From NCBI RefSeq assembly GCF_033096465.1, contig NZ_AP028156.1, forward strand, positions 1,508,501-1,572,500: a stretch of DNA of 64,000 bases, written 5' to 3'. Origin of the DNA: Blautia luti (GTDB taxonomy: Bacteria > Bacillota > Clostridia > Lachnospirales > Lachnospiraceae). The notes beneath the pieces were generated by a model, which was not told the DNA's origin, did no database searches, and was given only the letters and a program-made list of their open reading frames with translations. Both the position numbers and the translations under genes were made by a program. Below are positions 1-64,000 of the stretch, one piece after another; within the stretch, counting starts at the first letter, position 1, and each line of letters opens with the position of its first letter.

Positions 1-620
1 AAGGCAGACTTGCAAACAAGACAATGGAGATGTTCGAGAGAGCCGGAATCACCTGCGAAGAGATGAAAGACAAGGATTCCCGTAAGCTCATTTTCGTAAA
101 TGAAGAATTAAAGATGAAATTTTTCCTTTCAAAAGGTCCGGATGTTCCTACTTATGTAGAATACGGAGCAGCTGATATCGGAATCGTTGGAAAAGATACC
201 ATTCTGGAAGAAGGCCGTAAGCTTTATGAGGTAATGGACCTGGGTTTCGGCAAATGTAAGATGTGCGTCTGCGGACCGGAAAGTGCCAGAGAAGTTCTGG
301 AGAATAACCAGCTTATCCGTGTAGCTACGAAATACCCGAATATTGCGAAGGATTATTTCTACAACAGAAAGCATCAGACTGTAGATATTATTAAATTAAA
401 CGGATCTATCGAACTGGCACCTATCGTAGGGCTGTCCGAAGTGATCGTGGATATTGTGGAGACAGGCAGCACACTTCGTGAAAACGGCCTGAGTGTCCTG
501 GAAGAGGTTTGCCCGCTGTCCGCACGTATGGTAGTAAATCAGGTAAGCATGAAGATGGAGAACGAGAGGATCCGCAAGCTTATCGATGACTTAAGAAAAG
601 TTCTGCAGGAGGGAATTTAA
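1..620 (+). CDS. hisG: ATP phosphoribosyltransferase, short form (5' partial)
   Basis: Catalytic subunit of the first step of histidine synthesis: ATP plus PRPP gives phosphoribosyl-ATP in the cytoplasm. The frame is already open at base 3 and reads GRLANKT before the first internal Met at base 24, which matches the usual HisG N-terminus, so the true start lies outside the window. The C-terminal regulatory domain of long HisG is absent. Short forms are known to need a HisZ partner, which would have to lie upstream. The gene ends 1 base before hisD, consistent with one operon. Confidence 0.95.
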
Positions 621-621
621 A

Positions 622-1932
622 ATGCGTAAGGTAACATTAACAAAAGAGTCAACAAAAGATATTCTGGAGAGCCTTCTGAAAAGAAGCCCTAATAATTATG
701 GTAAATTCGAATCCACAGTAGCAGAGATCCTGGCAAAGGTGAAAAGCGAGGGAGATGCAGCCCTCTTTGCATACACAAAGGAATTTGACAAAGCAGAGGT
801 AAACAAAGAGAACATCCGTGTTACAGAAGTTGAGATCCAGGAAGCCTATGACAAGATTGATCCGGCACTTCTGGAAGTGATCCGCAAGGCACTGGTAAAC
901 ATCCGTAAATACCACGAGAAACAGATCCAGAACAGCTGGTTCACCAGTGAGACAAACGGAACCATGCTTGGACAGAAAGTGACACCATTAAACCGTGTAG
1001 GTGTTTATGTACCAGGGGGAAAGGCTGTGTATCCATCCTCTGTATTAATGAATATCGTACCTGCAAAAGTAGCAGGAGTACCGAACATCGTAATGACCAC
1101 ACCTCCTGGAAAGGACGGCAAGATCTGCGCATCCACACTGGTAGCTGCGAAGGAAGCAGGAGCAGATGAGATCTATAAAGTGGGCGGAGCACAGGCTATT
1201 GGAGCGCTTGCCTTCGGAACAGAAAGCATCCCGAAAGTAGATAAGATCGTAGGACCGGGAAATATTTTCGTGGCACTTGCCAAGAAAGCAGTTTACGGAT
1301 ATGTAAGCATCGATTCTATTGCAGGCCCAAGTGAGATCCTGGTGCTGGCAGATGAGACAGCTAATCCACATTTCGTAGCTGCAGACCTTCTTTCCCAGGC
1401 AGAACATGATGAACTTGCCTGTGCGATCCTGATCACTACCAGCAGAGAATTCGCAGATAAAGTAGACGAAGAAGTGAAGGGTTTTGTGGAAGTACTTTCC
1501 AGAAAAGAGATCATCCAGAAATCACTGGATAATTTCGGCTACATCCTGATTGCAGAAGATATGGAGGAAGCCATCGAAGCTGCCAATGAGATTGCTCCGG
1601 AACATATGGAGATCGTAACAGCCAATCCGTTCGAGGACATGATGAAAGTGAAGAACGCAGGAGCCATCTTTATCGGAGAATACAGCTCTGAACCGCTGGG
1701 CGATTATTTCGCAGGTCCGAACCACGTACTTCCTACCAATGGAACAGCCAAATTCTTCTCTGCTCTTTCTGTAGATGACTTTATTAAGAAATCAAGTATT
1801 GTTTATTATTCCAGGGCGGCACTCCGTGATATTCACAAAGATATCATTCAGTTTGCCACATCCGAGCAGCTGACTGCACATGCCAATTCCATTGCAGTAC
1901 GTTTCGAGGACGAAGATAAAGAGGAGAAATAA
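622..1932 (+). CDS. hisD: Histidinol dehydrogenase
   Basis: Oxidises L-histidinol to L-histidine in two NAD-dependent steps, the end of the pathway. The 436 residues are the normal family length. Family motifs are visible: GPGNIFVALAKK near residue 211, AGPSEIL near 234 and the EHMEI segment near 327 that carries catalytic Glu and His. The ATG follows GGAGGGAATTTAAA directly after hisG, so translation is probably coupled. hisB starts 5 bases after its stop. Confidence 0.97.
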   Translation: MRKVTLTKESTKDILESLLKRSPNNYGKFESTVAEILAKVKSEGDAALFAYTKEFDKAEVNKENIRVTEVEIQEAYDKIDPALLEVIRKALVNIRKYHEKQIQNSWFTSETNGTMLGQKVTPLNRVGVYVPGGKAVYPSSVLMNIVPAKVAGVPNIVMTTPPGKDGKICASTLVAAKEAGADEIYKVGGAQAIGALAFGTESIPKVDKIVGPGNIFVALAKKAVYGYVSIDSIAGPSEILVLADETANPHFVAADLLSQAEHDELACAILITTSREFADKVDEEVKGFVEVLSRKEIIQKSLDNFGYILIAEDMEEAIEAANEIAPEHMEIVTANPFEDMMKVKNAGAIFIGEYSSEPLGDYFAGPNHVLPTNGTAKFFSALSVDDFIKKSSIVYYSRAALRDIHKDIIQFATSEQLTAHANSIAVRFEDEDKEEK

Positions 1933-1937
1933 GAACC

Positions 1938-2528
1938 ATGGCCAGAGAAGCATCAGTGGAAAGAAATACAAAAGAAACAGAGATCAAATTAAAGATCAAT
2001 CTGGATGGAACCGGATATTCAGATATCGAGACGGGTGTGGGATTTTTTAACCACATGCTGGATGGATTTACCAGACATGGACTCTTCGACCTCAGTGTGA
2101 GAGTACACGGGGATCTGAAGGTGGATGATCATCACACTATCGAAGATACGGGAATTGTTCTGGGAACAGCCCTGAAAGAAGCCATCGGAGATAAAAAAGG
2201 TATCAAAAGATACGGAAGCTGCATTCTTCCTATGGATGAATGCCTGGTGTTATGTGCCATTGACCTGTCAGGAAGACCATATTTTGTCTGGGATGCAGAA
2301 TTTACCACAGACAGGATCGGAGATATGTCCGCAGAGATGGTGAAAGAATTTTTCTATGCAGTTTCCTATTCCTGCGGAATGAATCTTCATATAAAAGTGT
2401 TAAGCGGCGGTAACAATCATCATATGGCAGAAGCTATGTTCAAAAGCTTCGCCAAGGCGCTGGATGCAGCCACATCTTTTGACCCGAGGATCACGGATGT
2501 GCTTTCCACCAAGGGAAGTCTGGCATGA
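1938..2528 (+). CDS. hisB: Imidazoleglycerol-phosphate dehydratase
   Basis: Dehydrates imidazole glycerol phosphate to imidazole acetol phosphate, a Mn-dependent step of histidine synthesis. The protein is 196 residues, the monofunctional size, without the phosphatase domain of enterobacterial HisB. The two metal-binding His clusters are present: DDHHTIED near residue 63 and GGNNHHMAEA near 157. It sits 5 bases after hisD and 53 bases before the HisIE fusion gene. Confidence 0.97.
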   Translation: MAREASVERNTKETEIKLKINLDGTGYSDIETGVGFFNHMLDGFTRHGLFDLSVRVHGDLKVDDHHTIEDTGIVLGTALKEAIGDKKGIKRYGSCILPMDECLVLCAIDLSGRPYFVWDAEFTTDRIGDMSAEMVKEFFYAVSYSCGMNLHIKVLSGGNNHHMAEAMFKSFAKALDAATSFDPRITDVLSTKGSLA

Positions 2529-2581
2529 GTCTGCATCAGATACAACAGATATCTGATATATAAAGAAGGAGAAACATACCT

Positions 2582-3862
2582 ATGAAAAAATTAATGATTC
2601 CCTGTCTGTATCTTCAGTCTGAAAAAGCAGTGACAGGATTCGGACAGAGAAATCTCTTTGGCGACGGTGATGTGGAGAAGCTGGCACGTTTTTACAGTGA
2701 TAACGGGGCAGATGAACTTCTGGTATTTGACTTTTCTGTGGGAGACCGGGAGCATGATGCTGCGATTGGCAGGATCAGGGATATCTGTTATGCCTCCGAG
2801 ATCCCGGTGATCGGAGCCGGTAATATCAAACGGGCAGAAGATGTAAAGAAACTGATCTATGCAGGCTGTGGGAAAGTTGTGCTGAACTTCTCCAAACAGA
2901 GCAATATTGATCTGCTGGAAGAAGTTTCCCTGCGCTTCGGAAAAGAGAAAATGATGGTCAGCATTTCAGCAGCAGAAGAATTTGCAGCACATAAAGAACT
3001 GATCGAAACTTGTGCCCAGGGCGTTCTGGCACTGGACACAGTACAGGATTCCATTGCACAGCTGTCTTCCATACCCATCGTTCTTCACACAGATGAGAGC
3101 AAGGAGGCAGAACTCGTAAAACTGTTGCAGACAGGTGCTGTAGGCGGTTTAAGCGGCGCATATGTCAGCAATCCGGATACTGCGCTGGTGGAATTTAAGG
3201 CACTTCTGAGAGAACAGGGAATACCGGTACAGACCTTCGAGAGCAGTATTGCCTGGTCTGATTTCAAACTGAACAGCGACGGAATGGTTCCGGTGATCGT
3301 ACAGGATTATAAGACGGATGAAGTTCTGATGCTGGCATATATGAATGAAGAAGCATTTGAAACTACTTTAAAAAGCGGCAAGATGACCTACTGGAGCAGA
3401 AGCCGCAATGAACTGTGGACCAAAGGACTTACCTCCGGTCATCTGCAGTATGTGAAATCCCTGACCCTGGACTGCGACAATGACACGATTCTGGCCAGGG
3501 TATCCCAGATCGGTGCAGCCTGCCATACAGGAAACCGCACCTGTTTCTTCAAGACTCTGGTAAAAAAAGAATATGATGATACCAATCCTCTGCGTGTATT
3601 CCAGGATGTCTACGATGTGATCATGGACAGAAAAGAGAATCCGAAAGAGGGTTCTTATACCAATTACCTTTTCGACAAAGGACTGGACAAGATCCTGAAG
3701 AAAGTAGGAGAAGAATGTACGGAGATCGTCATTGCAGCGAAAAATCCGGACAAAGAAGAAGTGAAATATGAGATTTCAGATTTCCTTTATCATATGATGG
3801 TACTGATGGCTGAAAAAGGTGTCACCTGGGATGAAATTGTAAAAGAACTTGCAAGAAGGTAA
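2582..3862 (+). CDS. hisIE: HisIE with an N-terminal degenerate HisF-like domain
   Basis: The C-terminal half carries out steps 2 and 3 of histidine synthesis. The phosphoribosyl-AMP cyclohydrolase domain (about residues 226-335) has WSRSRNELW, the Asp-rich CDND and the Zn cysteines of [10 protein letters not shown]. The phosphoribosyl-ATP pyrophosphatase domain (about 338-426) has [12 protein letters not shown]. Residues 1-220 read as a HisA/HisF-type barrel ([22 protein letters not shown]). The Asp expected after IPCL in HisF is Tyr here, and the second catalytic Asp strand reads VSIS, so this part is probably inactive. 426 residues is about twice a normal HisIE. It is the last his gene here; hisA, hisF and hisH are not in the window. 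Confidence 0.92.
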
Positions 3863-3883
3863 AAAAGGTAACTGCATACAGAC

Positions 3884-3912
3884 TTGACATATGACCATTT
3901 TTGTGATAAAAA
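3884..3912 (+). promoter_or_regulatory. Probable promoter of the first B12-riboswitch unit
   Basis: TTGACA at 3884-3889 and TAAAAA at 3907-3912 are separated by 17 bases, directly upstream of the cobalamin riboswitch. The -35 box is perfect and the -10 is 4 of 6. No clear terminator follows hisIE, so some read-through from the his operon is possible. Confidence 0.5.
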
Positions 3913-3944
3913 GATAATATCCGAATTGAATATGTGCAATGGTT

Positions 3945-4120
3945 ATAACGTTAAGGTCGCATTGTAATATTGATGCACAAAAGAGAATCCGGTGTGAATC
4001 CGGAACGATACCGTCACTGTGTATGGGAGCTATATTCAGAAACCACTGGGAAACCGGGAAGGGAATGTAGCGATGAACGAAGTCAGGAGAACTGCCTTAA
4101 TGTGGAATTTCAGGTCTGCG
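3945..4120 (+). ncRNA. Cobalamin (B12) riboswitch 1
   Basis: Contains the conserved core of the cobalamin aptamer: AGAGAATCCGGTGTGAATCC at 3981-4000, then GGAACG, CCGTCACTGT and, about 75 bases on, the GTCAGGAGAACTGCC segment at 4081-4095. Spacing and order match the family. A U-run terminator follows at 4204, so B12 binding is expected to stop transcription before the chelatase gene. The outer limits are approximate. Confidence 0.93.
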
Positions 4121-4203
4121 GTTTACAGTACCTATATTCTCATACCGATACATAGCTCTTTTAAAATCACATTCAGGTGATACCGTGTATTATATGGGAA
4201 AAT

Positions 4204-4233
4204 AGCAGTCGCAGAAGATGTGGCTGCTTTTTT
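4204..4233 (+). terminator. Riboswitch expression-platform terminator
   Basis: AGCAGTCGC pairs with GTGGCTGCT (9 bp, two G-U pairs) around a 7-base loop and is followed by TTTTTT. It lies between the aptamer and the first gene, as expected for transcription-attenuating cobalamin riboswitches. Confidence 0.85.
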
Positions 4234-4276
4234 GCATACATTAGTCCGGAAATATAGATTAAAAGAGGAAAAAGAA

Positions 4277-5680
4277 ATGAAAAGAAAATCCATGTTAGCT
4301 TTATTACTGGCAGTGTCCATGACCTGTTCCATGACAGCAGCAACAGGTGCAGTAGCTTACGCTTCTGATGATACAGCTACAGAGGAATCAGCAGACGATG
4401 CTGATACAACCGATGATGCAGCTGCAGAAGATACAGATGCAGAAGATACAGCAGATGACGCTGACGCAGCAGACACAGAAGAAGCTTCTGATGATGACCA
4501 GAAAGCAGCAGACGAAGTAGCAGCCCTGATCGACAAGATCTATGTTCAGGAAAGAAATGATACAACTGACGAGGACTGCAAGGCTGCAAAAGAAGCATGG
4601 GATAAACTGACAGATGCTCAGAAGGAACTGGTTGAAGGTGAAGAAGCAAGCCCTGAATATTTTGGACGTGATACAGGTGATGCTTCCAAAGATGATCCAC
4701 GTAATCAGGATGAGATCGGTGAGAACGAACTTCTTGTAGTAAGCTTCGGTACATCCTTCAATGACAGCCGTGCAGAGGATATCAAAGGAATCGAAGACAA
4801 ACTTGCAGAAGCATTTCCGGATTGGTCTGTAAGACGTGCATTTACAGCACAGATCATCATTAATCATGTAGAAGCAAGAGATGATGAAGTAATCGATAAT
4901 ATGCAGCAGGCACTTGACCGTGCAGTAGATAACGGTGTCAAGAACCTGGTTGTACAGCCTACACATCTGATGCATGGTGCTGAATATGATGAGATGGTAG
5001 ATGCTGTTAACGGATACAAAGATAAATTTGAATCTATAGCAATCGCAGAGCCGATGCTTGGTGAAGTTGGCGATGACGCTACTGTTATCAACGATGACAA
5101 GAAAGCAGTTGCACAGGCAATTACAGATACTGCATGCAAGGAAGCTGGATTCGATGATATGAAAGCAGCAGCAGATGCTGGTACAGCATTTGTATTCATG
5201 GGACATGGTACATCTCATACAGCTAACGTAACATATGATCAGATGCAGACACAGATGGAAGACCTTGGACTTACAAACGCTTTCATTGGTACTGTAGAAG
5301 GTAAGCCGGAAGATACAGCCTGCGAAGAGGTTATCGCGAAAGTAAAAGATGCAGGATTCAAGAATGTAATCCTTCGTCCTCTGATGGTTGTTGCCGGTGA
5401 CCACGCTAACAACGATATGGCAGGCGATGATGATGATTCCTGGAAGAGCCAGTTCGAAGCATCTGGAGCATTTGACAGTGTTGAATGCCAGATCGAAGGA
5501 CTTGGAAGAATCGAAGCAGTAGAAGATCTCTATGTAGAACATACACAGGCAGCTATCGATTCCATTGGAACATCTGATGAAGAGACAACAGACGATGCAG
5601 AGGCAGAATCTACAGATGATGCTGCAGCTGATGATACTGCAACAGATGATGCTGCAGAAGAAACAACAGACGCTGAATAA
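4277..5680 (+). CDS. Secreted CbiK-type cobaltochelatase-like protein
   Basis: Class II tetrapyrrole chelatases of the CbiK type insert Co2+ into sirohydrochlorin; a periplasmic form is known in Desulfovibrio. This protein has a signal peptide (residues 1 to about 30, ending near AYA) and an acidic Ala/Asp/Glu/Thr stretch. A CbiK domain spans about 150-430 with ELLVVSFGTS at its start, then an acidic tail. Candidate metal or catalytic histidines are retained: H230 and H233 in PTHLMHG, H310 and H314 in MGHGTSH. I chose ATG 4277 because it follows AGAGGAAAAAGAA and opens the signal peptide. No lipobox or sortase signal is evident. It is the first gene of a B12-riboswitch unit, so export outside the membrane is notable. 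Confidence 0.85.
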   Translation: MKRKSMLALLLAVSMTCSMTAATGAVAYASDDTATEESADDADTTDDAAAEDTDAEDTADDADAADTEEASDDDQKAADEVAALIDKIYVQERNDTTDEDCKAAKEAWDKLTDAQKELVEGEEASPEYFGRDTGDASKDDPRNQDEIGENELLVVSFGTSFNDSRAEDIKGIEDKLAEAFPDWSVRRAFTAQIIINHVEARDDEVIDNMQQALDRAVDNGVKNLVVQPTHLMHGAEYDEMVDAVNGYKDKFESIAIAEPMLGEVGDDATVINDDKKAVAQAITDTACKEAGFDDMKAAADAGTAFVFMGHGTSHTANVTYDQMQTQMEDLGLTNAFIGTVEGKPEDTACEEVIAKVKDAGFKNVILRPLMVVAGDHANNDMAGDDDDSWKSQFEASGAFDSVECQIEGLGRIEAVEDLYVEHTQAAIDSIGTSDEETTDDAEAESTDDAAADDTATDDAAEETTDAE

Positions 5681-5705
5681 TTTTTCAGTTAATCAGAATT
5701 TCAGA

Positions 5706-5737
5706 CTGCCCGGATACTTTTATAAGTCTCCGGGCAG
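5706..5737 (+). promoter_or_regulatory. Intercistronic hairpin
   Basis: CTGCCCGGA and TCCGGGCAG form a 9-bp stem around 14 bases between the chelatase gene and the next gene. Only a weak ATATATTTT follows, so it is more likely a partial terminator or RNA-stability hairpin than a full stop. Confidence 0.5.
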
Positions 5738-5767
5738 ATATATTTTCAGAAAAAAGGAGAATCTATT

Positions 5768-6721
5768 ATGAAAAAACGTTCCGTTGCCATGATGATGTCA
5801 ATGCTTGCACTGTCTGCAGCGCTTGTAAGTACAACTCCTGTTATGGCGAAAACAGATGACACAGAGGAAACAACGACAGAGGAGACCACAGAAGAAGCTG
5901 AGGATGGAGAAGCAAAATCAGAAGATGCAGCGAAATCCCAGACTCTCGAAGATGGCGTCTATACAGCTGAGTTTGATACAGACAGCAGTATGTTCCATGT
6001 AAACGAAGCTATGGATGGTAAAGGAACCCTGACTGTAAAGGATGGAAAAATGACAATCCATGTATCACTGGCATCCAAAAAAATTGTAAATCTTTTTGCA
6101 GGAACTGCTGAAGATGCACAGAAAGAGGGCGCAGAATTATTGGAACCAACTTCTGACAAAGTGACATACAGCGATGGGATGTCTGAAGAGGTATATGGCT
6201 TTGATATTCCGGTACCTGCCATTGATGAGGAATTTCAGGTAGCACTGATCGGAACAAAGGGCAAATGGTATGATCATAAAGTAAGCGTTAAGAATCCTGT
6301 GAAGGAAGAAGACACAGAGGTTTCCGATGATGCAGAGAAAGATACAGAAAAAACAGAAGGCAAAAAAATCGCAGATCTTGGGGTAGAGGACGGAAGTTAT
6401 ACTGCAGAAGTAACACTTACAGGTGGAACAGGCAGAGCAACTGTAGACTCTCCGGCAGCTATTGAGATCAAAGGAGATGAAGCTACTGCAACCATCGTAT
6501 GGAGCAGCCCATATTATGACTATATGCTGGTCAATGATGAGAAGTATTTACCTGTAAATAAAGACGGCAATTCCACATTTGAAATTCCGATTGCAGAGTT
6601 CGATACAGAGATGGAAGTAACAGCAGATACTACAGCTATGAGTCAGCCTCATGCAATTGACTATACCTTAAACTTTGATTCTTCCACTCTGAAGGAAGCA
6701 GAGAAGAAAGATGCGAAATAA
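5768..6721 (+). CDS. Secreted two-domain NEAT-like binding protein
   Basis: 317 residues with a signal peptide (1-27), a Thr/Glu-rich acidic linker and two beta-rich domains like the NEAT / iron-transport-associated family. Domain A (about 58-175) starts DGVYTAEF and ends WYDHKVSV, comparable to the YDHxYxV strand of haem-binding NEAT domains but with Val at the second Tyr position. Domain B (about 200-300) starts DGSYTAEV, has a SSPYYDYMLV strand and ends MSQPHAIDYTLNF. NEAT domains are known for haem; here the B12 riboswitch upstream points to a corrinoid or related ligand (inference). No LPXTG or transmembrane anchor is visible. Confidence 0.8.
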   Translation: MKKRSVAMMMSMLALSAALVSTTPVMAKTDDTEETTTEETTEEAEDGEAKSEDAAKSQTLEDGVYTAEFDTDSSMFHVNEAMDGKGTLTVKDGKMTIHVSLASKKIVNLFAGTAEDAQKEGAELLEPTSDKVTYSDGMSEEVYGFDIPVPAIDEEFQVALIGTKGKWYDHKVSVKNPVKEEDTEVSDDAEKDTEKTEGKKIADLGVEDGSYTAEVTLTGGTGRATVDSPAAIEIKGDEATATIVWSSPYYDYMLVNDEKYLPVNKDGNSTFEIPIAEFDTEMEVTADTTAMSQPHAIDYTLNFDSSTLKEAEKKDAK

Positions 6722-6735
6722 TAAAGCAGTATAAT

Positions 6736-6770
6736 AAAAACAACCTGCCGGTTTTCCGGCAGGTTGTTTT
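6736..6770. terminator. Bidirectional terminator between convergent genes
   Basis: AAACAACCTGCCGG and CCGGCAGGTTGTTT form a perfect stem with a TTTT loop; A-run before and T-run after make it work on both strands. It separates the rightward NEAT gene from the leftward Big_2 protein gene. Confidence 0.93.
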
Positions 6771-6782
6771 AGGTTATACTGC

Positions 6783-9281
6783 TTATTTTACTTTGATGGT
6801 AATGGTTGCAGTTTTCTTGGAACCGTCAGTAGCTTTGGCTGTGATTTTTACAGTGCCTTTTTTACCTTTGACAGCTGTTACTTTACCCTTGGAATTAACA
6901 GTGGCAATCTTTGTATTGCTGGATGTCCAGGTAAGTTTGGTGTTTGCTTTTCCGTTCTGAGTGGAAACTTTAGCTTTTAATGTTGTGCTCTTGCCGGCTT
7001 TGATGGTAGTAGTTCCGGAAAGTTTGATGCTCTTTACAGAACCCTTCATGCAGGTAAGAGTTACTTTTCCGTACTTCTTGCTTCCGTCTTTGGCAGTAGC
7101 AGTGATAGTTACAGTTTTGCCTCCTGCGTTCTTTTTGAAGGTTACAAGACCCTTGGAGTCAACAGTAGCATATTTGGTATTGCTGGACTTCCATGTTACA
7201 GCCTTGTTGGTAGCCTTGGAAGGAGTTACAGTGGCTTTCAGCTGTACTTTCTTGCCTGCTGCTACATTGCGGGAAGGAGTAGCTGAAACAGCAACTTTTG
7301 TTACTTTTACAACTGCTTTCTTAACAGTAACGGTACATGTGGCTTCTACATTGCCAGCCTTTGCAGTGATTACTGCTGTACCTTCTTTAACAGCTGTTAC
7401 AGTACCATTTTCGGATACTTTGGCAACTTTTGCGTTGCTGGAAGACCATTCTACAGCATCAGTGGTATCTGATGGTGCAACGGTTGCTTTCAGTGTAAAG
7501 GATTTACCTGGTTTAAGATTTTTCTTAACTGTATTCAGAGTGATCTCTGTAGCAGGAACCTTAACAGTAACAGTACATTCGGCTTTCACATTGCCGGCAG
7601 TAGCAGTGATCACAGCTGTACCTTCTTTGATACCTGTTACAGTACCATCTTCGGATACTGTAGCTACAGTTTCGTCACTGGAAGACCATGTTACGGCATC
7701 AGTGGTATCAGCAGGAGTAACAGTAGCTGTCAATTTAAATGTTGTGCCTGCATCCAGTGTCTGGCTGTCTGTGTCCAGAGTGATCTCTGTAGCAGGAACC
7801 GATACTGGTGTGACGGTAAGAGTGCTGTTTGTTTTACTGATATTGAAGATACGTTCATACCAGGAGTCATTTCTTACAGAGTGGAAAGAAATGACAACAT
7901 CTTTTTCAAGGTTATCAGATTTGAATCCATCACCGTCCCCGGAGCCTTCTCTTACTACAAGATCTGCCTTGGTATCAGTGATAGGGGTTGTAGTATCAGC
8001 CTTTGCTGCATCTTCAGCGGAACCGATGAAAACTTTATCAAAGCTGGTACTGCCCATGGTCAGATGAAGCACTTCTTCATATCCGTTGGAGTTTGGTCCA
8101 CCAATGGTTTCCAGGGTAGCAGCATTCAGCCTAAACATTTTAACACTGTTTGATACTGTCAGCTCTCTGGTATAATCATAATCGCCGGTAACCAGAGTCT
8201 TGGCTTCTGTATCAATGACTGCCTGACGAGGATAGAAAGCTCTTTCCAGAGTTGATTCACCGTTCTCAAATTTGGTGAGATATTTATTGGAAATAGCTAC
8301 CAGAGGAAGGTAGGTTTCACCATCTGAAACAGGAATGGTAAATGTCCATACACCATTAACTTCTTCACCTTTGATCCAGTTCTCCTGATTGTTTCCGTTG
8401 GCAACGGCTTCTTCATAAGTTCCCTTGTACAGATAATGGTAACCCTTTCCGCTTAAAGTGATGGTCAGAGTTGTACCTGTTTCATCTTTTCTGTAAAGTG
8501 CAGAAGTAACTTTGAACATTCCTGTGTTGTTGGTAGGTGTCAGCTGGGCTTTAATAACAGTGGCCGGAACTACATGAATATCAGAAGCTACAGCGTCGGG
8601 TTCTGTGGTATCTGCCATAGAAGTGGTATCAAACTGAAGTGCATAGATCTTTCTGTCCCATTGTTTCGGTGGCTTTTTCCACGGGTCAGTCAGATTCTTC
8701 TCACTGCTGTATGCCACATAGAGTGTATCAGTAAGAGATTTCACTGGAACTGTATACCAGAGTTCTTTGGTGCCGTCGTCCTTGGTGATGGTTGTAGCCT
8801 GATACCAGTCGACTTCATGATTATATACTGCCTCGCGGCTGGTCTCCTCATTGTCATCTGCGAAAGCGATGTAATCTCTTACATCCGAAGTGCTCTGCAT
8901 ACGAACCAGATAAGTTCCATCATCCTGCTGGGTAACAACTACGTTTTTAAAAGCATAGATACCAGTGGTTTTGCCACCTACGGTAACATTGATGGAATGA
9001 GTGCGGGATTCTGCATCAGCCTGGTCAGAAACATTTTCTTCAGCGGTGTATTCTACCTCACCTGCGCTGAATACGTCTGTATCCGTAGTGGCTGAATCAA
9101 AATCTTCTGAAGCAGAAGCCTCTGTTTCGGCAGAAGTTTCCTCTTCCGGTGTATCTGTAAATTCTGCGCTTGCTGTAAAGTCCGGATTCTCCGCAAAAGC
9201 CGGAACTGCAGAAGCAATTGGTGTAGCTGCGACTGATGCGCTGAGCAGCAGTGCAAGCAGGATTTTTCTTCTTTGCTTCAT
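6783..9281 (-). CDS. Large secreted protein: NEAT-like domains plus four Big_2 Ig-like domains
   Basis: 832 residues. A signal peptide (1-30, ending VPAFA) is followed by an acidic Ser/Thr stretch, then three domains resembling the A-type NEAT-like domain of the neighbours (about 90-225, 235-365, 385-500). The second has ITLSGKGYHYLYKG and the third VFIGSAEDAAKAD; compare VNLFAGTAEDAQKEG in the 5768 gene. Residues 505-832 are four Big_2 (bacterial Ig-like) repeats with the usual VTWSSSDETVATVSEDG pattern, probably a stalk or wall-binding part. There is no LPXTG motif. The gene converges on the riboswitch unit and has its own promoter region; I see no riboswitch on its strand. Its domain kinship ties it to the same system. 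Confidence 0.8.
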   Translation of the reverse strand: MKQRRKILLALLLSASVAATPIASAVPAFAENPDFTASAEFTDTPEEETSAETEASASEDFDSATTDTDVFSAGEVEYTAEENVSDQADAESRTHSINVTVGGKTTGIYAFKNVVVTQQDDGTYLVRMQSTSDVRDYIAFADDNEETSREAVYNHEVDWYQATTITKDDGTKELWYTVPVKSLTDTLYVAYSSEKNLTDPWKKPPKQWDRKIYALQFDTTSMADTTEPDAVASDIHVVPATVIKAQLTPTNNTGMFKVTSALYRKDETGTTLTITLSGKGYHYLYKGTYEEAVANGNNQENWIKGEEVNGVWTFTIPVSDGETYLPLVAISNKYLTKFENGESTLERAFYPRQAVIDTEAKTLVTGDYDYTRELTVSNSVKMFRLNAATLETIGGPNSNGYEEVLHLTMGSTSFDKVFIGSAEDAAKADTTTPITDTKADLVVREGSGDGDGFKSDNLEKDVVISFHSVRNDSWYERIFNISKTNSTLTVTPVSVPATEITLDTDSQTLDAGTTFKLTATVTPADTTDAVTWSSSDETVATVSEDGTVTGIKEGTAVITATAGNVKAECTVTVKVPATEITLNTVKKNLKPGKSFTLKATVAPSDTTDAVEWSSSNAKVAKVSENGTVTAVKEGTAVITAKAGNVEATCTVTVKKAVVKVTKVAVSATPSRNVAAGKKVQLKATVTPSKATNKAVTWKSSNTKYATVDSKGLVTFKKNAGGKTVTITATAKDGSKKYGKVTLTCMKGSVKSIKLSGTTTIKAGKSTTLKAKVSTQNGKANTKLTWTSSNTKIATVNSKGKVTAVKGKKGTVKITAKATDGSKKTATITIKVK

Positions 9282-9375
9282 ATATATTCTCCTTGCCTAT
9301 TGATATATTCAGACACGTTTCCGCATGTGTCTGTGGATGGGACTGTTCCGCAGAAATTCATACAATCCAATTCTC

Positions 9376-9404
9376 ATGATAGCACTAAAATTGTTAAAAA
9401 ACAA
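9376..9404 (-). promoter_or_regulatory. Possible promoter of the leftward NEAT/Big_2 gene
   Basis: On the minus strand TTGTTT and TATCAT are 17 bases apart, about 95 bases upstream of the ATG at 9281. The -10 is good and the -35 weak. The roughly 90-base leader holds a 7-bp hairpin (CAGACAC / GTGTCTG, near 9310-9333). Confidence 0.35.
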
Positions 9405-9477
9405 CAAAATATAAGAAAATAATAGTATATATGCTGTATACTGGTAACTGTTCACACACCACTATCCCGCGAGGCGT

Positions 9478-9497
9478 TTTGGCATGAATATGCCAAA
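9478..9497. promoter_or_regulatory. Inverted repeat, possible operator
   Basis: TTTGGCAT-GAAT-ATGCCAAA is a perfect 8-bp dyad with a 4-base spacer in the divergent intergenic region, about 65-85 bases upstream of the second riboswitch promoter and upstream of the leftward gene. A regulator site is possible; no regulator gene lies nearby. Confidence 0.4.
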
Positions 9498-9560
9498 TAT
9501 ATGTGGATCATGAAAACCATTCTGCACTATGTTTATTGTGAAGAGATTATAGTGGAATGC

Positions 9561-9589
9561 TTGCACAGTACAGTGATATTTGCTATAAT
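9561..9589 (+). promoter_or_regulatory. Promoter of the second B12-riboswitch unit
   Basis: TTGCAC at 9561-9566 and a perfect TATAAT at 9584-9589, 17 bases apart and ending 15 bases upstream of the riboswitch. Confidence 0.8.
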
Positions 9590-9604
9590 GTAAAGAAATA
9601 TAGG

Positions 9605-9790
9605 AACTTCAGTGCCAGTATTTCTGGGCAAAAGGGAATCAGGTGTAAGTCCTGAACGATCCGGTCACTGTAAGCATAAGAGATGACCATAACAGCCATT
9701 GCATAAGATGTGAGAAGGCATGGTCAGGCAGTTAATTTGTAAGTCAGGAAACCTGCTGAAGGATCAGTGAATCGCTTCCGATGAAAGCAG
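9605..9790 (+). ncRNA. Cobalamin (B12) riboswitch 2
   Basis: Aptamer core is clear: GCAAAAGGGAATCAGGTGTA at 9629-9648, then GTCCTGAACGATCCGGTCACTG and, after a longer variable region, AAGTCAGGAAACCTGCTGA near 9738-9756. It differs in sequence from riboswitch 1 but has the same layout. It precedes the transporter unit and is followed by its own terminator. The limits are approximate. Confidence 0.93.
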
Positions 9791-9850
9791 AAATTCACAA
9801 AAACGAAACATCCGGCCGTCAGGAAAGAGATGTTTTATTTGTGCGAATAA

Positions 9851-9883
9851 AGTCTACTCATCTAAAAGGGAGTAGGCTTTTTT
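9851..9883 (+). terminator. Terminator of riboswitch 2 expression platform
   Basis: AGTCTACTC pairs with GAGTAGGCT (9 bp, one G-U) around a 10-base loop, followed by a run of six T. A second possible stem (AAACATC / GATGTTT) lies just upstream and could be the alternative fold. Confidence 0.85.
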
Positions 9884-9955
9884 GTGAGAAAGTATACTTT
9901 TGAGAAAGTACAGTCCTATATTGTAATCTTAATTATAAAAAAGGAGAGAAAAAGT

Positions 9956-12900
9956 ATGCAGGCGAAAAAATTTCTTGCCACTCTGCTCGCAGTGACAATG
10001 ACCGCAGCGCCCACAGTTCCGTATCCAGTATCCGCGGCAGAAACCGAGGTGCACGGAGAAAATGACAGACAGGTACAGGAAGAAGAACAAAGTACAGAGG
10101 AAACTACACAGACAGAAAGCACAGAAGATACAGAACAGGAGATACAGCTGAATGAAGAATTCCTGCAGATCCTGTCAAAAACGGCAGTCTGGGATGGAGA
10201 TTCTATTCTGATCGATGTTGTATCAGCAAACACAGAATACAATAAACTTTATATCGGCAGCCGTACAGATGAGGAAAAGGATCCGGTGATCGAAGGCGTG
10301 CAGGATGAAGAAGGAAATTATCATTACCGTTTCTACATTGATCCTGCAGATCTGGGAAAAAAGGCAGCCTATGTTCCATGCAGCACAGACACCGGCGAAT
10401 GGTATGATGCAGAAGATCTTTATCTGCAGCTTCCTGAAGAGGCAGAGCAGGAAACAGGGGATGATGTAGGCGATGATATAGAGAATACAGCGGACAACGA
10501 CGCGCAGGATGCAGAGGACACAGCAGACACAGAAGATACTTCCTCAGATGATGAAGCAGACAGCAGTACCGTAGATGATGAAAACGGAACACTTTCCCCA
10601 TCACACGGTGATTCCCAGGAGGATTCCATGTGGAAGATCGATGGTCTGGAAGAAGACAGTGATGAGGCAGATGAAGATTTTTACAGGATTGACGGCCTGG
10701 AGGAAGACTCTGAAGATGCAGAAGAAACTCAGAATACAGAAGAATCTGAAGATCCAGCAGGACCTCTGGTATCAGCAGCTTTCCAGGCGATGACAGATGG
10801 AACCTATCAGGCAGATGATTTCTCCTTTACAGGAGGAACAGGAAAGACGAAGATCACCTGCGAGAATATTATCGTACGGGATGGAATGCTTTATGCAACC
10901 ATTAAATTCAGCAGCACCAAATTTATCCGTCTGATCGTAGGCGGTGTAGAATATCAGTCGACCAGCAATGAAGGCGGATCTTACTTCGAGATTCCTGTGA
11001 AGGTAAATACGGATATGGATATCACTGGCACCACTATTGCCATGGAAGAACCCCATGATATCACTTATACCATACATATTACCAAGGAAGGTTTTGTAAA
11101 TCCTTCCATTACACCGATGCCGGGTCCAACAGCTACCCCGGTACCTGTAAAAACGCCAACTCCAACGCCCAAGCCAACAGCGACTCCTACCCCGAAGCCT
11201 ACTCAGACGCCGTCCACTACTGTACCGAAAGACGGAACTTATACAGGATCTGTAGAGCATATATCCGGTACGGCCACTATGTTTAAGATCATTGACTGTA
11301 AGATCAAAGTCAAAAAGGGAAAGATCACAGCTACGATCACATTAAGCGGCACAGGCTATGACAAGCTGTTTTTGGGAACAAAGAAAGCAGCCCTGAAAGC
11401 AAGTGACAGTAAACTGATCCCATATAAAGTGAATAAAAATGGCCAGTATACCTATGAAGTACCGCTGTCAGGTTTGAATAAAGACATTAAATTGGCAGCA
11501 CGTTCCCACCGTTATTATGAAGCCGGTGAGAAAGATAAGATGTGGTATGATCATACTCTGAAATTTACGGCAGATACCGGAAATTCAGGAAGTGCAACCC
11601 CTACCCCGACTCCAACCCGGACTCCAGCTAAGACACCGACGCCAAGTCCGACTCCAACTCCGTCTTCAGGCGGTGAAAGCGGAACAGGTGGTGGAAGCAA
11701 TTCCGGAGGCGGAGGCAGCACTGGCGGTAATACCTCAGGTGGAAACAATAATTATTCCTCGAAGACAGACGGCCAGACCAGCCAGGTAGATTCTTCAGCA
11801 GGAGGATTAAAGGACGGCGAATACGGTTCCGGAGATTTCTCTTTCTCATGGGAAGGTGGAACAGGAACTCATGGTCTGAATATTACCTGTGACAAGATCA
11901 GTGTAGAAAGCGGACAGGCATGGGCATATGTTACATTCAGCAGCAGTAAATGGATTTATCTGAAGGCAAGCGGAAATCAGTATGATCCGGTAGAACAGGG
12001 AAGTGATTACACAACCTTCAAGATCCCTGTACAGTTAAATGCCAACAATAAAGTAGTAGGCTGCACCACAGCCATGTCCAAACCATATGAGATCGAATAT
12101 ACTCTCTATTTCGGTATGGATATTCCGGACAGCAGCTCAGGCAGCGGCAGTACTTCTTCTGTCAGTGCAAAATCAGCAGCTGGCACAGACAGTTCCAAGA
12201 AAGTAGAAAAAGGGGAAGAAGCCGAAACAGATGCAGGTACTGTATACATGGATGAGAATGCACCGAAGATCACAGGTCTGGAATACCAGAGTTCTCTGAA
12301 ACTGGAGCATTCTAAATTGTTTAAACTTCATTATTATAATAATGATATGACGGTCCTGGAAATTACTGTGAAAGAGAATGCAGACAAGAAAGCAGGTACA
12401 GACAGCACAGCGGATACTGCAGCAGAGACAGAAACTCAGACAGAGACAGCAGCGGACACTGTGAAAACTTCCAGTGGTTCCGGTTCTGAAGAGGGAGAGG
12501 AAGGAAGCTCTGCCACAGAACAGGATTATGCGAAACTGTATAAGAATGATACAATCCAGTATCTCCTGGTACCAGAGGACAAAAAGGATCAGATCCCTGC
12601 AGGAATCGACAAGTCCATTATCGTAGTCCAGCTTCCGGTGGATAAATCCTATATAGCATCCGACATAGCACTGGAAATGATCGATAAGATCAGTGCAGAT
12701 AAAAATGTAGCAGCTGTTTCTGCGGCCAAAGATGACTGCAAAGTAGATAATATCAAGAAATCACTGGAAAAGGGAGAAATCATTTCTGCCGGAACTTATG
12801 ATAAAGTGGATCTGAAGTCTCTGCTGAAAGCAAAGTGCAATCTGGCAGTGATCCCGTCCGATATTTTAAAGGAGGAGAAAACTGATCAGACTTCAGCAGA

Positions 12901-13099
12901 TTCTGATGAGACAGCTATGACAGAGCTGGCAGGTAAATTTGCGATCCTTAAGATCCCGGTGATCATTGACCGCTCAAAAGATGAAGAAGACACCCTTGCG
13001 AAATATGAATGGAGCAAAGTATACGGCGCACTTTTCGGATGCGAAAAAGAAGCAGCCAAGCTCTATGAATCCGCAGTAAAAGCACATGACAAAGAATAA
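9956..13099 (+). CDS. Multi-NEAT-like surface protein fused to half of a substrate-binding protein
   Basis: 1047 residues from ATG 9956, chosen for its AAGGAGAG site and signal peptide (1 to about 26). Order of parts: A-type NEAT-like domain (about 65-158), acidic linker, B-type (about 279-378, ending YTIHI), Pro/Thr linker, A-type (about 424-538, ending WYDHTLKF), Pro/Thr and Gly/Ser linker, B-type (about 618-721, ending YTLYF). The C-terminal domain (about 769-1047) starts APKITGLEYQSS and resembles the first half of the BtuF-like protein encoded next (APKIEGLEFQSE). It ends DRSKDEEDTLAKYEWSKVYG, matching the region before the linking helix, so it is one lobe only. A cell-surface role that passes ligand to the next protein is inferred. 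No LPXTG motif is seen. Confidence 0.82.
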   Translation: MQAKKFLATLLAVTMTAAPTVPYPVSAAETEVHGENDRQVQEEEQSTEETTQTESTEDTEQEIQLNEEFLQILSKTAVWDGDSILIDVVSANTEYNKLYIGSRTDEEKDPVIEGVQDEEGNYHYRFYIDPADLGKKAAYVPCSTDTGEWYDAEDLYLQLPEEAEQETGDDVGDDIENTADNDAQDAEDTADTEDTSSDDEADSSTVDDENGTLSPSHGDSQEDSMWKIDGLEEDSDEADEDFYRIDGLEEDSEDAEETQNTEESEDPAGPLVSAAFQAMTDGTYQADDFSFTGGTGKTKITCENIIVRDGMLYATIKFSSTKFIRLIVGGVEYQSTSNEGGSYFEIPVKVNTDMDITGTTIAMEEPHDITYTIHITKEGFVNPSITPMPGPTATPVPVKTPTPTPKPTATPTPKPTQTPSTTVPKDGTYTGSVEHISGTATMFKIIDCKIKVKKGKITATITLSGTGYDKLFLGTKKAALKASDSKLIPYKVNKNGQYTYEVPLSGLNKDIKLAARSHRYYEAGEKDKMWYDHTLKFTADTGNSGSATPTPTPTRTPAKTPTPSPTPTPSSGGESGTGGGSNSGGGGSTGGNTSGGNNNYSSKTDGQTSQVDSSAGGLKDGEYGSGDFSFSWEGGTGTHGLNITCDKISVESGQAWAYVTFSSSKWIYLKASGNQYDPVEQGSDYTTFKIPVQLNANNKVVGCTTAMSKPYEIEYTLYFGMDIPDSSSGSGSTSSVSAKSAAGTDSSKKVEKGEEAETDAGTVYMDENAPKITGLEYQSSLKLEHSKLFKLHYYNNDMTVLEITVKENADKKAGTDSTADTAAETETQTETAADTVKTSSGSGSEEGEEGSSATEQDYAKLYKNDTIQYLLVPEDKKDQIPAGIDKSIIVVQLPVDKSYIASDIALEMIDKISADKNVAAVSAAKDDCKVDNIKKSLEKGEIISAGTYDKVDLKSLLKAKCNLAVIPSDILKEEKTDQTSADSDETAMTELAGKFAILKIPVIIDRSKDEEDTLAKYEWSKVYGALFGCEKEAAKLYESAVKAHDKE

Positions 13100-13114
13100 T
13101 ACAAGGAGAAAATC

Positions 13115-14278
13115 ATGAGAGAAAAAAAATTACATATGCTGTTTATCCCTCTTCTGGCAGCTTGTATGTTTCTGGCAGCAATTTTCGGCTATACATACAG
13201 TGTAAAAGCAGAAGATGAATCCTCTGCTCCGAAGATCGAGGGACTGGAATTTCAGTCAGAAATGGAAAATCAGTTTGCAGAATGTTTCCATATTTATTAT
13301 TACAATGATGATTATACATTGATCGATGTACCGGGCAGCGGACAGTTCCTTCTGGTTCCGGAAGGAAAGACTGCTCCGGAGGGATTGGATGAAAACATTG
13401 TAGTCCTGCAGAAACCGCTGGACAAGATTTACCTGGCAGCTACTTCCTCCATGGCGCTGTTTTCCGCTCTGGATGCCCTGGATCACATTAAATTTTCCTC
13501 TCTTCAGGAATCCGGCTGGTATGTAGACACAGCCAAACAGGCGATGGAAAACGGAGATATCGTATTCGCAGGAAAGTACAGTGAACCGGATTATGAACTT
13601 CTGGTAAATTCTGAATGTAACCTGGCGATTGAATCAACCATGATCCTCCACACTCCAAAGGTGCAGGATATGATCGAACAGATGGGAATCCCTGTATTTA
13701 CAGACCGTTCCAGTTATGAAACACATCCTCTCGGAAGAACGGAATGGATCAAGGTTTATGCAGAGATGGTAGATAAGAGAGAGGAAGCGCAGAAGTTCTT
13801 TGACGAACAGGCGAAGATCATTACACAGCTGAAGGATTTCAAGAATACAGAGAAAACAGTTGCCTTTTTCTATATGAGTTCTGACGGTTCTGTAGTAGTG
13901 AGAAAACCAGATGATTATGTACCGAAGATGATCGAGATCGCAGGTGGACGTTATGTTCCGACCAAGGTAAGTTCGGATGAAGAACTGAAACGTTCCTCCA
14001 TTCCTATGACAATGGAAGAATTCTACACCCAGGCTATTGATGCAGATTATCTGGTGTATAACGGAACTATCGATGACCCTATCAACAGTGTAGATGAGCT
14101 GCTGCAGAAGAGCGAACTTTTCGCAGACTTCAAGGCTGTCAAAGAAGGAAATGTATGGTGTGCGGGCAAATATCTCTATCAGGCTACAGATATTGTAGGA
14201 AATATGATCACAGACCTGCATCTTATGCTGACTGGCGGAGATGAAAGCCAGATGACCTTTATGACAAAAATCGACTAA
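13115..14278 (+). CDS. btuF: BtuF/FecB-type substrate-binding protein of the B12-family ABC importer
   Basis: 387 residues, class III periplasmic binding protein fold: N-lobe (LIDVPGSGQFLLVPEG..., VFAGKYSEPDYELLVNSECNLAI), linking helix near EWIKVYAEMVDKREEAQKFF, and C-lobe ending with VWCAGKYLYQATDIVGNMITDLHLML. The N-terminus is hydrophobic with a possible lipobox LAAC (Cys17), but the hydrophobic stretch runs on past it, so lipoprotein versus signal-anchor is open. It is 15 bases after the NEAT fusion gene and 14 before the permease gene. B12 riboswitch control favours a corrinoid ligand; haem or siderophore relatives share the fold. Confidence 0.85.
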   Translation: MREKKLHMLFIPLLAACMFLAAIFGYTYSVKAEDESSAPKIEGLEFQSEMENQFAECFHIYYYNDDYTLIDVPGSGQFLLVPEGKTAPEGLDENIVVLQKPLDKIYLAATSSMALFSALDALDHIKFSSLQESGWYVDTAKQAMENGDIVFAGKYSEPDYELLVNSECNLAIESTMILHTPKVQDMIEQMGIPVFTDRSSYETHPLGRTEWIKVYAEMVDKREEAQKFFDEQAKIITQLKDFKNTEKTVAFFYMSSDGSVVVRKPDDYVPKMIEIAGGRYVPTKVSSDEELKRSSIPMTMEEFYTQAIDADYLVYNGTIDDPINSVDELLQKSELFADFKAVKEGNVWCAGKYLYQATDIVGNMITDLHLMLTGGDESQMTFMTKID

Positions 14279-14292
14279 GTACAGGAGAAATT

Positions 14293-15357
14293 ATGACGAA
14301 ACAACAAACAGGTGGAAGCACCGGAACCTTCCATATGGAGAATTTCCGGAGGCGTTCACGTTATGCAGCAGTTTTTGCGGCACTGGCAGCAGCACTTTTT
14401 GCCATCCTGGTGCTGAACATTAATACAGGTACTACGAATATTCCGGTTTCACGTATTCTGAGGATTATTTTCCTGCGGGATGGTGCACAGACAGAATATA
14501 ATATTATCTGGAAGATCCGAATGCCACGTCTGCTCATGGCAGCGATCCTGGGAGGGGCACTTTCCCTCTCAGGATTTCTGTTGCAGACATTTTTCGAAAA
14601 TCCTATTGCAGGTCCTTATCTGCTGGGTATTTCATCTGGTGCGAAGATGGTAGTAGCCCTGGCGATGATCTACTTCCTGGAGAAATTTAACAAAGTTTCT
14701 TCCTATACACTGGTAATCGCTGCTTTTATCGGATCCCTTATCGCTACAGGATTTATTCTCCTGGTATCCAGACGGATCAAACATATGGCCACTCTGCTGA
14801 TCGCAGGTACGATGATCGGATATATCTGTTCTGCGATCACGGATTTTGTGATCACTTTCGCGGAGGATTCAGATATTATCAATCTTCACGGATGGTCACA
14901 GGGAAGTTTCTCCGGTATGAGCTGGAGCAATGTAAGAGTTGCATCCGTGATCATCGCTGTAGCAGTGATTTTGACCTTTTTGCTTTCCAAACCTATCGGA
15001 GCATATCAGCTGGGAGAAGCCTATGCACAGAGCATGGGTGTAAATATCAAAGTATTCCGTGTGACACTGATCCTGCTGTCCAGTATTCTTTCTGCGACTG
15101 TCACAGCATTTGCAGGACCGATCTCCTTCGTGGGAATCGCAGTGCCTCACCTGGTAAAGCAGGCGCTGAACACTTCCAGGCCGCTGGTAGTCATACCTGG
15201 AACTTTCCTTGGGGGAGCAGTATTCTGTATGCTCAGTGACCTGATCGCACGTACCGCTTTCGCACCGCTGGAACTGAATATCAGTACAGTGACTTCCATC
15301 TTCGGTGCACCGGTGGTGATCGCGATGATGCTGAAACGTCAGAAAGGAAAACAGTGA
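14293..15357 (+). CDS. btuC: FecCD/BtuC-type ABC transporter permease
   Basis: Membrane subunit of the importer, 354 residues with about nine to ten hydrophobic segments after a 25-residue cytoplasmic N-terminus. Family features are visible: RMPRLLMAAILGGALSLSG, NPIAGPYLLGISSGA, and GPISFVGIAVPHLVK, the coupling region that meets the ATPase. The start ATG 14293 follows ACAGGAGAAATT. The stop is one base from the ATPase start, so the two are translationally coupled. Confidence 0.92.
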   Translation: MTKQQTGGSTGTFHMENFRRRSRYAAVFAALAAALFAILVLNINTGTTNIPVSRILRIIFLRDGAQTEYNIIWKIRMPRLLMAAILGGALSLSGFLLQTFFENPIAGPYLLGISSGAKMVVALAMIYFLEKFNKVSSYTLVIAAFIGSLIATGFILLVSRRIKHMATLLIAGTMIGYICSAITDFVITFAEDSDIINLHGWSQGSFSGMSWSNVRVASVIIAVAVILTFLLSKPIGAYQLGEAYAQSMGVNIKVFRVTLILLSSILSATVTAFAGPISFVGIAVPHLVKQALNTSRPLVVIPGTFLGGAVFCMLSDLIARTAFAPLELNISTVTSIFGAPVVIAMMLKRQKGKQ

Positions 15358-15358
15358 T

Positions 15359-16480
15359 ATGGCAGAACAATATATAAATATGGACAATCTGGCGGTAGGC
15401 TATAATGGCAAAGCACTGATCCATGATATCTGCATCGGCATTGAAAAAGGAGAGATCGTAACCCTGATCGGCCCAAACGGCGCAGGGAAATCCACCATCC
15501 TGAAAAGTATCACCCGCCAGTTAAAGATCATTTCCGGAAATGTGACTATTGCAGAAGAAAACCTGACCAAACTGTCTTTCCGTGATCTTTCTACGAAAAT
15601 GGCGGTGGTTCTTACCGAACGTATGAAACCGGAGCTTATGACCTGCCATGATATTGTAGCTACCGGACGTTATCCCTATACCGGAAAGCTGGGAATCTTA
15701 AGCAGGGAAGACGAGCAGAAAGTAGATGAAGCCATGGAAGCTGTCCATGCCCAGGAATTGGGAGACAGGGATTTCAATGCCATCAGTGACGGACAGCGAC
15801 AGAGAGTTCTTCTGGCCCGTGCCATCTGCCAGGAACCGGAGATCATTATTCTGGATGAGCCGACCTCATTCCTGGATGTACGTTATAAACTGGAACTGCT
15901 TTCCATACTCAGGGATATGGCGAAGAGAAAAGGCATCACTGTGATCATGTCCCTTCATGAGATCGATCTGGCAGAGAAAGTGGCAGACAAGATTATTTGC
16001 GTGAAGGGAGATCGCATTGCACATTATGGAAAGCCGGAGACCATTTTCAAAGAAGACGTCATCCGTGATCTCTACGGGATCGACAACGGATATTTCGACC
16101 CTGTATTCGGAAGCCTGGAACTTCCCAGACCGGAAGGCAAGCCACGGGTTCTGGTGATATCCTCTGGTGGAACAGGAATTCCGGTCTACAGGGAACTTCA
16201 GAAAAAGAACATTCCCTTCGCAGCAGGGATCCTTTATACCAATGACATCGACTATCAGCTTGCACGGCTTCTGGCAGTACGCACGGTAACAGAGAAACCT
16301 TTCGAACCGGTGAGCAGCCAGGCTTTGGCAGAGGTGATGGAGCTGGCAGATTCCTGTGAAAAGGTCATTAACGCCGGAGTGACCATCGGAACAGGCAATA
16401 AAAAGCTGGAAGAACTTCTGGCAAAGGCATCCAGTCTGGGAAAACTGGAAGCGTACAGAACGGATCCAGATGAAAAATAA
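15359..16480 (+). CDS. btuD: BtuD-type ABC ATPase with C-terminal extension
   Basis: ATPase subunit. Residues 1 to about 255 hold the ABC domain: Walker A GPNGAGKST, signature ISDGQRQR (SDGQ instead of SGGQ), Walker B IIILDEPTS and the switch His in SLHEID. About 115 further residues follow, starting PRVLVISSGGTG and ending near LEAYRTDPDEK; this reads like an alpha/beta nucleotide-binding-like domain that plain BtuD lacks. Its role is unknown. It is the last gene of the unit; a weak ATACAA / TTGTAT hairpin follows at about 16482. Confidence 0.9.
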   Translation: MAEQYINMDNLAVGYNGKALIHDICIGIEKGEIVTLIGPNGAGKSTILKSITRQLKIISGNVTIAEENLTKLSFRDLSTKMAVVLTERMKPELMTCHDIVATGRYPYTGKLGILSREDEQKVDEAMEAVHAQELGDRDFNAISDGQRQRVLLARAICQEPEIIILDEPTSFLDVRYKLELLSILRDMAKRKGITVIMSLHEIDLAEKVADKIICVKGDRIAHYGKPETIFKEDVIRDLYGIDNGYFDPVFGSLELPRPEGKPRVLVISSGGTGIPVYRELQKKNIPFAAGILYTNDIDYQLARLLAVRTVTEKPFEPVSSQALAEVMELADSCEKVINAGVTIGTGNKKLEELLAKASSLGKLEAYRTDPDEK

Positions 16481-16542
16481 TACAAAAAAATTGTATTTCC
16501 CTCATCAATCTTATATAATTTTGATGAATTATTTCAAATCTA

Positions 16543-16571
16543 TTGCAAATTTCTGTCGGATTATATATACT
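16543..16571 (+). promoter_or_regulatory. Promoter of the exopolysaccharide operon
   Basis: TTGCAA at 16543-16548 and TATACT at 16566-16571 with a 17-base spacer. It leads to a leader of about 150 bases before loaP; the leader contains short inverted stretches (GACA...TGTC near 16592-16616) but no recognised riboswitch. Confidence 0.65.
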
Positions 16572-16731
16572 GTAACAGAATAGACAGGAAATCTAAGTAA
16601 GTAAATCTATTGTCTTTAAATCGTCGCTTTGCCGCGTTTAAGGGTATGGATGGACATATTCTAAAACTATAAATTCGCATGAAACATGGCGAAATGGCGA
16701 AGCATACCATAAATGGAGGTAAAAAGATCCT

Positions 16732-17241
16732 ATGTGGTATGTTATGCAGGTGCGGACAGGCACCGAGGAAAATATCCGCTGTCAGTGTCAGCGGATCATC
16801 AGCAGTGACGTTCTGGAGCGCTGCTTTATCCCTTACTACCAACAAAAGAAACGATTTCGAGGCGAATGGCATATTCAGGAGAGAATCCTCTTTCCTGGGT
16901 ATGTCTTTTTAATTGCCCGAAATCTGGAAATACTGATCGACAATCTGAAGCAGGTGATCGGCCTGACCAGACTCATAGGCACAGGAGACGAGATTGTCCC
17001 TTTGTCCCAGGAGGAAATCGACCTTCTGCTGAGAATGGGAAGTGACAGCCAGCTTGTGGAAATGTCTTCCGGAATCATCGAAAATGACAGAGTACAGGTT
17101 CTCTCAGGCCCCCTGAAAGGCATGGAGGGCAGTATCTGCAAGATCGACCGGCATAAGAGAATGGCATATTTGGAAGTAGAGATGTTCGGCCGGACGGTGG
17201 AGATGAAAGTCGGTCTGGAGATTGTCTCGAAGAAGGGATAA
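16732..17241 (+). CDS. loaP: LoaP-type specialised NusG antiterminator
   Basis: 169 residues: NusG N-terminal domain (MWYVMQVRTGTEENI at the start, then RILFPGYVFLI) and C-terminal KOW domain (DRVQVLSGPLKGMEGSICKID). LoaP proteins bind RNA polymerase with a leader RNA hairpin and suppress termination in long polysaccharide or antibiotic operons. The gene is the first of the surface-polysaccharide locus and is followed directly by a long hairpin terminator, its expected target. Start chosen after ATGGAGGT. RfaH-like paralogues are the alternative name. Confidence 0.9.
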   Translation: MWYVMQVRTGTEENIRCQCQRIISSDVLERCFIPYYQQKKRFRGEWHIQERILFPGYVFLIARNLEILIDNLKQVIGLTRLIGTGDEIVPLSQEEIDLLLRMGSDSQLVEMSSGIIENDRVQVLSGPLKGMEGSICKIDRHKRMAYLEVEMFGRTVEMKVGLEIVSKKG

Positions 17242-17302
17242 CTCTTACATAAATTCCATAACCTCATAACTGAAAATAAAATATTGAAAAATAACCTGAG
17301 AT

Positions 17303-17355
17303 AAGGAAGATCTCTGTTTTCTGCTGTAGTGCCTGAAACAGGGGACTTCCTTTTT
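17303..17355 (+). terminator. Long hairpin terminator after loaP, probable antitermination target
   Basis: Bases 17303-17319 pair with 17336-17352 over 17 positions (one mismatch, two G-U), loop of 16, then TTTTT. It stands between loaP and the first polysaccharide gene, so downstream expression should depend on read-through. Confidence 0.8.
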
Positions 17356-17399
17356 ATGGTTCCAAAATATATCAAAAAAGAAGGAGAAGGAAAAAGAAT

Positions 17400-18851
17400 A
17401 TGTATCGAAAAGGCTCACAAGGCTGGATCAAGCATTACGATTTCGTTCTGTTTGATCTGTTTGCATTGCAGTTTGCCTACCTGATCGCATATTTCATCCG
17501 CAATGGTGCAGGAAACCCGTATGGAATTCCTCTGTACAGAAACATGGCGGTGGCGATCGAACTGGCTGACATTGCAGTGCTTTTTTTCTTTGAAACATTA
17601 AAGAATGTATTGAAAAGAGGATATTACCGGGAGCTGGCAGTCACAGTGAAGCATGTGGTGCTGGTAGAACTGATCGCAGTTTTGTACCTGTTTACCATAC
17701 AGGCAGGGCAGCAGTTCTCCAGATCTGTGTTATATCTCACAGGAGTTTTCTACGGAATCATCACTTATCTGGTGCGCATTTTATGGAAAACATTTCTGCA
17801 GAAAAAGATGCTGGCAGGAGGCAGCAGATCCCTGCTGATCGTAACGACGAAAGACATTGCCTCTACAGTGATCAGGAACATTAAGGAACATAATTTCGAG
17901 ATGTTCAGCATAGCCGGCCTAGTCATCATAGATGAAGATATGACAGGGGAAAATATCTGCGGCATCCCGGTAGTAGCAGGGGAAAAGACAGCAGCCAACT
18001 ATGTATGCAGGGAATGGATCGACGAAGTATTTGTCAATGTAAGTCCGGAATATCCCTATCCCCAGAAACTCATAGATCAGTTCATGGAAACCGGTGTCAC
18101 CGTTCACTTAAACCTTGCCCGGATCTCAGAATCTCTGGGCAGCAAACAGCTGGTGGAGAAAGTGGGAAACTACACAGTTCTCACCACAAGCATGAATTAT
18201 GCCACTACCAAACAGGTATTTATGAAACGTGTCCTGGATATCTGCGGCGGTCTGGTGGGATGCATTTTTACAGGAATTATTGTTCTGTTCGTAGGACCTG
18301 CCATTTACATCAGCTCCCCTGGCCCGATCTTTTTCTCTCAGGAGCGAGTAGGCAAAAACGGTAAGAAATTCAAAATGTACAAATTCCGAAGCATGTACAT
18401 GGATGCCGAAGAACGAAAAAAAGAACTGATGAAAGAAAACCGCGTCAGCGACGGCATGATGTTCAAGATGGACTTCGATCCCCGTGTCATCGGCAACAAG
18501 ATCCTGCCCAACGGCGAAAAGAAAACCGGAATCGGCGACTTCATCCGCAAAACCAGCCTGGATGAATTCCCCCAGTTCTTCAATGTCCTGAAAGGCGACA
18601 TGTCCCTGGTAGGCACCCGCCCGCCCACACTCGACGAATGGGAAAAATACGAACTGCACCACCGCGCCCGTCTCGCCATCAAACCCGGAATCACCGGCAT
18701 GTGGCAGGTAAGCGGCCGAAGCGAGATTACAGATTTCGAGGAAGTGGTGAAGCTGGATACGGAGTATATTGCGAATTGGGATGTGGGGTTGGATTTTAAG
18801 ATTTTGTTTAAGACGGTTATGAGTGTTTTGAAAAAGGAAGGGTCGATGTAA
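17400..18851 (+). CDS. Undecaprenyl-phosphate sugar-1-phosphate transferase
   Basis: Starts the repeat unit by moving a sugar phosphate from a nucleotide sugar to the lipid carrier at the membrane. 483 residues: four to five N-terminal membrane segments, a CoA-binding-like middle (LLIVTTKDIAS...), a membrane segment near 280, and the C-terminal catalytic domain with FKMYKFRSM, LDEFPQFFNVLKGDMSLVGTRPP and KPGITGMWQVSGR. Codon use changes sharply inside the gene: bases about 18380-18720 are rich in C-ending codons, whereas 18740-18851 use T- and G-ending codons (GATTTTAAGATTTTGTTTAA). This suggests a recombinant C-terminus. Sugar specificity cannot be read from sequence. Confidence 0.9.
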   Translation: MYRKGSQGWIKHYDFVLFDLFALQFAYLIAYFIRNGAGNPYGIPLYRNMAVAIELADIAVLFFFETLKNVLKRGYYRELAVTVKHVVLVELIAVLYLFTIQAGQQFSRSVLYLTGVFYGIITYLVRILWKTFLQKKMLAGGSRSLLIVTTKDIASTVIRNIKEHNFEMFSIAGLVIIDEDMTGENICGIPVVAGEKTAANYVCREWIDEVFVNVSPEYPYPQKLIDQFMETGVTVHLNLARISESLGSKQLVEKVGNYTVLTTSMNYATTKQVFMKRVLDICGGLVGCIFTGIIVLFVGPAIYISSPGPIFFSQERVGKNGKKFKMYKFRSMYMDAEERKKELMKENRVSDGMMFKMDFDPRVIGNKILPNGEKKTGIGDFIRKTSLDEFPQFFNVLKGDMSLVGTRPPTLDEWEKYELHHRARLAIKPGITGMWQVSGRSEITDFEEVVKLDTEYIANWDVGLDFKILFKTVMSVLKKEGSM

Positions 18852-18894
18852 GGATTCCATATAAGTAAGATGAATTTCAGGAGGATATAGAATT

Positions 18895-19188
18895 ATGAAA
18901 AAGAACTACAAGATTGCTGTTGCTGGAACTGGTTATGTTGGTTTGTCGATTGCCACATTGCTTTCCCAGCACCATCAGGTGACTGCTGTGGATATTATCC
19001 CGGAGAAGGTGGACATGATCAACAACCGTAAGTCCCCAATTCAGGATGACTATATCGAAAAATATCTCGCAGAAAAAGAACTGAACCTGACCGCAACTCT
19101 GGATGCAAAGGTTGCATACTCTGATGCGGACTTTGTTGTTATAGCGGCTCCTACGAATGTCTACCTCAAACTTTCAGTGGCGGCATGA
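18895..19188 (+). pseudogene. UDP-glucose/NDP-sugar 6-dehydrogenase, truncated N-terminal fragment
   Basis: Residues 1-90 read as the NAD-binding part of the UDP-sugar dehydrogenase family: [42 protein letters not shown]. After APTN (base 19158) the similarity stops and the frame ends after [10 protein letters not shown] normal enzyme has about 390 residues; the catalytic Cys and substrate domain are missing. The break falls exactly at the first unit of the repeat cluster that fills the next 640 bases, so loss by repeat-associated rearrangement is likely. It has a good ribosome binding site (AGGAGGATATAGAATT). Confidence 0.85.
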
Positions 19189-19800
19189 TGGTCTACGGTG
19201 GCGTATAAAACTCATGCAAAATCCCCCTACTGCGAGCCTGTTTTATTGCAGAGCAAGGTAGTGACATGACACCTTCATTTTTCTGAAGAATTAGAGGTGG
19301 ATGTTGAAAGTGTTGAAAAGCCCAAAATCTATTTTTCTGGAAAAGTTTATTGCAGACGAGAGATGGACATGATAACTGCATTTTTCTGGAGAATTAGAGG
19401 CAGTGAGGGGTAGATGATTGTTCATGTTGCAACAAGAGGAAGATATGAACTTGTACAGTTTTAACAAAGTGAGTTGGTGTACGGGTTATGACAATAAAGG
19501 TCAGCACTTTGAAAAAGGGAGAAGTTCGACTGCGGGTTATGACAATAAGACCTAACACTTTGTTGGTGAGCTGGTATGAAGGTGTCTACCATAAAGTTTC
19601 AGTTGAAGCGAAATAAGTGAGTAGCCCATGACAGGTCTACATAAAAGATTCAGTGATGGTCGGAAAAGTGGACTGCAATATGACTGCGGAAGATGACCAC
19701 TGTGAGAAAAATGATAACTACAGTGCGATAGCTCATCCGGCATGGATGATAAACACACTGTTCTAAATAGATAAAGCCCGCCGGTGTTCTGCATCGGCGG
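19159..19800. repeat. Cluster of degenerate repeats without a gene
   Basis: Three repeat families are visible. A 20-base unit GTCTAC-N2-3-AAA-N2-TTCAGT occurs at 19159, 19584 and 19635. A 37-base unit occurs at 19261-19297 and 19364-19400 (31 of 37 identical, 103 apart). A 31-base unit occurs at 19481-19511 and 19532-19562 (24 of 31 identical, 51 apart, sharing CGGGTTATGACAATAA). The cluster ends with a hairpin CCGCCGGTG / GCATCGGCGG at 19778-19800 that lacks a T-run. No open frame of note, no transposase. Function unknown; decayed mobile DNA or a recombination-prone spacer are possible. Confidence 0.7.
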
Positions 19801-19835
19801 TTAGATATAAAAACTTGTGAGAGGAATATAGCGGA

Positions 19836-21104
19836 ATGTCAAATAAGAAAAAACTTCTGATTTATGCTCATTACTATATTCCAGATACTGCGTCAACGGG
19901 GCAGATCCTCCGTGAATTGGCGGAGGGTATGCTGGATAAGTTCGACATAACAGTCATCTGCGTGGTACCGAGTTACTTAGGAACTATCGAAGATAAATAT
20001 AAGACGCAGAAACATTACGAAGAAGATATTAACGGCGTAAAAGTTTTAAGGATAAGAGTACCGGAGTTTAGCAAGACCAATAAGAAAAGCCGTGTGAAGA
20101 ACATTGTCTCCTATTTCTTTGGAGCGATGGGTGCGACTTTCAAAGTCGGCAAGATGGACTATGTGTTTTCCATCTCCCAGCCTCCGATTCTCGGCGGTTT
20201 GCTGGGCGTCTGGGGGAAATGGATGAAACACGCCAAGTACATTTACAACATTCAAGACTTTAACCCGGAGCAGGTGTTGGCTGTTGGCTATACCAAGAGC
20301 AAGATTATCACTGATGCCATGATGTGGTTCGACAAGTTCAGCTGCAAGCGCAGTGACCTTGTAATTACAGTCGGTCGCGATTTGGTGGAAACGGTAGAAA
20401 ATCGCTTCAAGGGTAAGAAAGTCCCGAAAACCGTTATGATCAACAACTGGATTGATGAAAACGAAATCTATCCGTTGGATGAGAATAACGAGAAGGTTCA
20501 GGCTTTTAAGAAGAAATACGGTCTCGATGGCAAGTTTGTCATTATGTACTCTGGCAATATCGGTCTTTACTATGACCTTGAGAATCTGATCAAGGTTGTG
20601 GAGAGAATCAAACCGGGAATTAAGACTGCCGATGGCCGAGAGGTCGTATTCGCATTTGTTGGTGCAGGCTCCGTGCTAGACAAGCTGAAGAACTATGTAA
20701 AAGAGCATCACATGGACAATGTGACTTTCATTCCGTACCAGGATAAGGCTGACCTGATTTATAGCCTAAATGCCGGGGATGTTCACTGGTGTGTGAACGC
20801 AAAAGGCATCAAAGGCGTGAGCTGTCCATCGAAGGCATACGGAATAATGGCCGCTTCGAAGCCCATTTTAGGGGTCTTGGAGTCAGGCTCTGAAGTTCGC
20901 TGCTTGATTGAAGATACACATGGCGGTCTTTGCTGTGAGCCGGGTGAGTATGACAAGGTTGAGAAAAACATCCGCTGGTTCATTGATAACGCTGGAAATA
21001 GCGAGTTGAAGGCAATGGGAGCCAGAGGTCGCGAGAATCTGGAAAAGAACCTGACCAGAAATGTGTCGGTGAGAAAGTACGCAGAAGAAATTCTGAAGCT
21101 GTGA
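19836..21104 (+). CDS. Family 4 glycosyltransferase (WbuB-like)
   Basis: 422 residues, GT-B fold. The N-terminal domain starts with LLIYAHYYIPDTASTGQ and carries SQPPILGG; the C-terminal donor domain has VIMYSGNIGLYYDLENLI, FIPYQDKADLIYSLNAGD and SKAYGIMAASKPILGVLESGS. WbuB-type enzymes add an amino sugar such as FucNAc in O-antigen synthesis, but donor specificity here is not determined. First intact gene after the repeat cluster; start after GAGAGGAATATAGCGG. The acetyltransferase remnant follows after 7 bases. Confidence 0.88.
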   Translation: MSNKKKLLIYAHYYIPDTASTGQILRELAEGMLDKFDITVICVVPSYLGTIEDKYKTQKHYEEDINGVKVLRIRVPEFSKTNKKSRVKNIVSYFFGAMGATFKVGKMDYVFSISQPPILGGLLGVWGKWMKHAKYIYNIQDFNPEQVLAVGYTKSKIITDAMMWFDKFSCKRSDLVITVGRDLVETVENRFKGKKVPKTVMINNWIDENEIYPLDENNEKVQAFKKKYGLDGKFVIMYSGNIGLYYDLENLIKVVERIKPGIKTADGREVVFAFVGAGSVLDKLKNYVKEHHMDNVTFIPYQDKADLIYSLNAGDVHWCVNAKGIKGVSCPSKAYGIMAASKPILGVLESGSEVRCLIEDTHGGLCCEPGEYDKVEKNIRWFIDNAGNSELKAMGARGRENLEKNLTRNVSVRKYAEEILKL

Positions 21105-21111
21105 GGTAAAA

Positions 21112-21741
21112 ATGGGAAAGATAGTAAAGTTAATAAAATCATTTCTTCAACGCCGTGGAACGAGAATTAGTCCATTTGCGGTACTACATGATGTTACTTA
21201 TAACACCACAACAGCAATTAAACCTCTTGCGAAACTAGAACGTTCAAATATAGGAAAATGTACTTATATTGGAACAATGGCCGCTGTATATGACAGTGAG
21301 ATTGGAAGTTTTTGTTCTATTGCCCGTGAAGCTTATGTGGGGGGGGGGCAAAGCATCCGATTGATTGGGTAACAACGTCGCCGTGTTTTCACCTTAAGGA
21401 TAATGCTACAGGTGTTTGTTATGCAGAAAATCCATTTGAATGGAAAACAAAAACTTGTGTTGGTAATGATGTCTGGATTGGAGAACGAGCTACGATATTA
21501 TCTGGTTTAACAATCGGTGATGGAGCTGTGATTGGCGGAGGAAGCGTTGTTACTAAAAATGTTGGTCCGTATGAAATCTGGGCAGGAAATCCAGCTAGAT
21601 TTATTAAGAAAACGTTTTGCGGATGAAACAATTGAAAAACTGGAGAAGATTCAGTGGTGGAATTTTAACGATTCTGAATTGGAGCAATTAGGCCATCTGG
21701 TGATGAATGTAGATAAGTTCTTGGAAAAAGCAGAACGATAA
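21112..21741 (+). pseudogene. Hexapeptide-repeat (CatB-type) acetyltransferase, two frameshifts
   Basis: Read as one product it is a left-handed beta-helix acetyltransferase of about 209 residues that would O- or N-acetylate a sugar. Frame 1 runs from ATG 21112 (IGKCTYIGTMAAVYD, IGSFCSIAREAYVGG) to a tract of ten G at 21339-21348. After it the family sequence continues in another frame (AKHPIDWVTTSPCFHL, VGNDVWIGERATILSG, GGGSVVTKNVGPYEIWAGNPARFIKK). At an AAAA run (21609-21612) it returns to the first frame (RFADETIEKLEKIQWW). The two shifts cancel. The G10 tract is a classic phase-variation site; sequencing error in homopolymers is the alternative. Confidence 0.85.
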
Positions 21742-21759
21742 GAAAGGAATTTAATAGAA

Positions 21760-22614
21760 ATGGCTGCAGATATTACAGCGATAATACTTACAAAAAATGA
21801 AGAAGTTAATATAGAGGAGTGCATTAAATCTATTATTGCGACAGTTAAAAGAATTGTAGTAATAGATAGTTTCAGCACGGATAAAACAGTTGAAATAGCA
21901 AAGAGAATGGGAGCAGAAGTTTACCAGCATCCATTTGAAAACTATGCCAAACAGTATATATATGGTGTGGAAGTTGCTAAGGCTGAAACTGTGTGGACAT
22001 TAAGAATTGATGCAGACGAACGGTTAACCCCGGATTCAGCAAATGAGTTGGCACAGCTTTGTGATAGTAACATGAAAACCGATGTTACTGGAATTGTTTT
22101 GAGGTTTAAAAAGAATTTTTTAGGGAAAGATTTGTATCACGGTGGTGTTTATCCCTGGAAGAAAATGAACTGCTATAAAACAAAGTTCGGCGAAATAGAA
22201 GATCGAAATATGGATGAGCACATCGTATTAAGTTCTGGAAAAGTAATCGAAATGAAAAATGATTGCCTGCATTTTGATTTCAAAAATCTTGAATACTTCG
22301 TCAATAAGCATAATTGGTATTCGTCTCGTGAGACAGTAGATTATTTTGAAAATCTGGAAAATGCAAAAGCCAAGAGTGAACTAGATGCAAAGTCTTGGTT
22401 CAAAATGAATGTGTATTATAAATTGCCGATAGGTTTTAGATCGCATTTATATTATCTATATCGATACTATATAAAACTAGGCTTTTTGGATGGCAAGGAA
22501 GGAAAAATATATGCATTCCTTCAGGCATACTGGTACCGGTATTTAGTAGATGCGAAAATTTATGAGTGTAAAAAGATGGGGACTAGATATCAGGGCAAGG
22601 GTGCCTTGAAATAA
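21760..22614 (+). CDS. Family 2 glycosyltransferase
   Basis: 284 residues, GT-A fold of the WaaE/KdtX-like subgroup. The N-terminus has ITAIILTKNEEVNIEECIKSI, IDSFSTDKTVEIAKRMGAEVY, and the metal/nucleotide-binding DADERL. A membrane-associated C-terminus with aromatic-rich SHLYYLYRYYIKLGFLDGKEG follows. It transfers one sugar of the repeat unit; donor unknown. It follows the frameshifted acetyltransferase by 18 bases and belongs to the AT-rich block. Confidence 0.88.
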   Translation: MAADITAIILTKNEEVNIEECIKSIIATVKRIVVIDSFSTDKTVEIAKRMGAEVYQHPFENYAKQYIYGVEVAKAETVWTLRIDADERLTPDSANELAQLCDSNMKTDVTGIVLRFKKNFLGKDLYHGGVYPWKKMNCYKTKFGEIEDRNMDEHIVLSSGKVIEMKNDCLHFDFKNLEYFVNKHNWYSSRETVDYFENLENAKAKSELDAKSWFKMNVYYKLPIGFRSHLYYLYRYYIKLGFLDGKEGKIYAFLQAYWYRYLVDAKIYECKKMGTRYQGKGALK

Positions 22615-22632
22615 AAGCAAGGAGATAATAGC

Positions 22633-23679
22633 GTGGCGATAAAAGTAATACACGTTGAAGGCGGACTGGGAAATCAGATGGCATGCTATGCAGTGTATGT
22701 GGCAGTCAAGGAAAGCAATCCAAATGATGAGTTTTATATTGATACATATTTATATGATGTCAAAGAAGCACATGCCACAATATCTATGTGGAACGGCTAT
22801 GAACTTGAGAAAGTTTTTGGAGTGAAAATTCCGGACATTAGAAGTCTCTTCTCAGAGGAGCAGGTGGCAGAGCAAATAGAATATTTGAGAAAAAGTGAGT
22901 TCTGGAAGCACAATTGGAATTATACAGAAGCATTTATTGAGATGATGAAAAAATATAATCTCGACTTAAAAAATGCCTTTGGTGAAATAGGTGAATCGTC
23001 TTCTGGAATTAAATCTAAAATAAAGAATTTTGTAAAAAGTATTATTACAGAATCAACAGACTCGGCTTTCATATACAAAGGAAAAAGAGTTGCATACGCT
23101 TTGTATAAAAAAGTGAGCAAAGATTGTGGCGAGCATTTATATGAAAGAAAAGAAGGAAACTATTTTTATAATATCACATTGGATTTTATGAAAAGTAAGT
23201 TTCTTCAAGATAAAGTCGGGGATAAAGTGAGAGCTGGATTACAGTTCAATACCCCAAAGGACGAAGACAATTTGAAATATTTGCAGCTAGTCCAGACAAC
23301 AGAATCGGTATCGATACACATTCGTAGGTCGGATTATCTGCAATTTAATGAGGATTGCTACAAATTTGGATATTTTCCGAAGTGCATTTCTTATATCAAG
23401 ACAAAGGTTGTAGCTCCTGTGTTTTTTATTTTCTCTGATGATTTGAAATGGTGTGAAAACAATATTTCAGAAATTGGACTTTCAAGGAACGATAAAGTTT
23501 ATTTTGTAGGTATCAATAGTGGCGATAGTAGCTTTAGAGATATGCAGATTATGGCAAATTGTAAACATAATATTGCAACTAAAAGTTCCTTTGGATGGTG
23601 GGGCAGTTTTTTAAATCCTAATCCAAATAAAATTACGATTACACAGGTTAGTGATTACGTTTCAACCAAACAATTTTAA
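22633..23679 (+). CDS. Family 11 (alpha-1,2-fucosyltransferase-like) glycosyltransferase 1
   Basis: 348 residues with GT11 motifs: VEGGLGNQM at the N-terminus, SIHIRRSDYL (the HxRRxD donor-binding motif) near residue 230, FFIFSDDLKWCE, and the C-terminal KSSFGWWGSFLNPNPNKI. GT11 enzymes are known to transfer L-fucose from GDP-fucose. Start codon is GTG 22633 after AAGGAGATAATAGC. A second GT11 gene lies at 24308 with an acyltransferase gene between, and GDP-fucose could be supplied by the Fkp gene at 33242. Confidence 0.88.
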   Translation: MAIKVIHVEGGLGNQMACYAVYVAVKESNPNDEFYIDTYLYDVKEAHATISMWNGYELEKVFGVKIPDIRSLFSEEQVAEQIEYLRKSEFWKHNWNYTEAFIEMMKKYNLDLKNAFGEIGESSSGIKSKIKNFVKSIITESTDSAFIYKGKRVAYALYKKVSKDCGEHLYERKEGNYFYNITLDFMKSKFLQDKVGDKVRAGLQFNTPKDEDNLKYLQLVQTTESVSIHIRRSDYLQFNEDCYKFGYFPKCISYIKTKVVAPVFFIFSDDLKWCENNISEIGLSRNDKVYFVGINSGDSSFRDMQIMANCKHNIATKSSFGWWGSFLNPNPNKITITQVSDYVSTKQF

Positions 23680-23693
23680 ATAGGAAATATAGA

Positions 23694-24284
23694 ATGGATA
23701 TTAAAAGAAAAGTATATAATATTTTAATCTTAGGAAAAGAAATACTAGGAGTATTAAGAAATTATATTCCTTTCAAATTTTGGAGAATACAATATCAATC
23801 ATTCCCTAAGATTCGAGGAAAAGTATTTATCAATAGTTATGGAAACGTAAGATTGGGGAGAGACGTTATGATTAATTCGAACATAGATTCAAGCCAGTTA
23901 GGGTTCTTTCCAAAAACAATTTTGCACACAAGTAAAAGTGGAACGATAATTATTGAAGATAATGTAGGAATTTCAAATGCTACATTAAATGCAAGGGATA
24001 AGATTCATATAAAAAAGGGTGCAAGATTAGGAGCAGGCGTAAAAATTTATGACAACGATTTTCATGATTTATATCGTGAAAATCGAGAAGATGTGCCTGA
24101 AGTTGTACCAGCCAAGGAAGTAATTGTAGGAGAAAATGCCTTTGTAGGAGCGGGATCGATTGTTTTAAAGGGAGTTCATATTGGAAAAAACGCAATTATA
24201 GGGGCAGGTTCTGTTGTAACCAAGGATGTACCAGATAATGAAGTGTGGGCCGGAAATCCGGCTAAATATCTTAAAAATAGATAG
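23694..24284 (+). CDS. Hexapeptide-repeat sugar acyltransferase
   Basis: 196 residues. After a membrane-proximal N-terminal part, the chain forms hexapeptide repeats typical of left-handed beta-helix O-acetyltransferases (IIIEDNVGISNATLNARDK, GARLGAGVKIYDNDFHDLY, VGENAFVGAGSIVLKGVHIG, VVTKDVPDNEVWAGNPAKYLKNR). It probably acetylates a sugar of the glycan using acetyl-CoA. Acceptor unknown. It lies between the two GT11 genes, 14 bases after the first. Confidence 0.85.
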   Translation: MDIKRKVYNILILGKEILGVLRNYIPFKFWRIQYQSFPKIRGKVFINSYGNVRLGRDVMINSNIDSSQLGFFPKTILHTSKSGTIIIEDNVGISNATLNARDKIHIKKGARLGAGVKIYDNDFHDLYRENREDVPEVVPAKEVIVGENAFVGAGSIVLKGVHIGKNAIIGAGSVVTKDVPDNEVWAGNPAKYLKNR

Positions 24285-24307
24285 AGTTTGGTGGGAGGAG
24301 GATTAAT

Positions 24308-25327
24308 ATGAAAATCGTGCATTGTGAATGCGGCTTGGGTAACCAGATGTGTTACTATGCGCAATATCTTGCTTTACAAAAAAAATATCCACAAGAAAAA
24401 GTGTGCCTTGAAACTTTTCTATTTGATGTACCTGGAATAGAAAAGCATATGAAAATGTGGAATGGCTATGAACTTGAAAAAGTGTTTGGAATAAAAGTAA
24501 ATGATGTGAAAGATGAATTAGAGGAAGAGTACAGTAGCGTAATTAATAAAATTTTGGCTTCGAAATTCTGGGAAATAGGATGGGCTGCTTCTCAAAACGT
24601 TATATCTGAAATATTATACAATAACAATTTAATAGGTTTAGATAATGTTAGAAATGTCACATGTAGAAGATCAAAACTAAAAGAGTTTTATGTTGAACAT
24701 AGGAATACGGTATGGGGATATTTGTTAAGAAATATAGCATGGAATATTTCTGGGAAAAATAACATGAATTCATACACTACATGTGAAGCATTTTCAGATG
24801 AAAAACAAGAATTCTTTTTCGATCTTTTTGAAATAATTAGACCAAACTCTGGAATTCAATCAATTAGAAAGGAATTATTGGAAGCTTTTTCATTCCCAAA
24901 GTTATGTGGTGAAAAGAATATATCTGTAGCATCTGAGATACAAAACAGTGATTCAGTAAGTATTCATGTTAGGAAATCTGATTGTTATAAATATAATGCA
25001 GATTGTTTTAAATTTGGATACTTTAAAAGAAGTGTTGGATATGTAAAACAAAATGTTGCAAATGCACATTTCTACATATTTTCTGATGATCCAGAATGGG
25101 TGTTACATAATTTGAAAACACTAGGATTAGATAAAAAAGATGAAATAACTTTTGTTAATTGGAATAGTGGAAAAGATAGCTACATAGATATGCAATTGAT
25201 GTCAATGTGTAAGCATAACATTTCTACTAATAGTACCTTTGGATTTTGGGCATCTTTTTTAAACAAAAATCCAAATAAAATTACATGTGCACCGAAGGGT
25301 AGCTTTGATGTCACAAATTGGTTTTAA
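24308..25327 (+). CDS. Family 11 (alpha-1,2-fucosyltransferase-like) glycosyltransferase 2
   Basis: 339 residues, clearly paralogous to the gene at 22633: CECGLGNQMCYYAQYLAL, MKMWNGYELEKVFGIKVN, SIHVRKSDCYKYN (HxRxSD in place of HxRRSD), FYIFSDDPEWV and STFGFWASFLNKNPNKI. The second Arg of the HxRRxD motif is Lys here, a conservative change that may alter activity. Two GT11 enzymes in one cluster suggest two fucose or related deoxy-sugar linkages. Good ribosome binding site GGGAGGAGG. Confidence 0.87.
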   Translation: MKIVHCECGLGNQMCYYAQYLALQKKYPQEKVCLETFLFDVPGIEKHMKMWNGYELEKVFGIKVNDVKDELEEEYSSVINKILASKFWEIGWAASQNVISEILYNNNLIGLDNVRNVTCRRSKLKEFYVEHRNTVWGYLLRNIAWNISGKNNMNSYTTCEAFSDEKQEFFFDLFEIIRPNSGIQSIRKELLEAFSFPKLCGEKNISVASEIQNSDSVSIHVRKSDCYKYNADCFKFGYFKRSVGYVKQNVANAHFYIFSDDPEWVLHNLKTLGLDKKDEITFVNWNSGKDSYIDMQLMSMCKHNISTNSTFGFWASFLNKNPNKITCAPKGSFDVTNWF

Positions 25328-25341
25328 GGGGGAACAGTAAT

Positions 25342-26613
25342 ATGAAGGTTATGTGGCTGATAAATTTTGCCCTTCCTACAATTGCAAAAGGAACTGCTGT
25401 AAATGTAAATGAGGGATGGATATCAGGGATGTTAAATGCACTTGTAGAATTTAATAGCATTCATTTAGCAATATGTTATCCACAGAAAAGAACAAAAGAA
25501 GTTCAATATGATACGAATACAAATGTAGAATATATTGGTTATCCACAGAAAGAAAACTCGATAAAATATGATCCTGATCTAAAAAAAGTATTTGGCGACA
25601 TAATTGATAATGTTGCTCCAGATATCATCCATTTAATGGGGACAGAATTTCCGCATTGCTATTCTATGGTTGAAGCGTGTATGGATAAGAAAATCAGACA
25701 AAAATTAGTTGTTTCCATACAAGGATTGGTATCCATATATTCGCAGCACTACCTTAATTCACTTCCAGTGGAAGTTGTGTATGGAAGAACAATTAGAGAT
25801 TGGTTAAAAAATGAAAACCAAAGTAAAGCTGCGAAGAAGCTAAAATCCAGAGGGGAATATGAAGAAAAGGCTTTATCGTTAATTCCAAATGTAATAGGAA
25901 GAACAGATTGGGACAGGGCATGTACGATGCAGATGGCACCAAATGCTCAATACTATCACAACAATGAAGTTTTGCGTAAATCATTTTATGATGGAAAATG
26001 GAGTTTTGATAATTGTGAGAAACATAGCATTTTTATTAGTCAAGCAACAACTCCTATAAAAGGACTTCATATTATGCTGAGGGCAATGCCGCTGATTAAG
26101 AAAAAGTATCCAGATGTAAAGCTGTATGTTGCGGGTGCTAATATCAGTGCATTTCCCATATATAAAATAAGCTCATACGGAAAATATTTAAAGAAACTTA
26201 TACAAAATCAAGGTTTATGCGAGAATGTGGTTTTCACTGGTCCGCTCGTTGAAAAGGAGATGAAGAGTAGATTTTTAGCATCTAATGTTTTTGTCAGTTC
26301 GTCTGTAATTGAAAATTCGCCAAATTCTGTTGGTGAGGCAATGATATTAGGTGTTCCTTGCATAACCTCTGATGTTGGGGGAGTAAAGAATATGATAAAA
26401 CATGAAGAAGAGGGATTTATTTATCAGACAGATGCTCCTTATATGATTGCTTATTATGTGGATAAAATCTTTTCAATGAAGGCTGATGCGACGTTAATTG
26501 GAGCGAAAGCGAGAGAACATGCGCTACAAACTCACGACCCAATAATTAATGGAAGAGAATTAATTGAAATATATAGGAAAATAAAAAATGAGAATACCGA
26601 AGATGATGCGTAG
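25342..26613 (+). CDS. Family 4 glycosyltransferase
   Basis: 423 residues from ATG 25342, which follows AAGGGGGAACAGTAAT; an upstream in-frame Met at 25318 would overlap the preceding gene and has no site. GT-B fold with [37 protein letters not shown] and [24 protein letters not shown], the E-x7-E type donor-binding segment. Specificity unknown. Its 3' end overlaps the next acetyltransferase gene by 26 bases. Confidence 0.88.
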
Positions 26614-27235
26614 AATAATTGTAGATTATTATGCGAAGAAAAAGAAACAAGAAATTGGTTGCATAAACATACCGATTGACATTCTGAAGAAAAAAATAGG
26701 TGTAGGTGTGATGTTAGGTGAAAATGTCACATTTATAGATAGAGATGTAGAAATTAAAGACTACACGTATATAAATAGTGGTTATCTTTATCCTGGAGTA
26801 AGAATTGGGAAATACTGCTCAATGGGACACAATGTTTGTATTGGACCTGGGGAACATTACATAAATAGATTATCGACATATCCTATTTGCACACGCGTAT
26901 TAAAGGAAAAATTGCAGAATGAGTTTCCAAAAGTTAAGCCAACAATATTAAACAATGACATTTGGATTGGTCATGGTGCTGTTATTATGCAAGGAGTCAA
27001 AGTGGGAAATGGTGCAATTGTTGCAGCTGGGGCAGTAGTTACTAAAGACGTTCCGGCCTATTCTATAGTTGCAGGAGTCCCCGCCAAAATAATAAAGTAT
27101 AGATTCAGGGAAGAGTTGATTCAAAAGCTTGATAAGTTTCAATGGTGGGATAAAAATGAAGAATGGATAGCACAACATAAGGAATTGTTTACTAAAAACA
27201 TTTATGATGACAATTTATTCGAGGAGATAAAATGA
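26588..27235 (+). CDS. CatB/Vat-type acetyltransferase
   Basis: 215 residues with hexapeptide repeats ([92 protein letters not shown]) and the C-terminal [13 protein letters not shown] that the frameshifted gene at 21112 also shows. The start at 26588 lies inside the preceding gene, and its stop overlaps the LicD start by 4 bases (ATGA), so translation is coupled. It probably acetylates a sugar residue. Confidence 0.85.
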
Positions 27236-28035
27236 TTTCAGGGGATATGTTGAGAAAACTGCAGATGACTGAATTGGAAATACTTTTGAAAGTCGACGAT
27301 ATCTGTAGAAAAAATAATATTAAATATTTTTTAGTCGGTGGAACCTTACTTGGAGCAGTAAGGCATCAAGGATTTATACCTTGGGATGATGATCTTGATA
27401 TAGCGATGCCGAGAGCTGATTATCAAAAATTTGTAGAAATATCCAGTAAGGCATTGGGAAGTCAATATCATTTTCAATGTGTAGAGAATGATGCTGATTA
27501 TTGGTTATTATTTGGAAAAGTGAGAAAAAATGGGACGGTCTTTGCTGAAAGCAGGTTAAAGAATATACAAACAAATAAAGGTATATTTATAGATGTATTT
27601 CCACTAGATGATGGAAATAAGCCGAATGATTTCTTGCAGAAAGTCAGAATTAAGACCGCACGAAAAATCCAGTATGTTATGTATTGCCGAAGAGGGGTAA
27701 TAGCTGGGGATGTGCCTTTGCAAATTAAAATTTTGACAAAATTATCTAGGGTAATGAGCATTAATAAATGGATGCGTTTAGGGCAGAAAATTGTATCGCA
27801 CAAAAATAGAAATGCAAAATATTATTTTAATGTGGGGTCAAATTACAACTATAAAAAGCAGACAATATTAAAAGAAAAATATTATCCGTTAAAAGAATTG
27901 GAGTTTGAGGGACATAGATTTTTTGTCCCAAATGATTATGATTTTGTTCTGAAACAAATTTTTGGAACGAATTATATGGAATTGCCAGAAAAAGAGAAAA
28001 GGGTTAACCATGCACCGGAGTATATATCGTTTTGA
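27232..28035 (+). CDS. LicD-family phosphotransferase
   Basis: 267 residues of the LicD/fukutin nucleotidyltransferase-like fold. The signature [22 protein letters not shown] carries the metal-binding Asp residues; [11 protein letters not shown] follows. LicD proteins move phosphocholine or a similar phospho-alcohol from its CDP form onto glycans. The cytidylyltransferase at 30712 in the same operon could provide the CDP-linked donor, possibly CDP-glycerol (inference). The substrate is not fixed by the sequence. Confidence 0.87.
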
Positions 28036-28062
28036 ATCATACAGAATGGAGGATGCTAAGAA

Positions 28063-29187
28063 ATGAAAATAAGAAAGTCCTCTATAATGATAGTAATTTT
28101 ATTGTTGATGCTATTTGAAATTTTCCTGTTTCCGGTAAAATTTTACAATTATGCGTCATATATTTTGGCCTTAGTATTATTTATATATGTTATCAAAATT
28201 GGCGGCCAGTTTCGCTCTATGTGGTATGTGTTTATGTTTCCGATAGCTATTCTTTTTTCAACATATATCAACTATGGATATGGTAGTAGGATTCTCTTTT
28301 TTACAATGATATATGGGTTAATGATTGTAGATGCATTCTACATAATTGCTGACTATATAAAAAAAGAATCATACAGTAGGCTTTTAGATATTTTAAGATC
28401 ATTCTTTTTAAGCATAATGATTTTGAATGATATGCTTTGCATCTTAGGAATCAAATTTTATGGAACGTATTATTTAATTGGAAGTAAATTTAGAGTTGTA
28501 TATCTGCACTGTTTGGTGATAGTGCTGTTGTATTCAAAAATTAGAAGACTAAAAAAAGTTAAACTTTCAGGATTGGCTATATATTCAATTATTATTTCTC
28601 AAATAGTAGATTGCTCGACTGGAGTTGTTGCAGTTTTAGTGGTTTGGGGAATGTTGATGATAAAAGATATCTTGATAGAGCGAATTAGTGGTGTAAAGTT
28701 TATTGCTATTTTATGGGGCGGAATTACATTAATATATGTTTCACTAAATACGGTCTTGCAGATTCCTTCTATTCAATATTTTATAACAAAAATATTGGGT
28801 GAGGATAGTTCTTTGACTGGAAGAACGAGAATATATGCCTATTTAACTGAAATAATTTTGAAAAATCCAATTTGGGGATATGGACATCAAAACACTATTG
28901 TTGAGAAAATTGTCGGTTTTGGTAATGCTCAGAATGGAACGATTAAGTTTCTTATTGATTATGGAGCAATTGGCTTGTGCGCATTTATTGCGTTAGTAGT
29001 TATAACCTTTTATAGACTGGGGAAGACATCTCGAAGTGTTAAAGAAAAAGCATATTCATTTGTTGTGCTAATTACAACACTGTTTATTTGCTCAATTGTT
29101 GAAGTGTCGTTTAATGCATATATGTATTTGGCCTTAGCGGTTATTGCAGGACTGTCTATTGCAACTAAGGAGGTTGGCGATGGATAA
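28063..29187 (+). CDS. Wzy-like polysaccharide polymerase
   Basis: 374 residues, almost entirely hydrophobic with about ten predicted membrane segments and a loop containing GEDSSLTGRTRIYAYLTEIILKNP, which resembles the O-antigen ligase/polymerase (Wzy_C) signature. Wzy joins lipid-linked repeat units on the outer face of the membrane. Sequence conservation in this family is low, so the call rests on topology, this motif and its position before the flippase gene. The 3' end overlaps wzx by 8 bases. Confidence 0.8.
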   Translation: MKIRKSSIMIVILLLMLFEIFLFPVKFYNYASYILALVLFIYVIKIGGQFRSMWYVFMFPIAILFSTYINYGYGSRILFFTMIYGLMIVDAFYIIADYIKKESYSRLLDILRSFFLSIMILNDMLCILGIKFYGTYYLIGSKFRVVYLHCLVIVLLYSKIRRLKKVKLSGLAIYSIIISQIVDCSTGVVAVLVVWGMLMIKDILIERISGVKFIAILWGGITLIYVSLNTVLQIPSIQYFITKILGEDSSLTGRTRIYAYLTEIILKNPIWGYGHQNTIVEKIVGFGNAQNGTIKFLIDYGAIGLCAFIALVVITFYRLGKTSRSVKEKAYSFVVLITTLFICSIVEVSFNAYMYLALAVIAGLSIATKEVGDG

Positions 29188-30715
29188 ACATTCAAGAACA
29201 GGAAATGCAATGATAAATGCATTGACTGGTTCAGCTATGCAGATTGTAAATGTGGTATTGGGCTTTATAAGCAGAACCATTTTTATTTATTTGCTCAATT
29301 CAGATTATTTGGGCGTTAATAGCCTATATACAAATATTTTGACGGTTTTATCTTTTGCCGAACTTGGAATAGGTAGCGCAATTGTTTTTAGCCTTTATAA
29401 ACCGATTGCCGATAAGGATAAAACAAAAATACAAGCCTTAATGAAATTATATAAAAGAGCTTATTGTTTTATAGGAATTTCTGTGCTGGTAATGGGACTG
29501 TGTGTTATTCCTTTTTTACCGTATATCATTAGAGAAAAGCCAGATGTTAAAGAAAATTTGACTTTAGTATATGTACTTTTTTTGATAAATACTTCAGCTT
29601 CGTATTTTTGCAGCTACAAAAAAACTCTTATTACAGCTAACCAGAAGGATTATATTGTACAGATATACACAAGAATTTTCCAGTTTGTTCAGATTGTTTT
29701 GCAGAGTGTTTTTCTCTTTTTCACGCATCAGTATCTTACATATTTGATAATTTATATAGTGTGCACATTGGGACAAAATATTGCATTATCAATTAAGGCG
29801 GATAAAATGTATCCGTTTATAACGGAAAAAAATGATGCTGAACTTAGCGAGAATGAAACAAAGCAAATATTTGCAAATGTAAAAGCATTGTTTGTGTATA
29901 AGATTGGATCTGTCGTCCTTAATGGAACAGACAATATTATAATATCTGCAATTATTAATGTTGGAACAGTTGGAATAGCATCAAATTATACGATGCTTAT
30001 GAATAATGTAACCAATGTTGTGGGGAGTGCAATTACATCTTTAACAGCAAGTGTTGGGAACCTTTCGGTTAAAGGCAGCAAGACACAAATGAGAGATGTC
30101 ATGCACCAACTTTTATTATTGTGTGTATGGTTATATGGGTTTATAGCTATTGGCTTTTTTGTACTGGCCAATGATTTTGTTGAGTTATGGATTGGCAAAA
30201 ATTATTTGTTAGAACAATCAGTAGTGTTTGCTATTCTATTCAGTCTATATATCAATGGCGTGCAATATGCTGCTTATACATTTAGAACAACACAGGGGTT
30301 ATTTGTTCAAAGTCGATGGGTGCCATTAATATCGGCTATAATAAATATTATTTTATCAATATGGTGGGGAAAACTCATTGGATTGACGGGAATATTTATT
30401 GCGACAGGCATATCAAGACTATGTACAACTACAATAGTTGATCCGTGGCTTGTCTATAAAAATAATTTTGGAAAGGCACCAGTTGAATATTATATAAAGT
30501 ATATAATGGAATCCTTGGGCGTAGTAATTAATGGACTTTTTCAAATATGGTTAATAAATAAGATTAGTATAAACGGCTGGTTGGGATTTTTTGTAAAAGG
30601 AATTGCTATCTGTATTACAGCTAATTTGATTTTCTTGATTGAATTTGGTTGGACTAAAGATTTTAAAGCATTAGTCCGAAGAGTAATTCCACAGATGAGA
30701 AAGAAAAAAGGATGA
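29180..30715 (+). CDS. Wzx-type polysaccharide flippase
   Basis: 511 residues from ATG 29180 (after AAGGAGGTTGGCG) with about fourteen membrane segments, MOP-superfamily layout. The N-terminus has TGNAMINALTGSAMQIVNVVLGFISRTIFIYLL, followed by YLGVNSLYTNILTVLSFAELGIGSAI, typical of Wzx/PST transporters. It moves the lipid-linked repeat unit across the membrane for Wzy. It overlaps the polymerase gene upstream and the cytidylyltransferase gene downstream by 4 bases. Confidence 0.9.
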   Translation: MDKHSRTGNAMINALTGSAMQIVNVVLGFISRTIFIYLLNSDYLGVNSLYTNILTVLSFAELGIGSAIVFSLYKPIADKDKTKIQALMKLYKRAYCFIGISVLVMGLCVIPFLPYIIREKPDVKENLTLVYVLFLINTSASYFCSYKKTLITANQKDYIVQIYTRIFQFVQIVLQSVFLFFTHQYLTYLIIYIVCTLGQNIALSIKADKMYPFITEKNDAELSENETKQIFANVKALFVYKIGSVVLNGTDNIIISAIINVGTVGIASNYTMLMNNVTNVVGSAITSLTASVGNLSVKGSKTQMRDVMHQLLLLCVWLYGFIAIGFFVLANDFVELWIGKNYLLEQSVVFAILFSLYINGVQYAAYTFRTTQGLFVQSRWVPLISAIINIILSIWWGKLIGLTGIFIATGISRLCTTTIVDPWLVYKNNFGKAPVEYYIKYIMESLGVVINGLFQIWLINKISINGWLGFFVKGIAICITANLIFLIEFGWTKDFKALVRRVIPQMRKKKG

Positions 30716-31152
30716 GAATAATGAAAAAGTATAAAATAGGGTATACGACAGGTGTGTATGATATGTTTCATATTGGACATTTAAACATATTAAAAAGGGC
30801 AAAGGAGCAATGCGAATATTTAATAGTAGGAGTAACAACAGATGAGCTTTGTTATGCTAGAAAAAAGAAACTTCCTATTATATGTGAAACCGAACGAATG
30901 GCAATCGTTAGGGAATTAAAGTGTGTGGATGAAGTAGTTCCACAAAATGATATGGACAAAGTTGCTGCTGTAAAAAAATACCATGCAGATGCTGTGTTTG
31001 TTGGCTCTGATTGGAAAGGAACAGAATCGTGGAACAAATATGAAAAGGAACTGTCTGAAATTGGATGTACGGTAGTATATTTGGATCATACAGATGGAAT
31101 TTCATCTACAATTCTTAGAGATAGACTTAATAGTGGAGAAAAAGCATTATAA
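30712..31152 (+). CDS. TagD-like glycerol-3-phosphate cytidylyltransferase family protein
   Basis: 146 residues of the short cytidylyltransferase family: TTGVYDMFHIGHLNILKRAK with the HxGH nucleotide motif, VGSDWKGTE, and ISSTILRDR (ISSTxxR). TagD makes CDP-glycerol from CTP and glycerol 3-phosphate. With LicD in the same operon, a glycerol-phosphate or similar substituent on the glycan is plausible. A second in-frame ATG at 30721 is an alternative start. This is the last gene of the AT-rich block. Confidence 0.85.
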   Translation: MRIMKKYKIGYTTGVYDMFHIGHLNILKRAKEQCEYLIVGVTTDELCYARKKKLPIICETERMAIVRELKCVDEVVPQNDMDKVAAVKKYHADAVFVGSDWKGTESWNKYEKELSEIGCTVVYLDHTDGISSTILRDRLNSGEKAL

Positions 31153-31270
31153 GACATGATGTACGTTCAAGGAAGTACTACAAAACGAAAGCAGAATTCA
31201 GAAAATACATAGAAAAGCTGAAATCTTCAAACTAAGAGTATTTTCGGGTTTTGTGAGAAAGGAGCAGCTT

Positions 31271-32134
31271 ATGGATCAAGAACTATTCAATCCACAGTCT
31301 TCTTCCGTAAGTTCCTCCCGAATCATTTACACCCCATCAACCTTTGCAAGAACATCCTTGCTCCATCTGCAGGAGGTTGGCTCTTTGCAGGCTGTTCACC
31401 CACATGTATCCCAGAGAGAGGATTTGGTGTCGTTTCTTTGCTTTATTGTTTTGTCTGGCGAGGGAGAACTTTCCTACGAGGAGCAGACTTATCAGCTAGG
31501 CAAGGGAGACTGCGTGTTCATTGATTGTCGGAAAGCATATAGCCATTCGACTTCTGACAATCTCTGGTCTCTCCAATGGTGCCATTTCTATGCACCGTCC
31601 CTTCCGGCTGTATATGAGAAGTACAAAGAGCGAGGCGGTCGGCCTGTGTTCCATCCGGATGACATAGCTTCGTTTACCAGTCTGCTCAGTGACCTCTACA
31701 ATCTGGCATCATCTTCCGATTATATCCGGGATATGCGAATTAATGAGAAACTGGGGACTTTACTCACTTTACTGATGGAACAGTCCTGGCATCCAGAGAG
31801 CGTGACGGTGAGCCGGAAGAGAATGGAACTGGCAGCCGTGAAGGAGTATCTGGACGAACATTATACGGAGAAAATTATGCTGGAAGAGTTGGCAGAAAAG
31901 TTCTTTATTAACAAGTTTTATCTGTCCAAAATCTTCAAAGAGACTTACGGAACAACAGTCAATAACTATCTGATCTCAAAGCGGATCACCAGAGCCAAGC
32001 AGCTGCTTCGCTTCACAGATATGACTGTGGATGAAGTTGGTGTTGCGGTCGGTATGGGAGATGCAAACTATTTTAGTCGGATGTTCCGAAAAGTAGAGGG
32101 AATCAGTCCAAGAGAATATCGGAAACAGTGGTGA
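31271..32134 (+). CDS. AraC-family transcriptional regulator 1
   Basis: 287 residues from ATG 31271 (AAAGGAGCAGCTT). N-terminal cupin-like sensor part (GEGELSYEEQTYQLGKGDCVFIDC) and C-terminal double HTH (IMLEELAEKFFINKFYLSKIFKETYG, MTVDEVGVAVGMGDANYFSRMFRKVEGISPREYRKQW). It is paralogous to the next gene. The pair lies between the polysaccharide block and fkp, so a sugar-responsive role is possible but not shown. Confidence 0.9.
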   Translation: MDQELFNPQSSSVSSSRIIYTPSTFARTSLLHLQEVGSLQAVHPHVSQREDLVSFLCFIVLSGEGELSYEEQTYQLGKGDCVFIDCRKAYSHSTSDNLWSLQWCHFYAPSLPAVYEKYKERGGRPVFHPDDIASFTSLLSDLYNLASSSDYIRDMRINEKLGTLLTLLMEQSWHPESVTVSRKRMELAAVKEYLDEHYTEKIMLEELAEKFFINKFYLSKIFKETYGTTVNNYLISKRITRAKQLLRFTDMTVDEVGVAVGMGDANYFSRMFRKVEGISPREYRKQW

Positions 32135-32141
32135 CATTGAG

Positions 32142-32170
32142 GCACAGCGAGAAATCGCTGTGCTTTTTTT
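32142..32170 (+). terminator. Intrinsic terminator after the first AraC gene
   Basis: GCACAGCGA-GAAA-TCGCTGTGC is a perfect 9-bp stem with a tetraloop followed by seven T. Confidence 0.93.
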
Positions 32171-32272
32171 GAAGTATGCCGGTTAGAACGAAACTATCTG
32201 CATCCGTTTTTTCTCCGGGGCGACGTATGCAAAAAATATGACAGAAAAAGCTAAAAGGGGAGGTATCTGGCT

Positions 32273-33163
32273 ATGAAGGACTTATTTTTACATGATTCTC
32301 TGGACACCTCCCCTGTTGTTTTTTCAGACCGCATTCTTTACACTCCGACATCTTTTGCAAAGACTGCCCTTTTATACCTGCAGGAGATCGGAAGCCTGCA
32401 GGCAAAGAAGCCGCATACTTCCTCCCGCACCCGCCTGTCGTCATACCTGTTTTTCTGTGTTGATTCTGGTTCCGGTGAACTGGAATATCGGGGGAAACGT
32501 CATAAGCTGGGGAAGGGGGACTGCGTGTTCATTGACTGTCAGTTGCCGTACTCGCACAGTACGGATACAGACCTATGGTCTCTGTCGTGGATCCATTTTT
32601 CCGGTGTGACCATGCAGACTGTTTATCAGAAATATCAGGAGCGCGGAGGACGGCCGGTATTCAAACCGGATAACTTTGCCGGCTTCCAGTCACTTCACCA
32701 GTCACTGTTTGATCTTGCAGCTTCAGATGACTATATCCGGGATATGCGGATCAACAGCGGCTTGAATGAACTGCTGGTATTTCTCATGAACGAGTCGTGG
32801 CATCCGGCAGAGCATCCGGACCGGGCACGGAAAAAGCAGAACCTGTTGCCGGTCCGGAACTACCTGGAAGTGCACTATACGGAGAAGATCGTGCTGGATG
32901 AGCTGGCAGACCGTTTTTTTATCAGCAAGTTCCATCTTTCCCGTGTATTCAAGGAGCAGTTCGGGGTCAGTATCCATGCCTATGTCCGGAACCTCCGTAT
33001 CACAAAGGCCAAGCAGATGCTGCGCTTTACGGATAAGAAGCTGGAAGATATCGGCTACCGGTGCGGTCTTGGCGCACCGCATTATTTCAGCCGCATCTTC
33101 AGGCAGGTCGAGGGCATCACACCGTCGGAGTTCCGTGAGAAGTGGGGCGAGGCAGGGCGCTGA
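32273..33163 (+). CDS. AraC-family transcriptional regulator 2
   Basis: 296 residues, same layout as the gene at 31271 and sharing GKGDCVFIDC, DDYIRDMRIN and the two HTH units (KIVLDELADRFFISKFHLSRVFKEQFG, DIGYRCGLGAPHYFSRIFRQVEGITPSEFREKW). G+C is clearly higher than in the AT-rich glycan genes and more like fkp downstream, so it may have moved or evolved together with fkp. Fkp starts 78 bases after its stop with no visible terminator between. Confidence 0.9.
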   Translation: MKDLFLHDSLDTSPVVFSDRILYTPTSFAKTALLYLQEIGSLQAKKPHTSSRTRLSSYLFFCVDSGSGELEYRGKRHKLGKGDCVFIDCQLPYSHSTDTDLWSLSWIHFSGVTMQTVYQKYQERGGRPVFKPDNFAGFQSLHQSLFDLAASDDYIRDMRINSGLNELLVFLMNESWHPAEHPDRARKKQNLLPVRNYLEVHYTEKIVLDELADRFFISKFHLSRVFKEQFGVSIHAYVRNLRITKAKQMLRFTDKKLEDIGYRCGLGAPHYFSRIFRQVEGITPSEFREKWGEAGR

Positions 33164-33241
33164 GACAGGAGAAAGAAAAGGGAAAGACACAGAAACCGGC
33201 AGGATGGCTGGAAATTCTGAAAAAAGAGGAGAGAAGAAAAT

Positions 33242-36175
33242 ATGAAGAGCTTATATTCAATGTTTTTATCCCAGGCATATCAGGACTGCTGGGATGATTA
33301 TAACCGTTCCGTGAAACTGAAAAATTTCCCCAGATGGGATTATGTGATCCTGACGGCATCCAATGACCAGCAGGCAGAAGGATTCCGCAGGCAGATCGAA
33401 GAGCGGAAGGAGTATCTTCCGGCAGGGACAAGGTTTGCAGCGATTCCGGACCGGGATGGCGAGCGTGTGGGTTCCGGCGGTGCGACGCTGGAGGTGTTAA
33501 AGTATCTCCATGAGCAGGAGGGAGACTTCCGGAAGCTGCGCGTTCTGGTCATCCATTCCGGTGGTGACAGCAAACGTGTGCCGCAGTATTCCGCACTGGG
33601 AAAACTGTTCTCGCCGGTGCCACACCAGCTGCCAGATGGACGCAGCTCTACGCTTTTCGATGAATTCATGATCTGCATGAGTTCGGTCCCGTCCCGGATT
33701 CGTGAGGGGATGGTGCTGCTGTCCGGGGATGTGCTGCTTCTGTTTAATCCGCTGCAGATCGACTATAATAATGTCGGTGCGGCGGCAGTCTCCTTTAAGG
33801 AGCGTGTGGAAGTCGGAAAGAACCATGGTGTGTATGTGAACGGGGAAGGCGGCAACGTGAAATGCTGCCTTCAGAAGAAGTCAGAGGAGGAACTGCGAAA
33901 GGCCGGTGCGGTGAATGAGGCAGGCTGTGTGGACATTGACACCGGTGCGCTGATCTTCAGCACCGCCATGATGGATTCGCTGTATTCCCTGATCGGGACA
34001 GAGGAAGGATATGACCGGTATGTCAACGGGACGGTGCGTCTGTCCCTGTATGCGGATTTTCTCTATCCGTTAGCGGAAGATTCTACGCTGGAGCAGTTTT
34101 ATCTGGAAAAGCCGGAAGGGGAATTCTGTGAGGAGCTGACAGAAGCGAGGGAACAGGTATGGAAGGTGCTTCGTCCTTACCGGATGAAGCTGCTGCGTCT
34201 GGCCCCGGCGAAGTTTATCCACTTTGGCACGACAAGGGAGATTCTTGCACTGATGTGCGGCGGCGTGGAGGAGTATGCCAGCCTTGGCTGGAGCAGCCGT
34301 GTGGCAAGCAGCATCAGCGGCAGCACAGCCGGGTATAACAGCGTGCTGAGCAGCCGTGCCTCCATTGGGAAGGACTGCTATCTGGAGGTATCCTATGTCC
34401 ACAGCTGTGCAAAGGTGGGAAACAACTGTGTCCTTTCCTTTGTGGATATCCACGATGAGGTGATCCCGGACGGTGTGGTCCTGCATGGGCTGAAGCAGCG
34501 TGACGGGAAATTCGTCGTGCGGATCTTTGGCGTGCAGGATAATCCGAAGGAAAACCGGCTGTTTGGCAGGGATCTGAATGAGGTGGCAGAAAAGCTCGGT
34601 ACGGATCTCTGGGATGGCGGAAACCATACCCTCTGGACGGCAGAGCTTTATCCGGAGAAGGACACCGTGAGGGAAGCGGTAGCGGCGGCATTGAACCTGT
34701 ATGCGCTTGTGACCGGGGAAGGCAGGCTGGAGGACTGGAAAGAGAGTCCGCGCAAGTCGCTGTGTTCCGGTTTTAATGCGGCTGACCCGGATGCCATCAT
34801 CGCATGGAACCGCCGTATGGCAGACCTTGTGCGGATGGATGAACTGGCAAAAGCAATCCGCGGACGGGTACCGGCACAGACGCTTCCGAAGCGTAAGGCA
34901 CTGACGAAGATCCAGAGACACTGGCTGGAAAAACGCCTTGCAAGGGCAGATTTCAGTGAGAAGCTCCGCCTGCATTATTACCTTGGTGTGGTGCTGGAGG
35001 ATGAGAACGAGGTGCAGAAGTGCTTTGGAACCATCCAGTCTGAAGTGCTGGAGGCTACGGTGCGCAGTCTCAGCTACAATGAAACGGCACACATCGTGAA
35101 GGATACCCATACCGTGGAACTGCCGCTGCGTGTGAACTGGGGCGGCGGATGGAGCGATACCCCTCCGTACTGCAATGAGCATGGCGGTACGGTGCTGAAT
35201 GCGGCGATCCTGTTGAACAGTGAGAAGCCGGTGGTGGTGAAGCTGGAACGCATCGATGAGCCGAAGGTGGTCTTTGACAGCCGAGATATGGATGTACACG
35301 GGGAGTTTGATGAGATCGGTGAGCTGCAGCGCACCGGGGATCCGTTTGATCCCTTTGCCCTGCAGAAGGCATGTCTGCTTGCCTGCGGCATCATCCCGAT
35401 GGAAGGGCACAGCCTGAAAGAGATACTGGAGCGCCTGGGCGGCGGCTTTGTCATGCATTCAGAAGTGACAAACGTGCCGAAGGGTTCCGGCCTTGGAACC
35501 TCATCGATCCTTTCCGCTGCCTGTGTGAAGGCGGTGTTTGAATTCATGGGGATCGGATATACAGAGGAAGATCTGTATTCCCATGTACTGGCCATGGAGC
35601 AGATCATGTCTACCGGAGGCGGCTGGCAGGATCAGGTGGGCGGCGTTACACCGGGACTGAAGTACATCACTTCCATGCCGGGGATCGACCAGAAGCTGAA
35701 GGTGGTACATGTGGAGATTCCGGAGGAAGCAAAAAAGGAACTGGACGAGCGTTTCTGTCTGATCTACACCGGTCAGCGCAGGCTGGCAAGAAACCTGCTC
35801 CGTGACGTGATTGGACGGTATGCCGGCAATGAGCCGGACAGTGTGTTTGCACTGGAGGAGATCCAGAAGGTGGCGACGCTGATGCGTTTTGAACTGGAGC
35901 GCGGCAACGTGGATGGCTTTGCGAAGCTGCTGGATTACCACTGGGAGCTGAGTAAGAAGGTGGATGCCGGAAGCAGCAACACGTTGATCGAGCAGATCTT
36001 CAGCAGCATCGAGGAGCTGATCGATGGCCGGCTGGTCTGCGGTGCAGGCGGAGGTGGCTTTTTGCAGGTCGTGCTGAAGAAAGGCGTGACGAAGAAGCAG
36101 GTGGCAGAGCGTCTGCATGAGGTGTTTATGGACAGCCTTGTGGATGTGGCGGACTGTAAGCTGTTGTGGGAATAG
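33242..36175 (+). CDS. fkp: Bifunctional L-fucokinase / GDP-L-fucose pyrophosphorylase
   Basis: 977 residues, the length of Bacteroides Fkp. It phosphorylates L-fucose with ATP and then joins the product to GTP, giving GDP-L-fucose by salvage. The N-terminal pyrophosphorylase half shows GSGGATLEVLKYLHEQ near residue 78, then a beta-helix region. The C-terminal GHMP kinase half has VNWGGGWSDTPPYC near 632, PKGSGLGTSSILSAA near 748, GGGWQDQVGG near 792 and CGAGGGGFLQVV near 933. Its product is the donor for the GT11 enzymes of the locus. Codon use is G/C-ending, unlike the AT-rich transferase genes. No gmd or fcl genes for de novo synthesis are in the window. Confidence 0.95.
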   Translation: MKSLYSMFLSQAYQDCWDDYNRSVKLKNFPRWDYVILTASNDQQAEGFRRQIEERKEYLPAGTRFAAIPDRDGERVGSGGATLEVLKYLHEQEGDFRKLRVLVIHSGGDSKRVPQYSALGKLFSPVPHQLPDGRSSTLFDEFMICMSSVPSRIREGMVLLSGDVLLLFNPLQIDYNNVGAAAVSFKERVEVGKNHGVYVNGEGGNVKCCLQKKSEEELRKAGAVNEAGCVDIDTGALIFSTAMMDSLYSLIGTEEGYDRYVNGTVRLSLYADFLYPLAEDSTLEQFYLEKPEGEFCEELTEAREQVWKVLRPYRMKLLRLAPAKFIHFGTTREILALMCGGVEEYASLGWSSRVASSISGSTAGYNSVLSSRASIGKDCYLEVSYVHSCAKVGNNCVLSFVDIHDEVIPDGVVLHGLKQRDGKFVVRIFGVQDNPKENRLFGRDLNEVAEKLGTDLWDGGNHTLWTAELYPEKDTVREAVAAALNLYALVTGEGRLEDWKESPRKSLCSGFNAADPDAIIAWNRRMADLVRMDELAKAIRGRVPAQTLPKRKALTKIQRHWLEKRLARADFSEKLRLHYYLGVVLEDENEVQKCFGTIQSEVLEATVRSLSYNETAHIVKDTHTVELPLRVNWGGGWSDTPPYCNEHGGTVLNAAILLNSEKPVVVKLERIDEPKVVFDSRDMDVHGEFDEIGELQRTGDPFDPFALQKACLLACGIIPMEGHSLKEILERLGGGFVMHSEVTNVPKGSGLGTSSILSAACVKAVFEFMGIGYTEEDLYSHVLAMEQIMSTGGGWQDQVGGVTPGLKYITSMPGIDQKLKVVHVEIPEEAKKELDERFCLIYTGQRRLARNLLRDVIGRYAGNEPDSVFALEEIQKVATLMRFELERGNVDGFAKLLDYHWELSKKVDAGSSNTLIEQIFSSIEELIDGRLVCGAGGGGFLQVVLKKGVTKKQVAERLHEVFMDSLVDVADCKLLWE

Positions 36176-36268
36176 AAGATAACTTGCGTGTTCGAGACAG
36201 GTCATGGGACAGGTTGAGATTTTTACAAAAATAGCATGGACACAGTTTTTCAAGTCTGGGTGTCTTGT

Positions 36269-36304
36269 GACAACACAGGGGGAAACCTTGTGTTGTCTTA
36301 TAAT
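36269..36304 (+). promoter_or_regulatory. Operator-like dyad with -10 box before rfbC
   Basis: GACAACACA and TGTGTTGTC form a dyad (36269-36297, extending to 12 pairs with one G-T) whose right arm ends one base before TATAAT at 36299-36304. No good -35 box is seen, and the dyad covers where it would be, so regulated expression of the epimerase gene is likely. Confidence 0.5.
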
Positions 36305-36343
36305 ACATATAGTTTGAAATGAAAATAAAAGGAGACTTATAAA

Positions 36344-36859
36344 ATGAACACAAAGCCAATAATACTCAAAGTCCCGGCATTTGAGGATTTCCGGGGGTAT
36401 CTGGCTGTGCCATACGACCAATCTATAAATTTCAATGTTCGACAGATCAACCAGGGATACAGCAAAAAAGCGTTCACACTGCGTGGTCTGCATTTTCAGG
36501 AAGGGGAACACGCCCAGGCAAAGCTGGTATCCTGTCTGCATGGTTCGATTTTCAATGTAGCAGTTGACCTCCGACCGGGAGAAACCTTCGGTCACGCATA
36601 CAGTGCGGTGTTGTCGTTTGAAAACCGGAAGCAGATGTATATACCACGAGGTTTTGCGCATGGATACCTGACATTGGAAGATGATACCTTGATGCAGTGG
36701 TGCGTGGACAACGATTTCTGCGCAGAAGCCGCAAGAGCCGTGCGGTACGATTCAGACTTTATCTGGGAAAGCGAGAGCTGGCCTGCCGGGGAGTACATTG
36801 TTTCGGAGAAAGACAGGAATGCAGAGAAATTTCCATTCTCTATTGCCAAAGATAAGTAA
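36344..36859 (+). CDS. RmlC-like dTDP-4-dehydrorhamnose 3,5-epimerase family protein
   Basis: 171 residues, cupin fold. Family motifs are FEDFRGYLAVPY, KKAFTLRGLHFQEGEHAQAKLVSC with the catalytic His, and IPRGFAHGYLTLEDDTLMQW. RmlC epimerises dTDP-4-keto-6-deoxyglucose on the way to dTDP-rhamnose. rmlA, rmlB and rmlD are not in the window, so this is an orphan copy or acts on another nucleotide sugar. It is the last recognisable polysaccharide gene. Confidence 0.87.
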   Translation: MNTKPIILKVPAFEDFRGYLAVPYDQSINFNVRQINQGYSKKAFTLRGLHFQEGEHAQAKLVSCLHGSIFNVAVDLRPGETFGHAYSAVLSFENRKQMYIPRGFAHGYLTLEDDTLMQWCVDNDFCAEAARAVRYDSDFIWESESWPAGEYIVSEKDRNAEKFPFSIAKDK

Positions 36860-36939
36860 TGGTGGTTTAATAAAAATATAGGATGCCATCAAGGTGGCTA
36901 GCAACAAGGACGATATTTTGAACAAGGAAGGAGTTTGCT

Positions 36940-37167
36940 ATGAAAATATCAGAACGCTATGCACTGGAGATAGGACAAATTGAAAGTGATATCGAATTGT
37001 TAAAGAACCGTCAGATTCGTGAAATACAAGGAGCCGGTCCGTATTCTTCAGTAGATAACCTTGGATTAAGGCTAGAAGATGAATTCAAAAAGCTGATAGC
37101 AAAAATTGATGCAGATACAATTAGCGATTTAGAAATCGTGGCAAGGACAGTTAATAATCAAAGATAA
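36940..37167 (+). CDS. Small hypothetical protein
   Basis: 75 residues, mostly helical and charged, beginning MKISERYALEIGQIESDIELL; not recognised. The ribosome binding site AAGGAAGGAG supports translation. It stands between the epimerase gene and a coiled-coil gene and could belong to either the polysaccharide locus or the mobile element. Confidence 0.55.
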   Translation: MKISERYALEIGQIESDIELLKNRQIREIQGAGPYSSVDNLGLRLEDEFKKLIAKIDADTISDLEIVARTVNNQR

Positions 37168-37190
37168 TTTTTTGAACGGAGAGTTGTTAT

Positions 37191-37532
37191 ATGCCCAGAA
37201 CCAAAGGAAGCAAAAACCGCACAAAAATCGACTTTGATGCCCAGATTGTAAAGCTGCAGAAGGACAAAGCTCTCTTAGAAGAGGGCGTAGCCAAGACCGT
37301 CGCTCAGATTGAGGAATTAAAGACGGACATCAAGTCTATGCGTGAATCGCTGAAGCCGCAGAGAGCGGAGATTAAGCAGGTCGAAAAGGAAATCGCCAAA
37401 CTCGAAGCAAAGAAAGCAAAAGCCGAGCAGAAAGCAGCGGAAGAAGCAAAAAAGGCGGAAGCCGAGGCTGTGGTTAAGAAACTATTGGCCGGTGGCATGA
37501 GTGCTGACGAGATCCTTGAAAAGTTGAAGTAA
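37191..37532 (+). CDS. Small coiled-coil protein
   Basis: 113 residues with a basic start (MPRTKGSKNRTKIDF) and then one long charged helix with heptad-like spacing and Ala/Lys/Glu repeats, ending GGMSADEILEKLK. Function unknown. Such short coiled-coil proteins are common in phages and conjugative elements. It follows the 36940 gene by 23 bases and is closed by a terminator. Confidence 0.6.
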   Translation: MPRTKGSKNRTKIDFDAQIVKLQKDKALLEEGVAKTVAQIEELKTDIKSMRESLKPQRAEIKQVEKEIAKLEAKKAKAEQKAAEEAKKAEAEAVVKKLLAGGMSADEILEKLK

Positions 37533-37540
37533 TATAGGTG

Positions 37541-37584
37541 CCGTGTGGACAAACTGAACTCCAGAAGTTCACACGGTTATTTTT
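37541..37584 (+). terminator. Intrinsic terminator
   Basis: CCGTGTGGAC pairs with GTTCACACGG (10 bp, one G-T) around 16 bases, then TTATTTTT. Confidence 0.8.
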
Positions 37585-37678
37585 AGATGTACTGGTTAGC
37601 TGAAACTAATTGCAAAAACAAGTTGCTATGTGCAAAACCTGATGCTAATATCCATCCTAACCGGGGAGCAGAATGTAA

Positions 37679-38065
37679 TTGCTTACGGTTGGAAAGGATG
37701 GTAGCGTCATAGAAAAACTGAAAGAAATACTGGAAAAATACTTGGAGGGAGCATCGCCAAAGTACTATCCACCGGTCGAGAATCTGCTGGATTTGATCTA
37801 CGAGCATTACACGGAGAATAATTCCATAGCACCGCAGACCACCGAGGCCGGCAAGGAGGCCAAGCAAAAAGAGAAAAATCTGGAAACTTGGCTCAGAGGT
37901 ATAGCTGGAATGGATGTCTTGGTGGATGACTACGGCGGAGATATCCCGCTGTGGGAGAAAATTATGGACAGGCAGGGAAGCGTGTGCTGTGCCTGGGAAA
38001 AGACTGCCTTTGAGGAAGGCATGAAAGTCGGGATGCGGCTGATGCTGGAGGCCCTTGACGTATAG
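37679..38065 (+). CDS. Hypothetical protein of a mobile-element type
   Basis: 128 residues. The start is uncertain: the frame opens with TTG 37679 (site GGGGAG about 10 bases upstream); no ATG is available before IEKLKEILEKYLEG. The end reads FEEGMKVGMRLMLEALDV, similar to short proteins such as DUF6809 found in Firmicute elements (tentative). It converges on the immunity operon, with a hairpin between them. Confidence 0.5.
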   Translation: MLTVGKDGSVIEKLKEILEKYLEGASPKYYPPVENLLDLIYEHYTENNSIAPQTTEAGKEAKQKEKNLETWLRGIAGMDVLVDDYGGDIPLWEKIMDRQGSVCCAWEKTAFEEGMKVGMRLMLEALDV

Positions 38066-38074
38066 TTTGTAACG

Positions 38075-38111
38075 AAAAATGCCTCACTGTGAAATATGTA
38101 CACAGTGGGGC
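38075..38111 (-). terminator. Terminator of the leftward immunity operon
   Basis: GCCTCACTGTG / CACAGTGGGGC form an 11-bp stem (one G-T) with a 9-base loop. On the minus strand it is followed by ATTTTTC; on the plus strand there is no T-run, so it serves the leftward genes. Confidence 0.8.
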
Positions 38112-38117
38112 AGTCAA

Positions 38118-38288
38118 TCAGTCTTTGTCCTCTGCTCGTATCCGGAGCAGCTCAGTTATTTCGTTCTCCGTTGCCAGACGTACAGCTGGCTTTTCATCGT
38201 GTTCCACTGCACCGCAGTCCGGGCAGCGGTCAGGAAGTGACTTGCTTTCAAAGCAGTAATGACAGGCATCGCAGTAGTAGAAGTTCAA
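38118..38288 (-). CDS. Small zinc-ribbon protein
   Basis: 56 residues from TTG 38288, which overlaps the immA stop as TTGA, so it is probably read by termination-reinitiation. It begins (M)NFYYCDACHYCFES and continues RCPDCGAVEH: two CxxC knuckles about 17 residues apart, a rubredoxin-like or zinc-ribbon fold. The rest is a charged helix ending LLRIRAEDKD. A terminator follows. It is short and lacks an ATG, so it is easily missed. Its place behind immA suggests a partner or regulator of the immunity switch (inference). Confidence 0.65.
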   Translation of the reverse strand: MNFYYCDACHYCFESKSLPDRCPDCGAVEHDEKPAVRLATENEITELLRIRAEDKD

Positions 38289-38959
38289 TCCATCGTCACC
38301 TCATTTCCATTGCAATTCTTCAAGGAGTCTTTCAGGAAATCATTGTGGAGTTCAGGAAGAAACGGAAGCTGGTATCCTTTGTCTGCGAGGATGTTTAGCT
38401 TGAAATCCACAAAGTGTTTCTCAATAGAGTTCATCCGGGCAATCTCGTCCAGTGTGATCAGCCCGGAGTGTGCGTACTGGAATTCCTGCAAAAGCTCCTG
38501 ATATTTCATGGCGCGGTAAGCAGAGGCACAGCGGGAAGGCAGATTTGCCTCCAGCTGTTTTAGATCGGCAGTGTATTCATAGTAGCCAATCGGTTCCAGA
38601 ACAGCATCGTCTGCCAGCAGCAGTTCGGCGGCGAAGGTGTTGGCTCGCCGTTCTGCCTTTGAATTATCCAGACTATAAAAATAGGTGTCCTGGAATGCCT
38701 GACCGGAACTGGCGTGTTTCCGGTCAAAGAGGGCGTGTCCCAGCTCATGGGCCATTGCGGATACACGCTGGGCATTCGTACAATTTGTGTTGATGCCGAT
38801 GTACTCACAGTTCAGAATGACTGTGTAGTAACCGAGCAGGTCGTGGCAATACCGGATGTCTTTGAGCTTTATGGCTCTCCGGGAAATGATTTCTTCCGGA
38901 TCGCGGGTCTTGTAGCGGCGAACTACAGCATCGGCCATATCAATAGCGCGTGTGTTCAA
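38285..38959 (-). CDS. immA: ImmA/IrrE-family metallopeptidase
   Basis: 224 residues with the zinc protease motif MAHELGHALFD (HExxH) near residue 67. In ICEBs1 and many prophages ImmA cleaves the ImmR-type repressor after DNA damage or other signals and so induces the element. Here it lies 34 bases downstream of an XRE repressor gene in the same leftward operon, the usual arrangement. The C-terminal half (after LLADDAVLEP) is helical and less conserved. Confidence 0.9.
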   Translation of the reverse strand: MNTRAIDMADAVVRRYKTRDPEEIISRRAIKLKDIRYCHDLLGYYTVILNCEYIGINTNCTNAQRVSAMAHELGHALFDRKHASSGQAFQDTYFYSLDNSKAERRANTFAAELLLADDAVLEPIGYYEYTADLKQLEANLPSRCASAYRAMKYQELLQEFQYAHSGLITLDEIARMNSIEKHFVDFKLNILADKGYQLPFLPELHNDFLKDSLKNCNGNEVTMD

Positions 38960-38993
38960 GGTAGACTCCTTTCCTCTGGAGTAATATCAGTTC

Positions 38994-39503
38994 TTACCGC
39001 AGATATTTTTTGGGAGTAAATTTCTTCGCATCGGCCTTCGCATCGAGGAAAAGTGCTTCCATTTCTTTAATAAAAGCAGCCTGATCTTCTTCGGACAGCT
39101 CACCGCCGGCAAACAGGGCAGTGGTCTGTTCTTTTATTTTTTTTGCCTGTGCAACGCCGCGGGAACCATACTTTTTGCGGACATCTGCATAGAAGAGGTC
39201 ATCGTTCAGCTCTTGCTGGAAGGTTGCCTCATCCATAAAATAATCCGTAGTGACTCCAAGAGCAGCCGCAATCTTCTGGATTGCTTCTACGCTTGGTTCT
39301 CGCTGGTTGGATTCAATATAGCGGATCGCACGATCCGACATCGAAGCCCGACGTGCCAGTTCAGCCATACTCATGTGCTGAGCGGTGCGGAGGGCTTTTA
39401 TTTTATCTCCGTTAGTTGCATCAGGAGCAAGAGTCGCAGCGGCCGTTGCTTTAACATCCTGCGTGTTGAGTAAATCGGTTTCAAAGTTCTTTTCGTCTTT
39501 CAT
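38994..39503 (-). CDS. XRE-family repressor (ImmR/CI-like)
   Basis: 169 residues. A helix-turn-helix spans about 33-87: IKALRTAQHMSMAELARRASMSDRAIRYIESNQREPSVEAIQKIAAALGV. The C-terminal part contains FLDAKADAKKFTPKKYLR. With immA directly behind, it is the likely lysogeny repressor and the ImmA substrate. It probably binds sites in the 39583-39670 control region from which it is itself transcribed. Confidence 0.88.
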   Translation of the reverse strand: MKDEKNFETDLLNTQDVKATAAATLAPDATNGDKIKALRTAQHMSMAELARRASMSDRAIRYIESNQREPSVEAIQKIAAALGVTTDYFMDEATFQQELNDDLFYADVRKKYGSRGVAQAKKIKEQTTALFAGGELSEEDQAAFIKEMEALFLDAKADAKKFTPKKYLR

Positions 39504-39582
39504 GTCATGCCTCCATGTGGGATAATCTGCTGCCTGCTGGAGGGAAAGTTACCAGTTCGACAACAAAAATTTGTAAAGCTAC

Positions 39583-39670
39583 TTGACAAGGAACAACTGT
39601 TCCGTTATACTGAGAACAAAGGTTCGGGAACTTCTGTTCCTATAATACAATGAAAAGTTGTAGAAGTCAA
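39583..39670. promoter_or_regulatory. Face-to-face promoters with three GAAC-N4-GTTC operators
   Basis: Rightward promoter: TTGACA 39583-39588, 17 bases, TATACT 39606-39611. Leftward promoter: TTGACT (complement of 39665-39670), 17 bases, TATTAT (complement of 39642-39647). Three dyads lie between: GGAAC-AACT-GTTCC (39590-39603, inside the rightward spacer), GAAC-AAAG-GTTC (39614-39625, at the rightward start point) and GGAAC-TTCT-GTTCC (39627-39640, at the leftward start point). The core equals the Gram-positive LexA box GAAC-N4-GTTC, so either LexA or the XRE repressor may bind. Confidence 0.8.
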
Positions 39671-39802
39671 GGGGTGATTTGGAAATAATACAGGACAATG
39701 AATTTCTTAAACCTGAAATTAAGAAAAATAATTTTCTGAACAAGAAAAAATAGTTGCAAAACACTTGCGATTGTGATAGTATTTAAGACGGAGGTGAGAA
39801 AA

Positions 39803-41119
39803 ATGTTTTTCTTTGAACCGGATAACAGTCGGGATGTACATAAAAGAGTAACGGAATCATTGATTTCAGACAGCTTTGTATATACATCTAATATGGAAAA
39901 TACAAGAGTCCTGCTGGGGAAAGAAACTGAAAAACAGGGTTTGCGTGGAGCGGATCTAGCCGAACTGACAGGGTGGTCTCCATCAAAAACAAGTAAACTT
40001 ACAGCAGGAAAACAGAAACTTACAGCAGAAGACACTCGAATTTGGGCAAGAGCCCTTGGGTATACACCAGATCCGTTTATAAATGAAGATGCTGACATCA
40101 GATTTTATAAATTAGACGCTTATATTCGTAAACCGAGTGATGTTTTGGAAGCATATTTTGATGCCTCTGATGACTCACCGGAGCATACGGCAATTGTTAA
40201 TTACGAGTTGCCACTGTCGATATTATCTATGCTTGGTGTTAAGCTTTCGGATTATGCCATTAGAGCGAATGCTTCCTATTTTGGCATTGATCCTTATTCT
40301 AAGAAAGGATTTGGAAACACAGCAACGAGTATCAGATTTTGGCAGCGTACTACTTCAAGCGGAGAGAATATGACTCCAGAATTCGGACTCTGGATATCTC
40401 CAGACAATGACTTCTTTTTATCAGCAGTCTATCTGAATAGGCGAGACGGTGAAGGTGGAATGTCTGCATTGCGGGCAACCTATAAAGACGCTTTGCAGAT
40501 AGAAGAGAGCGATGCGGAAGCATTTGATAGCTTCGCCAAAGAAAACAAGGACTGGTTTCCACAGTTTTTGAAAAAAGGTGAGATTGTCGCAGTAGGTGCA
40601 AGTACAAATAATTTGCCGGGGCCGGGTGACTTGGAAAACGTATTGATTCGGTTGTTTAAACAGTATTGTGCTTTAGTATGGGAAGTAAAAGGCATTGATC
40701 TTTTGCCTGAAAAATACAAGCAAAGGGAAGAACTATCGGTCTTTCAACAATATGATATTTTAACTGGAGCGGCAGATTTTCCTGTAGATGTGAAGGAAGA
40801 AATTTTGCAGAGAGAAAACTATAAATGTGAAAATGATCCGACACACAAGACGTTTATTGATGCTAATGGAAAACCATATATGGAAACTGCTCCCATTGTT
40901 CCATTTTCTGTAGGAGCACAATTTGGCCAAACAATTTTTCAGGCGGAGAATGGGGCTTGCCTGTGTCCAATATGTAGAGCTAAGATGCGATATGGAACGC
41001 TTAGTGATCGAGAGGATATGATCTTAAAACTTTTCAGAAAACATCAGAAAGCGCTGCAAGAAAAAGGCATTGAAGTAACTTTAACGCAGGTTTTTACTGC
41101 CAATGGGCTGGGACAGTGA
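39803..41119 (+). CDS. XRE N-terminus fused to a diverged MrcB_N/HNH-like protein
   Basis: 438 residues from ATG 39803, chosen for GGAGGTGAGAAAA just upstream. Residues about 45-95 look like a helix-turn-helix (GADLAELTGWSPSKTSKLTAGKQ). The middle (about 140-235) recalls the DUF3578/MrcB_N fold (FWQRTTSS, FGLWISPDNDFFLSAVYLN). Residues about 337-400 follow an HNH nuclease layout with zinc cysteines (YKC..., CLCPIC), but where the family has EVHH-x-P and CH the sequence has ETAPIVP and CR, so the catalytic histidines appear lost. It could be a regulator or anti-repressor built from a restriction-like protein. A nearer promoter (TTGCAA 39754, TAGTAT 39777) is also possible. Confidence 0.6.
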   Translation: MFFFEPDNSRDVHKRVTESLISDSFVYTSNMENTRVLLGKETEKQGLRGADLAELTGWSPSKTSKLTAGKQKLTAEDTRIWARALGYTPDPFINEDADIRFYKLDAYIRKPSDVLEAYFDASDDSPEHTAIVNYELPLSILSMLGVKLSDYAIRANASYFGIDPYSKKGFGNTATSIRFWQRTTSSGENMTPEFGLWISPDNDFFLSAVYLNRRDGEGGMSALRATYKDALQIEESDAEAFDSFAKENKDWFPQFLKKGEIVAVGASTNNLPGPGDLENVLIRLFKQYCALVWEVKGIDLLPEKYKQREELSVFQQYDILTGAADFPVDVKEEILQRENYKCENDPTHKTFIDANGKPYMETAPIVPFSVGAQFGQTIFQAENGACLCPICRAKMRYGTLSDREDMILKLFRKHQKALQEKGIEVTLTQVFTANGLGQ

Positions 41120-41162
41120 GATATTATCCGCTAACCGTGTAAGGAAAGGAGCGTACTGGTAA

Positions 41163-41375
41163 ATGAATACTACGAATAACAATGCTCGCCATGAACATTC
41201 ACATAGCGATTATGTCAGAACACAGGGGAACTTTGCAAACACAACAAATGACGATGTGATCATTATGAAAAGCATCAGGGAGATTACCAGCCGGGGCAAT
41301 AATGCCGAGGTAAAACGGCGCAGCGATGGAAGGCTGGCTGTTTATGAAGTGAAAAAGAGTATAACCATCGGATAA
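41163..41375 (+). CDS. Small hypothetical protein
   Basis: 70 residues with a polar, His/Asn-rich N-terminus (MNTTNNNARHEHSHSDY) and a short beta-like end (GRLAVYEVKKSITIG). Not recognised. A ribosome binding site GGAAAGGAG lies upstream, and a terminator follows within 25 bases, so it is probably the last gene of the rightward early transcript. Confidence 0.55.
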   Translation: MNTTNNNARHEHSHSDYVRTQGNFANTTNDDVIIMKSIREITSRGNNAEVKRRSDGRLAVYEVKKSITIG

Positions 41376-41398
41376 TTGGATTCGATGAAGGGCTAATA

Positions 41399-41444
41399 GG
41401 AGCCGAGGATTGTGGTTGAAGAACCATGGTCTTCGGCTCCTTTT
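41399..41444 (+). terminator. Intrinsic terminator
   Basis: GGAGCCGAGGATTGTGGTT folds back on AACCATGGTCTTCGGCTCC: 19 pairs including four G-T, loop GAAG, then TTTT. Confidence 0.9.
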
Positions 41445-41530
41445 GTCGTTTCAGGGGGGAAAACATATCGGCATTTTGCACAAATTAACGACTTGCTTCT
41501 GAATCTTTTGACAAAATTTGCTAAAAACCA

Positions 41531-41559
41531 TTTACGATTGATACGATATCTGCTATGAT
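41531..41559 (+). promoter_or_regulatory. Promoter of the 41.57-41.96 kb transcript
   Basis: TTTACG (41531-41536) and TATGAT (41554-41559), 17 bases apart. It opens a stretch of about 400 bases without a credible reading frame. A second TTGACA at 41508 lacks a matching -10. Confidence 0.55.
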
Positions 41560-41565
41560 AAAAGA

Positions 41566-41961
41566 TACCACAAAGAATAGTGGTGCCATAAATAAGTTGA
41601 ATAGAAGCAAATTTTATTGTCATAGGAGGTGTACGGAAGGATAATTTGATTTCAGCCTGATTCGCATGGTAGGAGGCATAGCGAATCGGCGAGCGGTGTG
41701 AAGAGCACCTTACATAGAGTTGATTTAGATTATTTAATTTCATGATGATAGAACCACAGTTATAAGGTTGGTTCTTATTTCAAAGTCAATGATATGTAGG
41801 TCGCAGTGCGCTCGTTTGTGGGTTGAAAGACAGTTATTGTTCTGATACACACGGCTTTTTAAGAACATACAATCTTAAAGGACCGAAAACACATCAGAGA
41901 AGCAAGTGTAGCGTTTGGTAAGTGCCAGCGACCTGTTCTCATGTGTTTCGGTCCTTTTTTA
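41566..41961 (+). ncRNA. Candidate structured noncoding RNA or long leader
   Basis: About 395 bases between a promoter and a strong terminator with no supported gene. Local stems: GATTCGC / GCGAATC near 41660-41690, GGTG / CACC just after, and AGAACCA / TGGTTCT near 41748-41775. It ends in the large hairpin at 41878-41956. It could be an independent RNA of the element or the leader of the XRE gene at 41993. No known family is recognised. Confidence 0.45.
41878..41956 (+). terminator. Large hairpin terminator
   Basis: AAAGGACCGAAAACACAT pairs with ATGTGTTTCGGTCCTTT (one bulge) and AGAGAA with TTCTC; about 34 bases lie in the loop, and a T-run is part of and follows the stem. It sits 37 bases before the GTG start of the XRE gene, so it may also act as an attenuator. 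Confidence 0.8.
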
Positions 41962-41992
41962 TTACCTACAAAAGAGGAAGGAGGTGTCTGGC

Positions 41993-42337
41993 GTGATCGA
42001 TGTACATAGCGAGGAGTATATCCTTGGGCAGAACATAAAAAAGTATCGAGCGTTGAAAAAATGGACGCAGAGCAAACTAAGCGAAGCTGTAGACATTGAT
42101 CGCGCCGAGATTTCCAAATATGAGAGTGGCCAAAACGGGGAGATGGGATTTAAGATGCTGAAGCGGTTTGCAAAGGCATTGGATGTTTCAACTGAGCAGC
42201 TACTCGATGAGGAGGATGAACCTCCTGAGAAAAATGAGCAGCATATAGAAAAATATGAAAGACTAAATTCAGAAAATCAAAAAATGATAGATAAAATGAT
42301 GGATGCCTTATTCCTACAACAATCAATGGCATCGTGA
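41993..42337 (+). CDS. XRE-family transcriptional regulator
   Basis: 114 residues from GTG 41993, which has a strong GAAGGAGGTGTCTGGC site; the frame is open further upstream but runs through the terminator hairpin. The helix-turn-helix is ILGQNIKKYRALKKWTQSKLSEAVDIDRAEISKYESGQNG, with a charged helical tail. It may bind the palindrome at 42396. A terminator starts at its stop codon. Confidence 0.87.
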   Translation: MIDVHSEEYILGQNIKKYRALKKWTQSKLSEAVDIDRAEISKYESGQNGEMGFKMLKRFAKALDVSTEQLLDEEDEPPEKNEQHIEKYERLNSENQKMIDKMMDALFLQQSMAS

Positions 42338-42373
42338 TCCGTACAGTGAAGATGACTGTGCGGATTTTTTTTG
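42337..42373 (+). terminator. Intrinsic terminator after the XRE gene
   Basis: ATCCGTACAGT pairs with ACTGTGCGGAT (11 bp, one G-T) around 7 bases, then eight T. The stem begins within the stop codon of the XRE gene. Confidence 0.9.
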
Positions 42374-42395
42374 CCATTTTTCAGGCTGTGATGAA

Positions 42396-42468
42396 ATGTG
42401 GGAAATTTCCCACATAAGTGTGGGAAGCACACCATCGGAAAAGTTCAGCCATCCTGTTATCATATAAT
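42396..42468 (+). promoter_or_regulatory. 20-bp perfect palindrome, second dyad and -10 box
   Basis: ATGTGGGAAA-TTTCCCACAT is a perfect palindrome at 42396-42415. A second dyad, GTGTG-GGAAG-CACAC, lies at 42418-42432 and repeats the GTGGGAA half-site. TATAAT is at 42463-42468 without a clear -35, so activation from these sites is plausible. The likely target is the sigma-like gene downstream. Confidence 0.6.
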
Positions 42469-42547
42469 CAGTCCAAGGGACAAGCCCACAGAGTCAAATG
42501 AAAGCATCTGTCGGCAAGCCCCGGACAAATAAAAAAATATTGTAAGC

Positions 42548-42666
42548 CCGATTCTAGAGCAGGCGAAGGATACCATAGCAGAAATTCACAGAACAGCGAT
42601 TTGTTTGCTGGCTGTGGAGGTGTGCGGTTGGGATTATTCCTGCTGTCTCTGGAATCGGTTTTTTTT
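42548..42666 (+). promoter_or_regulatory. Attenuator-like structured leader
   Basis: CCGATTC (42548-42554) pairs with GAATCGG (42652-42658), directly followed by eight T. Inside, AGAG...CAGG pairs with CCTG...CTCT, and CACAG-CAGC with GCTG-CTGTG. This multi-part stem ends about 90 bases before the sigma-like gene and downstream of the only -10 box, so transcripts must pass it. Confidence 0.6.
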
Positions 42667-42756
42667 GTTTTATACTCCTGCCAGTTAGATCAGTGCCTCA
42701 TCAGCATCCTGCTTCGGTATCTTTCCCTTTCAGAGTCCGGGGGAAAGGACAAAACA

Positions 42757-43512
42757 ATGATGATGAACATGATGACCGGAGCAGTTGCAATCAATGGTGG
42801 CGTTGGTGTGATGGAGATTCGCCAGCCGCAGATGGTGGAGAAAGCGGTACAGGACGCAGGATATATCGCCGCAGATATCGCAGAGAATGCGCATATCACC
42901 TTACATGAGTTAAAGGAAAAGATTGACGCAGTGGTGGAAAAGAAGCTGCCGAGTTTCAAGGCACTGATGGAGATGAAACCGATGGCTGTTGCACAGACAA
43001 CCGTGGATGATGCTTCCCTGACCGTTTACCAGAACGGTTATGCAGTCTACGAGATGGATGACGCACACACGATCATTGCAGTGGACCGCTGTGGTGATTA
43101 CCGTTATGACTTTACAGATGGTACATATCAGGTAGTGCCGGCTGAGACTTTTGAGGAGACCGAGTGGAGCGTCCGTCTGCTCATGGAAGGGGAACGCCGG
43201 ATGGAGCACAATCGGAATAACCGTACTGCTGAGACTGAAAATGTGTCCCTGGAATGTGATGGTTCCGACTGGTCGGCAGCCGTCATGGTGGATTTTTTGG
43301 ATGAGGACAATGCCGAGATGTTGGCAGACCGGGAACTTTGCCGTTTGTATGCAGCCATGAGTAAGCTGACTGAGCGCCAGTCGGAGATCCTTCAGCTTTA
43401 CTTTTATAAAGGTATGAACCAATACGAGATTGCAGAAGAACTTGGCATCTGCCAGCAGTCGGTTAACCGGATCATGAATCAGGCGGTAAAAAGGCTGAGA
43501 AAAAATTTCTAA
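42757..43512 (+). CDS. Sigma-70 region-4-like protein of a phage
   Basis: 251 residues from ATG 42757, the first of three consecutive Met codons after GGGGGAAAGGAC. The last 65 residues are a sigma region 4 / LuxR-like HTH: LTERQSEILQLYFYKGMNQYEIAEELGICQQSVNRIMNQAVKRLRKNF. The first part (ADIAENAHITLHELKEKIDAVVEKKLPSFKAL, then a domain with AVDRCGDYRYDFTDGTYQVVPAETF) is not recognised. No sigma region 2 is present, so it is likely a DNA-binding regulator of late or replication genes rather than a full sigma factor. Confidence 0.7.
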   Translation: MMMNMMTGAVAINGGVGVMEIRQPQMVEKAVQDAGYIAADIAENAHITLHELKEKIDAVVEKKLPSFKALMEMKPMAVAQTTVDDASLTVYQNGYAVYEMDDAHTIIAVDRCGDYRYDFTDGTYQVVPAETFEETEWSVRLLMEGERRMEHNRNNRTAETENVSLECDGSDWSAAVMVDFLDEDNAEMLADRELCRLYAAMSKLTERQSEILQLYFYKGMNQYEIAEELGICQQSVNRIMNQAVKRLRKNF

Positions 43513-43606
43513 AAAAGTTTTTAGAAAAGTGTCTGTTAAAAGGCTCAAAAAGATGTTCATAGTGAGAGGGTTACTTCTCAAGTACATGAACAGGAGGTCA
43601 GAACTT

Positions 43607-44164
43607 ATGAGTGCAGTAAGTATGAATGAAGCTGCAAAGAAAACTGCCCAGTTAGAAAATGCGAAGGAGGCCCGTCCACCCGGCGGTGCACCGCAGGAAG
43701 GACACCTGCCAAGAAAAATCTTCGTCTGCTCACCATACCGCCCTACTTCACAGGACGAGAAGTGCAGAAAAGATGAACTGGAAGCAAACATCCGCAGAGC
43801 AAAGATGGCCTGTCGGATTCTTTCCACACTGGGCTTTCTGCCACTGGCACCGCACCTGTATTTCACCCAGTTCTTAAAGGATGAAGAAAAGCAGGAACGA
43901 AATACCGGCATTCAGCTTGGAATGCAATGGCTGGAGGAGGCAGATGAACTCTGGGTGTTTGGGAGTACCGTGTCGGAAGGCATGGCTGCTGAAATCAAGA
44001 GAGCCCATGAGTTGCAGAAAAAGGTCCGGAATCTCCCGGAGCCGGGGCGTGTGGTTGAACTGCTTTTGAAAAACATTTCAGAACAGTACCATGTGCCGTT
44101 GGATGATAAGAAAACAGAAGGGCAGCAGGAAGCTGCAGAAAGTGAGGAAGACAATGGAGAATAA
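43607..44164 (+). CDS. DUF4406-like phage protein
   Basis: 185 residues from ATG 43607 (CAGGAGGTCAGAACTT). The core KIFVCSPYRP, RAKMACRILSTLGFLPLAPHLYFTQFL, GIQLGMQWLEEADELWVFGSTVSEGMAAEI matches the DUF4406 / nucleoside 2-deoxyribosyltransferase-like group, which may bind nucleotides. The exact reaction is unknown. The C-terminal tail is acidic. Its end overlaps the start of the next gene. Confidence 0.75.
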   Translation: MSAVSMNEAAKKTAQLENAKEARPPGGAPQEGHLPRKIFVCSPYRPTSQDEKCRKDELEANIRRAKMACRILSTLGFLPLAPHLYFTQFLKDEEKQERNTGIQLGMQWLEEADELWVFGSTVSEGMAAEIKRAHELQKKVRNLPEPGRVVELLLKNISEQYHVPLDDKKTEGQQEAAESEEDNGE

Positions 44165-44576
44165 GAACGAGAAGAGCATGACTCTGGAGGAAATGATCGG
44201 CGAGATGCTGAAGGACGCCAAGGTGGTAAAGGTTCCGCTTCCTGTCAAGGCAGAGGAAGAAAAGAAAACTCAGAAGCAGGACAAGCCGATGCCGGCACGC
44301 CCGCTTGGTGCTCCACTCCTTTCCATTAACATCGAGAACCTGCATCTCCACATGGATGAGCGCATGACCTCTTACAACTACGGCTTCGGTCAGGAGCCGG
44401 ATGCTGAGGCAGACGACTCGGCAGAGGACATCGACTTCGATGAGATGCTGGATCGCATCCATAAGGAAACCGGTCTGTGTGAGAAGGTCATTCTGGCAGT
44501 TCTGAAGGCACAGGCCGATTATCTGGATGACCTGTGGGGGGATGAGGAAGAAAACGGAGAGGAGAAAAACGCATGA
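44154..44576 (+). CDS. Hypothetical phage protein
   Basis: 140 residues from ATG 44154. The N-terminal helix MTLEEMIGEMLKDAKVVKVPLP is followed by a Lys/Gln-rich linker, a short conserved-looking part ARPLGAPLLSINIENLHLHMDERM and an acidic end (DYLDDLWGDEEENGEE). Not recognised. It overlaps both neighbours by a few bases, which fits a tightly packed phage operon. Confidence 0.6.
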   Translation: MENKNEKSMTLEEMIGEMLKDAKVVKVPLPVKAEEEKKTQKQDKPMPARPLGAPLLSINIENLHLHMDERMTSYNYGFGQEPDAEADDSAEDIDFDEMLDRIHKETGLCEKVILAVLKAQADYLDDLWGDEEENGEEKNA

Positions 44577-45226
44577 TGGACGAACTGAATGCCTTGAATG
44601 CTCCGAAGAAAGTTGTGGATGGTCTGGTCGAGGTCTTTGACGGTCTGGCACAGATGTTTGCCGGCGTATCCGAGCAGCTGGATATGCTGGCAGAAAATGC
44701 AAAGACGGAAGATGAACTGGAGCTTCCGGTGGCAGAACAGCCAGTATTGCCCGTAACAGAAAAGAAAGGCCCGGCAGTTGTGCATCCCCGTAAGAAGCCG
44801 GTCAAGAAAACCAAAAAGGTGGAAGAGACGGCTCCTTCGGCCATCGAGGAAGCTGCAGAGGTGCCTGTGGTAGAAGATTCTGGCGAGGCAGAGGAAGCAG
44901 TGAACTCCGAGAGTTCAGAAACTGCAGAGGATGAGCATCCGGTGGATGATGCGGATGCGCTGCCGTGGGAAGAAGATACCGGCCAGAAAGAAGCACCGTC
45001 CGACAAAACCGCTGGCAAGGATACACCTGCTGCCAAAGATGAAACACAGTCTGCAGTGACGATCACCAAGGACGAGATCACGGCGGTTATTGTCGCCAAG
45101 ATCAAGAAGAAGCGTGATAACAACGAGAAGATCGGCCAGCTTCTGAAGATTTATGGTGTGACCCAGCTGTCTGACCTGCCTGCAGAGAAGTACGAAGCAT
45201 TTCTGGCAGATGTCTCCCAGATTTAA
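44573..45226 (+). CDS. Hypothetical phage protein with acidic linker
   Basis: 217 residues, start overlapping the previous stop (ATGA). Helical N-terminus (NAPKKVVDGLVEVFDGLAQMFAGVSEQLD), a long Glu/Ala/Pro-rich linker containing a basic KKPVKKTKK patch, and a folded C-terminus ITKDEITAVIVAKIKKKRDN, then EKIGQLLKIYGVTQLSDLPA. Function unknown; the position before DUF2800 suggests a replication or recombination accessory role. Confidence 0.65.
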   Translation: MMDELNALNAPKKVVDGLVEVFDGLAQMFAGVSEQLDMLAENAKTEDELELPVAEQPVLPVTEKKGPAVVHPRKKPVKKTKKVEETAPSAIEEAAEVPVVEDSGEAEEAVNSESSETAEDEHPVDDADALPWEEDTGQKEAPSDKTAGKDTPAAKDETQSAVTITKDEITAVIVAKIKKKRDNNEKIGQLLKIYGVTQLSDLPAEKYEAFLADVSQI

Positions 45227-45237
45227 GGGAGGTCATC

Positions 45238-46461
45238 ATGCCGGAAGTACATGCAATCCTTTCTGCTTCCAGCTCGAAGAGGTGGCTGAACTGTACGCCA
45301 TCTGCAAGGCTGGAGCAGAACTTTCCAAATGAATCCTCGGTGTATGCCGAGGAGGGTACTGCCGCCCATGCATTGGGCGAGTACAAGCTGCGGAAATATC
45401 TGCATGAACGGGTGAAGCGTCCAACCTCCGAGTATGAGGATGAAGAGATGGAAGCGAACACCGATATCTATGCGGAGTTCATCATTTCCACAGTGGAGCG
45501 TATCAAGGAGACCTGTCCGCATCCGCTAGTCATGGTGGAGGAACGGCTGGATTACAGCTACCTCGTTCCGCAGGGATTTGGTACGGGTGACTGCGTGATC
45601 ATCGCAGACGGGACACTGTATGTCATGGACTACAAGAACGGCAAGGGCGTGTTCGTAAACTGTGACCACAATCCGCAGATGATGCTGTATGCCCTGGGTG
45701 CTTACCACGCCTACGGATATCTGTACAGCATCAAAAAGGTATCCATGACCATTATCCAGCCGAGACTGGAAAATATCTCAACGTTTGAATGCAGTGTGGA
45801 GGAACTGCTGGACTGGGCGGAAACCTATGTCAGACCGAGGGCAAAGCTGGCCTTTGAAGGAAAAGGCGAGCAGGTTCCCGGAGACTGGTGCCGGTTCTGC
45901 CGTGCCAGAACTTCCTGCAAAGCCTGTGCCGATGAAGCAATGGCTCTGGTGAAAGAAGAGTTTCTGGATCTGGATGCCGGTGTGCTGGAGGATGAAACCG
46001 AGGAAACGGATGCGACAGCATCCTTTGATCCGGATACCTCCGTGCCGACCTTTAAATCCCCAGCACTGCTTTCCAAGACAGATATTGAGAAGATGCTGCC
46101 GACTCTGAACCGTATCGAGTCCTGGATCGAAGCTATCTTTGCCTATGTCAGTTCCGAGGCCATCAATCATGGTGTCAGCTGGGATGGGTATAAGGTGGTC
46201 GAGGGCAGGAGCAAGAGACAGTTCCTTGATACGAAATCAGTGGTGGCCGCGGCAGAGAAGGCCGGATACACCGATATTTATAAGACGGAGCTGATTTCCC
46301 TGACAGCCTTTGAAAAGCTCATGGGTAAGAAAAAGTTCCAGGAGATTCTGGGAGAGTATGTGGTCAAGCCACCCGGTAAGCTGGCACTTGTCCCGGATTC
46401 GGACCCCAGAGAAGCAGTCGATCTGCAGACTGCGGAAGATGAATTTGCTGTCCTCGACTGA
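45238..46461 (+). CDS. DUF2800 protein, predicted PD-(D/E)XK nuclease of phage recombination
   Basis: 407 residues. DUF2800 belongs to the RecB/Cas4-like nuclease group and is paired with DUF2815 in many Firmicute phages. Visible features are SSKRWLNCTPSARLE at the start, AEEGTAAHALGEY, VEERLDYSYLVPQGFGTGDCVII, then YVMDYKNGKGVFVNCDHNPQMMLYALGA (Asp and the xxK of the active site), and the cysteines CRFCRARTSCKAC that may hold an Fe-S cluster or zinc. Probable 5'-3' exonuclease for single-strand annealing (inference). Confidence 0.85.
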   Translation: MPEVHAILSASSSKRWLNCTPSARLEQNFPNESSVYAEEGTAAHALGEYKLRKYLHERVKRPTSEYEDEEMEANTDIYAEFIISTVERIKETCPHPLVMVEERLDYSYLVPQGFGTGDCVIIADGTLYVMDYKNGKGVFVNCDHNPQMMLYALGAYHAYGYLYSIKKVSMTIIQPRLENISTFECSVEELLDWAETYVRPRAKLAFEGKGEQVPGDWCRFCRARTSCKACADEAMALVKEEFLDLDAGVLEDETEETDATASFDPDTSVPTFKSPALLSKTDIEKMLPTLNRIESWIEAIFAYVSSEAINHGVSWDGYKVVEGRSKRQFLDTKSVVAAAEKAGYTDIYKTELISLTAFEKLMGKKKFQEILGEYVVKPPGKLALVPDSDPREAVDLQTAEDEFAVLD

Positions 46462-46506
46462 GGGCAGCGGCAATACACAAAAACAGATTGATGGAGGATT
46501 TTTATT

Positions 46507-47091
46507 ATGGCTAACAAGATTTCCAGTGCAACTAAGGTCGTTATTCCCTGCCGTATCTCTTTTGCAAACATCTTTGAACCGAAGAGCATCAACGGCGGCG
46601 AGGCTAAGTATTCCGTTTCCTGCCTGATCCCGAAGGAGGACAAGAAGACCCTGCTGGCGATCCACAAGGCAGTGGAGGCCGCCAAGGAGGATGGCAAGAC
46701 CCGCAAGTGGGGTGGAAAGATCCCGCCGACCCTGAAACTGCCTCTGCGTGACGGCGACATCGACCGCCCGGACGATGAGAATTACCAGGAGCATTTTTTT
46801 GTGAATGCTTCCAGCAAGGATGCTCCGCAGGTCGTAGACCGTCATGTCCAGCCTGTGACAGACCCGATGATGGTCTACTCCGGCTGCTACTGCAACGTCA
46901 GCGTGAACTTCTACGCTTTTAACGCCAACGGCAACCGCGGTGTGGCCGCTGGTTTGGGAAACGTACAGTTCGTCAAGGATGGTGATCGTCTGTCCGGCAA
47001 GGCATCGGCAGAGTTTGATTTTGACGCGCTGGACGATGAGGATGTTCTGGGTGGCGATGCCGGTGAGGAACTGCCGGATTACCTTCGCTAA
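46507..47091 (+). CDS. DUF2815 protein, probable single-stranded-DNA-binding or annealing protein
   Basis: 194 residues, beta-rich, with KVVIPCRISFANIFEPKSINGGEAKYSVSCLIPK and SGCYCNVSVNFYAFNANGNRGVAAGLGNVQFVKDGDRLSG, and an acidic tail ending ELPDYLR like that of SSB proteins. DUF2815 is always found near DUF2800 and phage DNA polymerases; an OB-fold ssDNA-binding role is assumed. A terminator follows within 25 bases. Confidence 0.85.
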   Translation: MANKISSATKVVIPCRISFANIFEPKSINGGEAKYSVSCLIPKEDKKTLLAIHKAVEAAKEDGKTRKWGGKIPPTLKLPLRDGDIDRPDDENYQEHFFVNASSKDAPQVVDRHVQPVTDPMMVYSGCYCNVSVNFYAFNANGNRGVAAGLGNVQFVKDGDRLSGKASAEFDFDALDDEDVLGGDAGEELPDYLR

Positions 47092-47114
47092 GAGAAACAC
47101 AGATAAGTAACCGT

Positions 47115-47147
47115 GCCGGGGGATGTCAGGGTGTCCTCCGGCTTTTT
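47115..47147 (+). terminator. Intrinsic terminator inside the replication operon
   Basis: GCCGGGGGA pairs with TCCTCCGGC (9 bp, with G-T pairs) around 10 bases, followed by TTTTT. It lies just 23 bases before the DNA polymerase start, so it may modulate rather than end the operon. Confidence 0.75.
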
Positions 47148-47169
47148 ACATCGAATAGAGGTGAGATAT

Positions 47170-49167
47170 TTGAAAGAAACGCTGATCGATATTGAGACCT
47201 ACAGCGAGGTGGACATCGGAAAATGCGGCCTGTACCGCTATGCCACAGATCCCAGCTTTGAGATCCTGCTGGTAGCCTGGGCAACTGATGAAGGGGATGG
47301 TTTTGGCAAGACCAGATGTGCAGACCTTGCATCGGGAGAACCGCTCCCGGAAGAGCTACTGGAGGATTTCAAGTCTGGAAATGTGCGCCTGATCGCCCAC
47401 AATGCTTCCTTTGAGCGGGTCTGTTTTTCCGTGCATCTGCAAAGACATCTGCCGGGACAGTATCTGAAACCCGGAGAGTTCCTGTCGCCAGACAGCTGGA
47501 TCTGCACGATGGTTATGGCGGCATCACTGACTCTGCCAATGGCTCTGAAGGATGTTGGCACCGTGCTGAAGACCAGCCAGCAGAAAGACAAAGAAGGTGA
47601 GCGGCTGATCAGGATGTTTTCCATGCCCTGTAGGCCAACGAAAAGCAATGGGATGCGTACCCGGAATCTTCCGGAGCATTACCCAGCTGACTGGGAGAAG
47701 TTTAAGTATTACTGCATTCAGGATGTCAACACCGAGGTGGACATTTACAAGAGGTTGAAGAAATTCCCGATGCCGGAGCAGGAATGGAAGCATTACCGGG
47801 TCAATGAGCGCATCAATGACCGGGGCGTAAAGATCGACACGGAGCTGGTGCAGCAGGCCATTGCCTGTGATTTGATGCTCTCGGACGCCATGAGTAAGAA
47901 AGCCTACGAACTGACCGGGCTTGAGAACCCCAACTCTGTGTCACAGCTGAAGTCATGGCTGGATGAGCGTGGCATTCCGATGGATACACTTGGCAAAAAG
48001 GATGTAGCCCAGATGATCGAGGAACTGGACAAGAACGGAGTGGATGCCGAGGCAATGGATATGCTGAAGCTCCGGCTTCAGATGGCGAAAAGTTCTGTGA
48101 AGAAATACCAGGCGGCAGAACGCTGTGTCTGCTCAGATGGCAGAGCCAGAGGACTGTTCCAGTTCTATGGGGCCAGCCGCACGGGTCGGTATTCCGGTCG
48201 GAATATCCAGTTACAGAATCTGCCACAGAACCATATTTCCGCGCTGGATGAGGCGAGGGAACTTGTGAAGCTGGGGTGCTTTGATATGGTCGAGACCATC
48301 TACGGCAACACCCCGGATGTGCTTTCACAGCTGATCCGAACCATGCTGATCCCCAAAGAGGGCTGTGAGTTTATTGTGGCCGACTTCTCCGCCATCGAAG
48401 CCCGTGTGCTTGCATGGGAGGCTGGAGAGGACTGGAGACTGGAAGCCTTTCTGGAAGGAAAGGACATCTACTGTGCCTCTGCCAGCCAGATGTTTCATGT
48501 GCCGGTGGTGAAGCACGGCATTAACGGGGAACTTCGGCAGAAAGGAAAGGTGGCAGAGCTGGCCTGCGGTTATGGTGGTTCTTCCGGCGCACTCATCAGC
48601 ATGGGTGCTCTGCAGATGGGTCTGAAAGAAGAGGAACTGCCGGAGATCATCGATTCCTGGCGGGAAGCCAATCCGAAGATCGTCCAGTATTGGTGGGATG
48701 TGGAAAAGGCGGCAACACAGGCGTTCAAGACCGGAAAGAGACAGGAGATCGGCAAGCTGGCATTTGAGTTTTATTCCGGTACGCTCTGGATGCTGCTGCC
48801 TTCTGGCAGAAAGCTGGCGTATCTGAAGCCGAGACTGCAGCCGAACCGTTTCGGACGGATGAGTCTGACCTATGAAGGAGTGGGGCAGAACCACAAATGG
48901 GCCAGACAGGAAACCTACTCCGGCCGGCTGGTGGAGAATGCGACACAGGCGATTGCCCGTGACATTCTGGCAGAAGCAATGGCTCGGATGGAAGGCTATG
49001 GCCTGAATATCGTAGGTCATGTTCACGATGAAGTCATCATCGAAGCACCCAAGGATCGGTACACGGTGGATGAGGTCTGCAAGCTGATGTCCGTTAACCC
49101 GGAGTGGTGCAAAGACCTTCCTCTGAATGCTGCCGGATATAAGGGCAGCTACTACTTTAAGGATTAA
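47170..49167 (+). CDS. Phage family A DNA polymerase with 3'-5' exonuclease
   Basis: 665 residues from TTG 47170, preceded by GAGGTGAGATA; the open frame upstream covers a terminator, so it is unlikely to be coding. Exonuclease motif LIDIETYSEVDI opens the protein. Polymerase motif A is EFIVADFSAIEARVLAWEAG, motif B RQKGKVAELACGYGGSSGAL and motif C GHVHDEVIIE. This is the replicative polymerase of the element. The TTG start may keep its level low. Confidence 0.92.
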   Translation: MKETLIDIETYSEVDIGKCGLYRYATDPSFEILLVAWATDEGDGFGKTRCADLASGEPLPEELLEDFKSGNVRLIAHNASFERVCFSVHLQRHLPGQYLKPGEFLSPDSWICTMVMAASLTLPMALKDVGTVLKTSQQKDKEGERLIRMFSMPCRPTKSNGMRTRNLPEHYPADWEKFKYYCIQDVNTEVDIYKRLKKFPMPEQEWKHYRVNERINDRGVKIDTELVQQAIACDLMLSDAMSKKAYELTGLENPNSVSQLKSWLDERGIPMDTLGKKDVAQMIEELDKNGVDAEAMDMLKLRLQMAKSSVKKYQAAERCVCSDGRARGLFQFYGASRTGRYSGRNIQLQNLPQNHISALDEARELVKLGCFDMVETIYGNTPDVLSQLIRTMLIPKEGCEFIVADFSAIEARVLAWEAGEDWRLEAFLEGKDIYCASASQMFHVPVVKHGINGELRQKGKVAELACGYGGSSGALISMGALQMGLKEEELPEIIDSWREANPKIVQYWWDVEKAATQAFKTGKRQEIGKLAFEFYSGTLWMLLPSGRKLAYLKPRLQPNRFGRMSLTYEGVGQNHKWARQETYSGRLVENATQAIARDILAEAMARMEGYGLNIVGHVHDEVIIEAPKDRYTVDEVCKLMSVNPEWCKDLPLNAAGYKGSYYFKD

Positions 49168-49180
49168 AGGGGGGAGCGAG

Positions 49181-49519
49181 ATGCCTCACGTTCTAAAAAT
49201 GAAAGACGGAAAACTCCTGACACCCTTTGGCATCCGGGATCTGCTGGATGCGGTGCAGGACTATGCCGGCGAGGAACTCCGCTGGGAGATCGAAAGCTAT
49301 ATCGATACCAATGTGGGAGACATTGATGACTATGAAAAGGAGTATGACCGCATGGAGCAGGACAATGAACGCCTTGCCGACCATCAGCGGTCAGTCCTCT
49401 GCAATATCCGGGACGAAGTGGAGGCTCTGGACACACTCCTGCAGGACACCCGGCTGAACCGCCGACGTATGCAGGGAACTGTCCGAATAATCCAGCAGAT
49501 GATCAACCGGGAACTGTAA
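49181..49519 (+). CDS. Hypothetical coiled-coil phage protein
   Basis: 112 residues from ATG 49181 (AAAGGGGGGAGCGAG). Short N-terminal domain (KDGKLLTPFGIRDLLDAVQDYAGEELRWEIESYI) followed by an extended helix (DDYEKEYDRMEQDNERLADHQRSV) with Arg-rich end. Not recognised; common between polymerase and DUF932 genes in related phages (from memory, not checked). Confidence 0.65.
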   Translation: MPHVLKMKDGKLLTPFGIRDLLDAVQDYAGEELRWEIESYIDTNVGDIDDYEKEYDRMEQDNERLADHQRSVLCNIRDEVEALDTLLQDTRLNRRRMQGTVRIIQQMINREL

Positions 49520-49558
49520 ACACGGTGCTCTTGTTACAAGGACACGGACGCATAAATA

Positions 49559-49576
49559 GGCGTATAAATATACGCC
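49559..49576. promoter_or_regulatory. Near-palindrome before the DUF932 gene
   Basis: GGCGTATA-AA-TATACGCC: 8-bp arms with a 2-base spacer, 24 bases before the ATG and upstream of the ribosome binding site. Possible operator or mRNA hairpin. Confidence 0.4.
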
Positions 49577-49599
49577 GCAGAAATGAAAGGGAAAACACT

Positions 49600-50667
49600 A
49601 TGAAAACAGGAAGAAATTTGCAGGAAGTCCTGGTTGAGCTGAACCGTCAGAATCAGGCAAAGCAGGACTTTATCAGTCCGGCGCAGGGAATGCGCCTCCG
49701 GGAGGATGGACAGACTTTTGAGATCAACCATCTTACAACCAGCCAGCAGGAAGTGTTTGGTACGACCTCACTGTTCCACCGCCAGGTTGCATCGGCACTT
49801 GGTATCCCGGCAAAATACTATGACCTGATGCAGACACAGAAGCCGGAACTGCTGGCTGAGAATGTGAACAGCTGGTTTGTGGACAAGCCCAGTTCTTACA
49901 TGGTTCGCTCGATGGATTACGGTGCCGGACAGGTGGCCCGTGCGCTGCTGTCGGAACGCTATCGCCGTATCGACAACATGGAGATCGCCACAGCAGTGTT
50001 GCCACTGTTTGCAGGTAACGACCAGTACGAGGTCATGTCCTGTGAGGTGACGGAGAATCGTCTATACCTCAAGGTGGTCAATCACCGTCTGGAGATGGAA
50101 GTCCGCAAGGGTGACATTGTCCAGGCTGGTGTGATGATCTCCAACTCTGAGGTCGGTCTGGGAGCTGTGTCCATTCAGCCGCTGGTGTACCGTCTGGTCT
50201 GCACCAACGGTATGGTAGTCAATGACATGGGTGAGCGCAGACACCATGTCGGCCGGCAGGCAAAAGCGGTGGAGGACAGCTTCGCACTGTATTCGGATGA
50301 GACGATGGAAGCGGAAGATAAGGCGTTTCTTTTGAAGCTGCGTGACACTACGATGGCTGCCATCGATGAGGCTCGCTTTTCTCAGGTGGTCGGCCGTTTG
50401 CAGGAATCTATGGAAGTGCCGATCACCGGCAAGGTACAGGATGTGGTGCAGCTGACTGCCCAGAGCTATGGCATCAATGCCGAGGAACAGGAAGGTATCC
50501 TCAAGTACCTCATTGAAGGCGGCGACCTTTCTCTGTACGGTCTGTCCAATGCGGTGACCCGCGCATCGCAGGATGTTGTCTCCTATGACCGTGCTACCAC
50601 ATTGGAGGGCATCGGCTGGCAGGTCGCCACGATGGAGCCGCAGCAGTGGAAGCAGATCAATCAGTGA
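49600..50667 (+). CDS. DUF932 phage/plasmid-like protein
   Basis: 355 residues from ATG 49600 (GAAAGGGAAAACACT). DUF932 features: GTTSLFHRQVASALGIPAKYYDLM, VRSMDYGAGQVARALLSERYRRIDN, RLVCTNGMVV. The family occurs widely in phages and plasmids; some members are thought to act in recombination, but no activity is established. It is followed after 9 bases by a small basic protein gene. Confidence 0.85.
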   Translation: MKTGRNLQEVLVELNRQNQAKQDFISPAQGMRLREDGQTFEINHLTTSQQEVFGTTSLFHRQVASALGIPAKYYDLMQTQKPELLAENVNSWFVDKPSSYMVRSMDYGAGQVARALLSERYRRIDNMEIATAVLPLFAGNDQYEVMSCEVTENRLYLKVVNHRLEMEVRKGDIVQAGVMISNSEVGLGAVSIQPLVYRLVCTNGMVVNDMGERRHHVGRQAKAVEDSFALYSDETMEAEDKAFLLKLRDTTMAAIDEARFSQVVGRLQESMEVPITGKVQDVVQLTAQSYGINAEEQEGILKYLIEGGDLSLYGLSNAVTRASQDVVSYDRATTLEGIGWQVATMEPQQWKQINQ

Positions 50668-50676
50668 GGTGATGGT

Positions 50677-50913
50677 ATGGAAGATGTCATTCACTGGATT
50701 ACAGAACACAAAGAGGAACGCTCCCCGAACAGGAAAGTCAGTCACAGCCACCCGGACCCGACTGCCAATGAAGCCATCGGCAATGTGATCAGGGAAGAGC
50801 GCAGGAAGAAGCACCAGAAAAGGAAACACCCTAAAAGGGAACACCAGGAAAAGAAGCATCCACGCATCGGTGTCTGGCGGGCTGAGGAGGCGAAGGCAGA
50901 TGAGGGAGAATGA
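50677..50913 (+). CDS. Small basic phage protein
   Basis: 78 residues, very rich in Lys, Arg and His in the middle (RRKKHQKRKHPKREHQEKKH), so nucleic-acid binding is possible. Not recognised. Ribosome binding site GAGGTGATGGT; the end overlaps the VRR-NUC start by 14 bases. Confidence 0.65.
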   Translation: MEDVIHWITEHKEERSPNRKVSHSHPDPTANEAIGNVIREERRKKHQKRKHPKREHQEKKHPRIGVWRAEEAKADEGE

Positions 50914-51319
50914 AGTCGAAAAGCGGTTTGTAGCTGCGGTGAGGGCCGTCGGAGGACAGGCCCTTAAATTTACCAGTCAGAGCATGAACGGTGTGCCGGA
51001 TCGGTTGGTTCTATTGATCGGTGGCAAGTGTGCGTTTGTGGAGCTGAAAGCTCCGGGCAAGCAGATGCGAATCCTTCAGCGGAAGCGCAGACAGCAGCTG
51101 GAGGCACTGGGCTTTCCGGTGTTCTGTGTTGACCGTTTGGAGCAGATCCAGCCTGCGGTGGACGCACTCCTGCACTGGACGCCGGGTGAACCTATCCCAC
51201 AGGGGATCGGAGTAAAGATCCCGGAGATGCCGGAAGTTACGCTGCCGCAGGGAGATACACAAAGCAAGGAGCCGGAAACACAGGCACAGGATGCCGGGGA
51301 GGAGGTGATGCCGCTATGA
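50900..51319 (+). CDS. VRR-NUC domain nuclease
   Basis: 139 residues from ATG 50900. The VRR-NUC domain fills residues about 1-95: NEVEKRFVAAVRAVGGQALKF, GVPDRLVLLIGGKCAFVELKAPG (catalytic D...ExK), QRRQ-type helix and GFPVFCVDRLEQIQ. Such proteins are stand-alone restriction-like nucleases of phages, often beside an SNF2-type helicase as here, possibly resolving branched DNA. The stop overlaps the helicase start (ATGA). Confidence 0.87.
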   Translation: MRENEVEKRFVAAVRAVGGQALKFTSQSMNGVPDRLVLLIGGKCAFVELKAPGKQMRILQRKRRQQLEALGFPVFCVDRLEQIQPAVDALLHWTPGEPIPQGIGVKIPEMPEVTLPQGDTQSKEPETQAQDAGEEVMPL

Positions 51320-52698
51320 AGTTCATTCCACACGATTATCAGAGTTACTGCACCGAGTATATTAAAACGCACCCGATTGCAGCCCTTTTTCTGGATATGG
51401 GCTTGGGTTAAGGAAAGACCGTTATTACACTCTCTGCTATCAAAGACCTCATGCTGGAGACCTTCGAGGTCAATAAGGTTCTCATCATTGCACCGCTGCG
51501 TGTCGCCCGTGACACATGGCCGGCAGAGATCGAAAAGTGGGATCACTTAAAAGGGCTGGACATTTCCGTCATCGTTGGAGATGTTAAGACCCGGATCGCG
51601 GCAGTCCACCACCCGGCGATGATCTACATCGTCAACCGGGAGAACATCAAGTGGCTGGTGGAGTATTACGAGAAAAATGGAATGCGCTGGGATTTTGGCA
51701 TGGTTGTGATCGATGAGCTGTCATCGTTCAAGAACTATCAGTCCCAGCGTTTCAAGTTTCTGCGAAAAGTGCGGCCATTTGTGAAGCGGTGGGTCGGACT
51801 GACCGGCACACCATCCTCTAATGGTCTCATGGATCTGTGGGCAGAGATTGGGATTCTGGATGGCGGGGAGCGCCTTGGAAAATTTATCGGCCGCTACCGG
51901 GAAGCCTACTTTAAGGCTGGGTCGATGAATCCGGAGACAGGCATCGTGTTCCAGTATGTACCCAGACAGGGAGCAGAGGAGATGATCTACCAGCGGATCT
52001 CTGACATCACGATTTCCATGAAGGCTCTGGACTATCTCAATATGCCGGATTGTGTACCTACAAGGTGCGAAGTCGAGATGAATACGCAGGAAAGGGAACT
52101 CTACGATATGCTTCGGAAGGATCTTTTGATCCCGCTGAAAGACGGTGACATAGACGCTGCTAATGCTGCATCCCTGACAGGGAAGCTGTTGCAGATGAGC
52201 AATGGCGCGGTCTATGACGAGAACGGCAAGGCACGAGTCATCCATGACCACAAGCTGGAAGCTCTCGAAGACCTGATCGAGGCGGCCAACGGACAGCCGG
52301 TGCTGGTAGCTTACTGGTTCAAGCATGACCGGGAGCGTATCATCAACCATCTGTCGAAGCTGAAGATCAAAGTCCGGGACATCAAGAGTAGTACCGATAT
52401 CAAGGATTGGAACGCCGGGAACATCCCGGTCGCACTGATCCACCCTGCATCGGCCGGACATGGTCTGAACATCCAGCAGGGCGGACACATCCTGATCTGG
52501 TTCGGGCTGACCTGGTCTTTGGAATTGTATCAGCAGACCAATGCCCGTCTTTGGCGGCAGGGACAGACCCATGTGGTGACCATTCACCACATTATTACGA
52601 AGAATACCGTGGACGAGGATGTCATGGCCGCGTTGGAACAGAAAGATATGACACAGGAAAAACTGATCTCAGCAGTCAAGGCGCAGCTGGGGAGATAG
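51316..52698 (+). pseudogene. SNF2/DEAD-type helicase with an in-frame stop in the Walker A motif
   Basis: 460 codons in one frame from ATG 51316, interrupted by TAA at 51409-51411. The N-terminus reads FIPHDYQSYCTEYIKTH and DMGLG, then the stop, then GKTVITLSAIKD. A normal protein reads DMGLGKT, so six bases including the stop appear inserted in the P-loop. All later motifs are intact: VVIDELSSFKNYQS (motif II), GLTGTPSSNGLMDLW (III), HPASAGHGLNIQQG and QQTNARLWRQGQ (V and VI). A shortened product could start at ATG 51451 but would lack the ATP-binding lysine. Sequencing error or genuine inactivation are both possible. Confidence 0.85.
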
Positions 52699-52707
52699 GA
52701 GAAGATT

Positions 52708-53475
52708 ATGGAAAAGAATACGACCAATTACAAGTTTCTGAATGCAAAGGATCGTGCCACTGAGAGAAAGAACTCTCACAGCGTTCTGGATACCGACCGA
52801 TATCACTACATGACTGCACCGCATGTGCAGACCAGCAAGCGGAAGCGCGACAGAGATGGATTTTTCACACCGTATGAGATGTTCCATCCGTATAGTGGCA
52901 CCGGGCTGTTGTGTGCAATCTTCGGGGAAACACCTGCCCGTAAGACCTCCGACTTGCGGGGCACACAGGATATGCTGGCGAAGGAAGCCTATGAGCATGA
53001 GATCGAACTGTTCATGTGTCAGGCAAAATCCTACGAGCTTCAGTTCTACAAGCGTTTCTGTGCGGAAGACCGTGCGGAGGAATGCTATGCGAAAGCAGTG
53101 GCAGCAGGAAAACACCCGGATGCACCGAAGCTGACAGCGGAGGATACCAGACAGACGATTTTGGATGCGGTTACCTGGCGTTTCGATTGGATTCAGCAGA
53201 ACAAGAGAAAATGCTATCGCTTTGCTGAGATCCTGATTGACGCGAAGGAACACCGTCTGGTGACAGACAGGGAAGAAGAAGAAAACTTTGTTGACCTGTT
53301 TGTGCGGAATGCAGCTCTGATGCCGGAGCCGAACCGCAAACTGATCGACTGCATGTACGAGGCGGCATGGTATTCCATCTATATGTTCAAGTATGGATTG
53401 GATAGACAGAAGGTGCCGGCACCATGGTACGACACGAAAGAGCATGATTCAGGAAAGGGCAGGGTGAACGACTGA
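52708..53475 (+). CDS. Hypothetical phage protein
   Basis: 255 residues, mixed charged helices, with NFVDLFVRNAALMPEPNRKLIDCMYEAAWYSIY in the C-terminal half. Not recognised. Start after GGAGATAGGAGAAGATT; the stop overlaps the next ATG (TGATG). Its constant place in the replication operon suggests an accessory function. Confidence 0.65.
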   Translation: MEKNTTNYKFLNAKDRATERKNSHSVLDTDRYHYMTAPHVQTSKRKRDRDGFFTPYEMFHPYSGTGLLCAIFGETPARKTSDLRGTQDMLAKEAYEHEIELFMCQAKSYELQFYKRFCAEDRAEECYAKAVAAGKHPDAPKLTAEDTRQTILDAVTWRFDWIQQNKRKCYRFAEILIDAKEHRLVTDREEEENFVDLFVRNAALMPEPNRKLIDCMYEAAWYSIYMFKYGLDRQKVPAPWYDTKEHDSGKGRVND

Positions 53476-53855
53476 TGGGAATGGCAGCAGACAATTTGGA
53501 ATGCTACGAGAATCTGGCGAATGCAATCATCCTGCAGGCTGTCAAGGATTACAAAACCGTACTGTTCCGTCTGGAGAACCATCCGAACAACCGGGATGCG
53601 CAGTTTGAGAAAAAGAGGCTGGAAGGTTTCTTTCACTCCAACTGGTATAACACGCTGACGGATCTGGATGCCGGCACACTTATTTCGGGTGTGCAGGCAA
53701 GAGTGAAGGTCGAAGCTGTGGAGCGTAGAAAGAGGAGGGCAGAAAACCTGCGCCGGAAAGCGGAGTGCGAGATGAAGAAGCTCGTGAAGCTGCTCACGGA
53801 AGCCGGTGCCGCTCTGACTCCGGAGAACATCCGGGCGTTAGGTGACATTGCGTGA
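53475..53855 (+). CDS. Hypothetical phage protein
   Basis: 126 residues. The N-terminal part LANAIILQAVKDYKTVLFRLENHPNNRDAQFEKKRLEGFFHSNWY looks like a short conserved phage domain; then a basic helix (VERRKRRAENLRRKAECEMKKL) and a short C-terminal helix. Function unknown. Overlaps the preceding stop by one base. Confidence 0.65.
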   Translation: MGMAADNLECYENLANAIILQAVKDYKTVLFRLENHPNNRDAQFEKKRLEGFFHSNWYNTLTDLDAGTLISGVQARVKVEAVERRKRRAENLRRKAECEMKKLVKLLTEAGAALTPENIRALGDIA

Positions 53856-53888
53856 TAAAAATAAACAGACTAGAACAGGAGGTGCAGT

Positions 53889-54407
53889 ATGGCAGACGAG
53901 ATGGATTATATGGCACAGGCAAAGGAACTGGCTGATTCCTACAGGCTGCTGGTACGCAGGCGGGATATGCTCCGGCAGCAGTACGAGGATTCCCGGTCCT
54001 GGTTTTACACTAAGGATGAGATCATCTATAAGCTGTCGCAGGGCGCACATGAGGAATCCGAGCACGTACAGACCAGTGGTACATCGAATCCGGTGGAGCG
54101 CACCGTGCTGAACTGTGACAAGGTGCTGGCATCCATGAACCGGGAAGTACAGACCCAGCGCACCGAGCAGTTTCTGGAACCTTACTATGAAGTCTGTGAA
54201 CAGATTGAACTCTTTGAGATAGGACTTCGCAGTTTGCGCGGACAGACCCGGCTTGTGGCAGAGCAGCTGTTTGTAGATGGGAAGAAGCAGTCGGAGATCA
54301 CAGGGGCAGAGGGAAAACTGCTAACCCGTCGAAACGTAGTCCGGGAAAAAGAAAATGCTTTGCAGGGAATTGCGGCTGTGATTCGCTGGAGAAGGGAGGG
54401 AGCATAA
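53889..54407 (+). CDS. DUF1492-type phage regulator
   Basis: 172 residues after an AGGAGGTGCAGT site. Two helical halves: coiled LADSYRLLVRRRDMLRQQYEDSRS and a C-terminal HTH-like end (LVAEQLFVDGKKQSEITGAEGKLLTRRNVVREKENAL). Resembles DUF1492/ArpU-like proteins that control late genes in Gram-positive phages; the assignment is by pattern only. The next gene follows after one base. Confidence 0.65.
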   Translation: MADEMDYMAQAKELADSYRLLVRRRDMLRQQYEDSRSWFYTKDEIIYKLSQGAHEESEHVQTSGTSNPVERTVLNCDKVLASMNREVQTQRTEQFLEPYYEVCEQIELFEIGLRSLRGQTRLVAEQLFVDGKKQSEITGAEGKLLTRRNVVREKENALQGIAAVIRWRREGA

Positions 54408-54408
54408 T

Positions 54409-54861
54409 ATGCAGGCAGAAGAAATTATGGAGAAGAAAATTGCTTCAGCAATGGAGGTCTGTAAAAAGTACAATCGTATCAAGGCCGATGGAAAAAAGGC
54501 AGAGGCGGTATGGAAGTATAATCTGGATATGGCTGCGGATGCCAAATATCCAAAAGAAACCGAAATGTATGAGGAATATGCAGACAAAGCTCTGGCTGGA
54601 TTCAAGGCTTCGATTAAATGGCTGAAAATAGTAGACAGAGCTATGAGAATGGTTTTGCCTTACGAAGCCGAGCAGGTTTTGATACAGCATTTTGTTGAGG
54701 GAAAGCCGCTCAAATCTATTCGTGGAGGACGGAACCAGTATATGTCCAGAACCACAGCAACAAAGTATAAGAAAATCGGAATCCAAAAACTGGCTGATAA
54801 TATTTCTTCTGTTGAGGCCGACTTGAAGAAGCTGGAGGAGACTCTGGAAAATTCTTTGTGA
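54409..54861 (+). CDS. Hypothetical phage protein, possibly HTH
   Basis: 150 residues, helical. The segment LPYEAEQVLIQHFVEGKPLKSIRGGRNQYMSRTTATKYKKIGIQKLADNI looks like a sigma-region-4-type helix-turn-helix that ends with a recognition-like helix. It may be a transcription regulator paired with the DUF1492-like protein (inference). More A/T-rich than its neighbours. Confidence 0.6.
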   Translation: MQAEEIMEKKIASAMEVCKKYNRIKADGKKAEAVWKYNLDMAADAKYPKETEMYEEYADKALAGFKASIKWLKIVDRAMRMVLPYEAEQVLIQHFVEGKPLKSIRGGRNQYMSRTTATKYKKIGIQKLADNISSVEADLKKLEETLENSL

Positions 54862-54909
54862 TTTGGACATGATGCGGTCTTAAATGAACGCAGATGAACA
54901 TTTTTCCAG

Positions 54910-54938
54910 TTTACCGTACACTGGCTTTTTGCTATACT
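54910..54938 (+). promoter_or_regulatory. Promoter upstream of the PemK/MazF-like gene
   Basis: TTTACC (54910-54915) and TATACT (54933-54938) 17 bases apart in the 226-base gap before the gene at 55088. Confidence 0.6.
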
Positions 54939-54977
54939 TTAAACTAGGAAAATAGGAGAAACGAAGGCGTGGAAAGT

Positions 54978-55008
54978 CCGGGAGCAGAAGATGCTGTCCG
55001 GTATTTTT
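54978..55008 (+). terminator. Terminator-like hairpin 40 bases after the promoter
   Basis: CCGG-AGCA ... TGCT-CCGG (4+4 bp with a small internal loop) followed by TATTTTTTAT. It would release an RNA of about 65 bases or attenuate the downstream gene. A 7-bp hairpin (GCCGCCT / GGGCGGC, 55029-55056) follows. A GTG-started 22-codon frame (54969) spans this region; I do not call it. Confidence 0.5.
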
Positions 55009-55087
55009 TATGCCTTTTTACATTTTGTGCCGCCTAAAAGTGTGAACTTGGGCGGCCTTTTGCTATCAACATGGAGGTGATATCCTG

Positions 55088-55657
55088 ATGGGACGAAAGA
55101 AAAGTAATGCCCGGCCGGTAGAGCGCGGCCGCAAGATCCATGTCAATAAATACATCAACCAGCGTGGAAAAACGAAGCCGCACCGCAGATCAGAGGCGTC
55201 CTGCAAGCTGACATCGAAAGAACCTCAGTTTCACGAGATGACAGCTGACCAGTGGCCGGCAACAAAGACACCGAAGCAGTATGAAATCTGGTTTGCAGAA
55301 TTGGGGAACCATTATGGCACTTCGGTGCAGAGCGGAAACCGTCCGGTGCTGGTCATCAGCAACGATATGGCAAACCGCAATTCTCCGATCATCACGGTGA
55401 TCCCGATGAGTTCTAAGCTGAAGAAGCTGGAACTGCCGGTACACATTCCAGTCACCTGGAGAGACTGCGAAATGCTCCGGGATGAAGAACTGGAAGAATC
55501 AATTCTGCTGGTGGAGCAGATCACGACCATTGACAAGATGGTTCTGTGCAGCCGGCTCTGCCGTGTGACCTCGGCCAAGAAAAAGCAGGAGATCGAAGTT
55601 GCTGTTAAAAAGCAGTTTGCGATGCAGGCTTGTACGGGAAGGGAGGCGCAGGCATGA
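55088..55657 (+). CDS. PemK/MazF-like protein without a visible antitoxin
   Basis: 189 residues. The basic N-terminal extension (about 60 residues, GRKKSNARPVERGRKIHVNK) is followed by a PemK/MazF fold: QYEIWFAELGNHYGTSVQSGNRPVLVISND, SPIITVIPMSSKL, ESILLVEQITTIDKMVL. MazF proteins cut RNA at short sequences; the usual antitoxin gene upstream is absent. It may be a phage-tamed member used in RNA processing or host takeover. Its stop overlaps the primase start (ATGA). Confidence 0.8.
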   Translation: MGRKKSNARPVERGRKIHVNKYINQRGKTKPHRRSEASCKLTSKEPQFHEMTADQWPATKTPKQYEIWFAELGNHYGTSVQSGNRPVLVISNDMANRNSPIITVIPMSSKLKKLELPVHIPVTWRDCEMLRDEELEESILLVEQITTIDKMVLCSRLCRVTSAKKKQEIEVAVKKQFAMQACTGREAQA

Positions 55658-58083
55658 TGGACATCAAGAACATTCCGGGCAAGCTGAAAATGACCTGCAG
55701 CTTCTGTGTCTGGAAATTTGAAAAGCGCAATGGACAGAAAACGAAGATGCCGTACAACCCGGCAACGGGAGAACGGGCAAAGATCAATGACCTGCGTACA
55801 TTTTCAGATTTCAAGAATACCCTCGTCACCTATGCGATGGGCGGTTATGACGGTATCGGTATTGCAGTTGGCAACGGAATCGGTGCTTTTGATATCGACC
55901 ACTGTATCCGGGAGGATGGCACGCTGAACGATACAGCGGATACTGTTCTTTCCATCTTTCCTACGGCTTACGTGGAAAAATCTCCGTCCGGGAAAGGACT
56001 GAGAGGTTTCTTCTGTGTGCCGGAAGACTACGTCTATGACAAGACGGTCTACTACATCAACAACCGCAGCAAAGGTCTGGAAGTGTATATGCCCGGTGCG
56101 ACGAACCGCTTCGTCACCGTAACGGGAGATGTTTACCGCACAGGTGAGATCCCAAACGATGAAACGGCAATGACAACACTGCTGGACACGCTGATGAAGC
56201 GAAACAAGCAGGTGCAGCAGACCCATTTCCAGCACCATTCGTATCTGGATGATGAGGCAGTTATCGCACACGCCAATGAAGCCAGCAACAGTGATAAATT
56301 CAAAAAACTCTTTGCCGGTGACTGGGAAGATCTCTATGGCAGCCAGTCGGATGCAGATATGGCGTTACTGTCCATTTTGGCATTCTGGTGTGGCTGCGAT
56401 GAGGAGCAGATGGATCGCATCTTCCGTACATCGGGCTTGATGCGTGATAAGTGGGATCGCAAGCAGGCTGGTTCGACCTACGGTGCGATTTCCATCCGCA
56501 ATACCGTCAATACCTGTTCGGCTGTCTATATGCCGGTCAATGTGCAGGACATTGTCGATGAGGAATTTTCCAAGCTGGATGAGGATGATTATATCGAGTT
56601 TCAGCCGGATCTCACCAAGATCACAGTTACTCTGGAAGAAATGGCTCCGCATACAAATGCCCGGTATGGAAGAAATGAGATCGGTATGGGCAATATGTTT
56701 GCGGATTATTTCAAGCAGATCGCCCGGTACAACAGTGAGCGTAAAGGCTGGTATGTCTATGACGGCTCTGTCTGGCGGCCGGACAAAGGAAATCTCAAGG
56801 TGTCGGAACTGGCAAAGCTGCTGGCTGATAAGCTGTATGTGTTTGCCCTGACGATCACCGAAGAGGATGCCAGGAAGCGGTTCATCGACCGTGTCCGAAA
56901 GCTGCAGCTGCGTAAGAACCGGGAAACGATGATGAAAGATGCCATGTCCGTGTATCCGATCTCCATGCAGGCGTTCGACAGGAACAAGTATTTCTTTAAT
57001 TGCAAAAATGGAACGCTGGATATGCGGACACTGGAATTCAGGGAGCATCGGCCGGAGGATTATCTCACAATGGAATCCGGTATTACCTATGACCCGGATG
57101 CAGACTGCCAACGCTGGCACTCGTTTATCAAGGAAGTCATGTGCGGTGATGCAGATCTGGCAGACTTCCTTCAGCGTTCTTTGGGATACGCCCTGACAGG
57201 AGACACCTCGCAGGAGTGTATGTTTATCCTTTACGGTGCCACTTCCCGAAACGGAAAAGGTACTGCAATGGAAACATTCCTGAAGATCATGGGCGACTAC
57301 GGAAAGACATCAAATCCGGATATGCTGGCAGCTAAATTCCGTGGTGGGAACACAGGCGGACCTTCGGAAGAAGTGGCTCGTCTGGTCGGTTCCAGATTCG
57401 TAAATATCTCTGAGCCGGAGAAGAAGATCACATTCAATGCAGCTCTCGTAAAAAGAATGACCGGCAACGATACCATCAACGCCCGATTCCTGAATGAGAA
57501 CAGCTTTGATTTTGTGCCAGTGTTCAAGATTTTTATCAATACGAACTACCTGCCCAATGTTAATGATATGACCCTGTTCCAATCCGGCCGACTGAAAATC
57601 ATACCGTTCAACCGTCACTTTGAAGAGGGAGAACAGGACCAGGGGCTGAAGGGGCAGTTTGCGAAGCCGGAGAACCTGTCAGGTATTTTCAACTGGTGCT
57701 TGGAAGGGTACAAGAAATATTGCCAGCGAGGTCTGGAACTTCCGCAGGCTGTCACAAAAGCTACGGAAGATTACAAGGATGATTCTGATCGAATCGGACA
57801 GTTTATCGAAGCGTGGCTGGAAAAAGATAATGAGGCTGAACTTCGGACCGCTGCAGCATACCAGTTGTACACAAAGTGGTGTGAGGAGAATGGTTATTCT
57901 TCGGAAAACCAGAAGAACTTCAAAAATGCCATCGGCGTGCATTTTACAGTGGCTCGAAAACGGCCCAAAGGCGGTGGCGGCCAAACGACGCTGATTCTCG
58001 GCTGTAAATTCAAGGAAGTGGAAGAAGGGGCAGAGGATCAGACTGTGCAGGATGCTTACAAGCCCAAAGACAGCCTTCTGTAA
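55654..58083 (+). CDS. Phage/plasmid primase-helicase (P4/D5 family)
   Basis: 809 residues from ATG 55654. N-terminal primase-polymerase part: GYDGIGIAVGNGIGAFDIDHC, then VEKSPSGKGLRGFFCVP and GLEVYMPGATNRFVTVTGD. The C-terminal superfamily 3 helicase (D5_N plus Walker A) has ECMFILYGATSRNGKGTAMETFLKIMGDYG, VNISEPEKKITFN, FVPVFKIFINTNYLPNVNDM. It primes and unwinds DNA at the origin of the element. The proposed origin lies 30 bases after its stop. Confidence 0.92.
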   Translation: MMDIKNIPGKLKMTCSFCVWKFEKRNGQKTKMPYNPATGERAKINDLRTFSDFKNTLVTYAMGGYDGIGIAVGNGIGAFDIDHCIREDGTLNDTADTVLSIFPTAYVEKSPSGKGLRGFFCVPEDYVYDKTVYYINNRSKGLEVYMPGATNRFVTVTGDVYRTGEIPNDETAMTTLLDTLMKRNKQVQQTHFQHHSYLDDEAVIAHANEASNSDKFKKLFAGDWEDLYGSQSDADMALLSILAFWCGCDEEQMDRIFRTSGLMRDKWDRKQAGSTYGAISIRNTVNTCSAVYMPVNVQDIVDEEFSKLDEDDYIEFQPDLTKITVTLEEMAPHTNARYGRNEIGMGNMFADYFKQIARYNSERKGWYVYDGSVWRPDKGNLKVSELAKLLADKLYVFALTITEEDARKRFIDRVRKLQLRKNRETMMKDAMSVYPISMQAFDRNKYFFNCKNGTLDMRTLEFREHRPEDYLTMESGITYDPDADCQRWHSFIKEVMCGDADLADFLQRSLGYALTGDTSQECMFILYGATSRNGKGTAMETFLKIMGDYGKTSNPDMLAAKFRGGNTGGPSEEVARLVGSRFVNISEPEKKITFNAALVKRMTGNDTINARFLNENSFDFVPVFKIFINTNYLPNVNDMTLFQSGRLKIIPFNRHFEEGEQDQGLKGQFAKPENLSGIFNWCLEGYKKYCQRGLELPQAVTKATEDYKDDSDRIGQFIEAWLEKDNEAELRTAAAYQLYTKWCEENGYSSENQKNFKNAIGVHFTVARKRPKGGGGQTTLILGCKFKEVEEGAEDQTVQDAYKPKDSLL

Positions 58084-58111
58084 ACTTTTTTCGTGGATTT
58101 CGGGCTGCGTT

Positions 58112-58217
58112 GTAGCGAGTAGCAGGTTTGTAGCCGAGATTTCATACCCCTTTTTATTATTACTTTCTTTTATAGCTTTCTTATATAAAATTCAGCTACA
58201 TAGTTGCTACGTGCTAC
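58112..58217. other. Candidate replication origin: mirrored GTAGC repeats around AT-rich DNA
   Basis: GTAGC occurs at 58112, 58119 and 58130, and its complement GCTAC at 58195, 58206 and 58213. The spacings (7 and 11, then 11 and 7) mirror each other; the 23-base arms match at 18 positions. The 60 bases between are 77% A+T. This iteron-plus-unwinding layout next to the primase-helicase gene fits an origin; a large hairpin is the alternative. Confidence 0.5.
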
Positions 58218-58325
58218 ATGAGTTGAAAAGAAGAAAAGCAAATAAGAGAATTTGAGGTCTGCTTTTCATCTGGGTGGCCCGGCTTTTTGAACAGCCTCAT
58301 TTTGTGAGAGACAGAACGTGGTTCT

Positions 58326-58405
58326 TTTAACCGAAATATTTAACCGAGACAGAGCAGGCAGTCTTTGTGGGAGCCTATTTGTGGGCATGGGCAAAGGCGG
58401 CCTGC
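58326..58405 (+). promoter_or_regulatory. Direct repeat and structured leader before metK
   Basis: TTTAACCGA is repeated at 58326-58334 and 58339-58347. Then GCAGGC (58354-58359) pairs with GCCTGC (58400-58405), and CTTTG (58363-58367) with CAAAG (58392-58396), enclosing a small AGCC / GGCA stem. It ends 30 bases before metK. It does not match SAM-I, SAM-II or related aptamers as far as I can tell. The rest of the 58218-58325 gap shows nothing. Confidence 0.4.
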
Positions 58406-58434
58406 TTTGTGATACATGAAAGAGAGGACAGAAC

Positions 58435-59502
58435 ATGAGTAAGATTATTACCTGTGAACAGGTCAGCAATGGTCATCCCGATAAGATCTGTGACCAGATC
58501 GCAGATGCCATCGTGACCGACATTCTCCAGCATGACAGGAACGCCCGTGTGGCAATCGAGTGTCTGCTGAAAAAGAGCCAGCTTTTTATTGCCGGCGAAG
58601 TCACTACCGATTATCGGCCAAACTACAACCAGATCGTTCACGATGTGTTCAACCGCATCGGTGCTGAAAAGCTGGGTTGGAACCTGACCGAGCTTCTCCG
58701 CATCGGCATTCTGGTGGACAAGCAGTCGCCGGATATTGCACTGGGTGTGGACAAGGGCGGAGCCGGTGACCAGGGCATCATGTATGGCTACGCCACCAAC
58801 GAGACGGCAGAGCAGATGCCGATTCCCTACATGGTCGCCACCAAGTTCCTGCAGCTTCTCAAGGCACATCCGTCTAAGATGTTCCGTGCAGATGCCAAGG
58901 CGCAGGTCAGCTACGATTACGACACCGGACGCATCACCACATTCCTCTGCTCTGTGCAGCACAGCCCAGATGTGGAGGTCAGCGACTTCCGGCACATCAT
59001 CGAATCCATGATGGTGCTTGCCGCCTGCGAGTATGGTCTGGACGGTGACTTCACGAAGCTGGTCAATCCGACCGGCCGTTTCGTTCTGGGCGGCAGCTAC
59101 GCCGACTGTGGTGTGACTGGTCGGAAGCTGGCGTGCGATACCTACGGCGGCATTGGTCGCATGGGTGGCGGTGCTCTGAGCGGTAAAGACCCCACCAAGG
59201 TGGATCGCTCCGCAGCATACATGGCGAGGAAGATTGCCAAGGACATCGTGCAGGCGGGCTACGCTGACAAGTGCGAAGTCCAGCTGGCCTACGCCATCGG
59301 TGTGGTACAGCCGGTAGGTGTGGCTGTGGAGTGCTTCGGTACTGAGCACCAGTCCCTTGACTTCATCGAAGCCTATGTCCATGACAGCTATGACCTGACC
59401 CCACAGGGTATCATCAAGCGGCTGGGACTGCTGGATGTAGATTACAACAAAGTCAGTGCTTACGGTCATTTCGGTAAGGCTGGTCTTCCGTGGGAGGACT
59501 GA
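58435..59502 (+). CDS. metK: Phage S-adenosylmethionine synthetase
   Basis: Makes SAM from methionine and ATP. 355 residues, shorter than the usual 380-400 of cellular MetK. Motifs: CEQVSNGHPDKICDQIADAI, VDKGGAGDQGIMYGYATNET, NPTGRFVLGGSYADCGVTGRK (cellular enzymes have GGPxGDAGLTGRK), and GGGALSGKDPTKVDRSAAYMAR. The replaced residues in the phosphate-binding GGP loop are unusual. It stands before three DNA methyltransferase genes that use SAM, so it likely supplies cofactor for phage DNA modification. Confidence 0.92.
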   Translation: MSKIITCEQVSNGHPDKICDQIADAIVTDILQHDRNARVAIECLLKKSQLFIAGEVTTDYRPNYNQIVHDVFNRIGAEKLGWNLTELLRIGILVDKQSPDIALGVDKGGAGDQGIMYGYATNETAEQMPIPYMVATKFLQLLKAHPSKMFRADAKAQVSYDYDTGRITTFLCSVQHSPDVEVSDFRHIIESMMVLAACEYGLDGDFTKLVNPTGRFVLGGSYADCGVTGRKLACDTYGGIGRMGGGALSGKDPTKVDRSAAYMARKIAKDIVQAGYADKCEVQLAYAIGVVQPVGVAVECFGTEHQSLDFIEAYVHDSYDLTPQGIIKRLGLLDVDYNKVSAYGHFGKAGLPWED

Positions 59503-59505
59503 CCT

Positions 59506-59865
59506 ATGCCGTACAGACCAAAGACACCGTGCCATCACCCCGGCTGCCCGGAGCTGGTGGAAGCCGGCCAGCTCTACTGTGAGAAGCACCTGCCTCTCCA
59601 TCCAGAGGTGACCCGCCCGGCAGCGAAGCGTGGATACAACAGGCGGTGGCAGAAAGCCAGAAAGTCGTATCTGGAAGCTCATCCACTCTGTGTGCAGTGT
59701 GCCAAGCAGGGCAAGTACGTCCGGGCAACGGTTGTGGACCATATCATTCCACACCGTGGTGACCAGAAACTTTTCTGGGACCAGAATAACTGGCAGTCGC
59801 TCTGCAAAAGCTGCCACGATAAAAAGACGCTGACCGAAGACATCAACCCGCCCTACTCCTACTGA
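59506..59865 (+). CDS. HNH endonuclease
   Basis: 119 residues. N-terminal zinc knuckle (PCHHPGCPELVEAGQLYCEKH), then SYLEAHPLCVQCAKQGKYVRATVVDHIIPHRGDQ, then FWDQNNWQSLCKSCHDKKT: complete HNH motif with catalytic DHIIPH, N and zinc CxxC pairs. In tailed phages such small HNH proteins lie next to terminase genes and help packaging. No terminase follows within this window. Start 3 bases after metK. Confidence 0.9.
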   Translation: MPYRPKTPCHHPGCPELVEAGQLYCEKHLPLHPEVTRPAAKRGYNRRWQKARKSYLEAHPLCVQCAKQGKYVRATVVDHIIPHRGDQKLFWDQNNWQSLCKSCHDKKTLTEDINPPYSY

Positions 59866-60266
59866 CACCCCCGCCGGGGGCCGGGGTCACTTCTCTACGG
59901 TGAAGTCACACGGAGACCGGTGCGCCCTTTTCCGTGAAAAACCGCAAAATTCATAGGCCGGGGGTCAGAGGAATAACGGCGCAAAATGAAACAGGAAAAT
60001 GTACAGGCATCGGAGCTTCGGTTCCGGTGCCATTCTTTTTCCCCGAAATGAACCAAAGTGTGTGAAACCTCTCGTAAACAGGGAGCTTTCGCACATTTTA
60101 GCTTGTTCCGGGAGGAGCAGGGGCGAGCGAGAATCGGCCGCCGCAACAACAATCCAACCTGGCGGGGCGGTGCCGATTTCCACTTCGCCGCTTTTCGTAT
60201 GAATTATGAGATTTTTCTAAGAAACCGCCGAAGAAACGGCGAAAAATGAGAGTGAGGTGAGGGCAG
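59866..60266. other. 400-base gene-free, hairpin-rich stretch
   Basis: No supported gene. CCCCC-GCC-GGGGG at 59868-59880 and a weak ACTTC / GAAGT stem near 59890-59905 lie at its start. A terminator hairpin, GGCATCGGAGC-TTCG-GTTCCGGTGCC then ATTCTTTTT (60006-60040), ends the metK-HNH transcript. The remaining 200 bases before the zinc-finger gene show no clear signal apart from the ribosome binding site GTGAGGTGAGG. Confidence 0.6.
60006..60040 (+). terminator. Intrinsic terminator after the HNH gene
   Basis: 11-bp stem GGCATCGGAGC / GTTCCGGTGCC (two G-T pairs) with a TTCG loop, followed by a T-rich run. Confidence 0.85.
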
Positions 60267-60575
60267 ATGGAAGACTACACGGCTGAGATGATCAAGGACA
60301 TGGCGTTTTCGTTCTGTCCTCAGTGCGGCACGGCAATCATACCAAACCACAAAGGCAGACCACGGAAGTTCTGCTCTCCGGAATGCCGGTCACGGTGGAA
60401 CAACACCCATCCGAAGCCGGAGAACTGGAAGACCGTGCGGTCGAAGATCTGCCCGGTGTGCGGCAGGGAGTTTTCCTATCGGCATCAGTACGGGTTGGAA
60501 CGGAAATATTGCAGCCGGGCTTGTGCCAACCGGGGCAGAGGAAAGGAGGCAAAAGATGCAGCCGTTGAGTATTGA
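60267..60575 (+). CDS. Zinc-finger phage protein
   Basis: 102 residues with two treble-clef-like zinc motifs: FCPQCGTAIIPNHKGRPRKFCSPECRSRW and ICPVCGREF...RKYCSRACANRG. Probably binds nucleic acid; exact function unknown. It is the first gene after the hairpin-rich gap and overlaps the next zinc protein gene by 20 bases. The two share the same finger type, pointing to duplication. Confidence 0.75.
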   Translation: MEDYTAEMIKDMAFSFCPQCGTAIIPNHKGRPRKFCSPECRSRWNNTHPKPENWKTVRSKICPVCGREFSYRHQYGLERKYCSRACANRGRGKEAKDAAVEY

Positions 60576-61059
60576 ACGGGATGTCAGAAGAAATGGCATC
60601 CGTATGGATTGTGTTTTTGAAGGAACGGCGTTTGATACTGCCAGGGAGCAGGTGAGGACGCTGCGGCTTTCTGGAACGAAACTTTCTCAGATCGCAGAGC
60701 AGACGGGAATGCCTGTGGAACAGGTGATGGATTACTGCCGGGAACTGGGATTGCCGGAAATAGGAAGCTGCCATCTGGTGCCGCCGGGCCGAGTGAAAGA
60801 ACGCAGATGTCCAGTCTGTGGAAGAATCATCGGGCAGAGTGGAAGAGGTGCGCCGAGAAAATATTGTTCGGATGAGTGCTATGCCGAATATGAACGAAGG
60901 AATTATAAACGGGAAAAGGCTGGCAGGGTAGCATTCTGTCAGAACTGTGGCCGTCCGTTTACGGCAATCTGCGAAAGCAGGAGTCAGCGGATGTTCTGCA
61001 GCAGAAATTGTTATTTTGAATTTCGATATGGAATGAAGGAGGCGAAGGAGCATGAGTGA
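60556..61059 (+). CDS. HTH and zinc-finger phage protein
   Basis: 167 residues from ATG 60556 (site AGGAGGCAAAAG). An N-terminal helix-turn-helix-like part (VRTLRLSGTKLSQIAEQTGMPVEQVMDYCRELGL) is followed by two zinc fingers (RCPVCGRIIGQSGRGAPRKYCSDECYAEY and FCQNCGRPF...RMFCSRNCYFEF). Likely a DNA-binding regulator. Start codon of the next small gene lies 7 bases inside its end. Confidence 0.75.
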   Translation: MQPLSIERDVRRNGIRMDCVFEGTAFDTAREQVRTLRLSGTKLSQIAEQTGMPVEQVMDYCRELGLPEIGSCHLVPPGRVKERRCPVCGRIIGQSGRGAPRKYCSDECYAEYERRNYKREKAGRVAFCQNCGRPFTAICESRSQRMFCSRNCYFEFRYGMKEAKEHE

Positions 61060-61279
61060 AAAGGTGATCGGTGTGTACCCATTGTTCAACACCGGGGGTA
61101 TTTGTGTACATGCAATCGACTATGCGGAAGATAAGGTCCTGGCATCTGTGAACGGGGAAAACCCGGAATGGTGCGAGATGGCAGAGAAACCGCAGCCAGA
61201 AGAAGATGGCAGTGAAATGGAGTCGGGCTTTTTGTTCGGCTCCTTTTTCGTGCCGTTCTCCGGGGTCATACGCATGTGA
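61052..61279 (+). CDS. Small hypothetical protein
   Basis: 75 residues, starting MSEKVIGVYPLFNTGGICVHAIDYAEDKVLASVNGENPEW, which looks like a small beta-sheet domain, with a hydrophobic end FLFGSFFVPFSGVIRM. Not recognised. It lies between the zinc-finger gene and the first methyltransferase, overlapping the former by 8 bases. Confidence 0.6.
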   Translation: MSEKVIGVYPLFNTGGICVHAIDYAEDKVLASVNGENPEWCEMAEKPQPEEDGSEMESGFLFGSFFVPFSGVIRM

Positions 61280-61300
61280 ATCTAAAACGGGAGGGCTTAC

Positions 61301-62569
61301 ATGAAAGCGACTGCTGAACTAAAGATGCTGCCGGTGTCCGTACTCAAGCCGGCTGCATACAATCCCCGGAAAAAGTTGAAGCCGGGGGATAAAGAGTACG
61401 AGAAAATCAAGAACTCCATCACGGAGTTCGGCTTCGCAGATCCTTTGGTGGTCAATGCAGACATGACGATCATCGGCGGCCATCAGAGACTGACTGTTGC
61501 AATGGAACTGGGATACACAGAAGTGCCTTGTGCGGTGGTGGACATCGACAAGACCAGAGAAAAAGCTCTGAACATCGCACTCAACAAGATTACGGGTGCA
61601 TGGGATGATTCTCTGCTGGCGGATCTTTTGAAGGACATCGAGGATTCCGATTTCGATCTCGGAAAGACGGGTTTTGACCCGCCTGAGATTGAGACTCTGT
61701 TCAACAAGGTCCACAGCAAAGAGGTCAAGGAAGATGACTTCGATGTGGAATCCGAGTTGAAGCAGCCATGCTTCTCCAAAGAGGGTGACCTCTGGCATCT
61801 GGGAAAGCATATCGTTCTGTGCGGTGATTCTACCAAAGCAGAATGCTACAACACCCTGATGGACGGAACCAAGGCAAATCTGGTCCTTTCCGATCCCCCT
61901 TATAACGTGGATGTGGAAGAGACTGCCGGTAAGATCATGAATGACAACATGGGCGATTCGGAATTCTACCAGTTCCTTCTGGCAGCGTTCCAGCAGATGC
62001 ACGACCATCTTGCAGACGACGGTTCCATCTACATCTTCCATGCAGATACGGAAGGGCTGAACTTTAGAAAGGCATTCAAGGATGCCGGGTTCTACCTGTC
62101 CGGGTGCTGTATCTGGAAGAAGAATGCGCTGGTGCTGGGCCGTAGTCCTTACCAGTGGCAGCACGAACCGTGTCTCTACGGCTGGAAGCAGAAGGGGAAG
62201 CACCAGTGGTATTCCGACCGGAAGCAGACGACCATATGGGAGTATGACCGGCCGAAGTCCAACAAGGATCATCCGACCATGAAGCCCATCGGCCTGATGA
62301 GCTATCCAATCCGCAATTCCACTATGACCAACGGCATCGTCCTCGATCCGTTCCTCGGCAGCGGCTCGACCCTGATCGCCTGTGAGGAGACCGGCCGTGT
62401 GTGCCGGGGCATCGAGCTGGACCCGAAGTTCGTGGATGTGATCGTGAAGCGGTACATCGAACACAGCGAAGGTCATTACGATGATGTGTATGTCATCCGG
62501 GATGGGCAGAAGCTGAAGTTCGAGGAGGTGGCGACCTTCGAGCCGGAAAGCGAGGATGCCGATGCCTGA
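61301..62569 (+). CDS. ParB-like domain fused to a DNA methyltransferase (DPPY type)
   Basis: 422 residues. N-terminal ParB/sulfiredoxin-like domain: NPRKKLKPGDKEYEKIKNSI, then IIGGHQRLTVAMELGYTEVPCAVVD. The C-terminal beta-class N6/N4 methyltransferase has the catalytic DPPYNVD and the SAM motif DPFLGSGSTLIACEETGR. Such fusions are common in phages and probably methylate adenine. No restriction partner is visible, so it may protect phage DNA. Overlaps the next methyltransferase by 14 bases. Confidence 0.9.
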   Translation: MKATAELKMLPVSVLKPAAYNPRKKLKPGDKEYEKIKNSITEFGFADPLVVNADMTIIGGHQRLTVAMELGYTEVPCAVVDIDKTREKALNIALNKITGAWDDSLLADLLKDIEDSDFDLGKTGFDPPEIETLFNKVHSKEVKEDDFDVESELKQPCFSKEGDLWHLGKHIVLCGDSTKAECYNTLMDGTKANLVLSDPPYNVDVEETAGKIMNDNMGDSEFYQFLLAAFQQMHDHLADDGSIYIFHADTEGLNFRKAFKDAGFYLSGCCIWKKNALVLGRSPYQWQHEPCLYGWKQKGKHQWYSDRKQTTIWEYDRPKSNKDHPTMKPIGLMSYPIRNSTMTNGIVLDPFLGSGSTLIACEETGRVCRGIELDPKFVDVIVKRYIEHSEGHYDDVYVIRDGQKLKFEEVATFEPESEDADA

Positions 62570-63335
62570 TGTGAAATGTGTTCTCATTCACGACAACTTC
62601 CAGAACTTCAAGTCTTATAACATCCCCAAGGCACAGCTGGTGATCGCAGATATTCCGTACAACATCGGTACAGATTTCTACGCCAGCCGGCCGGACTGGT
62701 ATGTGGATGGCGATAACAAAAACGGGGAGAGCAGCAAGGCGAGGAAGGCGGCGTTCAATACCGACTTCACCTTCAACATTGCAGAGTATTTCCACTTCTG
62801 CAACCGCCTGCTGAAGAAAGAACCCGGCACGGGCGAGAAGGATGCGCCGTGCATGATCGTGTTCTGTGCGTTCCAGCAGATCCCGAAGGTGATCACCGAA
62901 GCAGAGAAATACGGCTTCAAGAATTATATCCCTCTGGTGTTCTGCAAGAACTACAGTCCGCAGGTGCTCAAAGCCAACATGAAGATTGTGGGTGCAACAG
63001 AGTATGCGCTGGTGCTGTATCGGGGAAAGCTCCCGAAGTTCCGTAATCTCGGTGAGGACGGAAAGCCCCACATGATCTTCAACTGGTTTGACTGGAAGAG
63101 GGATGGCAAGGAATATCCGAAGATCCATCCTTCCCAGAAACCGATCTCTGTGCTGAAACGACTGATCGAGACCTTTACAGATGAGGGCGATGTGGTCATT
63201 GACCCCTGCGCCGGCAGCGGTTCCACGCTGAGAGCAGCAAGAGAACTGGGGCGCAACAGCTACGGATTTGAAGTGTCCAGAGATTTTTACCGGAAAGCAA
63301 ATGAGCAGATGCTCGGAGAGGAGGCTTCCGCATGA
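62556..63335 (+). CDS. Second DNA methyltransferase (DIPY type)
   Basis: 259 residues from ATG 62556; ATG 62562 is an alternative. Catalytic motif IADIPYNIGTDFY near residue 30 and SAM motif DPCAGSGSTLRAARELGRNSYGFEVS near the C-terminus, the beta-class order. It lacks the ParB-like domain of the preceding enzyme. DIPY instead of DPPY is seen in some phage N6-adenine enzymes. Its stop overlaps the next start (ATGA). Confidence 0.88.
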   Translation: MPMPDVKCVLIHDNFQNFKSYNIPKAQLVIADIPYNIGTDFYASRPDWYVDGDNKNGESSKARKAAFNTDFTFNIAEYFHFCNRLLKKEPGTGEKDAPCMIVFCAFQQIPKVITEAEKYGFKNYIPLVFCKNYSPQVLKANMKIVGATEYALVLYRGKLPKFRNLGEDGKPHMIFNWFDWKRDGKEYPKIHPSQKPISVLKRLIETFTDEGDVVIDPCAGSGSTLRAARELGRNSYGFEVSRDFYRKANEQMLGEEASA

Positions 63336-64000
63336 GCACAGAACAGAATAAGACTTTGACCCTCGGCAGCCTCTTTGATGGCTCCGGGGGGTTTCCGTTA
63401 GGCGGTCTTCTGACTGGGCAGATCACTCCGCTGTGGAGCAGCGAGATCGAGCCCTTTGCCATCCGGGTCACGACCAAACGTCTACCACAGGTGAAGCACT
63501 ACGGAGATGTATCCGTCATCAGCGGCGCAGACCTGCCGCCTGTGGACATCATCACCTTTGGCAGTCCCTGTCAGGATATGTCCATCGCGGGTAAGCGGGA
63601 CGGTCTGGATGGTTCACGGTCCAGTCTGTTTTACGAAGCAATCCGAATCGTGAAGGAAATGAGGTGTAAGACCAATGGAGAAAAACCAAGATTTATCGTG
63701 TGGGAGAATGTGCCAGGGGCCTTCTCCTCAAACAAAGGACAGGACTTCAAAGCAGTCCTCGAAGCCGTCATCGGTGTTAAAGAACCGGCCGCCTCGGTGC
63801 CTGCGCCTGAGAAGAAAGGATGGCCCGACGCTGACTACTACGTGGGAGACGGATGGAGCGTCGCATATCGAGTTCTTGATGCACAATGGTGGGGCGTTCC
63901 CCAAAGACGAAAACGTATCTACCTTGTCGCAGATTTTGCAGGTCAGAGTGCCCCAGAAATATTATTTAACTCCGAGGGCTTGTCTCGGTATTCTGCGGAG
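63332..64000 (+). CDS. C5-cytosine DNA methyltransferase (3' partial)
   Basis: 223 codons visible, running off the window. Motif I SLFDGSGGFPLGGLL, motif IV GSPCQDMSIAGKRDGLDG with the catalytic Cys, motif VI ENVPGAF and motif VIII QRRKRIYLVADF are all present. It forms 5-methylcytosine in duplex DNA. The target-recognition domain should follow beyond base 64000. ATG 63332 overlaps the previous stop. Confidence 0.93.
   Translation, partial: MSTEQNKTLTLGSLFDGSGGFPLGGLLTGQITPLWSSEIEPFAIRVTTKRLPQVKHYGDVSVISGADLPPVDIITFGSPCQDMSIAGKRDGLDGSRSSLFYEAIRIVKEMRCKTNGEKPRFIVWENVPGAFSSNKGQDFKAVLEAVIGVKEPAASVPAPEKKGWPDADYYVGDGWSVAYRVLDAQWWGVPQRRKRIYLVADFAGQSAPEILFNSEGLSRYSAE

Follow-up and report, generated by a model that had tools for sequence, protein, structure and literature searches.

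Two neighbouring units in the window (the whole analysed stretch of 64,000 nucleotides) encode a system by which "tetrapyrrole precursor salvagers" may take up their precursor. Extracellular sirohydrochlorin is, on balance, the likely cargo; it would be captured, loaded with cobalt by an exported CbiK and relayed from A domain to B domain, to a substrate-binding protein (SBP) and to an importer. The features are as follows.

3937..4113, + strand: cobalamin riboswitch 1 (RF00174, 89.2 bits).
4204..4233, + strand: terminator-like hairpin with T-run (attenuator), 3' of riboswitch 1 (hairpin scan and sequence).
4277..5680, + strand: predicted exported CbiK-like cobaltochelatase (Pfam CbiK, 1e-74; alternative start GTG 4220).
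5768..6721, + strand: secreted A-B NEAT-fold protein (A about 5942-6295, B about 6377-6694).
6783..9281, - strand: secreted protein with A-type and Big_2 domains (own A HMM and Pfam).
9593..9774, + strand: cobalamin riboswitch 2 (RF00174, 98.9 bits).
9852..9883, + strand: terminator-like hairpin with T-run, 3' of riboswitch 2 (read by eye, absent from the scan list).
9956..13099, + strand: type II surface protein (A/B HMMs and SBP comparison).
13115..14278, + strand: full-length SBP (Peripla_BP_2, 1.9e-39).
14293..15357, + strand: importer permease, FecCD family (FecCD, 6.5e-78; nearest solved structure HmuU, then BtuC).
15359..16480, + strand: importer ATPase with C-terminal extension (Pfam ABC_tran).

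Both riboswitches exceed the RF00174 gathering score of 31.5 and head the two units, as the initial annotation had stated. Each terminator-like hairpin lies directly 5' of the first gene of its unit. Because hairpin and T-run sit just before these genes, ATG 4277 and ATG 9956 are more likely to be the true starts than GTG 4220 and GTG 9884. A third cobalamin riboswitch of the same genome, outside the window and missed at first reading, heads a further A/B-domain protein. Units with A/B genes are headed by three of the six riboswitches of this genome. A possible DUF4430/transcobalamin-like domain in the 1301-aa protein behind riboswitch 3 was dropped: no Pfam match at E 0.1; other precomputed families borne by five homologues.

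The CbiK open reading frame (4220-5680) consists of a signal-peptide-like start, an acidic region and a CbiK domain (about 4712-5560; Pfam 251.6 bits, cut-off 26.2), which upholds the exported CbiK first annotated here. The score is below the NCBIfam equivalog cut-off (NF047852, 202.1 versus 400). H329 and H395 of the 486-aa frame, aligned with solved relatives, are present; we take them to be the two catalytic histidines of CbiK class II cobaltochelatase. GHG is kept in 62/62 and GDH in 60/62 A/B-linked CbiKs. By our own crude rule, which also demands more than 30 residues ahead of the CbiK domain, a signal-peptide-like start is found in 59 of the 62 linked CbiKs and in 0/18 others; the three failures are L105_13 and L112_7 (cytosolic) and L109 (start probably miscalled). 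CbiK matches number 98, 69 near an A/B locus and 29 outside 5 kb; the 18 others are the fetched subset of the 29. Closest solved structures are 9b86 (FetB), 1qgo (CbiK) and 2xvx, haem-binding FetB being the nearest. Cobalt insertion into sirohydrochlorin is the candidate activity, judged from sequence.

A and B domains have the NEAT fold by structural alignment, in agreement with their first description as NEAT-like. The protein at 5768-6721 matches Pfam NEAT (PF05031) at 2.8e-7 (31.4 bits, cut-off 32.8). At E up to 1, Pfam NEAT matches 11 of 24 A domains and 18 of 33 B domains; precomputed PF05031 is borne by many close homologues. No NEAT was found in the PDB by sequence with the B profile. 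The protein at 6783-9281 has A-type domains at residues 251-333 and 373-478 (own HMM, 1.2e-10 and 8.4e-9), a weak further one at 119-196, and Big_2 in four stretches (Pfam). It had been placed convergently between the units; it does converge on unit 1, but it points away from unit 2.

The type II protein contains, in order, a very weak A (10193-10411), B (10793-11077), A (11228-11560) and B (11807-12112); its C-terminal stretch (about 12239-13096) resembles the N-terminal half of the SBP. Within 9884-13099, Pfam finds no NEAT, and a NEAT search of the whole genome gives one weak match (17.5 bits, E 0.012). Our HMMs, trained on the fetched loci of the family, recover B at 8e-32 and 2e-28 and A at 3.5e-22. 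The end of this 1071-aa frame, likewise overlooked at first, matches the N-terminal part of the following SBP at 1e-26.

NEATs bind haem through a Tyr-x3-Tyr motif in their last strand. No A domain among the 82 with motif (of 90) has a Tyr four residues before its Tyr. B domains show His-x3-Tyr in 72/79 with motif (of 82) and Tyr at that place in 2/79; the spacing would fit His in place of the haem-ligating Tyr. Going by where five structural alignments end, the His/Tyr pair would sit two positions further down the strand.

SBP, FecCD permease and ATPase are encoded together. The BtuFCD-type set first annotated is complete; a B12-specific identity is not borne out by sequence, the displayed BtuC and corrinoid-ATPase equivalog models all falling below cut-off (208.1/334, 149.3/461, 207/537) and the permease being nearest to HmuU. 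The corrinoid ABC ATPase model PRK09536 aligns over ATPase residues 5-355 at 207 bits (cut-off 537). The SBP matches IsdE weakly (2.5e-7, 30.2 bits, cut-off 298.65); no solved structure is related to it at E 0.01. With FetB nearest to CbiK, HmuU nearest to the permease and the SBP lacking a solved relative, transporter sequence is uninformative as to B12 or haem.

Of 200 Lachnospiraceae genomes, 77 have relatives of the A-B protein, at 97 loci; the 77 include weak matches, e.g. G117 (E 2.7e-4; without CbiD, HemC, CbiK and riboswitch). The initial annotation proposed a search for the same gene set beside cobalamin riboswitches in other Lachnospiraceae; a riboswitch lies within 5 kb upstream in 72/97 loci and 66/77 genomes (chance roughly 0.0015, i.e. 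0.15%, per locus, assuming a mean genome of 2.85 Mb), and was confirmed in 11/11 loci picked from 80. Of the 25/97 loci without one within 5 kb, some start near a contig end (G011, G053, G063, G066, G074).

The commonest order is riboswitch-CbiK-A-B-SBP-permease-ATPase; SBP plus permease are found in 62 of 80 fetched loci. Exceptions are L066 (B ahead of CbiK) and L126 (A ahead of CbiK). CbiK and A occur with an importer of this family absent from the fetched stretch in L075, L079, L083, L109, L116 and L119. Fusions in the 80 loci (78 with an A/B call; L104 and L124 got none, probably from simple ORF choice) are CbiK-A in 20, including three CbiK-A-B, and A-B in 48. A B-SBP fusion is the sole SBP in 19 of the 80 and reaches SBP residue 359-387 of 387. 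Type II units (SBP-like half plus full SBP) make up 13 of the 80 and are without CbiK. In 13/13 the SBP-like match stops no later than SBP residue 234, with the full SBP adjoining; the half SBP as a local accident was rejected on this ground. The frame ends within 25 residues past the SBP match in 9/13 and continues for 83-165 residues without detectable match in 4/13 (L062, L072, L080, L084), which possibly hold a very diverged rest of the SBP. A cassette of CbiL, an ABC exporter-like pair and a B-domain protein also recurs and might be a release side of precursor traffic.

CbiD (corrin-ring building) is present in 75/77 genomes with A/B domains versus 27/80 without (80 of 123 non-A/B genomes tested; p 5e-19), and in good genomes alone in 63/64 versus 21/67. 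Among the 77 A/B genomes, HemC is present in 36 and absent in 41. Uroporphyrinogen methyltransferase (SUMT, TIGR01469) is over cut-off in 39/77, namely all 36 with HemC plus three. Both are missing in 38/77, with CbiD kept in 37 of these 38; because HemC and SUMT are absent, these genomes should not make sirohydrochlorin, as far as gene content predicts. The 40 HemC-negative, CbiD-positive genomes have an A/B-linked CbiK in 36 cases, another CbiK in one and none in three (G040, G142, G094). For these three and for the type II units, the ligand would have to arrive pre-loaded or be a different one. HemC-positive, CbiD-positive genomes have another CbiK in 22/35 (p 5e-9; absence of another CbiK is by PF06180 search at E 0.001). 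CbiD lies within 20 kb downstream on the same strand in 24/40 HemC-negative versus 8/35 HemC-positive genomes. In G187 (75% complete; several gene names below NCBIfam cut-offs), one strand carries riboswitch-CbiK-AB-SBP-permease-ATPase/CobQ-CobT-x-CobS-CobC-CbiB-CobD, then CbiC-CbiD-CbiF-CbiG-CbiH-CbiJ/E/T-CbiA. On the exported-CbiK tree (one linked CbiK from each of 59 genomes; the cytosolic L105_13 and L112_7 left out), HemC loss and missing other CbiK go in the same direction in every differing pair, of which only five are well supported and independent (median p 0.5).

Early tetrapyrrole genes are not absent from the window's own genome. HemC, SUMT and another CbiK are present; the system is therefore supplementary there. 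Since 36/77 genomes, this one included, have HemC and SUMT, the system is not limited to precursor auxotrophs.

The main ligand is probably something other than finished corrinoids. Their capture, the initial proposal, would mean that cobamides or cobinamide are passed by the A/B domains and the SBP to a B12 importer, with exported CbiK as a non-catalytic corrinoid binder. Riboswitch control stands and suits it, B12 importers being usually so regulated; permease and ATPase belong to families including BtuC and BtuD, and downstream CobQ, CobT, CobS and CbiB are usable for salvage too. Pure salvage, however, should not follow ring-building, as CbiD does (75/77 versus 27/80). It leaves the export of CbiK with both histidines unexplained, and gives no reason for a linked CbiK as the only one found in 36/40 HemC-negative, CbiD-positive genomes; we consider it unlikely. 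Less likely still is cobalt scavenging, with CbiK and A/B domains carrying cobalt, free or on a chelating tetrapyrrole that serves purely as carrier, to the importer for cytosolic insertion. B12 riboswitches often control cobalt uptake, CbiK enzymes bind cobalt, and the system is often upstream of cbi genes; yet no receiving CbiK beyond the linked one was found in 39 of the 40 genomes. To our knowledge, the ligands of NEAT folds and Peripla_BP_2/FecCD importers are tetrapyrroles, siderophores and corrinoids rather than bare metal.

An Isd-like haem or porphyrin relay now under B12 control is very improbable. The NEAT fold, the FetB and HmuU affinities and the weak IsdE match favour it. It is weakened by riboswitch frequency (66/77 genomes) and clustering with cbi/cob genes; moreover, Tyr-x3-Tyr is kept by neither A nor B.

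Sirohydrochlorin loading and relay would proceed as follows. Low B12 would open the riboswitches, as RNA family and attenuator hairpins suggest, and the surface system would be made. Exported CbiK would bind sirohydrochlorin and insert cobalt, as its family and intact histidines suggest, giving cobalt-sirohydrochlorin. Hand-over would run from CbiK to A, to B, to SBP; these steps are suggested by the usual gene order and by the fusions, which link every adjacent pair. Once imported, cobalt-sirohydrochlorin would enter the CbiL...CbiC pathway in the cytosol. Type II units (e.g. 9593-16480) would have the longer A/B protein with its SBP-like half as a collector beside the separate full SBP.

The system could explain how bacteria that cannot carry out the first steps of B12 synthesis nevertheless complete it. 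It is a concrete, deletable candidate for precursor uptake: riboswitch-controlled, often heading the cbi cluster in genomes without early steps, and with an exported CbiK that is the sole one detected in most such genomes. If it acts in this way, NEAT relays would reach beyond haem and a cobalt-inserting step would lie outside the cell. A broader claim, on which we are evenly divided, is that corrin synthesis is split across the envelope in many gut clostridia, with CbiK outside and a His-containing NEAT-fold relay to an importer heading the cbi operon. The first committed step of corrin synthesis would then be extracellular cobalt insertion into sirohydrochlorin, "precorrin-2 salvagers" would be cobalt-sirohydrochlorin importers, and early B12 precursors would be a public good, possibly traded in the gut.

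Searches of the open-licence PubMed Central literature gave no work joining NEAT domains with corrinoid uptake or exported CbiK. Isd and other NEAT haem relays (IsdA/B/C/H, IsdX1/X2, Shp, Hbp2) have in common the NEAT fold, several NEAT domains per secreted protein and, by family knowledge, an SBP with FecCD-type importer and the hand-over logic. The present system is set apart by its cobalamin riboswitches, by an exported CbiK that is often fused to NEAT domains, by the lack of Tyr-x3-Tyr, by NEAT domains joined directly to an SBP or to an SBP half, and, in many genomes, by its place heading a corrin-synthesis cluster.

FetB/IhtB of Porphyromonas gingivalis has in common an exported CbiK homologue, the nearest solved structure (9b86). 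We take FetB to be IhtB, an exported CbiK-like haem-binding protein of the Iht operon, presumably with an importer nearby; we know of no NEAT domains with it. Desulfovibrio cbiK-cbiL/btuCDF shares B12 element control and the solved CbiK relative 2xvx, presumably its periplasmic CbiKP; no NEAT domains or fusions are known to us there. FetB/IhtB differs in haem/iron acquisition and a Gram-negative host. IhtB is described as haem/iron acquisition in the available text of PMC13227078; P. gingivalis is without the steps to precorrin-2 according to that of Shelton et al. (PMC6461909). In Desulfovibrio, one B12 element controls cbiK-cbiL together with btuCDF (Rodionov et al. 2004, PMC545781, available text). 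Tetrapyrrole precursor salvagers, primarily Firmicutes, keep corrin-ring and later steps and miss early tetrapyrrole steps; either a precursor is imported or a novel pathway operates in them (Shelton et al., PMC6461909, available text). The precorrin-2 salvager class is given as 0.6% in the available text of a review (PMC8123684). Salvagers are thus a metabolic class whose uptake system is unnamed in the available text of Shelton et al.; the units described here are a candidate for it.

The system in the window comprises two units, each headed by a cobalamin riboswitch.

3937-4113, cobalamin riboswitch 1, preceding unit 1
9593-9774, cobalamin riboswitch 2, preceding unit 2

Each riboswitch is followed by a terminator-like hairpin and T-run abutting the first gene (found by scan for riboswitch 1, read by eye for riboswitch 2). 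Unit 1 consists of the genes for an exported CbiK and for a secreted protein with both NEAT-fold domain types, A and B. Unit 2 encodes a 1071-aa ORF, a substrate-binding protein (SBP), a permease and an ATPase; the length of 1071 aa is counted from a GTG start, and the likelier ATG at 9956 gives a shorter protein. Between the units lies a minus-strand gene, the product of which is secreted and carries A-type and Big_2 domains. The gut-2 sRNA family is matched at 41363-41410 of the window (58.5 bits, cut-off 39.8).

The whole genome (3.74 Mb, one contig, C1) contains six cobalamin riboswitches, including the two in the window. The third strong one heads a large ORF.

C1:3659857-3660048, cobalamin riboswitch
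L015:10882-14787, minus strand, 1301-aa ORF headed by this riboswitch

Domains of this ORF are B, A-like, carboxypeptidase-regulatory and Big_2, with a region of about 150 residues without established family. A weak riboswitch heads another set of SBP, permease and ATPase genes, which belong to the same families as those in unit 2. Two further riboswitches are located at C1:204310-204503 (locus L016) and 2986325-2986517 (L017). One of these heads genes for an ABC importer of Opp/Nik type, including an SBP_bac_5 protein; the other, on the minus strand, heads a sugar-type SBP (Peripla_BP_4) and ABC genes, a set including methylthioribose-salvage-like genes, as judged by eye. The same genome has a small B-domain protein (172 aa) divergent from an adjoining CbiL (cobI_cbiL, 4.6e-61) and from an ATPase and a permease that form a pair of ABC-2 type.

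L019:4598-7656, B-domain protein/CbiL/ABC-2 cassette; also in L073, L095, L124 and L128

Among 96 loci searched, CbiL occurs with an ABC-2 permease in five, and an ABC-2 permease in eight. The cassette might serve for release, or as a second uptake route, of the CbiL substrate or product.

Relatives of the A-B protein are present in 77 of the 200 family genomes (E <= 0.001), each genome listed having its own genus code. Merging of the 144 matches at 5 kb gives 97 loci. Of these, 72 have a same-strand cobalamin riboswitch no more than 5 kb upstream (rough chance, 0.0015 per locus), and 66 of the 77 genomes possess at least one riboswitch-headed locus. In a second sample, made up of the 80 best among 576 confirmed matches, the neighbours of the match include CbiK in 78 contigs, SBP (79), permease (76) and ATPase (71); contigs are from named organisms or MAGs, many being Blautia or other Lachnospiraceae. 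An Rfam scan of 11 chosen contigs from these best 80 detected the riboswitch in all 11.

The commonest order in 80 fetched loci is riboswitch-CbiK-A-B-SBP-permease-ATPase. CbiK is present in 60 and SBP with permease in 62. Fusions are known for every adjacent pair from CbiK through SBP: CbiK-A in 20 loci (CbiK-A-B in 3 of them), A-B in 48, and B-SBP as the sole SBP in 19. The importer ATPase is fused to CobQ in L071, L099 and L113 and to CbiD in L051. A leaderless CbiK fused to CbiD was observed in L112. Exceptions to the order are L066, with B preceding CbiK, and L126, with A preceding CbiK. Type II loci (13, including unit 2) encode one protein that combines A/B domains with a stretch like the N-terminal half of an SBP, plus a separate full SBP; the SBP-like half stops by SBP residue 234 in 13/13, and the ORF ends there too in 9. 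Six loci have CbiK and A but no importer of this family within the fetched stretch; three of their genomes (G102, G118, G191) carry a type II unit elsewhere, as does the window.

A signal-peptide-like start, called by a simple rule of our own, is present in 59/62 CbiKs linked to A/B genes vs 0/18 other CbiKs; two of the three linked exceptions are nearby copies without leader. Catalytic-histidine motifs are retained in linked CbiKs (GHG in 62/62, GDH in 60/62). The closest solved structures to the exported CbiK are haem-binding FetB, CbiK 1qgo and chelatase 2xvx.

CbiD, a corrin-ring-building protein, is present in 75 of the 77 A/B genomes vs 27 of 80 tested genomes without A/B domains (Fisher 5e-19). 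HemC is found in only 36 of the 77, and uroporphyrinogen methyltransferase (SUMT; TIGR01469 over cut-off) in 39, namely all HemC-positive genomes plus G074, G122 and G184, so that 38 lack both. CbiD is kept by 37 of these 38; 28 of the 37 have a completeness of 90% or more and a contamination of 5% or less. HemC-negative, CbiD-positive genomes (n=40) have a linked CbiK in 36 cases, another CbiK in 1 and none in 3. In HemC-positive, CbiD-positive genomes (n=35) a linked CbiK occurs in 30 and another CbiK in 22; the difference in the latter, 22/35 vs 1/40, has p 5e-9. A same-strand CbiD gene follows the A/B genes at no more than 20 kb in 24/40 HemC-negative vs 8/35 HemC-positive genomes. In G187, HemC-negative but 75% complete, riboswitch, system and cob/cbi cluster are all on one strand, the system being followed by CobQ, CobT, an unnamed gene, CobS, CobC, CbiB, CobD, CbiC, CbiD, CbiF, CbiG, CbiH, CbiJ/E/T and CbiA (several names are best matches below NCBIfam cut-off). 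A quick CbiK tree needs no fewer than 16 changes of HemC state. The association of HemC loss with absence of another CbiK is never reversed in well-supported independent tree pairs, which number only five and leave the test without power.

The analysis shows the anatomy and co-occurrence of the system; ligand, catalysis and hand-over we infer. For genomes that build the ring yet should be unable to make sirohydrochlorin, and in which the sole CbiK found is exported and linked to a B12-controlled relay and importer of tetrapyrrole type, the best explanation is that sirohydrochlorin is taken up and cobalt is inserted outside the cell. The window's own genome has HemC, SUMT, CbiD and a second, leaderless CbiK, so there the system would supplement synthesis by salvage. 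Sirohydrochlorin uptake accounts poorly for type II units devoid of CbiK and for the three HemC-negative genomes without any CbiK. These may import a cobalt-loaded precursor from others, or a later corrinoid.

In the open-licence literature searched, no paper connecting NEAT domains with the uptake of corrinoids was found. Shelton et al. (PMC6461909) describe a class of "tetrapyrrole precursor salvagers", primarily Firmicutes, which must have either uptake or a novel pathway. In Desulfovibrio, according to Rodionov et al. 2004 (PMC545781), cbiK-cbiL and btuCDF share one B12 element.
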